Of a stretch of DNA of 39,942 bases, positions 1 through 39,942 are shown piece by piece (the stretch's first letter is position 1; each line of letters starts with the position of its first letter). Below the pieces are notes generated by a model. The model was not told the origin of the DNA. It saw nothing but the letters and a program-made list of their open reading frames with translations, and did not search any database. Source of the stretch: Thermoplasmata archaeon (lineage in GTDB: Archaea > Thermoplasmatota > Thermoplasmata > Lutacidiplasmatales > UBA184); contig JASHPY010000061.1 in assembly GCA_030037855.1 (NCBI GenBank), positions 1-39,942 of the forward strand, given 5' to 3'. A program made the translations under genes and the position numbers.

Positions 1-622
1 TCGGAGGACGCGGTGACCCACTCCGGTTTCGTGAGAGGGTACGGCCGGTGCGACCCGGCACGACCCCGGTTCCCGGAGTGAATTCTCGACATGGGGGCCC
101 GCCCACCCTCGGTGGATACTTAACGATTTAAGAAGACCCGAGGTGGACTGAAAACATCGTTGAGCGCCGGCGCACCGGTTCGCCCGCCCGGTCGTTACCG
201 GCTCCCCGGAGAACTCGCATCGTTCCCCTTCCATCGGGCCAGAGAGGTTCCTCCCTAAGACGGCCGCTCGTCTCGGGGCCTAGGAGTCTGTCGGTCACTC
301 CTCGGCCACCTCCGCGCGCCACTTCTCGCTCCCCTCTCGATCCTCCCGCTCGACTTCCGTCGTCTCGACGACGAGGCGGTCTGTGAGTCGTGCCTTCGGG
401 GACTCACTGCCCGCGGTGCTCTCGCCCCCGTCGCAGCGGGCCGCTCCTGACTCCCGCATCGACTTCCCCCACGCTCGTCCTGCGCCCGAGCTCGCCCTCT
501 CGCTCGACCGGGGACATCGTTGACCGGTCCGGCCGACCGTCACCTCCCCGCGACGTCCGACCGTTACGACCCGTGGAGTTCTCGGGCACGCTCCGGCGTC
601 TCGTCCGAGGGGCACTCGACGA

Positions 623-973
623 CTAGCTGATGCGGTCGCTCTTCTGGAGATTCTCGACCAGGAACTGCTTGCCGCCCGCCGTGATCCGGTAGTGCGCCTT
701 CCCGCCGGTGCGGGCGGCGTGGGTGCCCGAGGCGTAGTTCCCCGGGGTCTGGACCTCGACCATGCCGTTCCGGACGAGAAGTCCGAGGGCGAGCGGGACC
801 TTCACGAGGTCCTGATCGATCGCCCAGAACTTCGCGAGCATCCGTTCGAGGTCGGCGAGCTCGAGGGACTGCTCCCGGGCATGGCCCTCGTGCATCGACT
901 CCGTGCGGTTCAACTGCTGGAGGATCGCCACGAGCGTCGCCCGGACCGGATCGGGCGCGTCCCCGGGAGGCAT
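623..973 (-). CDS. Small winged-helix-like protein, paralogous in character to 2086..2421
   Basis: 116 aa; C-terminal 'HYRITAGGKQFLVENL' resembles a wHTH wing (compare 'RFAITSEGKRLLLKEL' in 2086..2421). AT-rich 'CTACTTAAAAA' lies about 30 bp upstream of the start. Confidence 0.7.
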   Translation of the reverse strand: MPPGDAPDPVRATLVAILQQLNRTESMHEGHAREQSLELADLERMLAKFWAIDQDLVKVPLALGLLVRNGMVEVQTPGNYASGTHAARTGGKAHYRITAGGKQFLVENLQKSDRIS

Positions 974-1101
974 GCTCGATTACTACGCGAGGTCCCCCTA
1001 CTTAAAAACGCCCGGCGCCGAGGAGACGTCGTCACGTCCCGCGTGCCCGGCGGGCCGCGGATCCCGCCGGAGGGGGCGCGCCCGTCCGCGCCCCGCGCGG
1101 G

Positions 1102-2052
1102 TCAGCCCGCTCCCGTCGTGCCGAGCCGGTACGCGCGCACGAGGTTGTCCGGGTACATCAGCGAGAAGCGCCACTCCCGGTACCGTTCGGGTACCGCGGC
1201 GCGGCGGAAGACGCGGAGCGGCACGGCGCGCCGTCGGGCGTCGGCCGCCCGCCGTTCGAGGTCGCGGAGGTACTCTCGACTCCGCTCGAGCGTGCGGGCG
1301 TCGCCGAGCGCCCCGTGACCGGGCACGACCCGGTCGGCGCGCAAGCGGAGCATCCGACCGAGGATCCGGATCCACTCGGCGGGGTAGCCGTCCCCGACGG
1401 AAAGGTGGTAGCCGACGAGGGCGAGGTCCCCCGCGACGACGATCCGCTCGTCCGGGAGGAAGGCGAAGACGTCGCTCGGCGAGTGACCGCCCCCGTACGA
1501 CAGGAGCCGGACGGAACGACGGCGGCCGGTGAGCACGAGCTCGTCGTCGAACGTCACCCCGGGCGGGACGATGCGCAACGTCGCGGGCGTAGCGAGGACG
1601 CCGCGGAACCAGCCGCGGAGCTCGGGGACGTCCCGACGGTCGACCCCCGGCCCCGGGTGGCGGAGGGAGGCGAGCTCCTTCGGGAGCTCGCGACGCCAGG
1701 AGCGGAAGAGCGGCCGGCTCTTCTCGACGATCACCTCGCGTACGCGACGGGTCGAGACGACGTGCGCGCCGACGAACGCCGAGTTTCCCCAGTGGTGGTC
1801 GCCGTGCCAGTGGCTGTTGACGACGAACGAGGGGGCGGTGCCGGTGAGCCGCTCCGCGGCGCGCCGCAGCGCGGCCCCCGCCATCGGAGTCAGGGTCGAG
1901 TCGAACACGACGGTGGCACCGCCGAGGTCGACGATCGCCGAGTTCGAGAGCGCGAAGCCGCCCGGTCGAGCGAACGCGGCGTACACCCCGTCCGCGAGTC
2001 GCTCGATGCGGAAGTGGCGCGACCCGGTCGGTGGGCCCATGGGGGTAGGCAC
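1102..2052 (-). CDS. Metallo-beta-lactamase-fold hydrolase
   Basis: HxHxDH motif in 'VVNSHWHGDHHWGNSAFV'; later 'VVAGDLALVG' and 'VVPGHGALGD' match MBL metal-site motifs. Confidence 0.88.
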   Translation of the reverse strand: MPTPMGPPTGSRHFRIERLADGVYAAFARPGGFALSNSAIVDLGGATVVFDSTLTPMAGAALRRAAERLTGTAPSFVVNSHWHGDHHWGNSAFVGAHVVSTRRVREVIVEKSRPLFRSWRRELPKELASLRHPGPGVDRRDVPELRGWFRGVLATPATLRIVPPGVTFDDELVLTGRRRSVRLLSYGGGHSPSDVFAFLPDERIVVAGDLALVGYHLSVGDGYPAEWIRILGRMLRLRADRVVPGHGALGDARTLERSREYLRDLERRAADARRRAVPLRVFRRAAVPERYREWRFSLMYPDNLVRAYRLGTTGAG

Positions 2053-2085
2053 TCGGGAGGGGTACAGGGAGATTGCGGTCCGGCC

Positions 2086-2421
2086 CTAGACCCGCCCGAC
2101 CTTCTCGAGCTCCTTCAGAAGCAGCCGCTTCCCCTCGGAGGTGATTGCGAACCGCTCTCCGACGACCCGGCCGCGGTCCCACGCGTACTCGGAGTCGGTG
2201 AGACGACGGGCGAGGCCGTTGCCGATCAGCGTGTCGAGCGTCTCGCCGACCTGGTCGACCGTCACGGTCAGGAAACCGGCCTTTCCCAAGAGGTGGACGA
2301 GCTCGTCGCGTTCGAGGCCCTCGGTCGGCCCGTGCTCCTCCTCGACTCGGTTGAGGAGCTTCAGCGCCTCGAGCATCTCGAGGTGGAACTCGCGGGCCTC
2401 GCCCTCCGGGGTGTCGGGCAC
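2086..2421 (-). CDS. Small winged-helix transcriptional regulator-like protein
   Basis: 111 aa; 'GETLDTLIGNGLARRL...RFAITSEGKRLLLKEL' wHTH pattern; same strand as and just upstream of the MBL gene. Confidence 0.7.
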   Translation of the reverse strand: MPDTPEGEAREFHLEMLEALKLLNRVEEEHGPTEGLERDELVHLLGKAGFLTVTVDQVGETLDTLIGNGLARRLTDSEYAWDRGRVVGERFAITSEGKRLLLKELEKVGRV

Positions 2422-2526
2422 GGCTCGACCGGGGGGCCTCCCCGCACTTGAGGATATCCGTCGAGCCGCCCACCGGCGATGGGCCAGCGGCCTTTTAGAC
2501 CGGACCGTGCGGTACCCTTTCCGTCC

Positions 2527-2835
2527 ATGACCTGCACGTGCCGGAACCCCGCCCGATGCCCGGTCTGCAACACGCCGGTGCGGGTGCCGCTCTCGAACCT
2601 CGAGAACCAGGTCGGCGGGGCGTTCCTGGTCGAACGGTTCGCCCGGAGGGACTCGTCGTCGTCACGCGAGGGGCTCCGCCGCCTGATCGAGGGATGGGCG
2701 ACCTGCCCGTCGTGCGGCCACTCGATCCACCACGAGCACTCCCGCTCGTGCGTCGCCGAGGCGCTGACGAGCGCGGGCGTCCCGATGAGCGAACGCGAGT
2801 CGATCCTTGCCAAGATCACGTTCCCCGAAGGATAG
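2527..2835 (+). CDS. Small zinc-binding protein (CxC...CPxC and CPSCGHSIHHEH motifs)
   Basis: 102 aa from the ATG at 2527; two Cys/His clusters; TATA-like CTTTTAGA at about -30. Confidence 0.65.
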   Translation: MTCTCRNPARCPVCNTPVRVPLSNLENQVGGAFLVERFARRDSSSSREGLRRLIEGWATCPSCGHSIHHEHSRSCVAEALTSAGVPMSERESILAKITFPEG

Positions 2836-2848
2836 CGAGGCGCCCGAG

Positions 2849-3997
2849 ATGCCCGCCCCCGACGACTTCGTCGTCACGCCGTACGAGGTGAAGGGCAAGG
2901 TCGATTACGACCGGCTCCGCGAGCGGTTCGGCACGCAGGAGCTCTCCCCCGAACTGCTCGCGCGGCTCCACCACCTCGCGGGCGGGGAGCTCCACCCGCT
3001 CCTCCGCCGCGGGGTGTACTACTCGCAACGGGACCTCGGCCCGCTCCTCGACGGCTACGCGAACGGCCGTCCGTTCTTCCTCTACTCCGGACGGGGGCCG
3101 TCCGGACCGCTCCACACCTCCCACCTCCTCCAGTTCGACCTCTGCCAGTGGTTCCAGCGCCGGCTCGGCGTGCCGATGTACATCCAGATCACCGACGACG
3201 AGAAGTTCTGGGCCCGCAGCGGGCTGACGCGCGAGGAGACCGCGCACTGGGGCCTCGAGAACCTCTACGACATCCTCGCGCTCGGCTTCGACCCGAAGCG
3301 GACGCACATCTTCTTCGACTCCCGCTCGATCGCCGCGCTCTACCCGCTCGCGATCCGCGTCGCGCGGAAGATCTCGTACTCGAACGTGAAGGCGGTCTTC
3401 GGTTTCACTCCGAGCACGAACATCGGGCTCGGGTTCTACACCGCGCTCCAGAGCGTTCCGGCGTTCTGGCCGTCATGGGCCGAGGGGCGGGCGGTCCCGT
3501 GCCTCATCCCGTGCGGGATCGACCAGGACCCGCACTTCCGCCTGACGCGCGACGTCGCCGAGGGATTGGGCTACCCGAAGCCGGCGCTCGTCCACTCGAA
3601 GATGGTCCCCGGCCTCCTCGGCGAGGGCGTGATGTCGACCACGGGGAATCGCGCCGACGACGCGCTCTTCCTGAACGATCCGCCGAAGGTCGTCGAGCGG
3701 AAGCTCCGCGCCGCCTTCACGGGCGGTCGCGCGACCGTCGAGGAGCAGCGCCGCCTCGGGGCCGTCCCCGAGGTCTGCTCGATCTGGGCGCTGTGGCGGA
3801 CCCGGTTCGCCGAGTCGGACGAGAAGTTCGAGGAGGTCACGCGCTCGTGCCGCTCGGGAGAGCTGCTCTGCGGCGACTGCAAGGGCCAGCTGATCGAGCG
3901 GGTCCACGCGTTCTACGAGACGCACGCCGACGCGCGCGAGAAGGCGAAGAGCTGGGCCGAGTCGGCGATCGTCACCGAACCCCCGCGGCCGCTCTAG
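2849..3997 (+). CDS. trpS: Tryptophanyl-tRNA synthetase, archaeal type
   Basis: Class I signatures 'GRGPSGPLHTSH', 'CLIPCGIDQDPHFRLTRDVA', 'ALVHSKMVPGL', 'CGDCKGQL'. Confidence 0.9.
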   Translation: MPAPDDFVVTPYEVKGKVDYDRLRERFGTQELSPELLARLHHLAGGELHPLLRRGVYYSQRDLGPLLDGYANGRPFFLYSGRGPSGPLHTSHLLQFDLCQWFQRRLGVPMYIQITDDEKFWARSGLTREETAHWGLENLYDILALGFDPKRTHIFFDSRSIAALYPLAIRVARKISYSNVKAVFGFTPSTNIGLGFYTALQSVPAFWPSWAEGRAVPCLIPCGIDQDPHFRLTRDVAEGLGYPKPALVHSKMVPGLLGEGVMSTTGNRADDALFLNDPPKVVERKLRAAFTGGRATVEEQRRLGAVPEVCSIWALWRTRFAESDEKFEEVTRSCRSGELLCGDCKGQLIERVHAFYETHADAREKAKSWAESAIVTEPPRPL

Positions 3998-4030
3998 CGG
4001 TCGGGGACCTCCGCTGCCGCCCCGGTGGGC

Positions 4031-4882
4031 CTACCCAACCTCGGGGCGGACCGAGGACGGAGGCTCGGGTCGCCGGAGGGCCGGTCCCTCGGGCCCGCCG
4101 AGCGGGGTCGCGGTCGGCACGGGCTCGGTCGAGCCGGCCCCTTCGACCGCGGTCAGGAGCTTGAGCATCGGTCGGAACAGCGAGCGCGACGCCCGGCTCG
4201 GGTCGAGCGTGTACGCGCGGTCGTACGCCGCGACCGCCTCCTCCTCCTCCCCGAGCGTCAGGAGCGAGAGCGCGAGCTCGAGCCAGCTCTTCGCCTCGCG
4301 GCTCCCCTCGCGCTCGCCGGTCTCCTCGACGTGGTCGTCCTCGGCGAGGGGAGGGAGCGCGCGCGGCGCGCCATCGGGGCCCGAGCCGTCGCGCGAGAGG
4401 ACGAGCGCGCGCTCGAACGCGGCCGAGGCGCCGCCCTCGTCGCCCGATTCGGCCAGTGAGACCCCGAGGCGATGCCAGGCGACGAGGTCGTCCGGCGTGA
4501 GCGCGACCGTGCGGCGGAACGCGAGCGAGGCGAGCCCCCACTCCTCGCGGAGCGAGCGGGCGACGCCGAGATGGAACCACGCCTCCGCGTTCGCGGGAGC
4601 GAGCTGGACGGCGCGCGACAACGCGCCCTCGGCCTCCCGCGCGCGCCCGAGGTGGGCGAGGCAGATGCCGTAGTACGACCACGCGCCCGCGTCGTCCGGC
4701 TCCGCGCGGACCACGTCCAAGAACGCCCGCTGGGCGAGATCGTACTCCCGGCGTTCGTAGTGGCGGACCCCCGCCTCGATCCCCGGACTCACGAGCGGCG
4801 CACCGGGCGCCCTCACCGCCGCGCGAGAGAAAAGCCTGCCGCCGTACCGGCACGGGGCCGTACGGCGCCCGCCGTGCGGCAC
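4031..4882 (-). CDS. TPR-repeat protein
   Basis: Repeated TPR pattern (AWSYYGICLAHLGRAREAEGALSRAVQLAPANAEAWFHLGVA...). GTG start at 4882 lies about 25 bp from TATA-like CCATATAAGG on the minus strand. Confidence 0.85.
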   Translation of the reverse strand: MPHGGRRTAPCRYGGRLFSRAAVRAPGAPLVSPGIEAGVRHYERREYDLAQRAFLDVVRAEPDDAGAWSYYGICLAHLGRAREAEGALSRAVQLAPANAEAWFHLGVARSLREEWGLASLAFRRTVALTPDDLVAWHRLGVSLAESGDEGGASAAFERALVLSRDGSGPDGAPRALPPLAEDDHVEETGEREGSREAKSWLELALSLLTLGEEEEAVAAYDRAYTLDPSRASRSLFRPMLKLLTAVEGAGSTEPVPTATPLGGPEGPALRRPEPPSSVRPEVG

Positions 4883-5053
4883 CGTCGCGCGGCGCCGCCG
4901 GCCTTATATGGGGCGGGCGGCCATGCGCGAGCAAGGAATCCCCGAGCCCACCCCCATCGAGCGTCCCGCCCGTCATTTCTCGACGAGTGTTCTCTCGACG
5001 AGGGTCGCTCCCCGATTCCGAACGCGAAACGCGACCAAAGAAGGCGACCAGCG

Positions 5054-5563
<510 letters not shown>

Positions 5564-5667
5564 CGCCCCGTCCCCGGGCGCGGCGCCAACCCGTTCCTTC
5601 CCTTCCCTCCGCTCGGCGGCGGGCCGTATTGGATTAAATACCGAGCCCAGCTTCGGACGCCTCGTCG

Positions 5668-6339
5668 ATGGCCGACGAGCAGCGCGAACTGACCCTCTAC
5701 GTTCAGTCGAAGCGGGCGATCAAGACGTTCATCCGGACCGCGAGCCCGATCGAGCAGGCCGGCTTCTCCGCACGGAACAGCCCCGGCTCCGCGGGCGAGG
5801 AGCAGGCGATGGGGGAGGAGGGAGTCTTCTTCCTCTCCGACGACCAGGCGCGCGCCGCCGCGCTCGCCGAAGAGGTGGCGAAGCACCGCGGCTACCACCT
5901 GAAGGTCGTCGACATCGAGAAGGTCGGACGCGTCGAGCGGATGATCGCCGAGCACCTGCGCGGGGTGCAGACGTTCCCGGTGTTGATCTCGCCGAAAGGT
6001 CCGCGGCTCGAGGGCGCCGTGAACTTCACCGAGGAGAAGCTCTCCGAGCTGATGCCGAGCGAGCTGAAGAGCGTCCGGGCGTTCAGCTACCTCAAGGTCC
6101 GCGGCGGCGACCTCGACCGGATCCGCAACCTCCTCGAGACGTTCGACGAGGTGAAGGAGCTCCACTTCCTCACGGGCGATTGGGACATCTTGGTCGTCCT
6201 CGAGTTCGCCCCGCCGACCGCGAGCAAGCGCCGGGTCCTCGACTTCGTGACCGAGCGGATCCGCGGGATCCCCGAGATCCTCGACACGTCGACGGTCGTC
6301 CCCGAGTACTCGCTGACGAAGTTCCCGATCGCGGGCTAG
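5668..6339 (+). CDS. Two-domain protein: thioredoxin/glutaredoxin-like N-terminus plus Lrp/AsnC-type ligand-binding (RAM) domain
   Basis: C-term 'VRAFSYLKVRGGDLDRIRNLLETFDEVKELHFLTGDWDILVVLEFA' is RAM-like; N-term 'VFFLSDDQARAAALAEEVAKHRGYHLKVVDIEK...TFPVLISPKGPRLEG' is thioredoxin-fold-like. TTAAATA at -28 to -34. Confidence 0.75.
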   Translation: MADEQRELTLYVQSKRAIKTFIRTASPIEQAGFSARNSPGSAGEEQAMGEEGVFFLSDDQARAAALAEEVAKHRGYHLKVVDIEKVGRVERMIAEHLRGVQTFPVLISPKGPRLEGAVNFTEEKLSELMPSELKSVRAFSYLKVRGGDLDRIRNLLETFDEVKELHFLTGDWDILVVLEFAPPTASKRRVLDFVTERIRGIPEILDTSTVVPEYSLTKFPIAG

Positions 6340-6635
6340 CGTCCCCGCTCTGAGGGGACCGCCGGTCCCCCGTCGACCGGCCCGAAGATCCGGGCGAGCC
6401 CGTCCGCGAGGAACCGGTGGGCGTCGACGCCCTTCGGCGTCAGCTCGAGGAGGTCGTCGGTCCCGGGGGCGGCCACGACGAAACCGAGACGGACGAGGTA
6501 CTCGAGGTACCGCTGGAAGACGGTGTAGTTGAGGCCGGCGCGCTGCTGGAGCGGCGTCCGCCGGATCGGGCCCGGCGCCGTCGACATCGCCTCGAGGAGT
6601 CGTCCGATGACGAACACGTCGGGCCGGCCTATCAT
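6336..6635 (-). CDS. Small winged-helix protein
   Basis: 99 aa; 'RTPLQQRAGLNYTVFQRYLEYLVRLGFVVAAPGTDDLLELTPKGVDAHRFL' is typical of archaeal small wHTH. Confidence 0.78.
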   Translation of the reverse strand: MIGRPDVFVIGRLLEAMSTAPGPIRRTPLQQRAGLNYTVFQRYLEYLVRLGFVVAAPGTDDLLELTPKGVDAHRFLADGLARIFGPVDGGPAVPSERGR

Positions 6636-7351
6636 GCCGGCGATCCCGCGAATCGCCAGAGGAACTCCGCCTCGAGGGCGGAGACCTCGCGCACCTGCCG
6701 ATCAAGGTGCTGTTGGAACCCACCGATCCACTGTTGGCCGATCCGGTAGAGGAGGTAGACGAACGGACACACGAATCCGAGACCGAGCACGACCCCGAGG
6801 AACGGGACCAGGGACGCCGATCCGGCGGTCGCGGTCTCGACCACCAACCCGACGGCCCCATCGAGGCCGAGAAGGCACCCCGCGATCGGCAGGATCGACC
6901 AGTCGACCTCTACCTTCGCGTTCGTCAGGAGCTTCTGGGACTCCACGACCTGTTGGGTCCACCCGGGGCGTTCGTCGGGTCCGCGCGGCCGCGCCGGGCC
7001 CGGGCTCACGCCTCGGATGACCGCGCGGGAGGCCGCCCGGGCCGCGAACAGCTCCCGAACCGCCGCGACGAGCAGGAGGCCCGCGGGCGCGAACGACACG
7101 AGGTAAGCCCAGAGGGGAGGGACGGAGAGGCCCGAGGAGCCGTTCGTGACCGAGCCCGGGACGGGGAAGAAGAGGCCCAGGAGGACGAGCACGAGGAATC
7201 CGCCGTACGCGGCGTAGAAGCTGCCCCAGGCGAGCCAGGAGACCCGGCGACTCCGCCGCGCGAGGTCCTGCGCGCCGTCGAGGATCGCGCGGGAGGCATC
7301 GACGACGCCCACCATCCGGCTCCGGTCCGGCCCCGGCGCGGCGGCGCGCAT
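6632..7351 (-). CDS. Multi-pass membrane protein of unknown function
   Basis: Several hydrophobic segments; 4-bp overlap with the downstream wHTH gene. Confidence 0.7.
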   Translation of the reverse strand: MRAAAPGPDRSRMVGVVDASRAILDGAQDLARRSRRVSWLAWGSFYAAYGGFLVLVLLGLFFPVPGSVTNGSSGLSVPPLWAYLVSFAPAGLLLVAAVRELFAARAASRAVIRGVSPGPARPRGPDERPGWTQQVVESQKLLTNAKVEVDWSILPIAGCLLGLDGAVGLVVETATAGSASLVPFLGVVLGLGFVCPFVYLLYRIGQQWIGGFQQHLDRQVREVSALEAEFLWRFAGSPA

Positions 7352-7417
7352 CGACCGGGGAGCGGTGGGCGGGGGTTTACTTCTTCCTCCGCGACGGTCC
7401 GTGCCGGCACGGCCTCG

Positions 7418-10400
7418 TCAGTGCCGTCGGGCGCGCCGGCGCCGTCGACCCGGTACGACGGGGAGCTGCCGCGCATGCGTGCCGGCCGCCGCGCCGGGCT
7501 CCGGGGTCCCGTAGAGCGGTTCGACCGTGAGCGGGTGGTCCTCGAGCCACGCGACCCCCTCGACGTACGCCGCGAACGACTCGAGGCTCGTGAACAGCGG
7601 GATCCCGAGCTCGATCGCCCGTCGCCGGAGGATGTACTCGTCCTCGAGCATGCGCTCGAACTTCTCCTGGGTCAGGGAGAGCGGGACGTTGAGCAAGAGG
7701 TCGATCTCGCCGTGCTCGAGCGCTTCGGTCACGTTCGGGTGGCGTTCGGGCTCGCTGACCTTGTGGAGGATCCGCACGCCGCGGATCCCGCGCGACGCGA
7801 GGAACGCGCCCGTGTCCTCGGTCGCGGCGACCTGGAGCCCGAGCCCGCGCAGGCGCTGGGCGACCGGCAGGAGCGCCTCCTTGAGCTCGGGGCCCCCGAC
7901 CGAGAGGAACGCGGTCCCGCGGCGCGGGACGAGCCGGACGCCGGTCGCGACCAACGCCTTCACGAGCGCGTCGGAGAACGTCGGGCCGAAGCAGGCGACC
8001 TCACCGGTCGACTGCATCTCGACGCCGAGGAGCGGGTCCGAGCCGGCGAGCTGGAGGAACGAGAACTGCGGGACCTTGACCCCCCACCGTCCCGGGGGCA
8101 GGGGCGCGATCCCCTCGCGCGAGATGGGGCGGCCCAGCATCGCTCGCGCCGCCTCGCGGAGCAGCGGCACGCCGGTCGCCTTCGCGAGGAACGGCAGCGA
8201 TCGGCTCGCCCGCAGGTTCAGCTCGATGATCTGGTACGCCTCGTTCTTCACGAGGAACTGCACGTTGAACGGGCCGCGGATCTCGAGGGTACGGGCGAGG
8301 CGGGCGGCGGCGTCGATCAGCTCGGCCTGCACCGCGCGGGCGGTGTGCCGCGGCGGGAGGCAGAAGATCGCGTCCCCCGAGTGGACCCCGGCGCGCTCGA
8401 CGTGCTCGAGGACCCCGGCGACCAGCACTCTCGTCCCGTCCGAGATCGCGTCGAGCTCGACCTCGTCCGCCCCCTCGACGAACTTCGTGATCACGACCGG
8501 GTGCTCGGGCGAGACCCGCGCCGCCTCCGAGAGGAACCGGGCGAGGTCGGTGCGGCCCCAGATCACCCGCATCGCCTGCCCGCTCAACACGTAGGACGGG
8601 CGCACGAGCACCGGGTAGCCGACCTCGTCGGCGAACTCGCTCGCCGCGTCCACGGTCGTGAACGCGCGCCACGCCGGTTGCGGGATCTGAAGACGTTCCA
8701 ACAGGCGCGCGAACTCCGCTCGGTTCTCGGCGGTGTCGATCGAGTCCGCCGAGGTGCCGAGGACCGGGATCCCGCACGTCTTCAGCAGCGGGGTCAGGTT
8801 CTGGGCGAGTTGGCTCCCGACGCACGTCACGACGCCGGCGAACGACTCGAAGTCGACGAGGTCGCGGGTCCGCTCGAGCGTGATCTCCTCGAAGTAGAGC
8901 CGGTCGGACCGGTCGTAGTCGGTCGAGACGGTCTCGGGGTTCGAGTTCAGGACGGAGACCCCGGGGACCCCTTCCGCCTTCAGCCCGTCCACGAGGTTCA
9001 TGGTCGACCAGTCGAACTCGACGCTCGAGCCGATGCGGTAGGGGCCCGCCCCGATCACGAGCACCGAACCCGGCGGCATCGGTCGGACGTCGTCCGCGTC
9101 CGCGCGGTAGGTGAGGTAAAGGTAGTTCGTCCGCGCCGGCCACTCGCCGGCGAGCGTATCGATCATGCGGACGCGGGGTCGGACGCCTTCGGCGAGCCGA
9201 CGGCGTCGGACCTCTTCCTCGTCAACGCGCGCGGCGCGGCCGATCGCGCGGTCGGATAGGCCGAGCTCCTTCGCCCGCCGCAGGAGCGCGACGGGCAGCT
9301 CCCCGCCCGGCGCCGACTGGAGCGCCCGATGCGACGCTTCGATCTCGGCCAGGCAGTCGACGAACCAGCGATCGATCCAGGTGACCCGCGCGATCGTGTC
9401 GGGGTCGATGCCGGCCCGCAGCCCCTCGAGCACGCGCGAGAGGATCTCGGGGGTCGGCCGCGCGAGGTCGGCGAGGATCGCGTCGCGCGGCCGGACCTCG
9501 GCGGGCGGGACCAGGTCGGCGCGGGGGTCGCCCATCCGCACGGCCTTCGAGATCGCCTCGGGGAACGAGGCGCCGATCCCCATCACTTCCCCGACCGACT
9601 TCATCGCCGGGCCGAGCCGCCGGTCGGCCCGCTCGAACTTGTCGAGGTCCCACCGGGGCAGCTTCACGACCACGTAGTCGAGCGACGGCTCGAAGCAGGC
9701 GGTCGTGACCCCGGTGATGCGGTTCTTCAGCTCGGGCAGCGTGTAGCCGAGCGCGAGCTTGGCCGCGACGTAGGCGAGCGGGTAGCCGGTCGCCTTGCTC
9801 GCGAGCGCGCTCGAGCGGGAGAGCCGGGCGTTGATCTCGATCGCGTAGTACTCCTCGCTCACCGGGTCGAGGCAGAACTGGATGTTGCACTCGCCGACGA
9901 TCCCGCAGGCGTCGGCGGCGCGCAGCGCGGCCTGGCGGAGCATCTGGTACTCGTGGTCGGTGAGCGTCTGGCTCGGCGCGACCACGATGTTGTCGCCCGT
10001 GTGGACGCGCATCGACAGGACGTTCTCCATGTTGCAGACGGTGAGCGTGTTCCCCTTCGCGTCCCGGACGACCTCGTACTCGAGCTGCTTGAACGCCCCG
10101 ACGTACCGCTCGAGCAGGATCTGCCCGACCGGGCTCGCGCGGAGTCCTCGGGCGACGACCTCGCGGAGCTCGCTCGCGTCCTGGGCGACGCCGCCGCCCT
10201 TTCCCCCGAGCGTGTAGGCGACGCGGACCATGACGGGGTAGCCGAGGAGCTCGACCGCCGCGACCGCCTCCTCGTACGAGTAGACCGCCCGGCTCGGCAG
10301 GGTCGGGACGCGGGCTCGCGCCATCGTCCGTACGAACTTCGCGCGGTCCTCGGTCGCCTTGATGCCGGCGAGCGGCGTACCGAGGACGCGGGTTCCCGAG

Positions 10401-10726
10401 GCACGCAGCGCGCCCGAATCCGAGAGCTGCACCCCGCAGTTGAGCGCGGTCTGTCCGCCGAACGAGAGCAGGATCCCCTCGGGACGTTCGGCCGCGAGGA
10501 TCGGGGCGACGAAGTCCGGCACGAGCGGCTGAAAGTACACGCGGCCGTTCCGCGGCGGGTCGGTCTGCAGGGTCGCGATGTTCGGGTTGACGACGATCGC
10601 GTAGACGCCCTCCTCCTCGAGCGCCTTCAAGCACTGGCTCCCGGAGTAGTCGAACTCGCCGGCCTCACCGATCTTGAGCGCGCCGCTCCCGAGGAGGAGC
10701 ACCTTCGTCGGCAGCGTCGGCGTCAT
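7418..10726 (-). CDS. carB: Carbamoyl-phosphate synthase large subunit
   Basis: 'KVLLLGSGALKIGEAGEFDYSGSQCLKALEEEG' start; duplicated ATP-grasp halves; 4-bp overlap with carA. The ORF track extends to 12982 only because the upstream frame is open. Confidence 0.95.
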   Translation of the reverse strand: MTPTLPTKVLLLGSGALKIGEAGEFDYSGSQCLKALEEEGVYAIVVNPNIATLQTDPPRNGRVYFQPLVPDFVAPILAAERPEGILLSFGGQTALNCGVQLSDSGALRASGTRVLGTPLAGIKATEDRAKFVRTMARARVPTLPSRAVYSYEEAVAAVELLGYPVMVRVAYTLGGKGGGVAQDASELREVVARGLRASPVGQILLERYVGAFKQLEYEVVRDAKGNTLTVCNMENVLSMRVHTGDNIVVAPSQTLTDHEYQMLRQAALRAADACGIVGECNIQFCLDPVSEEYYAIEINARLSRSSALASKATGYPLAYVAAKLALGYTLPELKNRITGVTTACFEPSLDYVVVKLPRWDLDKFERADRRLGPAMKSVGEVMGIGASFPEAISKAVRMGDPRADLVPPAEVRPRDAILADLARPTPEILSRVLEGLRAGIDPDTIARVTWIDRWFVDCLAEIEASHRALQSAPGGELPVALLRRAKELGLSDRAIGRAARVDEEEVRRRRLAEGVRPRVRMIDTLAGEWPARTNYLYLTYRADADDVRPMPPGSVLVIGAGPYRIGSSVEFDWSTMNLVDGLKAEGVPGVSVLNSNPETVSTDYDRSDRLYFEEITLERTRDLVDFESFAGVVTCVGSQLAQNLTPLLKTCGIPVLGTSADSIDTAENRAEFARLLERLQIPQPAWRAFTTVDAASEFADEVGYPVLVRPSYVLSGQAMRVIWGRTDLARFLSEAARVSPEHPVVITKFVEGADEVELDAISDGTRVLVAGVLEHVERAGVHSGDAIFCLPPRHTARAVQAELIDAAARLARTLEIRGPFNVQFLVKNEAYQIIELNLRASRSLPFLAKATGVPLLREAARAMLGRPISREGIAPLPPGRWGVKVPQFSFLQLAGSDPLLGVEMQSTGEVACFGPTFSDALVKALVATGVRLVPRRGTAFLSVGGPELKEALLPVAQRLRGLGLQVAATEDTGAFLASRGIRGVRILHKVSEPERHPNVTEALEHGEIDLLLNVPLSLTQEKFERMLEDEYILRRRAIELGIPLFTSLESFAAYVEGVAWLEDHPLTVEPLYGTPEPGAAAGTHARQLPVVPGRRRRRARRH

Positions 10727-11865
10727 GCGCGGCGCTTCACCTTCCCGACGAACCGGTCGAAGACGAACCCGGCCTCCTGCGGGCCGGGGTGGCCCTCGGG
10801 GTGGCCCTGGAGCGCGAGCAGGCGTCCCGCGCGGTCGCGGAGGCCCTCCAGCGTCCCGTCGTCCGGGTTCGTCGCCCAGACCTCGAGCCCGGTCCCGGCG
10901 AGCGACCTCGGGTCGACCGCGTAGCCGTGGTTCTCGCTCACGATGAGCGCCGTCCCGTCCGCGAAACAGATCGTCTTGTTCTGCCCCCGGTGGCCGTACT
11001 TGAGCTTGAACGTCGTCCCGCCCCGGGCGAGCGCGAGGAGCTGCTGGCCGAGGCAGATCCCGAGCGTCGGGAGCTCGCGCGTCGACGGTCGTCCGAGTTC
11101 CTCGATCGCGGCCGCCAGCTCGGCCGGGTCCCCCGGACCGTTCCCGACCAGGAGGCCGGCGACGCGCCGCCCCTCCCACTTCGTGGGCACCTCGTGGTCG
11201 AACGGCAGTCGGAGCACGGAGACGCCGCGGTCGAGGAGCGCCCGGAGAATGCTCGACTTGACCCCGCAGTCGAGGACCGCGACCACGGGCCCGCCGCGGC
11301 GGGCGAGGAGCGTGGGCCGGGTCGGCGCGACCTCGGCCATGAACCGCTCCTCCCCGTACTGGGGAGCGGCGCGGATCGCGTGCGCCAACGCCTCGTCCGA
11401 CGGCCTCGGGTCGGCCGGGCCCACGTCGAGGACCCCGCGGACCACGCCCCGTGCGCGCAAGTGCTCCGTCAGCCGGCGGGTGTCCACGCCCTGAATCCCC
11501 GGAACGTTCTCGGCGCGGAGCCAGTCGTCCAGCGAGCCTCCGCTCTCCCAGTGATTCGGCGCGGTCGTGCCCCGCACGACGACCCCCCGCGGCTGGACCT
11601 CGCCGCTCTCGAGCCGCGGGAGCCCGTCGGCGTCCGGCGCGTTCTCGGGCACGCCGTAGTTGCCGATCAGGGGGTACGTGAACGTGAGGATCTGGCCCCG
11701 GAACGACGGGTCCGTGAGCGACTCGGGGTACCCGGCCATTCCGGTCGTGAACACGACCTCGCCGACCCGGCGCGTCGTCGCCCCGAGCCCGACGCCATCG
11801 AACCGAGTACCGTCCTCGAGAAACAGCGTCGCCCCGAGCGCGCGGTTCGCGGCGCGGGCCGGCAC
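10723..11865 (-). CDS. carA: Carbamoyl-phosphate synthase small subunit
   Basis: 'ATLFLEDGTRFDGVGLGATTRRVGEVVFTTGMAGYPESLTDPSFRGQI'; amidotransferase 'LGICLGQQLLALARGG'. Start is approximate (GTG at 11865). Confidence 0.93.
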   Translation of the reverse strand: MPARAANRALGATLFLEDGTRFDGVGLGATTRRVGEVVFTTGMAGYPESLTDPSFRGQILTFTYPLIGNYGVPENAPDADGLPRLESGEVQPRGVVVRGTTAPNHWESGGSLDDWLRAENVPGIQGVDTRRLTEHLRARGVVRGVLDVGPADPRPSDEALAHAIRAAPQYGEERFMAEVAPTRPTLLARRGGPVVAVLDCGVKSSILRALLDRGVSVLRLPFDHEVPTKWEGRRVAGLLVGNGPGDPAELAAAIEELGRPSTRELPTLGICLGQQLLALARGGTTFKLKYGHRGQNKTICFADGTALIVSENHGYAVDPRSLAGTGLEVWATNPDDGTLEGLRDRAGRLLALQGHPEGHPGPQEAGFVFDRFVGKVKRRA

Positions 11866-12010
11866 GGGCGTTGAGAACCCGAAGCGAAGGAGGAAAGGGT
11901 GCGTCCTTAACATTTGCCGTCGCGCGACGGGCCCGGGCGCGTCGTCGTCGGCCGGTACGGCCCCGCCCGGCCGAGGCAGTCCTGAAATCCCCCCGCCGGT
12001 AGCTTCGGCC

Positions 12011-13003
12011 GTGCCCGGCCTCCCGCGCCTGCGCGACGCCTACGATGTCGTCGTGATCGGGGGCGGACACGCCGGTCTCCAGGCCGGCCTCAAGGCCGCG
12101 CTCCTCGGCTACTCGGCGGCGATCATCGATCGCGGTCCGAAGTACTCCCGCTCGTACTACGCCCCGCGCATGGACAACATCCCCGGGTTCCCGAACGGGA
12201 TCTCGGGCCACAAGCTGCTCGACGAGCAGATCGCCGCGGTGCGCGCGAGCGACGGTGTGGACTACTTCACCCCCGCGCGGGCCGGAGCGGTCGCGCGCAC
12301 GGAGGCGGGGTACGCCGTCACGTTCGACTGGCTGAAACAGAGCCACGTCGCGCGCGGCCGGGTGCTGATCCTCGCCCAGGGGGTGGTCGACCGGATCCCC
12401 GAGGTCCGGGGCGAGATCGACCGGATCTTCCCGTGGGCGAACATGGCGCTCGTCGACTTCTGCATCCTCTGCGATGGCCACGAGCTCATCGGAAAGTCGG
12501 TCGCGGTCATCGGCGACGACGCCTTCGCGGCCCGCACGGCGCTCGACGTCCAGCACTTCCGACCGTCGTCCGTCGCGCTCTTGACGCACGGCCGACCCCT
12601 CCTCGCCACCGAGGCCGAGGCGGACCGCGCGACGCTCTCCGCCGCGCTCCGCGAGCACGGGATCGCGGTCACCGAGCTCGAGATGGTCGACTTCGACGAG
12701 ATCCGGGAGAAGCGCTTCGGCGTCCAGTTCGCGGACGGCAGCCACCAGAGCTTCGATCGGGGGTTCAGCGCGCTCGGCTGGTACGACATGCACCCGGCCT
12801 TCCCGCGCGCGCTCGGATGTCGCTTCGACCCCGAGGGGTACGTCGTCACGGACGAGGACTGCCGCGCGATCGCCGACGCGAGCGGCGAGCCGATCCCCGG
12901 CCTCTACTGCGTCGGGGACCAGCGGCGGGGGTGGAACCAGATCCCCGAGGCGTGGGCGAGCGCCGAGCGCGCGGTGATCCACGCCTACGCTGAGTACCTG
13001 TAG
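12011..13003 (+). CDS. trxB: Thioredoxin reductase-like FAD-dependent oxidoreductase
   Basis: FAD motif 'DVVVIGGGHAGLQAG'; redox CxxC in 'FCILCDGHEL'; C-terminal 'GLYCVGDQRRGWNQIPEAWASAERAV'. GTG start at 12011. Confidence 0.85.
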   Translation: MPGLPRLRDAYDVVVIGGGHAGLQAGLKAALLGYSAAIIDRGPKYSRSYYAPRMDNIPGFPNGISGHKLLDEQIAAVRASDGVDYFTPARAGAVARTEAGYAVTFDWLKQSHVARGRVLILAQGVVDRIPEVRGEIDRIFPWANMALVDFCILCDGHELIGKSVAVIGDDAFAARTALDVQHFRPSSVALLTHGRPLLATEAEADRATLSAALREHGIAVTELEMVDFDEIREKRFGVQFADGSHQSFDRGFSALGWYDMHPAFPRALGCRFDPEGYVVTDEDCRAIADASGEPIPGLYCVGDQRRGWNQIPEAWASAERAVIHAYAEYL

Positions 13004-13009
13004 CGGGCG

Positions 13010-13765
13010 CTAGCCCGCCGCCGGCGCGCGCGGGGTTCCCGCGACGTCGAGCTGACGCGCGAGGTCCGGAAGGTCGTTCGCGACCGCGGACGCGCCGGCG
13101 GCGAGGAACCGGTCGGCGGTCATCGGCGCGTCCGTGGAGACCTCGGATGGGTCGGGGAGGACCGCGTAGAATCGGACCCGGGCGCGGGTCGCACACTCCG
13201 CGTCGATGAGATGGTCCCCGACGTAGAGGGCGCGCTCGTCCGGGATCCCCATGTCCCGCAGCAGGGTCTGGAGCGCCTCGGGGGACGGCTTCGCCGGACC
13301 CGGCGCGCTCCGGCTGCGCAGGTAGGCGAAGTAGGGGCCGAGGCCGGTGCGCGTGAGCGCTCCCCGCGCGAAGAACTCGGAGCTGCGGGTGAGGATACCG
13401 AGACGAAAGCCGCGTTCCTGGAGCGCGCGCAACAGGGAGTCGGCGCCGGGCCGAGCGACCGTGCGGGGCAGCGCCTCCGCCTCGATCGCGTCGATCCGCT
13501 TCGGGTACTCGGCCTCGAAGCGGAAGAGATTCCCCTCGGGCGCGCCCGAGTTCGTCAGCTCCTGGCGAGCCGCCTCCACGATCCGATGGATCGGCTCCGA
13601 CACCGAGAGGTGTCCCGGGGTCACCCCGTAGCTTTCGGCGACCCGGATCACTTCCCGGCGCATCCGGCCGAAGTCGTGGTGCGACAGGACGAGCGTGCCG
13701 TCGAGGTCGAAGACGACCCCGAGCAACGGCTCGAGGAAATGCGGCTCGGCGTCGCGGGGCGGCAT
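13010..13765 (-). CDS. HAD-superfamily phosphatase
   Basis: 'GVVFDLDGTLVLSHHDF' motif I, 'LGILTRSSEFF' motif II, 'ALYVGDHLIDAECATRA' motif IV. ATG at 13765. Confidence 0.88.
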   Translation of the reverse strand: MPPRDAEPHFLEPLLGVVFDLDGTLVLSHHDFGRMRREVIRVAESYGVTPGHLSVSEPIHRIVEAARQELTNSGAPEGNLFRFEAEYPKRIDAIEAEALPRTVARPGADSLLRALQERGFRLGILTRSSEFFARGALTRTGLGPYFAYLRSRSAPGPAKPSPEALQTLLRDMGIPDERALYVGDHLIDAECATRARVRFYAVLPDPSEVSTDAPMTADRFLAAGASAVANDLPDLARQLDVAGTPRAPAAG

Positions 13766-13842
13766 CTCGCCTCCGCTCCGAAACGGCCCGGTAGGGGAGG
13801 TAAGGGTTTGCCTCCACCGGCACCGAGGGTCCGGTCGATGAG

Positions 13843-14130
13843 CTACGGGTTCGCGTGGTACGCGAGTCCGTACCACGTCGCGCGTTCCTTGTCGTAGGTC
13901 GTGCCGCACTGGTAGCAGAAGAAGATCCGAACCGGGGGCTCCTTCGGCTCGAACTCCATCGCCGCCCCGCAGATCGGGCAACAGAGCTTCGACTCGATCT
14001 CGGGAAGTCCGTGCCAGGCGTCGCGGCGACGATCGTAGACGACCCCGTGATGCGGGCACGTGTACATCGGGTACGGCACGTTGGCCCCCGACGGTCCCGC
14101 CATCCCGCGACCGCAGACCGGACAGTACAT
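13843..14130 (-). CDS. Small double zinc-ribbon protein
   Basis: 95 aa; 'MYCPVCGRGM...YTCPHHGVVYDRRRDAWHGLP...CCPICGAAMEF...FFCYQCGTTYDKERATWYGL' has two internally repeated Cys-pair units. Confidence 0.72.
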   Translation of the reverse strand: MYCPVCGRGMAGPSGANVPYPMYTCPHHGVVYDRRRDAWHGLPEIESKLCCPICGAAMEFEPKEPPVRIFFCYQCGTTYDKERATWYGLAYHANP

Positions 14131-14162
14131 CGGGACGGCGAGGGGCTCGAGGCGCGAAGAAG

Positions 14163-15689
14163 CTAGCGCTTTGCGTGCGCGCCGCCGGAACGGGGGCGCC
14201 GCAACGTCACCACGGACTCGCGGAGCACGAACGACCGCCGCTGGCCGCTCCGCCGCGCGCGCGCCACTTCGACCGAGACGATCTCGAGCCCGACCGTGGC
14301 CCCGAGACGCGCGGTGAGGAGATCGCCGGGGACATACGCCCCTGCGAGCAACGAGTCGCCGACGACGAGCACGAACCGTCCGTCCGGTGCGAGCGCGTCC
14401 CGCACGCGGACGAGCGCGGCGGCGAGGTCGGCGAAATAGCGCCGCACGACCGCGTGCACGTCGTCCCGCCGGTAGGAGCGTTTGCGCGCGACGTTCTCCC
14501 GGATCCGGGACAGGATCTCGTCGAGCCACGGGTCCCCCGACCCCGACACTCCGAGGTACGCCGCGGTCTCCGACCGCGGCAGGTTGTCGCACGCGACCTC
14601 GGCGCGCCGGAGCGCGGCGAGGTCCGCGTACGAGCGGGCGTAGCCGAGCCAGGCGAGGTCGACCTTGTAGTTCATCACGTAGTCCATCCCGTTGACGTAG
14701 GGCGGACTCGTGATCGCGAGCGCGACCGAACCGGCGGGCCATCGGACGTCGCGGGCGTCGCCTTCGACCACCCGGCTCGCCGGGCCCCAACGGGGGCGCT
14801 CGAGCTCCAGCTGCCCGAGGTCCTCGGCCATCGCCTCGGTGGCGGCGAGGAAGCGTTCGAACGGAGACCCCTCGGGCCCCCGGCGACGACGGTCGTAGCC
14901 GAGGCACGGGGAGCGGTGGAGTCGACTCGAGGGGATCAGGATTCGCCCGAACGCGAGGCGCAGCGCGTCGCCGACCGGGGTCCCGGCCGCCGGCAGCGCG
15001 TCCCGTAGCCGCGTGAGGTCCTCGAGGGCGACCGGGTCGAATTGACGACGGGTTTCCCGGAGGAACGGGAGCGGGCCTACGGCTCGTCGCCGGGCGCGCG
15101 CGAGCACCTGCCGGGCGGTGTCGCGCAGCGCGGACGCGTTGAGCTCAAACCGCGTCTTGACGCGCGCCGCGAGCACCGCGGGCGCGAGGAGCTCGGTACC
15201 GAGCGCGCGGGCCCCCGCGCGCCGCGCTTCGACCAGGGTCGTGCCGCTCCCCGCGAACGGGTCGAGGATCGCCGCGCCGTGCGGGAGCCCGGCCGTGGAA
15301 ACGATCCCCCGGACGAACTCGGCCGAGTACCCCTGCACGTACGGCCACCAGCGGTGGATCGGGAGCGCCTCGTTCGCGCGGAAGGTGATCGGTCCCGCGT
15401 ACTCTCCGAGCGAGATCCCGTTCTCGCGGGAGAAGCGTTCGACGTACGCCGCCGGGTCGACGAAGTCGACCCGATCGGACAGGTGCTCGAACGCCCGGAG
15501 CACGTAGAGACCCCGCCCGATCCGCAGGACATCCCCCCGGAGCGAGAGGCTCGCGAGCGCCCGCTCGACCCACTCCCGCCGGTGGTCGATCCGGGAGGCG
15601 AGCTGCCGGACGGTCGCGCCGACGGCCCCGGTCTCCTCGAGCGCCCCGCGGAGCGCGACGTCGAGCTCCGGTGGCACGGCGGCCGGCAC
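14163..15689 (-). CDS. wHTH-fused DNA methyltransferase (SPPY family, probable N4-cytosine/N6-adenine)
   Basis: Motif I 'ILDPFAGSGTTLVEARRAG', motif IV 'LAITSPPYVNGMDYVMNYKVDLAWLGY', 'DGRFVLVVGDSL'; N-terminal wHTH 'ATVRQLASRIDHRREWVERALASLSLRGDVLRIGRGLYVL'. Start uncertain (GTG 15689). Confidence 0.8.
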   Translation of the reverse strand: MPAAVPPELDVALRGALEETGAVGATVRQLASRIDHRREWVERALASLSLRGDVLRIGRGLYVLRAFEHLSDRVDFVDPAAYVERFSRENGISLGEYAGPITFRANEALPIHRWWPYVQGYSAEFVRGIVSTAGLPHGAAILDPFAGSGTTLVEARRAGARALGTELLAPAVLAARVKTRFELNASALRDTARQVLARARRRAVGPLPFLRETRRQFDPVALEDLTRLRDALPAAGTPVGDALRLAFGRILIPSSRLHRSPCLGYDRRRRGPEGSPFERFLAATEAMAEDLGQLELERPRWGPASRVVEGDARDVRWPAGSVALAITSPPYVNGMDYVMNYKVDLAWLGYARSYADLAALRRAEVACDNLPRSETAAYLGVSGSGDPWLDEILSRIRENVARKRSYRRDDVHAVVRRYFADLAAALVRVRDALAPDGRFVLVVGDSLLAGAYVPGDLLTARLGATVGLEIVSVEVARARRSGQRRSFVLRESVVTLRRPRSGGAHAKR

Positions 15690-15712
15690 GTCGCTCCGAG
15701 AGCGGGCCCTCC

Positions 15713-16621
15713 CTATGACCCTGCGCGTGCGGGCGGGCGCGACCCCGCTGTCGCGCGCCCGGTGACGGGACGATCCTCCCAGCGGTGGCGACGGATCGTC
15801 GCGCGCAGGGAGTCCCGGACCTTTCGACGCTCGGCCCGGAGCGCCGCGACCCACTCGGTCGCTCGCAGGTCGGGCCCGAGCTCTCCGAGCACGACGTCGA
15901 GGTCGTGCAGCCGCCCGAGTCCGCTCTGCAAGCGACGGACGGCCGGCGGGAACCGGTCGAGCGGGGAGCCGTCGAGTCGCGTGCGAACCTCGGAGAGGTG
16001 ACGGAGCCGCCGTACCTGGATCCGGAGTCGATGGAGGCGGGTCGAGCTCGGGTGGCGACGGGCCCTGCGATGCGCCGTCCGGACCTTGTCGTGCCGACGC
16101 GATTCGGCCCGGTCAAGGACCGCGGCGAGGTCGGTCGCGGAGCCGCGCCGGGGCGGAAGCTCGAGCCCCTCCCGGAGTCCCTCGAAGAGGTGGGCGTCCC
16201 GTTCCGACTGCAGGTAGACGCGCAGGAGCTCGCGACCGGTCCGTCCGTCGTCGCGCAGGCGCGCGCGCAACCGGGCGACCCGGACGCTCTCCGGACGCGG
16301 GGGCTTCGGCAGCGTGGGGCCTTCGAGCAGACCGAGCACGACGTCCCGGTCGCGGACCCGGCCGATCAGGCGCGCGAGCCGCTTCAGGCGCCGGTCGAGG
16401 GGTCGGAGGAGCTCGCGCGTCCGCTCGGGGAGGACTGCCTCCCAGATCGCGAGCGCGTGCCGAAGGCGACGCATCCCGCGATGGAGGTCGTGCAGACGTT
16501 CCGGCGAGGGCGCACCGCGATCGATGACTTCGTCGACCGAGCCCGCCACGTCGGCCAGAAGGTGGTCGAGCTCCCGGGCGAGCGTCGACGGGCGGATTCG
16601 CGCGCGCGCCGGTCCCGCCAC
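15713..16621 (-). CDS. CHAD-domain protein
   Basis: Two CHAD-like repeats with His/Arg-rich helices: 'ERLHDLHRGMRRLRHALAIWEAVLP...DVVLGLLE' and 'TRLHRLRIQVRRLRHLSEV...GLGRLHDLDVVLGEL'. GTG start at 16621 is approximate. Confidence 0.85.
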   Translation of the reverse strand: MAGPARARIRPSTLARELDHLLADVAGSVDEVIDRGAPSPERLHDLHRGMRRLRHALAIWEAVLPERTRELLRPLDRRLKRLARLIGRVRDRDVVLGLLEGPTLPKPPRPESVRVARLRARLRDDGRTGRELLRVYLQSERDAHLFEGLREGLELPPRRGSATDLAAVLDRAESRRHDKVRTAHRRARRHPSSTRLHRLRIQVRRLRHLSEVRTRLDGSPLDRFPPAVRRLQSGLGRLHDLDVVLGELGPDLRATEWVAALRAERRKVRDSLRATIRRHRWEDRPVTGRATAGSRPPARAGS

Positions 16622-16723
16622 GCCCGATCCCCTCCGGTGGCGCCACGGCCCGCGACTAGTTAGGTCTCTGCCGCGGGGGCCGGGCGCGCTCAGCCATAAT
16701 AGGCGAGGTACCTCCCGAGCGGC

Positions 16724-18286
16724 GTGGAACGTTCGGCCGCCCGGGAGCCGCCCCGAGCGAACGGCGGTTCCCGGCACGGACCCGAGCGGACCCTCGGGGT
16801 GATCGACGTCGGCTCGAACACGGCGCGGTGCGTCGCGTTTGAGGCTTCGGCGTCCGGGAGCGTCCGGGCCTTTTACGAGGCGAAGGAGTCGCCGCGACTC
16901 GGGCTCGACCTCGGCCCGGACGGGCGGCTCGCTCCGGAGGCGATCGACCGGGGGGTCGCGGCGGTCGAGCAGTTCGACCGGACCGTGCGCTCGCTCGGGC
17001 TTTCCCGGACGATCGCGGTCGCAACGAGCGCCGTTCGCGATGCGCCGAACGGCTCGGAGTTCGTTCGCCGGGTCGCGCGCGCGACCGGCATCGACCTTCG
17101 CATCATCTCGGGTGCGGAGGAGGCCCGGTACGCCTACCTCGGCGTGGCCGGCGCCTGGGAGCTCGGCCACGACCTGGTCTCCGACCTCGGCGGGGGCTCC
17201 CTGCAGCTCGCGGAGGTCCGCGCGGGCCAGCTGAGGAACTCCGTGAGCGTGCCGCTCGGGGTCCTGCGGCTATCGCAGCGATTCTTCGAGCACGACCCTC
17301 CGAAGCGCCGAGAGATCGACGAGCTTCGGGGCCACGCGCGCGAGACCCTCGCGTCCGTGCTCGAGGCGTTCGGCGGCACGGGCTACCGCGTCTTCTCGGT
17401 CGGCGGCACGGTCCGCTCGCTCGCCCGGGCGGCGATCGAGCTCCGCGACTATCCGGTCGAGCGCGTCCACGGCTACCCCCTGTGGGACCACGACCTGGAG
17501 GCGCTCGGAGAGCTCCTGGGGGAAATGCCGGCGGCCAAGCGCCGAGCGGTGCCGGGGATCGGTGCCGACCGCGCGGACGTCGTCGTGGCCGGGATCGTCG
17601 TGCTGCAGGAACTCGTCCGCGCGACCGGGGCCGGGCGGCTCGTGGTCGCCGGGACCGGCATCCGCGAGGGGCTCGCCCTCGAGGCGATCGGGGCGAAGCT
17701 CCCGGCGCCCGCCGAGGAGCTCGCGGAGCGCTCCGCGGCCGCCGCGGCGGAGTCGTTCGCGTTTCGGATCGACCACGGGCGGGCGGTGGCGGACGCCGCG
17801 CTCGGGCTCTACGACGTCTTTTCGTCAAAGTTCGAGTGGGGTCGCAGCGAGGGTCTCGCGCTGCGGGTCGCCGCGTGGATGCACGACGCCGGCATCGCGA
17901 TCGACCTCTGGCGCCACGCGCACCACTCCGCCTACCTGATCCAGAACTACCCGATCTGGGGGCTCGACCAGCGGGAGATCCTCCTCGCGTCGATGTCCGC
18001 GCGCCTCCACGAGGGCGGGGAGGCGCCCTCGGCGTGGAAGAAGGCGTACCTTCCGATCATCCGCCCGGCGGATGTGGAGACGGCCCGCCGCCTGGGCGCG
18101 ATCCTCGAGGTCGCCGAACTCGTCTCGGCGGCTCGCCCCCGCTTCTCGTTGGGCGGCGGGGGCAAGACCCTGACGGTGGCTTTTTCCTCCCCGACCGATA
18201 CGTCCCTCCCCCCGCACTGGGAGGAGAAAGCACGAAAGTCGATGGAGCGCGAGTTCGAGGTCGAGGTGCGGTTCCGTGCCGGATGA
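16724..18286 (+). CDS. ppx: Ppx/GppA family phosphatase (exopolyphosphatase-like) with C-terminal HD-type region
   Basis: 'TLGVIDVGSNTARCVAFE', 'ISGAEEARYAYLGVAGAW', 'SDLGGGSLQLAEV', 'VFSVGGTVRSLARAA'; C-terminal 'WMHDAGIAIDLWRHAHHSAYLIQN' is HD-like. Confidence 0.9.
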   Translation: MERSAAREPPRANGGSRHGPERTLGVIDVGSNTARCVAFEASASGSVRAFYEAKESPRLGLDLGPDGRLAPEAIDRGVAAVEQFDRTVRSLGLSRTIAVATSAVRDAPNGSEFVRRVARATGIDLRIISGAEEARYAYLGVAGAWELGHDLVSDLGGGSLQLAEVRAGQLRNSVSVPLGVLRLSQRFFEHDPPKRREIDELRGHARETLASVLEAFGGTGYRVFSVGGTVRSLARAAIELRDYPVERVHGYPLWDHDLEALGELLGEMPAAKRRAVPGIGADRADVVVAGIVVLQELVRATGAGRLVVAGTGIREGLALEAIGAKLPAPAEELAERSAAAAAESFAFRIDHGRAVADAALGLYDVFSSKFEWGRSEGLALRVAAWMHDAGIAIDLWRHAHHSAYLIQNYPIWGLDQREILLASMSARLHEGGEAPSAWKKAYLPIIRPADVETARRLGAILEVAELVSAARPRFSLGGGGKTLTVAFSSPTDTSLPPHWEEKARKSMEREFEVEVRFRAG

Positions 18287-18977
18287 GACCCCGAGCCCGA
18301 CGCACGGCTTTCCCGGCCGGCTGTTCGTTTTCGAGGGGCTCGACGGGAGCGGCAAGTCGACCCAGGCCGCGCTCCTCGGAAAGTGGCTCCAGGCGCAGGG
18401 GTACCGCGTGTTCTTCACCGAGTGGAACTCGTCCGAGCTGACGGCGGCGACGATCCGCCGGGGGAAGAAGAAGAACCTCCTCACGCCCACGACGTTCTCG
18501 CTCTTGCACGCGACCGACTTCGCGGACCGGTTCGAGCGGAAGATCCTCCCGCCGCTCCGCGCGGGCTACGTCGTCGTCTGCGACCGGTACGCCTACACCG
18601 CCTTCGTTCGCGACGCCGCGCGGGGCTGCGACCCCGCGTGGGTCCGGAACATCTACTCGTTCGCGCCGCGACCGGACCAGGTCTTCTACTTCCGCGTCCC
18701 GGTCGCGGTGACGCTGAAGCGCAAGATCGCCTCGCGCGTCAAGATCAACTACTACGAGGCCGGGATGGACCTCGGCCTCTCCCCCGACCTCCACGACAGC
18801 TACGCGCGGTTCCAGACGCGCCTGAAGAGCGAGTACGAGCGGATCGCGCGGACCGACGGCTTCACGGTCATCGACTCGAGCCGGACGGTCGAGCGGATCC
18901 AGACCGACCTGCGCGGCTACGTCCGGCCGATCCTCGAGAACTTCCCCACGGGCGAGCGGTTGATGCATGATAGCTAG
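18276..18977 (+). CDS. Thymidylate kinase superfamily protein 1 (candidate non-canonical / polyphosphate-linked kinase)
   Basis: P-loop 'FVFEGLDGSGKSTQ', 'VVVCDRYAYTAFVRDAARG'; 11-bp overlap with ppx. Confidence 0.85.
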   Translation: MPDETPSPTHGFPGRLFVFEGLDGSGKSTQAALLGKWLQAQGYRVFFTEWNSSELTAATIRRGKKKNLLTPTTFSLLHATDFADRFERKILPPLRAGYVVVCDRYAYTAFVRDAARGCDPAWVRNIYSFAPRPDQVFYFRVPVAVTLKRKIASRVKINYYEAGMDLGLSPDLHDSYARFQTRLKSEYERIARTDGFTVIDSSRTVERIQTDLRGYVRPILENFPTGERLMHDS

Positions 18978-19725
18978 GACGTACGGGAGCCGGCTCCCGG
19001 GCCTGCCCGACGAGAGCCTGAGCGGCAAGCTGATCGTCATCGAGGGGGCCGACGGCTCGGGACGGACGACGGAGGTCTCGCTCCTCCGCGAGTGGCTCGA
19101 GGTCGAGGGTCACGCGGTCGTCGACACCGGGCTCCGGCGCTCGACGCTCGTCGCGGGCGAGATCGACCGCGCGAAGCAAGGGCACACGCTCGGCGCGACC
19201 ACGATGGCGCTCCTCTACGCGGTCGACTTCGCCGACCAGCTCGAGAACAAGATCGTTCCCGCGCTCGCGGCGGGGAGCACGGTCCTCGCCGACCGGTACA
19301 TCTACACTCTGATGGCGCGCGCGGTCGTGCGCGGCGCGTCGCGCGAGTGGGCGCGCCGGCTCTACGGCTTCGCCCTCCGCCCGGACCTCGTGATCTTCCT
19401 CGAAGCCCGACCCGAGATCCTCCTCCACCGCGCGATCTCGAAGTACGGGTCGCTCGACTACTGGGAGTCGGGGATGGACCTCTCCCTCTCGCGGGACCTC
19501 TTCGAGAGCTTCTTCGCCTATCAGGACCGGCTCTCCAAGGAGTTCGCGTGGGTCGGCGCGGAGTACGGCTTCCACCGGGTGGACGCGAATCGGCGTCCGG
19601 AGCAGGTCCACGACGATGTCCGTGCGCTCGTCGCCCCGCTCTACGCCGGTCCCTTCGGGGCGCGCCCCGCGACGCGCCCCCGCCCGCCCGTCATTCCGCG
19701 AGCCGCGCGAGCTGCTTCCTCGTGA
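18967..19725 (+). CDS. Thymidylate kinase superfamily protein 2, tandem paralogue of the previous gene
   Basis: P-loop 'IVIEGADGSGRTTEV', 'VLADRYIYTLMARAVVRG'; shares 'E(A/S)GMDL(G/S)LS(P/R)DL' with TMK-like 1; 11-bp overlap. Confidence 0.85.
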   Translation: MIARTYGSRLPGLPDESLSGKLIVIEGADGSGRTTEVSLLREWLEVEGHAVVDTGLRRSTLVAGEIDRAKQGHTLGATTMALLYAVDFADQLENKIVPALAAGSTVLADRYIYTLMARAVVRGASREWARRLYGFALRPDLVIFLEARPEILLHRAISKYGSLDYWESGMDLSLSRDLFESFFAYQDRLSKEFAWVGAEYGFHRVDANRRPEQVHDDVRALVAPLYAGPFGARPATRPRPPVIPRAARAASS

Positions 19726-20218
19726 GCAGCCAGCCGAGGCGCGCCGCGCCCGGCCGGATCGAGCTCGGGAACTCGAGGAGGGCGGCGCCGGCCTTCCCGA
19801 GGTGCGCGAACTCGACCGCCTCGCCGGTGAGCGCGAGGCCAACGAGCCCCGCGAGCGTTGGTTCGTGACCGACGAGGACCACCGTCCGACCCGGGCCCGC
19901 CACGCCCCGCAGCGGAGGGAAGATCGCGGCCGCCTCCTCGTCGAGGTCGAGCTCGGGCCAGTCGACCAGCCGGGGGGCCGCGCGGACGGAGACGCGAAGC
20001 AGCTCGGCCGTGCGGCGCGCCCGCGCCGCGGGGCTCGTCGCGATCGCGTCCACCCGCCCGACGAGACCCGCCAGGCCTGCCGCGGCGCGCCGCGTCTCCG
20101 CGACCCCTTTCCGTGAGAGCGGCCGCGCGCGGTCGTCCGGCCAGCGGACGGGGTCGCGATCCTCGGCCGGGCCGTGACGCACCAGTACGACGCGCGCCGC
20201 CCGCACCGGCTCGGTCAC
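19691..20218 (-). CDS. SixA-type histidine phosphatase
   Basis: 'VVLVRHGPAEDRDPVRWPDDRARPLSRKGVAETRRAA', 'IATSPAARARRTAELL', 'VVLVGHEPTLAGL'. GTG start 20218 or upstream at 20251. Confidence 0.85.
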   Translation of the reverse strand: MTEPVRAARVVLVRHGPAEDRDPVRWPDDRARPLSRKGVAETRRAAAGLAGLVGRVDAIATSPAARARRTAELLRVSVRAAPRLVDWPELDLDEEAAAIFPPLRGVAGPGRTVVLVGHEPTLAGLVGLALTGEAVEFAHLGKAGAALLEFPSSIRPGAARLGWLLTRKQLARLAE

Positions 20219-20288
20219 GCCCGTCCTCCCCCCGAGGAAGCGGGGAGGCACTCCCGCGGAAAGCCGTTCCGCGCCCGCGGCGAGCGCC

Positions 20289-21335
20289 TCACCCCGGGAT
20301 CGGAGCCGCGTCGGGTCCCGCCCGGTCGGTCAGCCCGGTCGGGACCGCGCGGTCGAGCGCGACCTGCGCGATGTCCTGGGCGTAGGCGACCGTCCGGCCG
20401 ATCGACTCCAGGATCCGGGAGACCGCCGCGGCGGTCGCGGGCGGCATCGTGCCGCCCCCCACGGCGGGGAGCAGTCGTTCCGAGAGCGCACGACCGGAGG
20501 CGAGCAGCGCATCTCCCATGTCGAGGAGGTCGTTCGCGGCCGTCCCGTCGCGCGCGGCGAGGACGCCCTCGAGGTGGACCATCGCCTGCCGATGGAAGGG
20601 CCGCAGGGACGCGAGGGGCCCGGTACCGTCGGGCAGGTCCCCGAGGCGCCGTCCGACCTCTCCGAGGACGATCGCGTGGTCCGCGATCCGCTCGAGGCTT
20701 CGCGCGACCGTCCAGGCGCCGAGGAGGTCGCCGCGGGTCCCCTCGGACTCGAGGCCCAGCGACGCGAGCCGCTGGACGTACCACGCTTCGCGGTCGACCT
20801 CGTCGTCCCGCCGCTCCCAGTAGCTGTCGTCCCCGAGCGGAAGGCGCGTCCAGCTCCCGACCGCCTCACGCTGGAAGGCGACCACCATCCGTCCCATGCG
20901 CGTGAGCCGCTCGGCGACCGATACCGGGCTATCGTAGGCGAGGTCGCGGAGCCGGAGGACGCCCGCCTCCTCCGAGACGATCTCGGGCTGGCGCGTACGG
21001 CGACAGAACGTGCGAACGATCTCCCGAGTGCCCCCACGCGGAGGGGCGCGGTCGATGACGACGAACTCCCGCGCTCCTGCGAGGTACGCGCCGAGGAGAC
21101 GTCGGAACAGGTGCTCGGGAGATTCGTCCGGGCCGACCGTGACGGTCGCGACGGTGGTGCGGGCGAGACGGAACGCGTCCCCGGGCGCTCCGGCGCCGGT
21201 GGCGCGGGCCGAGATCCTCGGACCGGTGGAGTCGGCGGTGCGTCGCGGCACCCGGGTCGAGGGACGGGGCCCGGCACGGGGCCGGGCGACGCCGGGGGTC
21301 GATCCCCGCTCTGCGGGGTGGATCGTTTCGCTCAT
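20289..21335 (-). CDS. PhoU-domain protein (phosphate-uptake regulator-like)
   Basis: PhoU hallmark helices 'GAWTVARSLERIADHAIVLGEVGRRL' and 'SIGRTVAYAQDIAQVALDRAV'; N-terminal 'VVAFQREAV'. Confidence 0.78.
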   Translation of the reverse strand: MSETIHPAERGSTPGVARPRAGPRPSTRVPRRTADSTGPRISARATGAGAPGDAFRLARTTVATVTVGPDESPEHLFRRLLGAYLAGAREFVVIDRAPPRGGTREIVRTFCRRTRQPEIVSEEAGVLRLRDLAYDSPVSVAERLTRMGRMVVAFQREAVGSWTRLPLGDDSYWERRDDEVDREAWYVQRLASLGLESEGTRGDLLGAWTVARSLERIADHAIVLGEVGRRLGDLPDGTGPLASLRPFHRQAMVHLEGVLAARDGTAANDLLDMGDALLASGRALSERLLPAVGGGTMPPATAAAVSRILESIGRTVAYAQDIAQVALDRAVPTGLTDRAGPDAAPIPG

Positions 21336-21354
21336 CGGGAGCGCTATCGGTCCA

Positions 21355-21403
21355 ACGACATATATAGAATTTCAATTTAGACTATACAAAATACTATAGG
21401 TAT
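21355..21403 (-). promoter_or_regulatory. AT-rich promoter/operator island upstream of the PhoU-domain gene
   Basis: 'CATATATAGAATTTCAATTTAGACTATACAAAATACTATAGGTATG' within very GC-rich DNA; TATA-like CTATATATG on the minus strand about 25 bp from the start codon; ACTATA at 21381-21386 and 21393-21398. Confidence 0.65.
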
Positions 21404-21460
21404 GATTCCCGAGGTCCGCCGGCCGCTCGGACGCCCCACGGGGAGCCCGACGGCGAAGGA

Positions 21461-21533
21461 TGGGCCGGGACGGATTCGAACCGCCGATCTCCGCGTTGTA
21501 AGCGCGGCGTCCTCACCGCTAGACCACCGGCCC
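21461..21533 (-). tRNA. tRNA-Val(UAC)
   Basis: Reverse complement GGGCCGGTGGTCTAGCGGTGAGGACGCCGCGCTTACAACGCGGAGATCGGCGGTTCGAATCCGTCCCGGCCCA: paired 7-bp acceptor stem, anticodon loop CTTACAA, GGTTCGAATCC T-arm; CCA not encoded. Confidence 0.97.
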
Positions 21534-21559
21534 CGGGTCGGCCCGAGGTCTCTCCCCCG

Positions 21560-23134
21560 TCATGGCCGTGTCGGTAGGCTGGCGGCCCGGTGTCGGACGC
21601 GTACGGCGAGTCCGTGCCCGAGCTCGCTCATCAGCGGGCCCGGGAGCGCCGCCTCGCCGACCGCCGCGAGCGCGCCCTCGCGCAGCAGGAGGACGCTGTC
21701 CCCGGTGCGGATCGCCCGGTCGGCGCGACGGACCCCGGGGACGAACAGGTCCCCCGTGAGCGGAAGCGTCGGGTCGACCTCGACCGCGAGCGGCGGGTCG
21801 GGTACGAGGCGGCCGGCCCCCGCGACCGTGAGGTGGAGCAGGCCGCGCTCCTCCCGCAGCGTCGCGAGCTCCGTGCGGCCGTCCGTCAGGCGCTGGAACC
21901 ACGGTCGCCCCGCGAGACGGATCGGCGGCGCGAGGAGGCGGTCGGCGGCCGAGCGGCCGAACTGGACGCTCGCGACCTCGTGGAGCTCCTCCCGCACGAC
22001 CGCGAGCGGGCCCCCGGGCACTGGGTCCTCGCTCGTGAGCGCGTGGTCGAGCGCGGTCCGGAGCGCGTCGATCGCCTCGGGCGACGTCGTTCGGCCGTCG
22101 GTCACGGTCCACGAAACCTCGGACCGGTCGGCGAAGGACGCGCGCAGGAACGAGAACTCCTCGGGGTCGAGGTGGACGACGATCGACCGGTACGGTCCGT
22201 GCTCGAGGAGGTGCCGTACGCCCGCCACGACGGCCTCGCGCTCCGGGTCGAGCCAGTCGCCGGTCACCGGGATGTCGTAGTGACGCGCCGGGGGGACGTC
22301 CTCGAGCTCGCGCGGCACGAGCCCGATCGGCGAGCTCACGGAAACGACGTGGATCCGCTCCGCGGCGCGTAGACCGTCCCAGGCCTGGGCGAACCGACGG
22401 TGCGAGCGCGAGCGGCGGTACGGCTTCGTTCGCGAGCACGGCACGAGCAGTAAGACGCGCTTCGACGGAGGCGGCCGATACCGTTCGAGGAGTCGTCGGC
22501 GGAACCGCGCCATCTCCGGTCGGCGAAACGCCTCGAGCACGACGTACCCGCGCTCCCCGGCCCCGGTGACCGCCGTCCGCTCCTCGAGGAGCGGTCCGAG
22601 CTCCCGGTCGGCGTAGCGAAGCATCTCGCCGAGCGCCGGCTCCGCCGGTAGCCGGGCCTCGACCAGCTCCCGCAGCCGCCCCGCCCGCGCGGCCGCCCGC
22701 GTCTCGGCGATCGCCCGTCGATAGCAGTGCACGGCGTGCTCCGCGAGGGGCCCCGGCAACTCCGCCGCGCACGCCGGGCAGGGGCAGGTGTGCTCGGTCC
22801 GGGCCGGGGCGGCCGGGAGCGTTCCGAGCGTCGCGTCCAGATACTCCCCGCGGGACGCCGCGAGGAGCCCCTCGGTCGTGTCGACCCAGTCGACCCCGAG
22901 GTAGGCGAGCAGGGGGAGGCGGTGCGGCAGCGCCACGCGAGGCGCCCAGAGGACCGGGCCGCCGCCGTAGGTCCGTCGGACGTCGCCGAGGGCGCGAACG
23001 AAGGAGAGCCCCTCGGCCCAGAGGGCTCGGGCGTTGCCCAGCACCACGAGTTCGGGTCCCTCCGTTCCTCCCGACGGCGCCGCACCGCGGCCGACGGGGG
23101 CGTGCACGAACACGGACCCCGGTCCGACCGGCAC
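21560..23134 (-). CDS. arcS: Archaeosine synthase (ArcS, TGT-related, PUA domain); real N-terminus probably further upstream, towards 23400
   Basis: 'VLLLVPCSRTKPYRRSRSHRRF' (PCSxxKPYxxSxSH motif), 'PRELEDVPPARHYDIPVTGDW', zinc-type 'CPCPACAAEL...H', C-terminal PUA-like region. Confidence 0.87.
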   Translation of the reverse strand: MPVGPGSVFVHAPVGRGAAPSGGTEGPELVVLGNARALWAEGLSFVRALGDVRRTYGGGPVLWAPRVALPHRLPLLAYLGVDWVDTTEGLLAASRGEYLDATLGTLPAAPARTEHTCPCPACAAELPGPLAEHAVHCYRRAIAETRAAARAGRLRELVEARLPAEPALGEMLRYADRELGPLLEERTAVTGAGERGYVVLEAFRRPEMARFRRRLLERYRPPPSKRVLLLVPCSRTKPYRRSRSHRRFAQAWDGLRAAERIHVVSVSSPIGLVPRELEDVPPARHYDIPVTGDWLDPEREAVVAGVRHLLEHGPYRSIVVHLDPEEFSFLRASFADRSEVSWTVTDGRTTSPEAIDALRTALDHALTSEDPVPGGPLAVVREELHEVASVQFGRSAADRLLAPPIRLAGRPWFQRLTDGRTELATLREERGLLHLTVAGAGRLVPDPPLAVEVDPTLPLTGDLFVPGVRRADRAIRTGDSVLLLREGALAAVGEAALPGPLMSELGHGLAVRVRHRAASLPTRP

Positions 23135-23411
23135 GGCCGCGGTCGGTGCGCCGAGGATCTCGGGGGCGAGGATCGGGATCTCGAGGTCGAGCCGCGCGGT
23201 CTCGTCCGCGACGACGAGGCGGCGGCTCCCCGAGGCGCTCGGGACGCTCGCGAGCGTCAGTCGAGCGCCCGGTTCGATCGGAGGGCTGCTCTCCAGGAGC
23301 CCGGGCGTCGGCGTCGTGAGGGGTCCTACGCGCGCGGTACCGAGGAGCGCGAGGCCCTCGAGCGCCGCGACGATGCGGTGCGCGGCCGTACGCTTGCCCC
23401 GCCCTCTCCGC

Positions 23412-23762
23412 TCAGCGGCCGTCGGGCCGGGCCGCTCCCCGTCGCGGCCGGGCCTCGGGCGCCGCCGGGAAGAACGCTTGCCACGCGGGGAGCAACGCTT
23501 CCCGGCGCTCGGCGCCGGCTTCGGCCCGACCGCGCTTACCGAACAACGGGTCGTGCGTGTCGCGCACCTCCCGGAGAAACTCCGCCGGGTTCGCGCTCGC
23601 CTTCTCGAACCCGTAGAGGATCAGCTGGCGGAGGAAGCTCGATTGGCCCCGCCAGCCGATGCGCCGGCGGACCGCAGGATTCAGGTGCCGCTTCGCGAGC
23701 CGCCAGACCTCGTTCGTCGTTCGATGGTCGCGCGCCGAGAGGCCGATCATTACCTGAGGCAT
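23412..23762 (-). CDS. Conserved-looking small hypothetical protein
   Basis: 116 aa with balanced composition ('MPQVMIGLSARDHRTTNEVWRLAKRHLNPAVRRRIGWRGQSSFLRQLILYGFEKASANPAEFLREVRDTHDPLF'), unlike the Arg/Pro-rich shadow ORFs. Confidence 0.6.
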   Translation of the reverse strand: MPQVMIGLSARDHRTTNEVWRLAKRHLNPAVRRRIGWRGQSSFLRQLILYGFEKASANPAEFLREVRDTHDPLFGKRGRAEAGAERREALLPAWQAFFPAAPEARPRRGAARPDGR

Positions 23763-23817
23763 AGGACCCGAAAACCGGCCACCCGGACCGCTGATTTAGC
23801 GCGTTCGGGCCCCGCGA

Positions 23818-24720
23818 TCATAGGATACCGTGCGCCCATCCCCCTAGACCGATCGGGAAGAACAGCGCGAGGACGACCCCCACGAGGTAGATCGCGCCGA
23901 GCGCGAAGTGGCGCTCGAACGGTACCCGGGTGCGCGTGGGTTCGCGCAGGAGCGCCGCGTCGGTCACGGCCGCGATCCCCGCGATCGCGAGGAGGGCGAC
24001 AAAGTAGGCGACGGTTAACCCGATCGCGAGCCCGAACAGCGCGAGCAGGGCGAGCGCGAGGCCGTGGAGCACCGGAACGAGCCGAGCCGAGCGTTCCGGT
24101 CCGAGGCGGACCGGCACCGAGAACAGGCCGAGCTCCCGATCGCTCGCGAGGTCCCCGAGACTGTGGACGGTCTCGAACGCGGTGCCCCACGCGAGGAGGC
24201 CCCCGACCGCGAAGAGGACCGGAACCGGCAGCGTCCCTTCGACCGCGATGTAGATCGCCGCCGGCGTGATCGCTTCGACGAGGCCGAGGAAGGCGGTGGT
24301 GAACGTCGTCACGCGCTTCGTGTAGCTGTAGCCAAGGATCAGCGCGATCGCGACCGGCGCGAGGACGAACGCGAGCGGGTTGAGGAAGAAGGCGCACGCG
24401 ACGAGGACCACCGCGTTCGCGGCACAGAACCCGAGGGCGAAGCCGGGGGAGGCACGCCCGGACGCGAGCAGTCGGCCGCGCGTGCGCGGATTGCGCGCGT
24501 CCAGGGTCCGGTCGGCCCAGCGGTTGAAGCTGTGCCCGGCGTTCCGGGCGGCGACGAACGCGATCACGACGAGCGCGAACGTCCGCAGGTCCGGTAGGCC
24601 GTGCGCGGCGAGGAGGAGGAACGCGAGGGCGAACGGGAGGTTCAGGCCAAGGTTCTGGATCTCGAGGAACCTCCCGAGCTCCTTCGCCGGCGGCGCCGGC
24701 GAGACCGCGCGGCCGGTCAC
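23818..24720 (-). CDS. ubiA: UbiA-family prenyltransferase
   Basis: 'NAGHSFNRWADRTLDARNPRTRGR' (first Asp motif), 'HSLGDLASDRELG' (second), many TM helices; GTG start overlaps the ubiD stop by 4 bp. Confidence 0.9.
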   Translation of the reverse strand: MTGRAVSPAPPAKELGRFLEIQNLGLNLPFALAFLLLAAHGLPDLRTFALVVIAFVAARNAGHSFNRWADRTLDARNPRTRGRLLASGRASPGFALGFCAANAVVLVACAFFLNPLAFVLAPVAIALILGYSYTKRVTTFTTAFLGLVEAITPAAIYIAVEGTLPVPVLFAVGGLLAWGTAFETVHSLGDLASDRELGLFSVPVRLGPERSARLVPVLHGLALALLALFGLAIGLTVAYFVALLAIAGIAAVTDAALLREPTRTRVPFERHFALGAIYLVGVVLALFFPIGLGGWAHGIL

Positions 24721-26198
24721 CGGACGGACCGGCCGAGGAGCCGGGCGAGCACCGGATCGGCCCGGATCGCCTCCTCGGCCGCTCGCACCGCCGCCGGCTC
24801 CGAGCGGATCTCCTCCGGCCACGGGCGGGGGAACCCGTCTTCCGGCCGCTTGCGGGTCGCGTCGATCCCGACCTTCCCGCCGAGGTTCGGCACGGGGTTC
24901 GAGATCGAGAGCTGGTCGACCGGCCCCTGGGAGAGTTCGAGGTCGCGCCCCGGGTCGGCCTGGAGCCCGACCCGGTAGAGCACCTCGGAGAGGTCGTGGA
25001 CGTCGACGTCGCCGTCGACGACGATGAGGTACCGGACGAACATCATCTGCCCGAGCCCCCAGAGCGCGTGCATCACCTTGCGTGGCTGGTCCGGGTACGA
25101 CTTCTGGATCGAGACGACGCCGACGTTGATGAACAGGCCCGGGACCGGCAGGTCCATGTCGACGATCTCGGGCAGGACGAGCCGGACGACCGGCAGGAAC
25201 ACCCGCTCGACCGCCTTCCCGAGCACGGCGTCCTCGGTCGGCGGCTTCCCCGTGACGGTCGTGAGGTAGACCGGTTCGGCGCGGTGGGTCACCCGGGTGA
25301 CGTGGAAGACGGGAAACGGCTCGGGGGCGGAGTAGTAGCCGGTGTGGTCTCCGAACGGCCCCTCGACGCGCCGCTCCGTCGGGTCGACGTACCCCTCGAG
25401 CACGATCTCCGCCTGCGCGGGCACCTCGAGGTCGACCGACCGACCCTTGACGAGCTCGAGCGGTTCCGACCGAAGGAAGCTCGCGAAGACGAAGTTCGAG
25501 ATCCCCTCGGGCACCGGCGCGAGCCCCGAGAAGACGGTCGCCGGGTCGACGCCGATCACCGCGGCGACCGGCATCCGCTCGCCGCGCGCGGCCCACTTGC
25601 GGTAGTTGTTCGCCCCGACCCGGTGGACCTGGAAGTGCATCCCGAGCGTGTCGGGGCCGTACTGCTGGAGCCGGTAGATGCCGGTGTGCGGCTCGCCGGT
25701 GTCGGGGTCGGAGGTGATCACGATCGGGAACGTGATCGTCCGTCCCCCGTCCTTCGGCCAGCACTTGAGGATCGGGAGCCGGTCGAGGTCGACCGTCGGT
25801 TCCTCGACCTCCTGGCACGGTCCCGATCGGACGCGCTTCGGCGCGAGCGAACGGAGGGTCGAGAGCGTCTCGATCGTCCCCGAGAGGTCCCGGACCGCGC
25901 CGAGAACACCCGCGGGCGGTCGGAGGCGGACGAGCCGCGAGATCCGCTCCGCGACCGAGTCGACGTCGGGCGCGTCGAGCGCGAGCGCGATCCGCCGCGG
26001 CGATCCGAGGAGGTTCGTCACGACCGGCATCGAGGCCCCGGGGACGTGGTCGAAGCGGAGGGCGGGTCCGTCGGCGGCGAGCACGCGCTGGGTGACCTCC
26101 GTGATCTCGAGGTCCCGCGACACCGGGCGAGAGACCCGCACGAGGTCGCCCGCGGACTCGAGGCGCGCGAGGAACTCCCCCAGGCTCCGGAACGTCAC
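24717..26198 (-). CDS. ubiD: UbiD-family decarboxylase
   Basis: 'RVLAADGPALRFDHVPGASMPVVTNLLGSPRRIALAL', 'EGPFGDHTGYYSAPEPFPVFHVTRVTHR', 'HALWGLGQMMFVRYLIVVDGDVDV'; TTATTTAA at about -25 to -30. Confidence 0.93.
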   Translation of the reverse strand: MTFRSLGEFLARLESAGDLVRVSRPVSRDLEITEVTQRVLAADGPALRFDHVPGASMPVVTNLLGSPRRIALALDAPDVDSVAERISRLVRLRPPAGVLGAVRDLSGTIETLSTLRSLAPKRVRSGPCQEVEEPTVDLDRLPILKCWPKDGGRTITFPIVITSDPDTGEPHTGIYRLQQYGPDTLGMHFQVHRVGANNYRKWAARGERMPVAAVIGVDPATVFSGLAPVPEGISNFVFASFLRSEPLELVKGRSVDLEVPAQAEIVLEGYVDPTERRVEGPFGDHTGYYSAPEPFPVFHVTRVTHRAEPVYLTTVTGKPPTEDAVLGKAVERVFLPVVRLVLPEIVDMDLPVPGLFINVGVVSIQKSYPDQPRKVMHALWGLGQMMFVRYLIVVDGDVDVHDLSEVLYRVGLQADPGRDLELSQGPVDQLSISNPVPNLGGKVGIDATRKRPEDGFPRPWPEEIRSEPAAVRAAEEAIRADPVLARLLGRSVR

Positions 26199-26284
26199 GG
26201 GCGCGAGCGAGCCGACCGCCTTATTTAACGGGCGGAACCCCCGGAGCACAGGTTCATATCGGAACCTCGGCTCCGCGCGGCCCG

Positions 26285-27013
26285 ATGCAGTCCGTCACGC
26301 TCGAGTTCCGCTCCGAGGACCTCACGCTCCTCGGCATCCTCCCGCCCGGCCTGTTCGCGAAGTACGAGGAGATCGAGCTGATCGAGACCCTCCGGCTCGA
26401 GCAGGGTTGGCGGCTCCAGCTGCTGCGGGTGCGCCGGCGCGGTCCCCTGCGCACGGCCGGCGAGCTCGAGCGCGAGTCGCGCCGGATCCGCTCCCTCTAC
26501 GGGCTCGAGAGCTTCGAACTGGTCGAGCGCCGGCCCCGGACGCGGGACTACATCCTCCTCGTGCGCCAGCGCAACCCCGAGCGACTTCGCCGCCTCCTCT
26601 CCCTGGCCGGAGGTGAGATCGCCCCGACCGCGCCGTTCCGCCTCGACGCCGAACGGGTCGTCGCGTCGTTCCGCGGCGAGGAACGGGCACTCCGTCGCGT
26701 CCTGAAGCGGCTCGACCGCGAGGAGTTCCCGTATCGCATCGTGCGCGCCTCGGGCCGGCCGTTCGGCCCAGGGGCCATGTCACCGCTCCTCACCCCGCTC
26801 CAGGCGAAGCTCCTCGCCCGGGCGTGGGTCCTCGGATACTACGCCGTCCCGCGTCGGATCACGCTGACGCGGATCGCTCGCCAGACCGGCCGCAGTGCGA
26901 CCGGTCTCGGGAAGGTCCTCCGGCGGGCTGAGGGCCGTCTCGTCGCGCGCTGGCTCGCCACCGAGGGGGGCCCGGCGGCGGAGCCGGACCTTTCGACCGC
27001 TCGGGAAGCGTAA
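26285..27013 (+). CDS. HTH_10 (bacterio-opsin activator-like) transcriptional regulator
   Basis: C-terminal 'LTPLQAKLLARAWVLGYYAVPRRITLTRIARQTGRSATGLGKVLRRAEGRLVARWL' matches the HTH_10 pattern. Confidence 0.85.
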   Translation: MQSVTLEFRSEDLTLLGILPPGLFAKYEEIELIETLRLEQGWRLQLLRVRRRGPLRTAGELERESRRIRSLYGLESFELVERRPRTRDYILLVRQRNPERLRRLLSLAGGEIAPTAPFRLDAERVVASFRGEERALRRVLKRLDREEFPYRIVRASGRPFGPGAMSPLLTPLQAKLLARAWVLGYYAVPRRITLTRIARQTGRSATGLGKVLRRAEGRLVARWLATEGGPAAEPDLSTAREA

Positions 27014-27038
27014 AGAGAGCGCCCTCCTCGGCACGGCC

Positions 27039-27482
27039 GTGCCGCGTCCGGGCCGGACGATCCGCGTGGAGCGCGTCGCCGACCTACCGGAGGCGCCGCT
27101 CCCGGCCCGCGCGACCCTCGGCTCGGCGTGCTTCGACCTGGCGGCCGCGGAAACGACGGAACTCACTCGCGCGCGCGTCACGCTCGTACGCACCGGGCTG
27201 CGGCTGCGCGCGCCCCCGGGGACGTTCCTCGAGGTCCGGCCGAGGAGCGGGCTCAGCTCGCGCGGGGTCCTCATGGTCAACGCGCCGGGAACGATCGATC
27301 GGGACTTCGCGGGCGAGGTCCGGGTGCCGATGACCTACCTGTTCGACGGCGCGTACGAGATCCGGGCCGGCGACCGGATCGGGCAGGTCCGCCTGGTCGA
27401 GGACCGCCCGGCGGAGTTCCGTCGGGGCCGGGTCCGGGCGGTCGCCTCCCGCTCCGGCGGCTTCGGGAGCACGGGTCGCTAG
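27039..27482 (+). CDS. dut: dUTP diphosphatase (trimeric dUTPase family)
   Basis: All five motifs visible: 'GSACFDLAA', 'RPRSGLSSRG', 'NAPGTIDRDFAGEV', 'GDRIGQVRL', 'RSGGFGSTG'. GTG start 27039. Confidence 0.88.
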   Translation: MPRPGRTIRVERVADLPEAPLPARATLGSACFDLAAAETTELTRARVTLVRTGLRLRAPPGTFLEVRPRSGLSSRGVLMVNAPGTIDRDFAGEVRVPMTYLFDGAYEIRAGDRIGQVRLVEDRPAEFRRGRVRAVASRSGGFGSTGR

Positions 27483-29080
27483 CCGGACTCCGAGAGCGTC
27501 GTCTGGACGGTCTTCGGGCGCGGCGGCGCGAGCCCCCGGCCGGCGGCGGCGTCGGACTCGACCTGCTCGAGCATCGCGTGCATCCGACGCTCGCGACTCG
27601 AGGCCGCGCGCTGGAGGCCCACGTCCCGCGTCCCCTCCGCGACCAGCACGAGCACGCGGCCGGTCCGGGCCCGACCGGTGCGTCCGCGGCGCTGGATCGT
27701 CCGGATCACGTCCGGGATCGGCTCGTAGAAGACGACCAGGTCGGTCGCGGGGATGTCGAGCCCCTCCTCGGCCACCGACGTGGCGACGAGCACGTTCACC
27801 CGCCCCGACCGGAACCCGTCCAGCAGTTCGACCTGCCCGCGCTGGGAGATGCCGGCGTCCGCGCCGTGCGTCGCCTGGCCGACGAACCGCGCCGGCCGGA
27901 CCCCGGGGTCGCGGAGCTGCTCGAGCTCCTCGACCAGTCGGTCGACCGTTCCTCGGTACTGCGCGAAGACGATGACGCGCGCCTCGGGTTTCCGATGCAG
28001 CTCCTCGGTGACGATCGCGGCCGCTCGGGCGAGCTTCGGATGCTCGATCGTGAGGCGCGCGAGCCGCGCTCCGACCTCGACCACGTCCGGGTCGGCCAGG
28101 AACGCGCGCTGGGCCGGGGTCATCCGCTTCCCGGCGGCGGGGGTCTGGCGGCGCAGGAACTCCCGAAGCGAGTCGACTCCCTGGCTCTCGATCAGTTCGA
28201 GGGCATGGAGCGCCTTCATCGCGGTGGCCTGGGCGGTGACGGCCTTCCACAGGTTCGGCGCCGGTCCGCTCGGCCCCCGCCCGCCGTCGATCCCGCGGTG
28301 GAGCACGGCCCCGACGTCGAGCAGCGTGCGTCGACTGACGTCGGCACCGCTCACGAGTCCGAGGGAGCGCAGGACGTCGATGGGTCGCTGGACGGCCGCG
28401 CGCAGTCGGATCGCGAGGTCCCGTACCTCCGGCGGGACCGGCACCTCGACCGTCTCCACCCCGATCCCGTGGATGTACGGCACGACGTCCGGTGAGCGGT
28501 CGGTGCGGTACTCGAACCGCTCGATCCCGAGATGGTTCCAGACCTCGCGGATCCGCGCGAGGCTCCCGCCGGGGGAGGCGGTCATGGCGAGGACCCTCGC
28601 CCCGGCACGCTCCCGGTTCGCCTCGGCGATCGCGACGTACGGATAGTCACCGACCGCGCGGTGGGCCTCGTCGAAGACGATCCGCGAGAACGTCGAGAGC
28701 GGGAACCCTCCCTCCGCGAGGTCGTTGGCGATCACCTGGGGGGTCGCGACCACGACCTGCGGGGGGTGGAGGAGGTCGGCGCGGCGTTCGGGCGGGATCG
28801 CCCCGGTGAGCGCGAGCGGCTCGGGCGCAAAGAGGGCGGCGGCGACGCTGCGGGCGTGCTGGACCACGAGGGGGCGGGTCGGGGCGAGGAAGAGGATCGA
28901 TCGCGTCGGCTCGCGCAGGAGCTCTTCGGCGATGACGCGGAGCGCGATCGCGGTCTTGCCGAGCCCCGTCGGGAGGACGACCAGCGTGTTGTGCGCGAGC
29001 GCGGTGGCGGCGATCCGCTCCTGGTAGAGACGGTCCTCGAGCGCGCCGGGGCGGATCCGGGGGTGCTCGACGGTCGCCAT
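27479..29080 (-). CDS. hef: Hef/FANCM-type DEAD helicase without nuclease domain
   Basis: 'LYQERIAATALAHNTLVVLPTGLGKTAIAL', 'LFLAPTRPLVVQH', 'RIVFDEAHRAVGDYPYV', 'VLAMTASPGG', 'TSVAEEGLDIPATDLVVFYEPIPDVIRTIQRRGRTGR'. Confidence 0.92.
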   Translation of the reverse strand: MATVEHPRIRPGALEDRLYQERIAATALAHNTLVVLPTGLGKTAIALRVIAEELLREPTRSILFLAPTRPLVVQHARSVAAALFAPEPLALTGAIPPERRADLLHPPQVVVATPQVIANDLAEGGFPLSTFSRIVFDEAHRAVGDYPYVAIAEANRERAGARVLAMTASPGGSLARIREVWNHLGIERFEYRTDRSPDVVPYIHGIGVETVEVPVPPEVRDLAIRLRAAVQRPIDVLRSLGLVSGADVSRRTLLDVGAVLHRGIDGGRGPSGPAPNLWKAVTAQATAMKALHALELIESQGVDSLREFLRRQTPAAGKRMTPAQRAFLADPDVVEVGARLARLTIEHPKLARAAAIVTEELHRKPEARVIVFAQYRGTVDRLVEELEQLRDPGVRPARFVGQATHGADAGISQRGQVELLDGFRSGRVNVLVATSVAEEGLDIPATDLVVFYEPIPDVIRTIQRRGRTGRARTGRVLVLVAEGTRDVGLQRAASSRERRMHAMLEQVESDAAAGRGLAPPRPKTVQTTLSESG

Positions 29081-29143
29081 CGGCGGGACGTTCGGGGGTC
29101 GGGAGCGGGTGCGGCTTTATTACGGGGGGTCTACGCGAGCCCG

Positions 29144-30286
29144 ATGTTCCCGCTCTGGGCGACCGTCGTACTCCTCGCCGCCGCGGCCCTCGTCCTCGTG
29201 TACCAGGGCGCGGCGATCCTCCTCGCCTACCTGCTCGTACGGTTCGGACCGGCCCCGCCGGACCCCGCGACCCTCGGACGGGGCCACGTCTCGGTCGTGA
29301 TCGCCGCGCGGAACGAGGAGGACGACCTCGGCCCGACCCTCGACGGGATCCTCGCGCAGGACTACCCCGACCTCGACGTCGTGGTCGTCGACGGGGGTTC
29401 GACCGACCGGACCCGGGAGGTCGCGGCCGCGCGCGGTCCCCGCGTGCGCTGCATTACCGAGCCCCCGCTCCCTCCGGGGTGGATCGGGAAGAGCTGGGCG
29501 TGCTGGACCGGCGTCCACGCGACCGACGGGCCGTGGCTCCTGTTCCTCGACGCAGATGTGCGGACGGACCCGGCGGCGGTGCGGACCGTGCTCGCGTGGG
29601 CGGTCCAAGAGAACGCCGACCTCGCGACGATCGGTGTCCAGGTCGAGATGGTCGGCTTCTGGGAGCGGCTGATCCTCCCGCTGTTCGTGCAGCGAGCGCT
29701 CCTGTACTACCGCCCCCCGCGGTTCGACCGCCCCGGTCGGCGGTCCGCGCTGAACAACGGGCAGTTCTGGCTCACGCGGCGGAGCACGTACGACTCGATG
29801 GGCGGTCACGAGGCCGTCCGCGGGAACCTGATCGAGGACGTCGCGATCGCCCGACGGTTCCGGGACGCCGGCCTCCGGGTCCGGTTCGCGTGGGCGCCGT
29901 CGCTCGGCCGGACGCGGATGTACCGCGATCGGAAGGAGATGTTCGAGGGGTTGCTGAAGAACGTCCACGGTGTCGACTTCTCCTCCGCGCGGCAGCTCGG
30001 CCTGGTGCTGACGCTGTTCGGGGGGTACCTTCTCCCGCTCGGGCTGCTGCCGCTCGGCCTCGCGGTCGCGAGCCTCCCCCTCATCGCCGTCGGGGCGTTC
30101 CTCTACATCGCGCTGTTCGGCAAGCAGGTCGCGTTCTCCGCGACCCTCGGGGCGCCGTGGGCGTACGGGCTCCTCTACCCGATCGGCATCGCGTGGTACA
30201 TCGACCTCGCCGCGACGTCGCTCATCCGGGGCGTGCGGCGCGTGCCCGTGACGTGGAAGGGTCGGCCGTACTCCGTGCGGCCCTAG
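29144..30286 (+). CDS. Membrane-associated family 2 glycosyltransferase
   Basis: 'VSVVIAARNEEDDLGPTLDGILAQDYPDLDVVVVDGGSTDRT', 'WLLFLDADVR', C-terminal TM helices; TTTATTA at about -25. Confidence 0.9.
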   Translation: MFPLWATVVLLAAAALVLVYQGAAILLAYLLVRFGPAPPDPATLGRGHVSVVIAARNEEDDLGPTLDGILAQDYPDLDVVVVDGGSTDRTREVAAARGPRVRCITEPPLPPGWIGKSWACWTGVHATDGPWLLFLDADVRTDPAAVRTVLAWAVQENADLATIGVQVEMVGFWERLILPLFVQRALLYYRPPRFDRPGRRSALNNGQFWLTRRSTYDSMGGHEAVRGNLIEDVAIARRFRDAGLRVRFAWAPSLGRTRMYRDRKEMFEGLLKNVHGVDFSSARQLGLVLTLFGGYLLPLGLLPLGLAVASLPLIAVGAFLYIALFGKQVAFSATLGAPWAYGLLYPIGIAWYIDLAATSLIRGVRRVPVTWKGRPYSVRP

Positions 30287-30331
30287 CCCCGCGAAACTCA
30301 AGTGGTCGCCGGTCCTCGAACGACGGAGCCC

Positions 30332-31810
30332 ATGGAGAGCGCGCCCGAGACGACCTACGACCTGCACATCGGGGGCCGCGAGGTCCCGGGCACTCGGGGC
30401 GAGCGGCGTCCGGTCACGGACCCCGCGACCAACCGCCCAATCGCGCGCACCGCGGTCGGAACGCGGGACGACGCCCGCGCCGCGATGGAGTCGGCCGAGC
30501 GAGCGTTCCGGGAATCGAACTGGGCGGCCGACGACGGCGCCCGTCGCGGCCGCGCGCTCGGGAAGCTGGCCGGGCTCGTCGAGGCGAGCGCGGAGCGCCT
30601 TGCGCGCCTCGAGACGCTGAACATGGGGAAGCCGCTCCGCGAGTCCCGAGGGGACGTCGCCTACATCGTCCGGACCCTCGAGTACTTCGCGGGCCTCGCC
30701 GACAAGGTCGAGGGCGAGACGATCCCGGTCCCCGGCCCGCGTCTCGACTACACCCTGCGCGAGCCGCTCGGGGTGACCGTCCACATCGCGCCCTGGAACT
30801 ACCCGCTCCTGCTCGCCGTGCGCTCGGTCGCGCCGGCGCTGGCCGCGGGGAACTCCGTCGTCCTCAAGCCCGCGAGCCTCACGCCGTTGAGCGCGATCGC
30901 CTTCGCCCGGCTCGCGACGGAGGCCGGGCTCCCGGACGGCGTCGTCAACGTCGTGACCGGCGCGGGGGCCGAGGTCGGCGAGGCGCTCGTGAACGACCCC
31001 CGATGCGCCTCCGTCACGCTCACGGGGAGCGGGGAGGTCGGCCGGCGCATCGCCGAGCTGGCCGCCCATCGCTCGATCCCGGCGACGCTCGAGCTCGGCG
31101 GGAAGGGCCCGGTGATCGTCTTCGCCGACGCCGACCTCGATCGGGCGGCGAAGGCGGTCGGCTACGGGATCTTCGGCAACGCCGGTCAGATGTGCTGGGC
31201 TGCGTCGCGCCTGATCGTGCACGAGAGCCTCCGGAGCCCGCTGCTCGAGCGGCTCCGGGGGATCGCGGAGGCGCTGAAGCTCGGACCCGGGGTCGAGGAC
31301 GGGGTCGAGATGGGCCCGCTCGTCTCGAAGGAGCACGCGGCCCGCGTGCTCGAGTACATCGACGTGGCGACGGCGGACGGGGGGTCGGTCGTGACCGGCG
31401 GGACGAAGGTGACCGACGGGCGCCTCGCCGAGGGCAACTTCGTGCGCCCCACGATCCTCGCGGAGGTCCCTCCGAACTCGCGCGCGGTCCGGGAAGAGAT
31501 CTTCGGCCCGGTCCTTTCCGTCTCGTCGTTCGCGGAGACCGAGGAGGCGCTCGCGGCGGCGAACGACACACCGTACGGCCTTCTCGCGGCCGTTTGGACG
31601 CGCGACCTCGGGACCGCGCACACCGTCGCCCGGCGGATCGAGTCCGGGATGGTCGTGGTGAACGAGGCGCCGATGACGTTCCCCCAGACCCCGTTCGGCG
31701 GATTCAAGGGGAGCGGCGTCGGCTTCGAGCAGGGGGCGCGCGCCCTCGAGCCGTTCACGCGACGCAAGAACGTCCTCGTGAACCTCGGCGCCCCGAAGCG
31801 AAAGGGGTAG
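30332..31810 (+). CDS. NAD(P)-dependent aldehyde dehydrogenase
   Basis: 'VTVHIAPWNYPLLLAVRSVAPALAAGNSVVLKPA', 'LELGGKGPVIVFADADLD', catalytic 'GNAGQMCWAASR', 'EEIFGPVLSV'. Confidence 0.95.
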   Translation: MESAPETTYDLHIGGREVPGTRGERRPVTDPATNRPIARTAVGTRDDARAAMESAERAFRESNWAADDGARRGRALGKLAGLVEASAERLARLETLNMGKPLRESRGDVAYIVRTLEYFAGLADKVEGETIPVPGPRLDYTLREPLGVTVHIAPWNYPLLLAVRSVAPALAAGNSVVLKPASLTPLSAIAFARLATEAGLPDGVVNVVTGAGAEVGEALVNDPRCASVTLTGSGEVGRRIAELAAHRSIPATLELGGKGPVIVFADADLDRAAKAVGYGIFGNAGQMCWAASRLIVHESLRSPLLERLRGIAEALKLGPGVEDGVEMGPLVSKEHAARVLEYIDVATADGGSVVTGGTKVTDGRLAEGNFVRPTILAEVPPNSRAVREEIFGPVLSVSSFAETEEALAAANDTPYGLLAAVWTRDLGTAHTVARRIESGMVVVNEAPMTFPQTPFGGFKGSGVGFEQGARALEPFTRRKNVLVNLGAPKRKG

Positions 31811-31868
31811 CCCCGTCCCGGGTTCGTACGAAAGCCGAAAAGGAGCCTTCGACGGTCCTCGGGCCGTC

Positions 31869-32495
31869 GTGACGGACCCTCCGCCGAACCCGGCCACGTG
31901 GGGCGAGTGCAGCTTCTGCGGCGTGGCCGTCCCGCCCGCGGCGACCCAGTGCCCGATCTGCGGGGCCGATGCACCGATCCGAGCGACCGCGATCGCGACC
32001 GCCCCGAAACCGGTCCGCCGCCGCCTCCGCCTCACCGCGACCCTGCGCACGGTGATCGTCATCGCGGTCGCGGGCGGACTCGCCTACACGTTGATCGCCG
32101 CCGCGCTTTCGGGCCCCCCCGTCGTCGCGGACCCGCTCACGACCGCGGGGATGTACACGCTCGGCCCGGGGAACTTCACCGTGATCTCGGGGAACATCAC
32201 CGGCGGCGACTACATTCAGGGCAACTACACGTCCGTGAGCCCTCCCGGCATCGACATCTCGGTCAGCGTCTACAACTCCACCGAGTACTCCTGGTTCACG
32301 AACGGGACCGGCAACCCCGGGGTGCAGTGGAACAACACGCCGACCTGGGATGGGGCGATCGTCTTCGCGGCGCCGTACACGGACACGTTCTACTTCGTGT
32401 TCACGAACCCGTTGCCGCTCTCGAGCGGCATCACCGTCCACGTGTACATCGCGACGACGTACGAGTCGGACGTCGCCGAGGACGGCGGGATCTAG
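31869..32495 (+). CDS. Zinc-ribbon, single-TM protein with N-glycosylation-sequon-rich extracytoplasmic domain
   Basis: 'CSFCGVAVPPAATQCPICGADAP', TM 'TVIVIAVAGGLAYTLIAAAL', then sequons NFT, NIT, NYT, NST, NGT, NNT. Confidence 0.8.
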   Translation: MTDPPPNPATWGECSFCGVAVPPAATQCPICGADAPIRATAIATAPKPVRRRLRLTATLRTVIVIAVAGGLAYTLIAAALSGPPVVADPLTTAGMYTLGPGNFTVISGNITGGDYIQGNYTSVSPPGIDISVSVYNSTEYSWFTNGTGNPGVQWNNTPTWDGAIVFAAPYTDTFYFVFTNPLPLSSGITVHVYIATTYESDVAEDGGI

Positions 32496-33169
32496 TCCGG
32501 CGCATCCGCGGCCGCGTCGGACGGCGCCGGCGGGGCGTAGTCGGTGCGCTTGAGGTACTCCGCGGGGACCCGGTCGACGAGGAAGACGGTCTTCCCCGCC
32601 TGCATGATCACGATCCCGTCCGCGCGGGCCCGTCGCGCATCGACCTCGAGCACGACCGGCTGCGGCGTGCGGACCGAGCCCGCGGAGTGCGCGTCGCCGG
32701 CGGTCTTCGACAGATGCACTTTCTTGCGGTCGGACGGCTTCAGGCCGACCTCGAGCACGATCGCCGCCTCCTCTTCGGTCACCGGGTAGTAGAGCTGGTC
32801 CGGGATGTTCTCGGTCGGAAGGTCGAGGTCGACCTCGACCGTGTGCGCGTACGTGGCGCGGATCTGTTCGTCGCGCACCTCGTACCGTCCCTTCGGGTCG
32901 GTCTCGGCGATCGCGACCAGGTGCGCGGTCCGCAGCCAGTGGTAGGCCGGATGGCGCTGGCCGATCGCGCGGACGATCTGCGGCAGGGAGACCCACCCCC
33001 GGGGGTCGATCGTGAGCCCGTAGCGGTCCGGAAAGTGTCGGAGGATCCCGGTCAGGATCCGTCCGAGGTGGTCGAGTTCCCGGTCGTTCATCAGGAACTT
33101 CCCGGCCTGACCGCAGACCGGGCAGGCGTCCGCCCGGAAGTAGCCGTGCTGGGCGCACTCCTTCAGCAT
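32492..33169 (-). CDS. kptA: RNA 2'-phosphotransferase (Tpt1/KptA family) with N-terminal zinc knuckle
   Basis: 'LGRILTGILRHFPDRYGLTIDPRGWVSLPQIVRAI', 'RYEVRDEQIRATYAHT', 'LYYPVTEEEAAIVLEVGLKPSDRKKVHLSKT'; N-terminal 'CAQHGYFRADACPVCG'. Confidence 0.92.
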   Translation of the reverse strand: MLKECAQHGYFRADACPVCGQAGKFLMNDRELDHLGRILTGILRHFPDRYGLTIDPRGWVSLPQIVRAIGQRHPAYHWLRTAHLVAIAETDPKGRYEVRDEQIRATYAHTVEVDLDLPTENIPDQLYYPVTEEEAAIVLEVGLKPSDRKKVHLSKTAGDAHSAGSVRTPQPVVLEVDARRARADGIVIMQAGKTVFLVDRVPAEYLKRTDYAPPAPSDAAADAPD

Positions 33170-33186
33170 CGCGCCCCGCCTCCTCC

Positions 33187-33474
33187 CTACGCCTTGACCT
33201 TGTCCGCCTTCTTCTCGAAGTCGGTCAGGAGGTCGCCGTAGAGGTCGGCGAGGTCCTTCAGCACCCGCTTCAGGACCTGCTGGGGTCGTTCGCCCTTGGT
33301 TTTCAGGACGAGCGTCGGCCGCTCGAGATACGGGTGGCCGAGGTAGTAGCGGGCCTCGACGACCTTCTCCTCCTTCTGGAGCGCTTCGACCAAGGGGATC
33401 AGGAGCGTCTCCTCCCCCCGCGGCATCTCGACCCGGAGGAGGTCGCTCGACTTCTCGACCACGCGTAGCTCCAT
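33187..33474 (-). CDS. rpoL: RNA polymerase subunit L (Rpo11)
   Basis: 'MELRVVEKSSDLLRVEMPRGEETLLIPLVEALQKEEKVVEARYYLGHPYLERPTLVLKTKG' fits the archaeal RpoL pattern. Confidence 0.9.
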   Translation of the reverse strand: MELRVVEKSSDLLRVEMPRGEETLLIPLVEALQKEEKVVEARYYLGHPYLERPTLVLKTKGERPQQVLKRVLKDLADLYGDLLTDFEKKADKVKA

Positions 33475-33597
33475 CGAGGGCACCGGGCGTCGGCCCACCT
33501 AAGCTCGGTTCTTAAGGGTGGCGGGGCGGCGCGTGACGGCGTGCGCGCGTCGGCCCCGACGTGGCTATAACTCTCACCGCCTCCCGAGGGCGTCCCG

Positions 33598-35004
33598 ATG
33601 AAGTTCCTCGTGGTCGGCGGCGGCGCGCGCGAGCATGCGATCGCTTCGACGCTGCATCGCGCGGGGGCCGAGATCGTCGTCACGAGCGCGAACGCGAACC
33701 CCGGACTCGAGCGGGTCGCGACCCAGTCCGCGCGCATCGACCCGACGGACGCGGACCGGGTGGTCGGGTTCGCGCGAACGAGCCACGCGGAGTTCGCGGT
33801 CATCGGGCCCGAGGCGCCGCTCGCGGCCGGGGTCGCCGACGCGCTGCGCTCGGCGGAGATCCCGACGGTCGGCCCGTCTCGGGACGGCGCGCGGATCGAG
33901 ACGTCGAAGGTCTACTGCCGGGAGCTGCTCCGACGGCACGGCATCGACGCCTCGCCGAAGTTCGAGATCCCGACCTCGATCGACGACGTCGACCGGCTGG
34001 TCGGTCGCTTCGACGGCCCGTTCGTCGTGAAGCCGGACGGACTCACCGCGGGCAAGGGCGTGTGGGTGCAGGGCGCGGACTTCACGGACCCGAAGGAAGG
34101 GGCCGTCCACGCGAAGTCGATCCTCCTCCAGGGGGGTCGCGTCCTCCTCGAGGAACGGCTGGAGGGCGAGGAGTTCAGCCAGATGGCGTTCGTCACCGAC
34201 AGCGGCGTCTACCCGATGCCCGCGGTCCAGGATTTCAAGCGGGCGCTCGAAGGCAACCGGGGCGGCAACACCGGCGGGATGGGTTCGTACTCGCAGCGGG
34301 ACCACCTCCTCCCGTTCCTCCCCGCCGCCGACCGCGACGCGTCGCTCGAGATCCTCCGGCGCACGGCCGAAGCGCTTCGGGCGGAGGGCTCGGCGTACCG
34401 CGGGATCCTCTACGGGGGATTCATGCTCACCGCCCGCGGCCCGGTGCTCGTCGAGTTCAACGCGCGGTTCGGTGACCCCGAGGGGATCAACGCGCTCACC
34501 CTCTACGAGGAGGGGAACTTCGCGGCGCTCCTCGCCGGCGTCGCGACCGGCCGGGTCGACCCGAACCTCGTCCGGTTCCGCCTGCGCTCGACCGTCGTGA
34601 AGTACCTCGTGCCCCCGGGCTACGGCGACCGACCGAAGCCGGGAGGTCTCCTCGAGATCGACGAGGGCGCGATCGAGGCGGACGGCGTGCACGTCATCTA
34701 CGGCGCGGTCGACGCGGCCGGGCCCGGCACGGTCCGCCTCGGCGCGTCGCGCGGGATCGCGCTGGTCGGCGAGGCGAGCGCGATCCACGAGGCCGGCACC
34801 CGGGTCGAAGCGGCGCTCGCCCACGTTCGCGGAGAGTACTACGTCCGGCACGACATCGGCACGAAGGACGACCTCGCCCGGCGGGTCGAGCACGTGCGCC
34901 AGTTGCGGGCGCCCGGGGCGAAGGCGTCGCCGCTGCCGCTCAGCGTCGCCCCCGCGGCCGCGCCGCCGTCCAGTGCCGGAACGCCGGAACAGCTGATCGG
35001 CTGA
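33598..35004 (+). CDS. purD: Phosphoribosylamine-glycine ligase
   Basis: 'MKFLVVGGGAREHAIASTLHRAG', 'IGPEAPLAAGVADAL', 'VVKPDGLTAGKGVWV', 'LLEERLEGEEFSQMAF', 'GGNTGGMGSYS', 'VEFNARFGDPE'. Confidence 0.96.
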   Translation: MKFLVVGGGAREHAIASTLHRAGAEIVVTSANANPGLERVATQSARIDPTDADRVVGFARTSHAEFAVIGPEAPLAAGVADALRSAEIPTVGPSRDGARIETSKVYCRELLRRHGIDASPKFEIPTSIDDVDRLVGRFDGPFVVKPDGLTAGKGVWVQGADFTDPKEGAVHAKSILLQGGRVLLEERLEGEEFSQMAFVTDSGVYPMPAVQDFKRALEGNRGGNTGGMGSYSQRDHLLPFLPAADRDASLEILRRTAEALRAEGSAYRGILYGGFMLTARGPVLVEFNARFGDPEGINALTLYEEGNFAALLAGVATGRVDPNLVRFRLRSTVVKYLVPPGYGDRPKPGGLLEIDEGAIEADGVHVIYGAVDAAGPGTVRLGASRGIALVGEASAIHEAGTRVEAALAHVRGEYYVRHDIGTKDDLARRVEHVRQLRAPGAKASPLPLSVAPAAAPPSSAGTPEQLIG

Positions 35005-35046
35005 GCGAGGACCGACCGCTCCGCGCGACGCACCGGAGAGCCGCCC

Positions 35047-36036
35047 GTGGACCTCTTCACGCACGTCATCTTCGCCTACCTGCTCTCATTCGTGATCTGG
35101 GGTCCCGCGGCGCCCCAGTACATCGCGGCCGGCGCGCTCGCGGGCGGCCTGCCCGACGCCGACATCCTGCTCTTCCCGTTGACGCGCTGGTTCCCGTCGC
35201 TCCACCATCGGGGGATCGTGCACACGGTGCTCGGGGTCACGGTCATCGCCGCGGTCGGGTCGTTCGTCGTCCCATACCTTCCGTACTTCACGCACGCGTC
35301 CACGCTGCTCTACTTCGTGGCGATGGAGATCGGCGGACTCTCCCACCTCGTGCTCGACGGGTTCACGAACTACGCCGTCACGCCGCTCCGACCGTTCTCG
35401 AAGATCGCCCTCCGGCTCGACGCGGACCTCGCGGTGAACCTGGTCACGATCGTGCTGACCGCCGGGACGCTGGTCGTGCTCGTCTTCGAGCACGGTCGCG
35501 TCGCGTTCAACGTGTGGGTCGAGACCGCGTGGGTCCTGGTCGCGGTCTACGGCGGCTACCTCGTGCTGCGCGGCGTCGCCCGCTGGCGCGCCGGCATCGC
35601 CGGACGTCGGGCGGGCTACGCGGACGTGCTCCCGAGCGCGAGCCCGTGGAGCTGGCTGCTCGTCGACGAGGAGGACGCCCCCGACCGATACCGGATCCGC
35701 TTCCGGGACCTCGTGCTCGGGGGGTCGGCGGACGGCGGCGAGCAGCGGATGCAGGTGGCGAAGCTCCCGACCGCCCCCGGGCCGGTCGACTCCCCGCAGG
35801 CCGCGCTCGACCGGACGTACCTGGCCGCCCTCGCGGCGAGCCGGTGGCTCGCCCGGAGCTATCACTTCGGAGAGGCGACCGAGCGCGGGGACGTCTACGA
35901 CGTCGCCTGGTACATGATCGGGGCGGGCGGCGCGCGCCGGGCATTCGGCGTCCGTGGTGAGATCGACCGGCGGACCGGCGCGATCACGCTGCACACCGGC
36001 TTCCGGCGCCGTCGGCCGGAGCGCGCGTCGACGTAG
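35047..36036 (+). CDS. Membrane-bound metal-dependent hydrolase-like protein (YdjM/DUF457-like)
   Basis: 'MDLFTHVIFAYLLSF...GGLPDADILLFPLTRWFPSLHHRGIVHTVLGV' with conserved D/H motifs and TM helices. Confidence 0.8.
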   Translation: MDLFTHVIFAYLLSFVIWGPAAPQYIAAGALAGGLPDADILLFPLTRWFPSLHHRGIVHTVLGVTVIAAVGSFVVPYLPYFTHASTLLYFVAMEIGGLSHLVLDGFTNYAVTPLRPFSKIALRLDADLAVNLVTIVLTAGTLVVLVFEHGRVAFNVWVETAWVLVAVYGGYLVLRGVARWRAGIAGRRAGYADVLPSASPWSWLLVDEEDAPDRYRIRFRDLVLGGSADGGEQRMQVAKLPTAPGPVDSPQAALDRTYLAALAASRWLARSYHFGEATERGDVYDVAWYMIGAGGARRAFGVRGEIDRRTGAITLHTGFRRRRPERAST

Positions 36037-36094
36037 CGCGCCACCGGCGACCGCCCCACCGTTAAATACCGTCCTCCCGGTGACACGGTCTCCG

Positions 36095-36403
36095 ATGTTC
36101 TGCCCGAACTGCAAACGTCTGATGACCCCCGACCGCGCCGCGGGGGTCTGGAAATGCTCGGCGTGCGGCAAGAAGGTCCCGCTCGGTCGCGGCGTCGAGG
36201 TCGGACGCTCCACGCCCGCCGGTCGGGAGATGGCCGTCGTCGACTCGAAGACCGTGACGCTCCCCACGGCGGACGAGCTCTGCGCGAAGTGCGGGAACAC
36301 GAAGGCCTACTGGGTGTTGCGGCAGACGCGGGGCTCGGACGAGCCCGAGACGCGGATCTTCGAGTGCACGAAGTGTGGGTACAAGTGGCGGGAGTACCAG
36401 TGA
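36095..36403 (+). CDS. tfs: Transcription elongation factor TFS (TFIIS/RpoM-like)
   Basis: Two zinc ribbons 'CPNCKRLMTP...WKCSACG' and 'CAKCGNTKAYWVLRQTRGSDEPETRIFECTKCGYKWREYQ'; TTAAATA at about -30. Confidence 0.95.
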   Translation: MFCPNCKRLMTPDRAAGVWKCSACGKKVPLGRGVEVGRSTPAGREMAVVDSKTVTLPTADELCAKCGNTKAYWVLRQTRGSDEPETRIFECTKCGYKWREYQ

Positions 36404-37704
36404 GCGCGAGCGGGTTCGAGCCGATCGCCCGCGCGTTCTCACCGGACGCGGTCGGCCGTGCGATCCGACTGCACGGCTGGGTCCAGGGAAGCCGCTCGTC
36501 GGGCGGGATCCTGTTCGTTAAGTTGCGGGACCGGACCGGCTCCGTGCAGGTCACCGGAAAGCGGGACGTGCTCGGGTCGGAGTCGTTCGACGCGACCGAG
36601 CACGTCCAGGTCGAGGGCGTCATCGAGGTGGACGGGACGATCGCGGTCGACCCGCGCGCCCCCGGGGGACGCGAGGTCCGCGCGACCGCGATACGCATCG
36701 TGGACGCCGGGCTCCCGTTCCCGATCTTTCAGGAACAGACGGAGGAGTTCCGGCTCGACAAGCGCCACCTCGTGATCCGTTCGGAGGACCACGTCGCGAC
36801 CTTCCGCGTGAAGGCCGACCTCCTCCGCGCGCTCCGCCAGTTCCTCGACGACGAAGAGGTCCTCGAGGTGACGCCCCCCGTCTTCACCGGCAACCCGGCC
36901 GAGGGCGGCTCGGACGCGTTCACGATCGACTACTTCGGCCGGCCGGGCTACCTCTCGCAGACCGCGCAGCTCTACCTCGAGGCGATGCTGGCGCCGCACG
37001 AGCGCGTCTACTCCCTCACGCCGTCGTTCCGCGCGGAGAAGTCGCGGACCCCGCGCCACCTGACCGAGTTCCAGCACCTCGAGGTCGAGCTCGCGTGGTG
37101 CGACCTCGAGTCGATGCTGGCGTTCATCGAGCGGATGATCGTCGCGGTCTGCCACGCGGTCGCCGCGCGCCGCCCGGCGGAGCTGAAGGCGCTCGGTCGG
37201 AAGCCCGAGGAGCTCACGACCCTCGCGGCGCCGTTCCCGCGGCTCACGTACGCCGCGGCGATCGAACGGCTCGGGCGGCAGGGATTCGGCGTCTCGTGGG
37301 GGGCCGACCTCGGTACCGCCGAGGAGCGCGCGCTCACGCTCGAGTCGACGACACCGCTCTTCGTCACGCACTTCCCGCGGGAGTTGAAGGCGTTCTACAT
37401 GGCGCGGACCCCGGGCGACCCGCGCACGGTCGAGGCCGCCGACCTCCTCGCACCGGAAGGTTACGGCGAGATGATCGGCGGCTCGTGCCGTTCGACCGAC
37501 CTCGTGGCGCTCAACGAGCGCCTCGCGGAGATCGGCGGGAGCCCCGCGGAGTACGAGTGGTACCTCGACCTCCGCCGGCACGGGAACGTCCCGCACGCCG
37601 GGTTCGGCCTCGGGGTCGAGCGACTGTTGCGCTGGATGCTCCGGCGCGAGCACATCCGCGAGACGACGCCGTTCCCCCGCACGCCGAGCCGCCACACGCC
37701 CTGA
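36400..37704 (+). CDS. asnS: Asparaginyl-tRNA synthetase (class IIb, Asp/AsnRS family)
   Basis: 'FRAEKSRTPRHLTEFQHLEVELAW', 'DLLAPEGYGEMIGGSCR', 'YLDLRRHGNVPHAGFGLGVERLLRWMLRREHIRETTPFPRTPSR'; GTG start overlaps the tfs stop (GTGA). Asn versus Asp specificity is by motif resemblance only. Confidence 0.85.
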   Translation: MSASGFEPIARAFSPDAVGRAIRLHGWVQGSRSSGGILFVKLRDRTGSVQVTGKRDVLGSESFDATEHVQVEGVIEVDGTIAVDPRAPGGREVRATAIRIVDAGLPFPIFQEQTEEFRLDKRHLVIRSEDHVATFRVKADLLRALRQFLDDEEVLEVTPPVFTGNPAEGGSDAFTIDYFGRPGYLSQTAQLYLEAMLAPHERVYSLTPSFRAEKSRTPRHLTEFQHLEVELAWCDLESMLAFIERMIVAVCHAVAARRPAELKALGRKPEELTTLAAPFPRLTYAAAIERLGRQGFGVSWGADLGTAEERALTLESTTPLFVTHFPRELKAFYMARTPGDPRTVEAADLLAPEGYGEMIGGSCRSTDLVALNERLAEIGGSPAEYEWYLDLRRHGNVPHAGFGLGVERLLRWMLRREHIRETTPFPRTPSRHTP

Positions 37705-37802
37705 CGCGCGCGCTCGTCGTCGTCGCCGGGAGCAAGGTTCATGAGTGCCGGTGCGCCTGCGCTCTCCACCGTTCCGGACCGGAGAACTTAGACTTGGCCG
37801 CG

Positions 37803-38333
37803 ATGCACGGGTCGGACCGGCCGGGGGAGCACGCGCCCGCGTCGCCGGGGCGAGCGAACGGCGGCGCGATCTCGGTCGGGCGGATCACCCACCAGGACGT
37901 GCCCGAGATCTGCGCGCTCTACAAGCGGGTCTGGGACTCGCCGACGAGCGCGGGCGTGCCGTCCGAGCTCGTGAAGTCGTGGCAGCCGACCCCCCTCGAG
38001 TTCACGAGCTGGATGGAGGGGGTCACGTACTTCGCCGCCCGACGCGACGGGAAGCTCCTCGGCGTCGTCGGCTGCGAGGTCAGCCGCGGCAACTGCCACC
38101 TCGTCCACCTCGCGGTCGACCCCGAGGCGCGTCGCAAGGGGATCGCGACCGCGCTCGTCGCCGCCGGGGTCGAGTGGGCGCGCCACGCGAACGCCGGCGA
38201 GGTCTGGGCCGACGCGCTCGCGCAGTTCCCGGCGGCGGTCGCGCTGTTCAAGCACCTCGGCTTTTCGGAGTGCGGCGTCCTCCACCGCCACGAGTGGAAC
38301 GAGGACGTGCGGCTGTTCGAACGGACGCTCTAG
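37803..38333 (+). CDS. GNAT-family N-acetyltransferase
   Basis: 'NCHLVHLAVDPEARRKGIATALVAAGVEWARHANAGEVWADALAQFPAAVALFKHLGF' acetyl-CoA binding core. Confidence 0.92.
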   Translation: MHGSDRPGEHAPASPGRANGGAISVGRITHQDVPEICALYKRVWDSPTSAGVPSELVKSWQPTPLEFTSWMEGVTYFAARRDGKLLGVVGCEVSRGNCHLVHLAVDPEARRKGIATALVAAGVEWARHANAGEVWADALAQFPAAVALFKHLGFSECGVLHRHEWNEDVRLFERTL

Positions 38334-39358
38334 CGACGGCCCGCGCCCCCGTGGGGCGTTCGGCTCGGCGGGAGCCCGTGGGTCTGCTGGAGCGCGCGCA
38401 GGCGGCGTAGGCCCTCCTCGGGATGCCCGCGGAAGAACTCCCGCGCGCCGCGCGCGAGCTCGATCGCCTCGAGCTCGGTCGCGATCCCGTGGCCCCGCTC
38501 CTCGAGCAGGTAGTCGCCGTAATCGGCGATGTACCGGGGGAGCCCGGCCTTGAGGCGGTTGACCGCCTGCAGCCGGAGCGCGCGGATCTGCTGCTTGAGG
38601 GGCGCGAGCTTTCCCGCGCGGAGCTCGCTCTCGAGGTCGTCCTCGACGTTCGTCGGGTCCTGCGGTGGGTCGACGCCGAGCGCCTGCATGTCGCGCAGGA
38701 GCGCCACGACCCGCTCGAGCTCTTCGCGCGCCTGGTCGAGATGGCGTTCCTTGAGCGACACGACCCGGTCGACCTGCTGGAACGTCGCGAGCGCCTGGGC
38801 GATGTCGCCGGTGCGGGCGGCGTGGAGCGTGTCCTCGATCTGGTCGCGTTCGAGCCGGCTGTCCACGGCGTACGCCTCGAGCCGAGTGAGGCGGGCGCGC
38901 GTCCGCTTCTGCCACTCCTCGAACCCGGCGACGATCCGTCGCTGCGCGATCCGCTCGATGCCGCGGACCGCCTCGGCCCACGGCTCGGGGTTCCAGGACG
39001 ACCGGGCGGCTTCCTCCGCCCAGGCCGGCAACCGGGGGACCTCGACACCGAGCGGCTCCGCGCCCTCCGCCCACTGGTTCACGCGGGCGAGGCGGCGGGT
39101 CAGCTCCGCGGCGAACGGGTTCGGGGGCGGCGGACCGCCACGATTCGCGGGCGCCTTCGCCGGCGGGCGTCCCCGTGCCGCGACGGGCTCGCGGGGCTGC
39201 TCGCCGGTCGGTTCGACCGTCTCGTCCGGCACCGGCCCGTCACCGATCGGGTCGGGGTCGCTCCCGCGGTCGACCACGCGATGGCAGGCCGGGCAGACCA
39301 GCGCCTCGGCCGGGAGCGGCGCCCCGCAGTGAGGGCAGACGGAGGATGGGCTTGCCAT
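38330..39358 (-). CDS. Zinc-ribbon plus coiled-coil protein of unknown function
   Basis: N-terminal 'CPHCGAPLPAEALVCPACHRVV', Pro-rich linker, long charged helical region. Confidence 0.8.
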   Translation of the reverse strand: MASPSSVCPHCGAPLPAEALVCPACHRVVDRGSDPDPIGDGPVPDETVEPTGEQPREPVAARGRPPAKAPANRGGPPPPNPFAAELTRRLARVNQWAEGAEPLGVEVPRLPAWAEEAARSSWNPEPWAEAVRGIERIAQRRIVAGFEEWQKRTRARLTRLEAYAVDSRLERDQIEDTLHAARTGDIAQALATFQQVDRVVSLKERHLDQAREELERVVALLRDMQALGVDPPQDPTNVEDDLESELRAGKLAPLKQQIRALRLQAVNRLKAGLPRYIADYGDYLLEERGHGIATELEAIELARGAREFFRGHPEEGLRRLRALQQTHGLPPSRTPHGGAGRR

Positions 39359-39374
39359 GGACGGACCCGAGGTA

Positions 39375-39459
39375 TGCAGGGGGTGAGATTTGAACTCACG
39401 AACTCCTACGAGACCAGGACCTCAACCTGGCGCCTTTGACCAAGCTGGGCCACCCCTGC
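39375..39459 (-). tRNA. tRNA-Leu(GAG)
   Basis: Reverse complement GCAGGGGTGGCCCAGCTTGGTCAAAGGCGCCAGGTTGAGGTCCTGGTCTCGTAGGAGTTCGTGAGTTCAAATCTCACCCCCTGCA: paired acceptor stem, anticodon loop TTGAGGT, long variable arm, TTCAAAT T-loop. Confidence 0.97.
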
Positions 39460-39580
39460 ACGAGCGGCCGCGCCTACGGGGCCCGAGCGATAACCTTTGC
39501 GAGCGCGCTCCCCCACGGGAACCGGCGAGGGGCGACCGCGCGCAAAAAGCCTTGTACGGAGTCGCGGTGGGCCCCGTCCC

Positions 39581-39931
39581 ATGGCGGAGGGTCGGCGGCC
39601 CGGCCCCGGCGCGACCGGGTCGACCGTCTTCATCGGACTCAAGCCGACGATGACGTACGTCTTCCAGGTCGTCACCGAGCTCAACGCCGGCGCGGGGCCC
39701 GTGGTGGTGAAGGCGCGCGGGAACGCGATCGCGAAGGCGGTCGATGTCGCCGAGGTCGTCCGTCGGCGGTTCCTCGAGGGACAGGTGGACGTCGGGCCGA
39801 TCTTAATCGACACCGAGCGCCTCGTCAACCGGGAGGGACGGGACGCGAACGTCTCGTCCATCGCGATCCGCCTCACGAAGTCCGGCCCGGCCCCGGGGGC
39901 GCCGGAACGACCGAAGGGTCCGCCGGAGTAG
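39581..39931 (+). CDS. albA: Alba-family DNA/RNA-binding chromatin protein
   Basis: 'NTVFIG'-like start 'STVFIGLKPTMTYVFQVVTELNAGAGPVVVKARGNAIAKAVDVAEVVRRRFLEGQVDVGPILIDTERL...SSIAIRL'. Confidence 0.93.
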   Translation: MAEGRRPGPGATGSTVFIGLKPTMTYVFQVVTELNAGAGPVVVKARGNAIAKAVDVAEVVRRRFLEGQVDVGPILIDTERLVNREGRDANVSSIAIRLTKSGPAPGAPERPKGPPE

Positions 39932-39942
39932 ACGGCGGGAGC

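Follow-up and report, generated by a model that had tools for sequence, protein, structure and literature searches.

The window analyzed here is a 39,942 nt stretch of archaeal DNA with 72% GC. An AT-rich island at 21355-21403 is located between the minus-strand genes for tRNA-Val(TAC) and a PhoU-domain protein, and lies 5′ of the latter (Table 1). The sequence that the earlier note had described as an isolated AT-rich island in GC-rich DNA was found at about 21359-21404, and its isolation is borne out by composition: the 48 bp richest in A/T in the window (21360-21407) contain 39 A/T (81%), compared with 29 (60%) in the runner-up. The highest A/T count per 48 bp in first-order Markov simulations of the window (n = 200) averaged 24.8 and never exceeded 29. 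This composition null and the conservation footprint described below led us to reject a chance AT-rich patch. The two ACTATA copies recorded earlier are present at 21381 and 21393, 12 bp apart; they belong to CTATAG, a hexamer identical to its reverse complement, and the functional reading of the element is that of the minus strand. Elsewhere in the window, a Ppx/GppA-type phosphatase gene (16724-18286) is followed directly downstream by two overlapping tandem ORFs on the plus strand (18276-19725), both matching thymidylate kinase.

Read on the minus strand, the conserved element (~21360-21399) is a little shorter than the island and has the form CTATAG-N6-GTATAGTCTAAATTGAAATTCTATATAT, that is, CTATAG, TATTTT, GTATAGTCTAAATTGAAATT and the terminal TATA box CTATATAT, followed by 24 nt and the ATG. 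The earlier note had proposed a TATA-like element at a leaderless distance from phoU, and this holds beyond the window: the ATG is located 24-26 nt past TATATA in nearly all same-genus phoU orthologues (50 sites). A T located 11 nt before the start codon is conserved at 82% of the phoU sites of the genus (50 sites), and a T is found at about the corresponding place of the promoter at 81% of the pstS sites (27 sites). The spacing of the TATA box and this proximal element to the ATG fits an archaeal core promoter with leaderless translation, and phoU transcription is predicted to be leaderless. A perfect palindrome was rejected, as the core comes no closer to one than a pseudo-palindrome (TATATTCT...AGATATATA, seen in some relatives); dimer binding is thus putative.

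Table 1. Features of the operator-promoter and its neighbors (positions in the window).
Feature	Position	Strand	Basis or remark
PhoU-domain gene, 348 aa, predicted leaderless	20289-21335, ATG at 21335	-	Pfam PhoU, E=1.2e-05
Proximal-promoter-element-like T	21346	-	11 nt before start codon; T conserved in genus sites
TATA box CTATATAT	21360-21367	-	24 nt before ATG
BRE-like GAAATT	21368-21373	-	Directly 5′ of TATA box; putative role, by analogy with archaeal promoter layout
Proximal conserved element GTATAGTCTAAAT	21375-21387	-	Upstream of basal promoter; TATA(G/T)TCTAAAT nearly invariant
Distal half-site CTATAG	21394-21399	-	12 nt 5′ of core; CTAT-like at -12 in genus sites
Whole conserved Pho-type operator and core promoter (CTATAG-N6-GTATAGTCTAAATTGAAATTCTATATAT)	21360-21399	-	Footprint over 50 phoU and 27 pstS genus sites; two own-genome sites
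tRNA-Val(TAC)	21461-21533	-	Upstream neighbor, context only; ARAGORN

The element is kept at the same place in same-genus orthologues with 34-75% protein identity, although the genes further upstream differ. At the phoU sites, the box holds ~71 bits relative to a GC-rich background, and the preceding 40 nt hold 2.7 bits. The distal CTAT precedes the core by exactly 12 nt at 47 of the 50 phoU sites and 24 of the 27 pstS sites. As the pattern used for the site search did not ask for the distal CTAT, its position at -12 was not imposed, and the 12-bp spacing is therefore a conserved feature. The aligned consensus is CTATnG-N6-CTATAGTCTAAAT with 12-nt spacing. The direct repeats recorded in the earlier note are thus conserved in relatives together with their 12-bp spacing, but they account for no more than the upstream part, about half, of a ~40-bp element that extends into the TATA box. 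The pstS boxes of the genus carry an extra CATATA-like repeat at -23 to -18 from the core, which is lacking from the phoU boxes and is perhaps a third regulator site.

We searched the own genome (1.75 Mb, 85% complete) for the core pattern with up to three mismatches and found only this site and a second one at C93:20961-20987, directly upstream of a pstS-pstC-pstA-pstB-phoU operon. The domains encoded there are PBP_like_2, two BPD_transp_1, ABC_tran and PhoU, corresponding to a PstS-like protein, PstC, PstA, PstB and a second PhoU. The concern raised in the earlier note that identical islands might stand at unrelated housekeeping promoters is allayed for this genome, as the scan found the element at none of its unrelated promoters. 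Matches within two mismatches are present in 52 of 61 same-genus genomes, usually one or two sites each, and the other nine lack a match at this threshold, many of these genomes being incomplete. A reversed-pattern control gave four matches in all across the 61 genomes. The 111 unique sites collected from the genus and class comprise 56 before phoU, 43 before pstS and 12 unassigned, of which three precede phoU genes truncated at a contig end. In other genomes, a small number of weak sites come without a phosphate gene. In one genome of the genus (L089, G036:C98), a good core box that lacks the distal repeat is followed by the gene of an unknown protein of 134 aa. The exact pattern gave 19 matches among 84,980 GTDB genomes, all of them Thermoplasmata MAGs. 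These include AcS1-36, AcS1-45 and AcS1-67, which are listed as Ca. Lutacidiplasmatales (PMC9287336) and thus place the genus there.

In the own-genome pstS leader (L150:6849-7000, G000:C93), pstS starts roughly 100 nt past the box. An ATG, GTG or TTG is located 24-25 nt past the TATA box, at the expected transcription start, at 19 of 27 pstS sites, where it opens a short ORF. These short ORFs vary in sequence and length, and a conserved leader peptide was rejected. In one relative (L156, G004:C156), phoU is located directly upstream of pstSCAB-phoU, with a box-like promoter for each. In another family (L158, G300:C18), the box is located between a PstS-like gene and a gene for a CitMHS/Na-sulphate-symporter-type transporter, which suggests an extra phosphate-regulated transporter there.

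A related box with the consensus of about TATATTCTATwTCGAnAAnnTATATA is also present in further families, both within the class and within the phylum. In about ten families, it is typically located between pstS and a divergent gene with AbrB and PhoU domains, both identified by Pfam, and in some lineages this SpoVT/AbrB-PhoU gene is itself box-controlled. Because of this gene context, AbrB-PhoU is the best candidate and probably the reader of the box. In the own genome, an AbrB-PhoU paralogue (PF04014, 1.7e-05; PF01895, 1.2e-26) is encoded on contig C50, unlinked to the box, and the AbrB-PhoU candidate is not box-linked in the window's genus. The lack of an AbrB-PhoU gene adjoining the box in this genome, and the loss of AbrB from the PhoU that does adjoin it, would fit a Pho operator read by another protein, such as a winged-helix regulator with its gene at another locus. 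We consider this alternative plausible but rather unlikely, given the divergent arrangement recurring in about ten families and the lineages in which the box controls AbrB-PhoU itself.

The PhoU assignment of the window's protein is supported by Foldseek matches to PhoU structures (best PDB 1xwm, E=4e-04) in addition to Pfam. Neither Pfam AbrB nor an AbrB HMM built from the lineage matched it, so that an N-terminal DNA-binding domain of the AbrB/MazE type was not detected. In the predicted structure, residues 1-59 are disordered (pLDDT <50) and are followed by an alpha/beta domain and then the PhoU helical bundle. The AbrB N-terminus is retained by the box-controlled PhoU proteins in sister genera and in part of the genus; the box-controlled proteins of the window's clade carry a 60-residue disordered basic Arg/Pro-rich tail in its place. 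Judged from these sequences, the window's PhoU has lost the AbrB domain; therefore, a paralogue probably reads the box, and the product of this promoter is unlikely to do so through AbrB. Residues 62-131 (about 20943-21152, minus strand) gave weak, non-significant fold matches to the nucleic-acid-binding proteins Alba and YhbY. We tentatively propose that the AbrB-less, box-controlled PhoU might act as a phosphate-dependent partner or anti-regulator tuning the full-length AbrB-PhoU paralogue, a role that we regard as possible though doubtful. If true, the functions of a DNA-binding regulator would have been divided between an inducible copy that only senses and a binder expressed separately.

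The promoter of the AbrB-PhoU gene on C50 has the same TATA box but lacks the operator, its proximal element being absent, and is a natural control separating the operator from the core promoter. It bears on whether the island is just a strong core promoter, with BRE, TATA box and AT-rich upstream DNA but no dedicated regulator. The properly placed TATA box and the BRE-like stretch agree with such a promoter. However, the paralogue does with the same TATA box and without the upstream part, TCTATATA occurs just four times in the genome, and TATAGTCTAAAT and the distal CTAT approximately match the TATA box in conservation, with own-genome sites only at phoU and pst. The operator-less promoter of the paralogue and the rarity of TCTATATA led us to reject a plain promoter, which is improbable. 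As the box is located 60-100 nt 3′ of the tRNA-Val gene on the same strand, it might be taken for a terminator or spacer of that gene. This is hardly conceivable and was rejected, since most orthologues keep the box although they have other upstream genes and no tRNA, its position is tied to the phoU start rather than the tRNA, and it lacks a long T run.

We therefore consider it likely, with good confidence, that the island combines a Pho-regulon operator with an archaeal core promoter, the probable reader being AbrB-PhoU. An operator of the CTATAG-N6-CTATAGTCTAAAT type would abut the BRE/TATA core promoter and drive leaderless transcription of phoU, and the same element would drive pstSCAB-phoU elsewhere in the genome. 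As the element is shared by both units, a regulator would set them together by phosphate supply; the likeliest one is a SpoVT/AbrB-PhoU fusion protein acting as a dimer, here the C50 paralogue. We infer the phosphate response from the genes controlled. With ample phosphate, the regulator might repress by occupying BRE/TATA; alternatively, it might activate by binding to the upstream half of the element. The sequence is compatible with either sign of control.

These results provide uncultured Thermoplasmatota of acid soils and peat with a defined phosphate-regulon operator and a named candidate regulator, and point to one pairing of cis-element and AbrB-PhoU that an archaeal phylum has retained in many of its families. 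In the own genome of this soil archaeon, the probable switch precedes just two gene sets, the high-affinity phosphate pump and a PhoU-type protein. The motif is specific enough for the regulon to be recognized from sequence alone and for DNA to be chosen for binding tests.

The bacterial PHO box bound by PhoB consists of CTGTCAT-type 7-bp direct repeats. It likewise controls pstSCAB-phoU through direct repeats at about helical-turn spacing, but the present element differs in sequence, its aligned consensus showing a 12-nt spacing and no CTGTCAT-type 7-bp repeats, overlaps an archaeal TATA promoter and implies no PhoB/PhoR. Among the papers covered, our literature searches did not find an earlier description of the present motif. 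Phosphate control by such archaeal boxes is experimentally known mainly from haloarchaea, and the haloarchaeal pho-boxes are the closest known kind, likened here by their published description. By this analogy, and given that the second own-genome site and 43 of the 111 collected sites occupy the promoter position of pst operons, the present element is a probable new pho-box in another phylum. The pho-boxes of Halobacterium salinarum are described as binding motifs of a PhoU regulator and as essential for pst upregulation (Furtwangler et al. 2010, cited after PMC6560208); the present element differs in driving a stand-alone phoU-domain gene as well and in extending into the TATA box. In Methanosarcina mazei, phosphate starvation induces pstSCAB-phoU (PMC6864096). 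The gene linkage of H. volcanii PhoU2 to pst is also seen for the AbrB-PhoU of relatives. The SpoVT/AbrB-PhoU regulators, of which Thermococcus TK2245 is a named example (PMC7325993), share their domain architecture with the proteins that relatives encode next to the box and divergently from pstS, whereas the window's PhoU lacks the AbrB domain that its paralogue elsewhere in the genome possesses.
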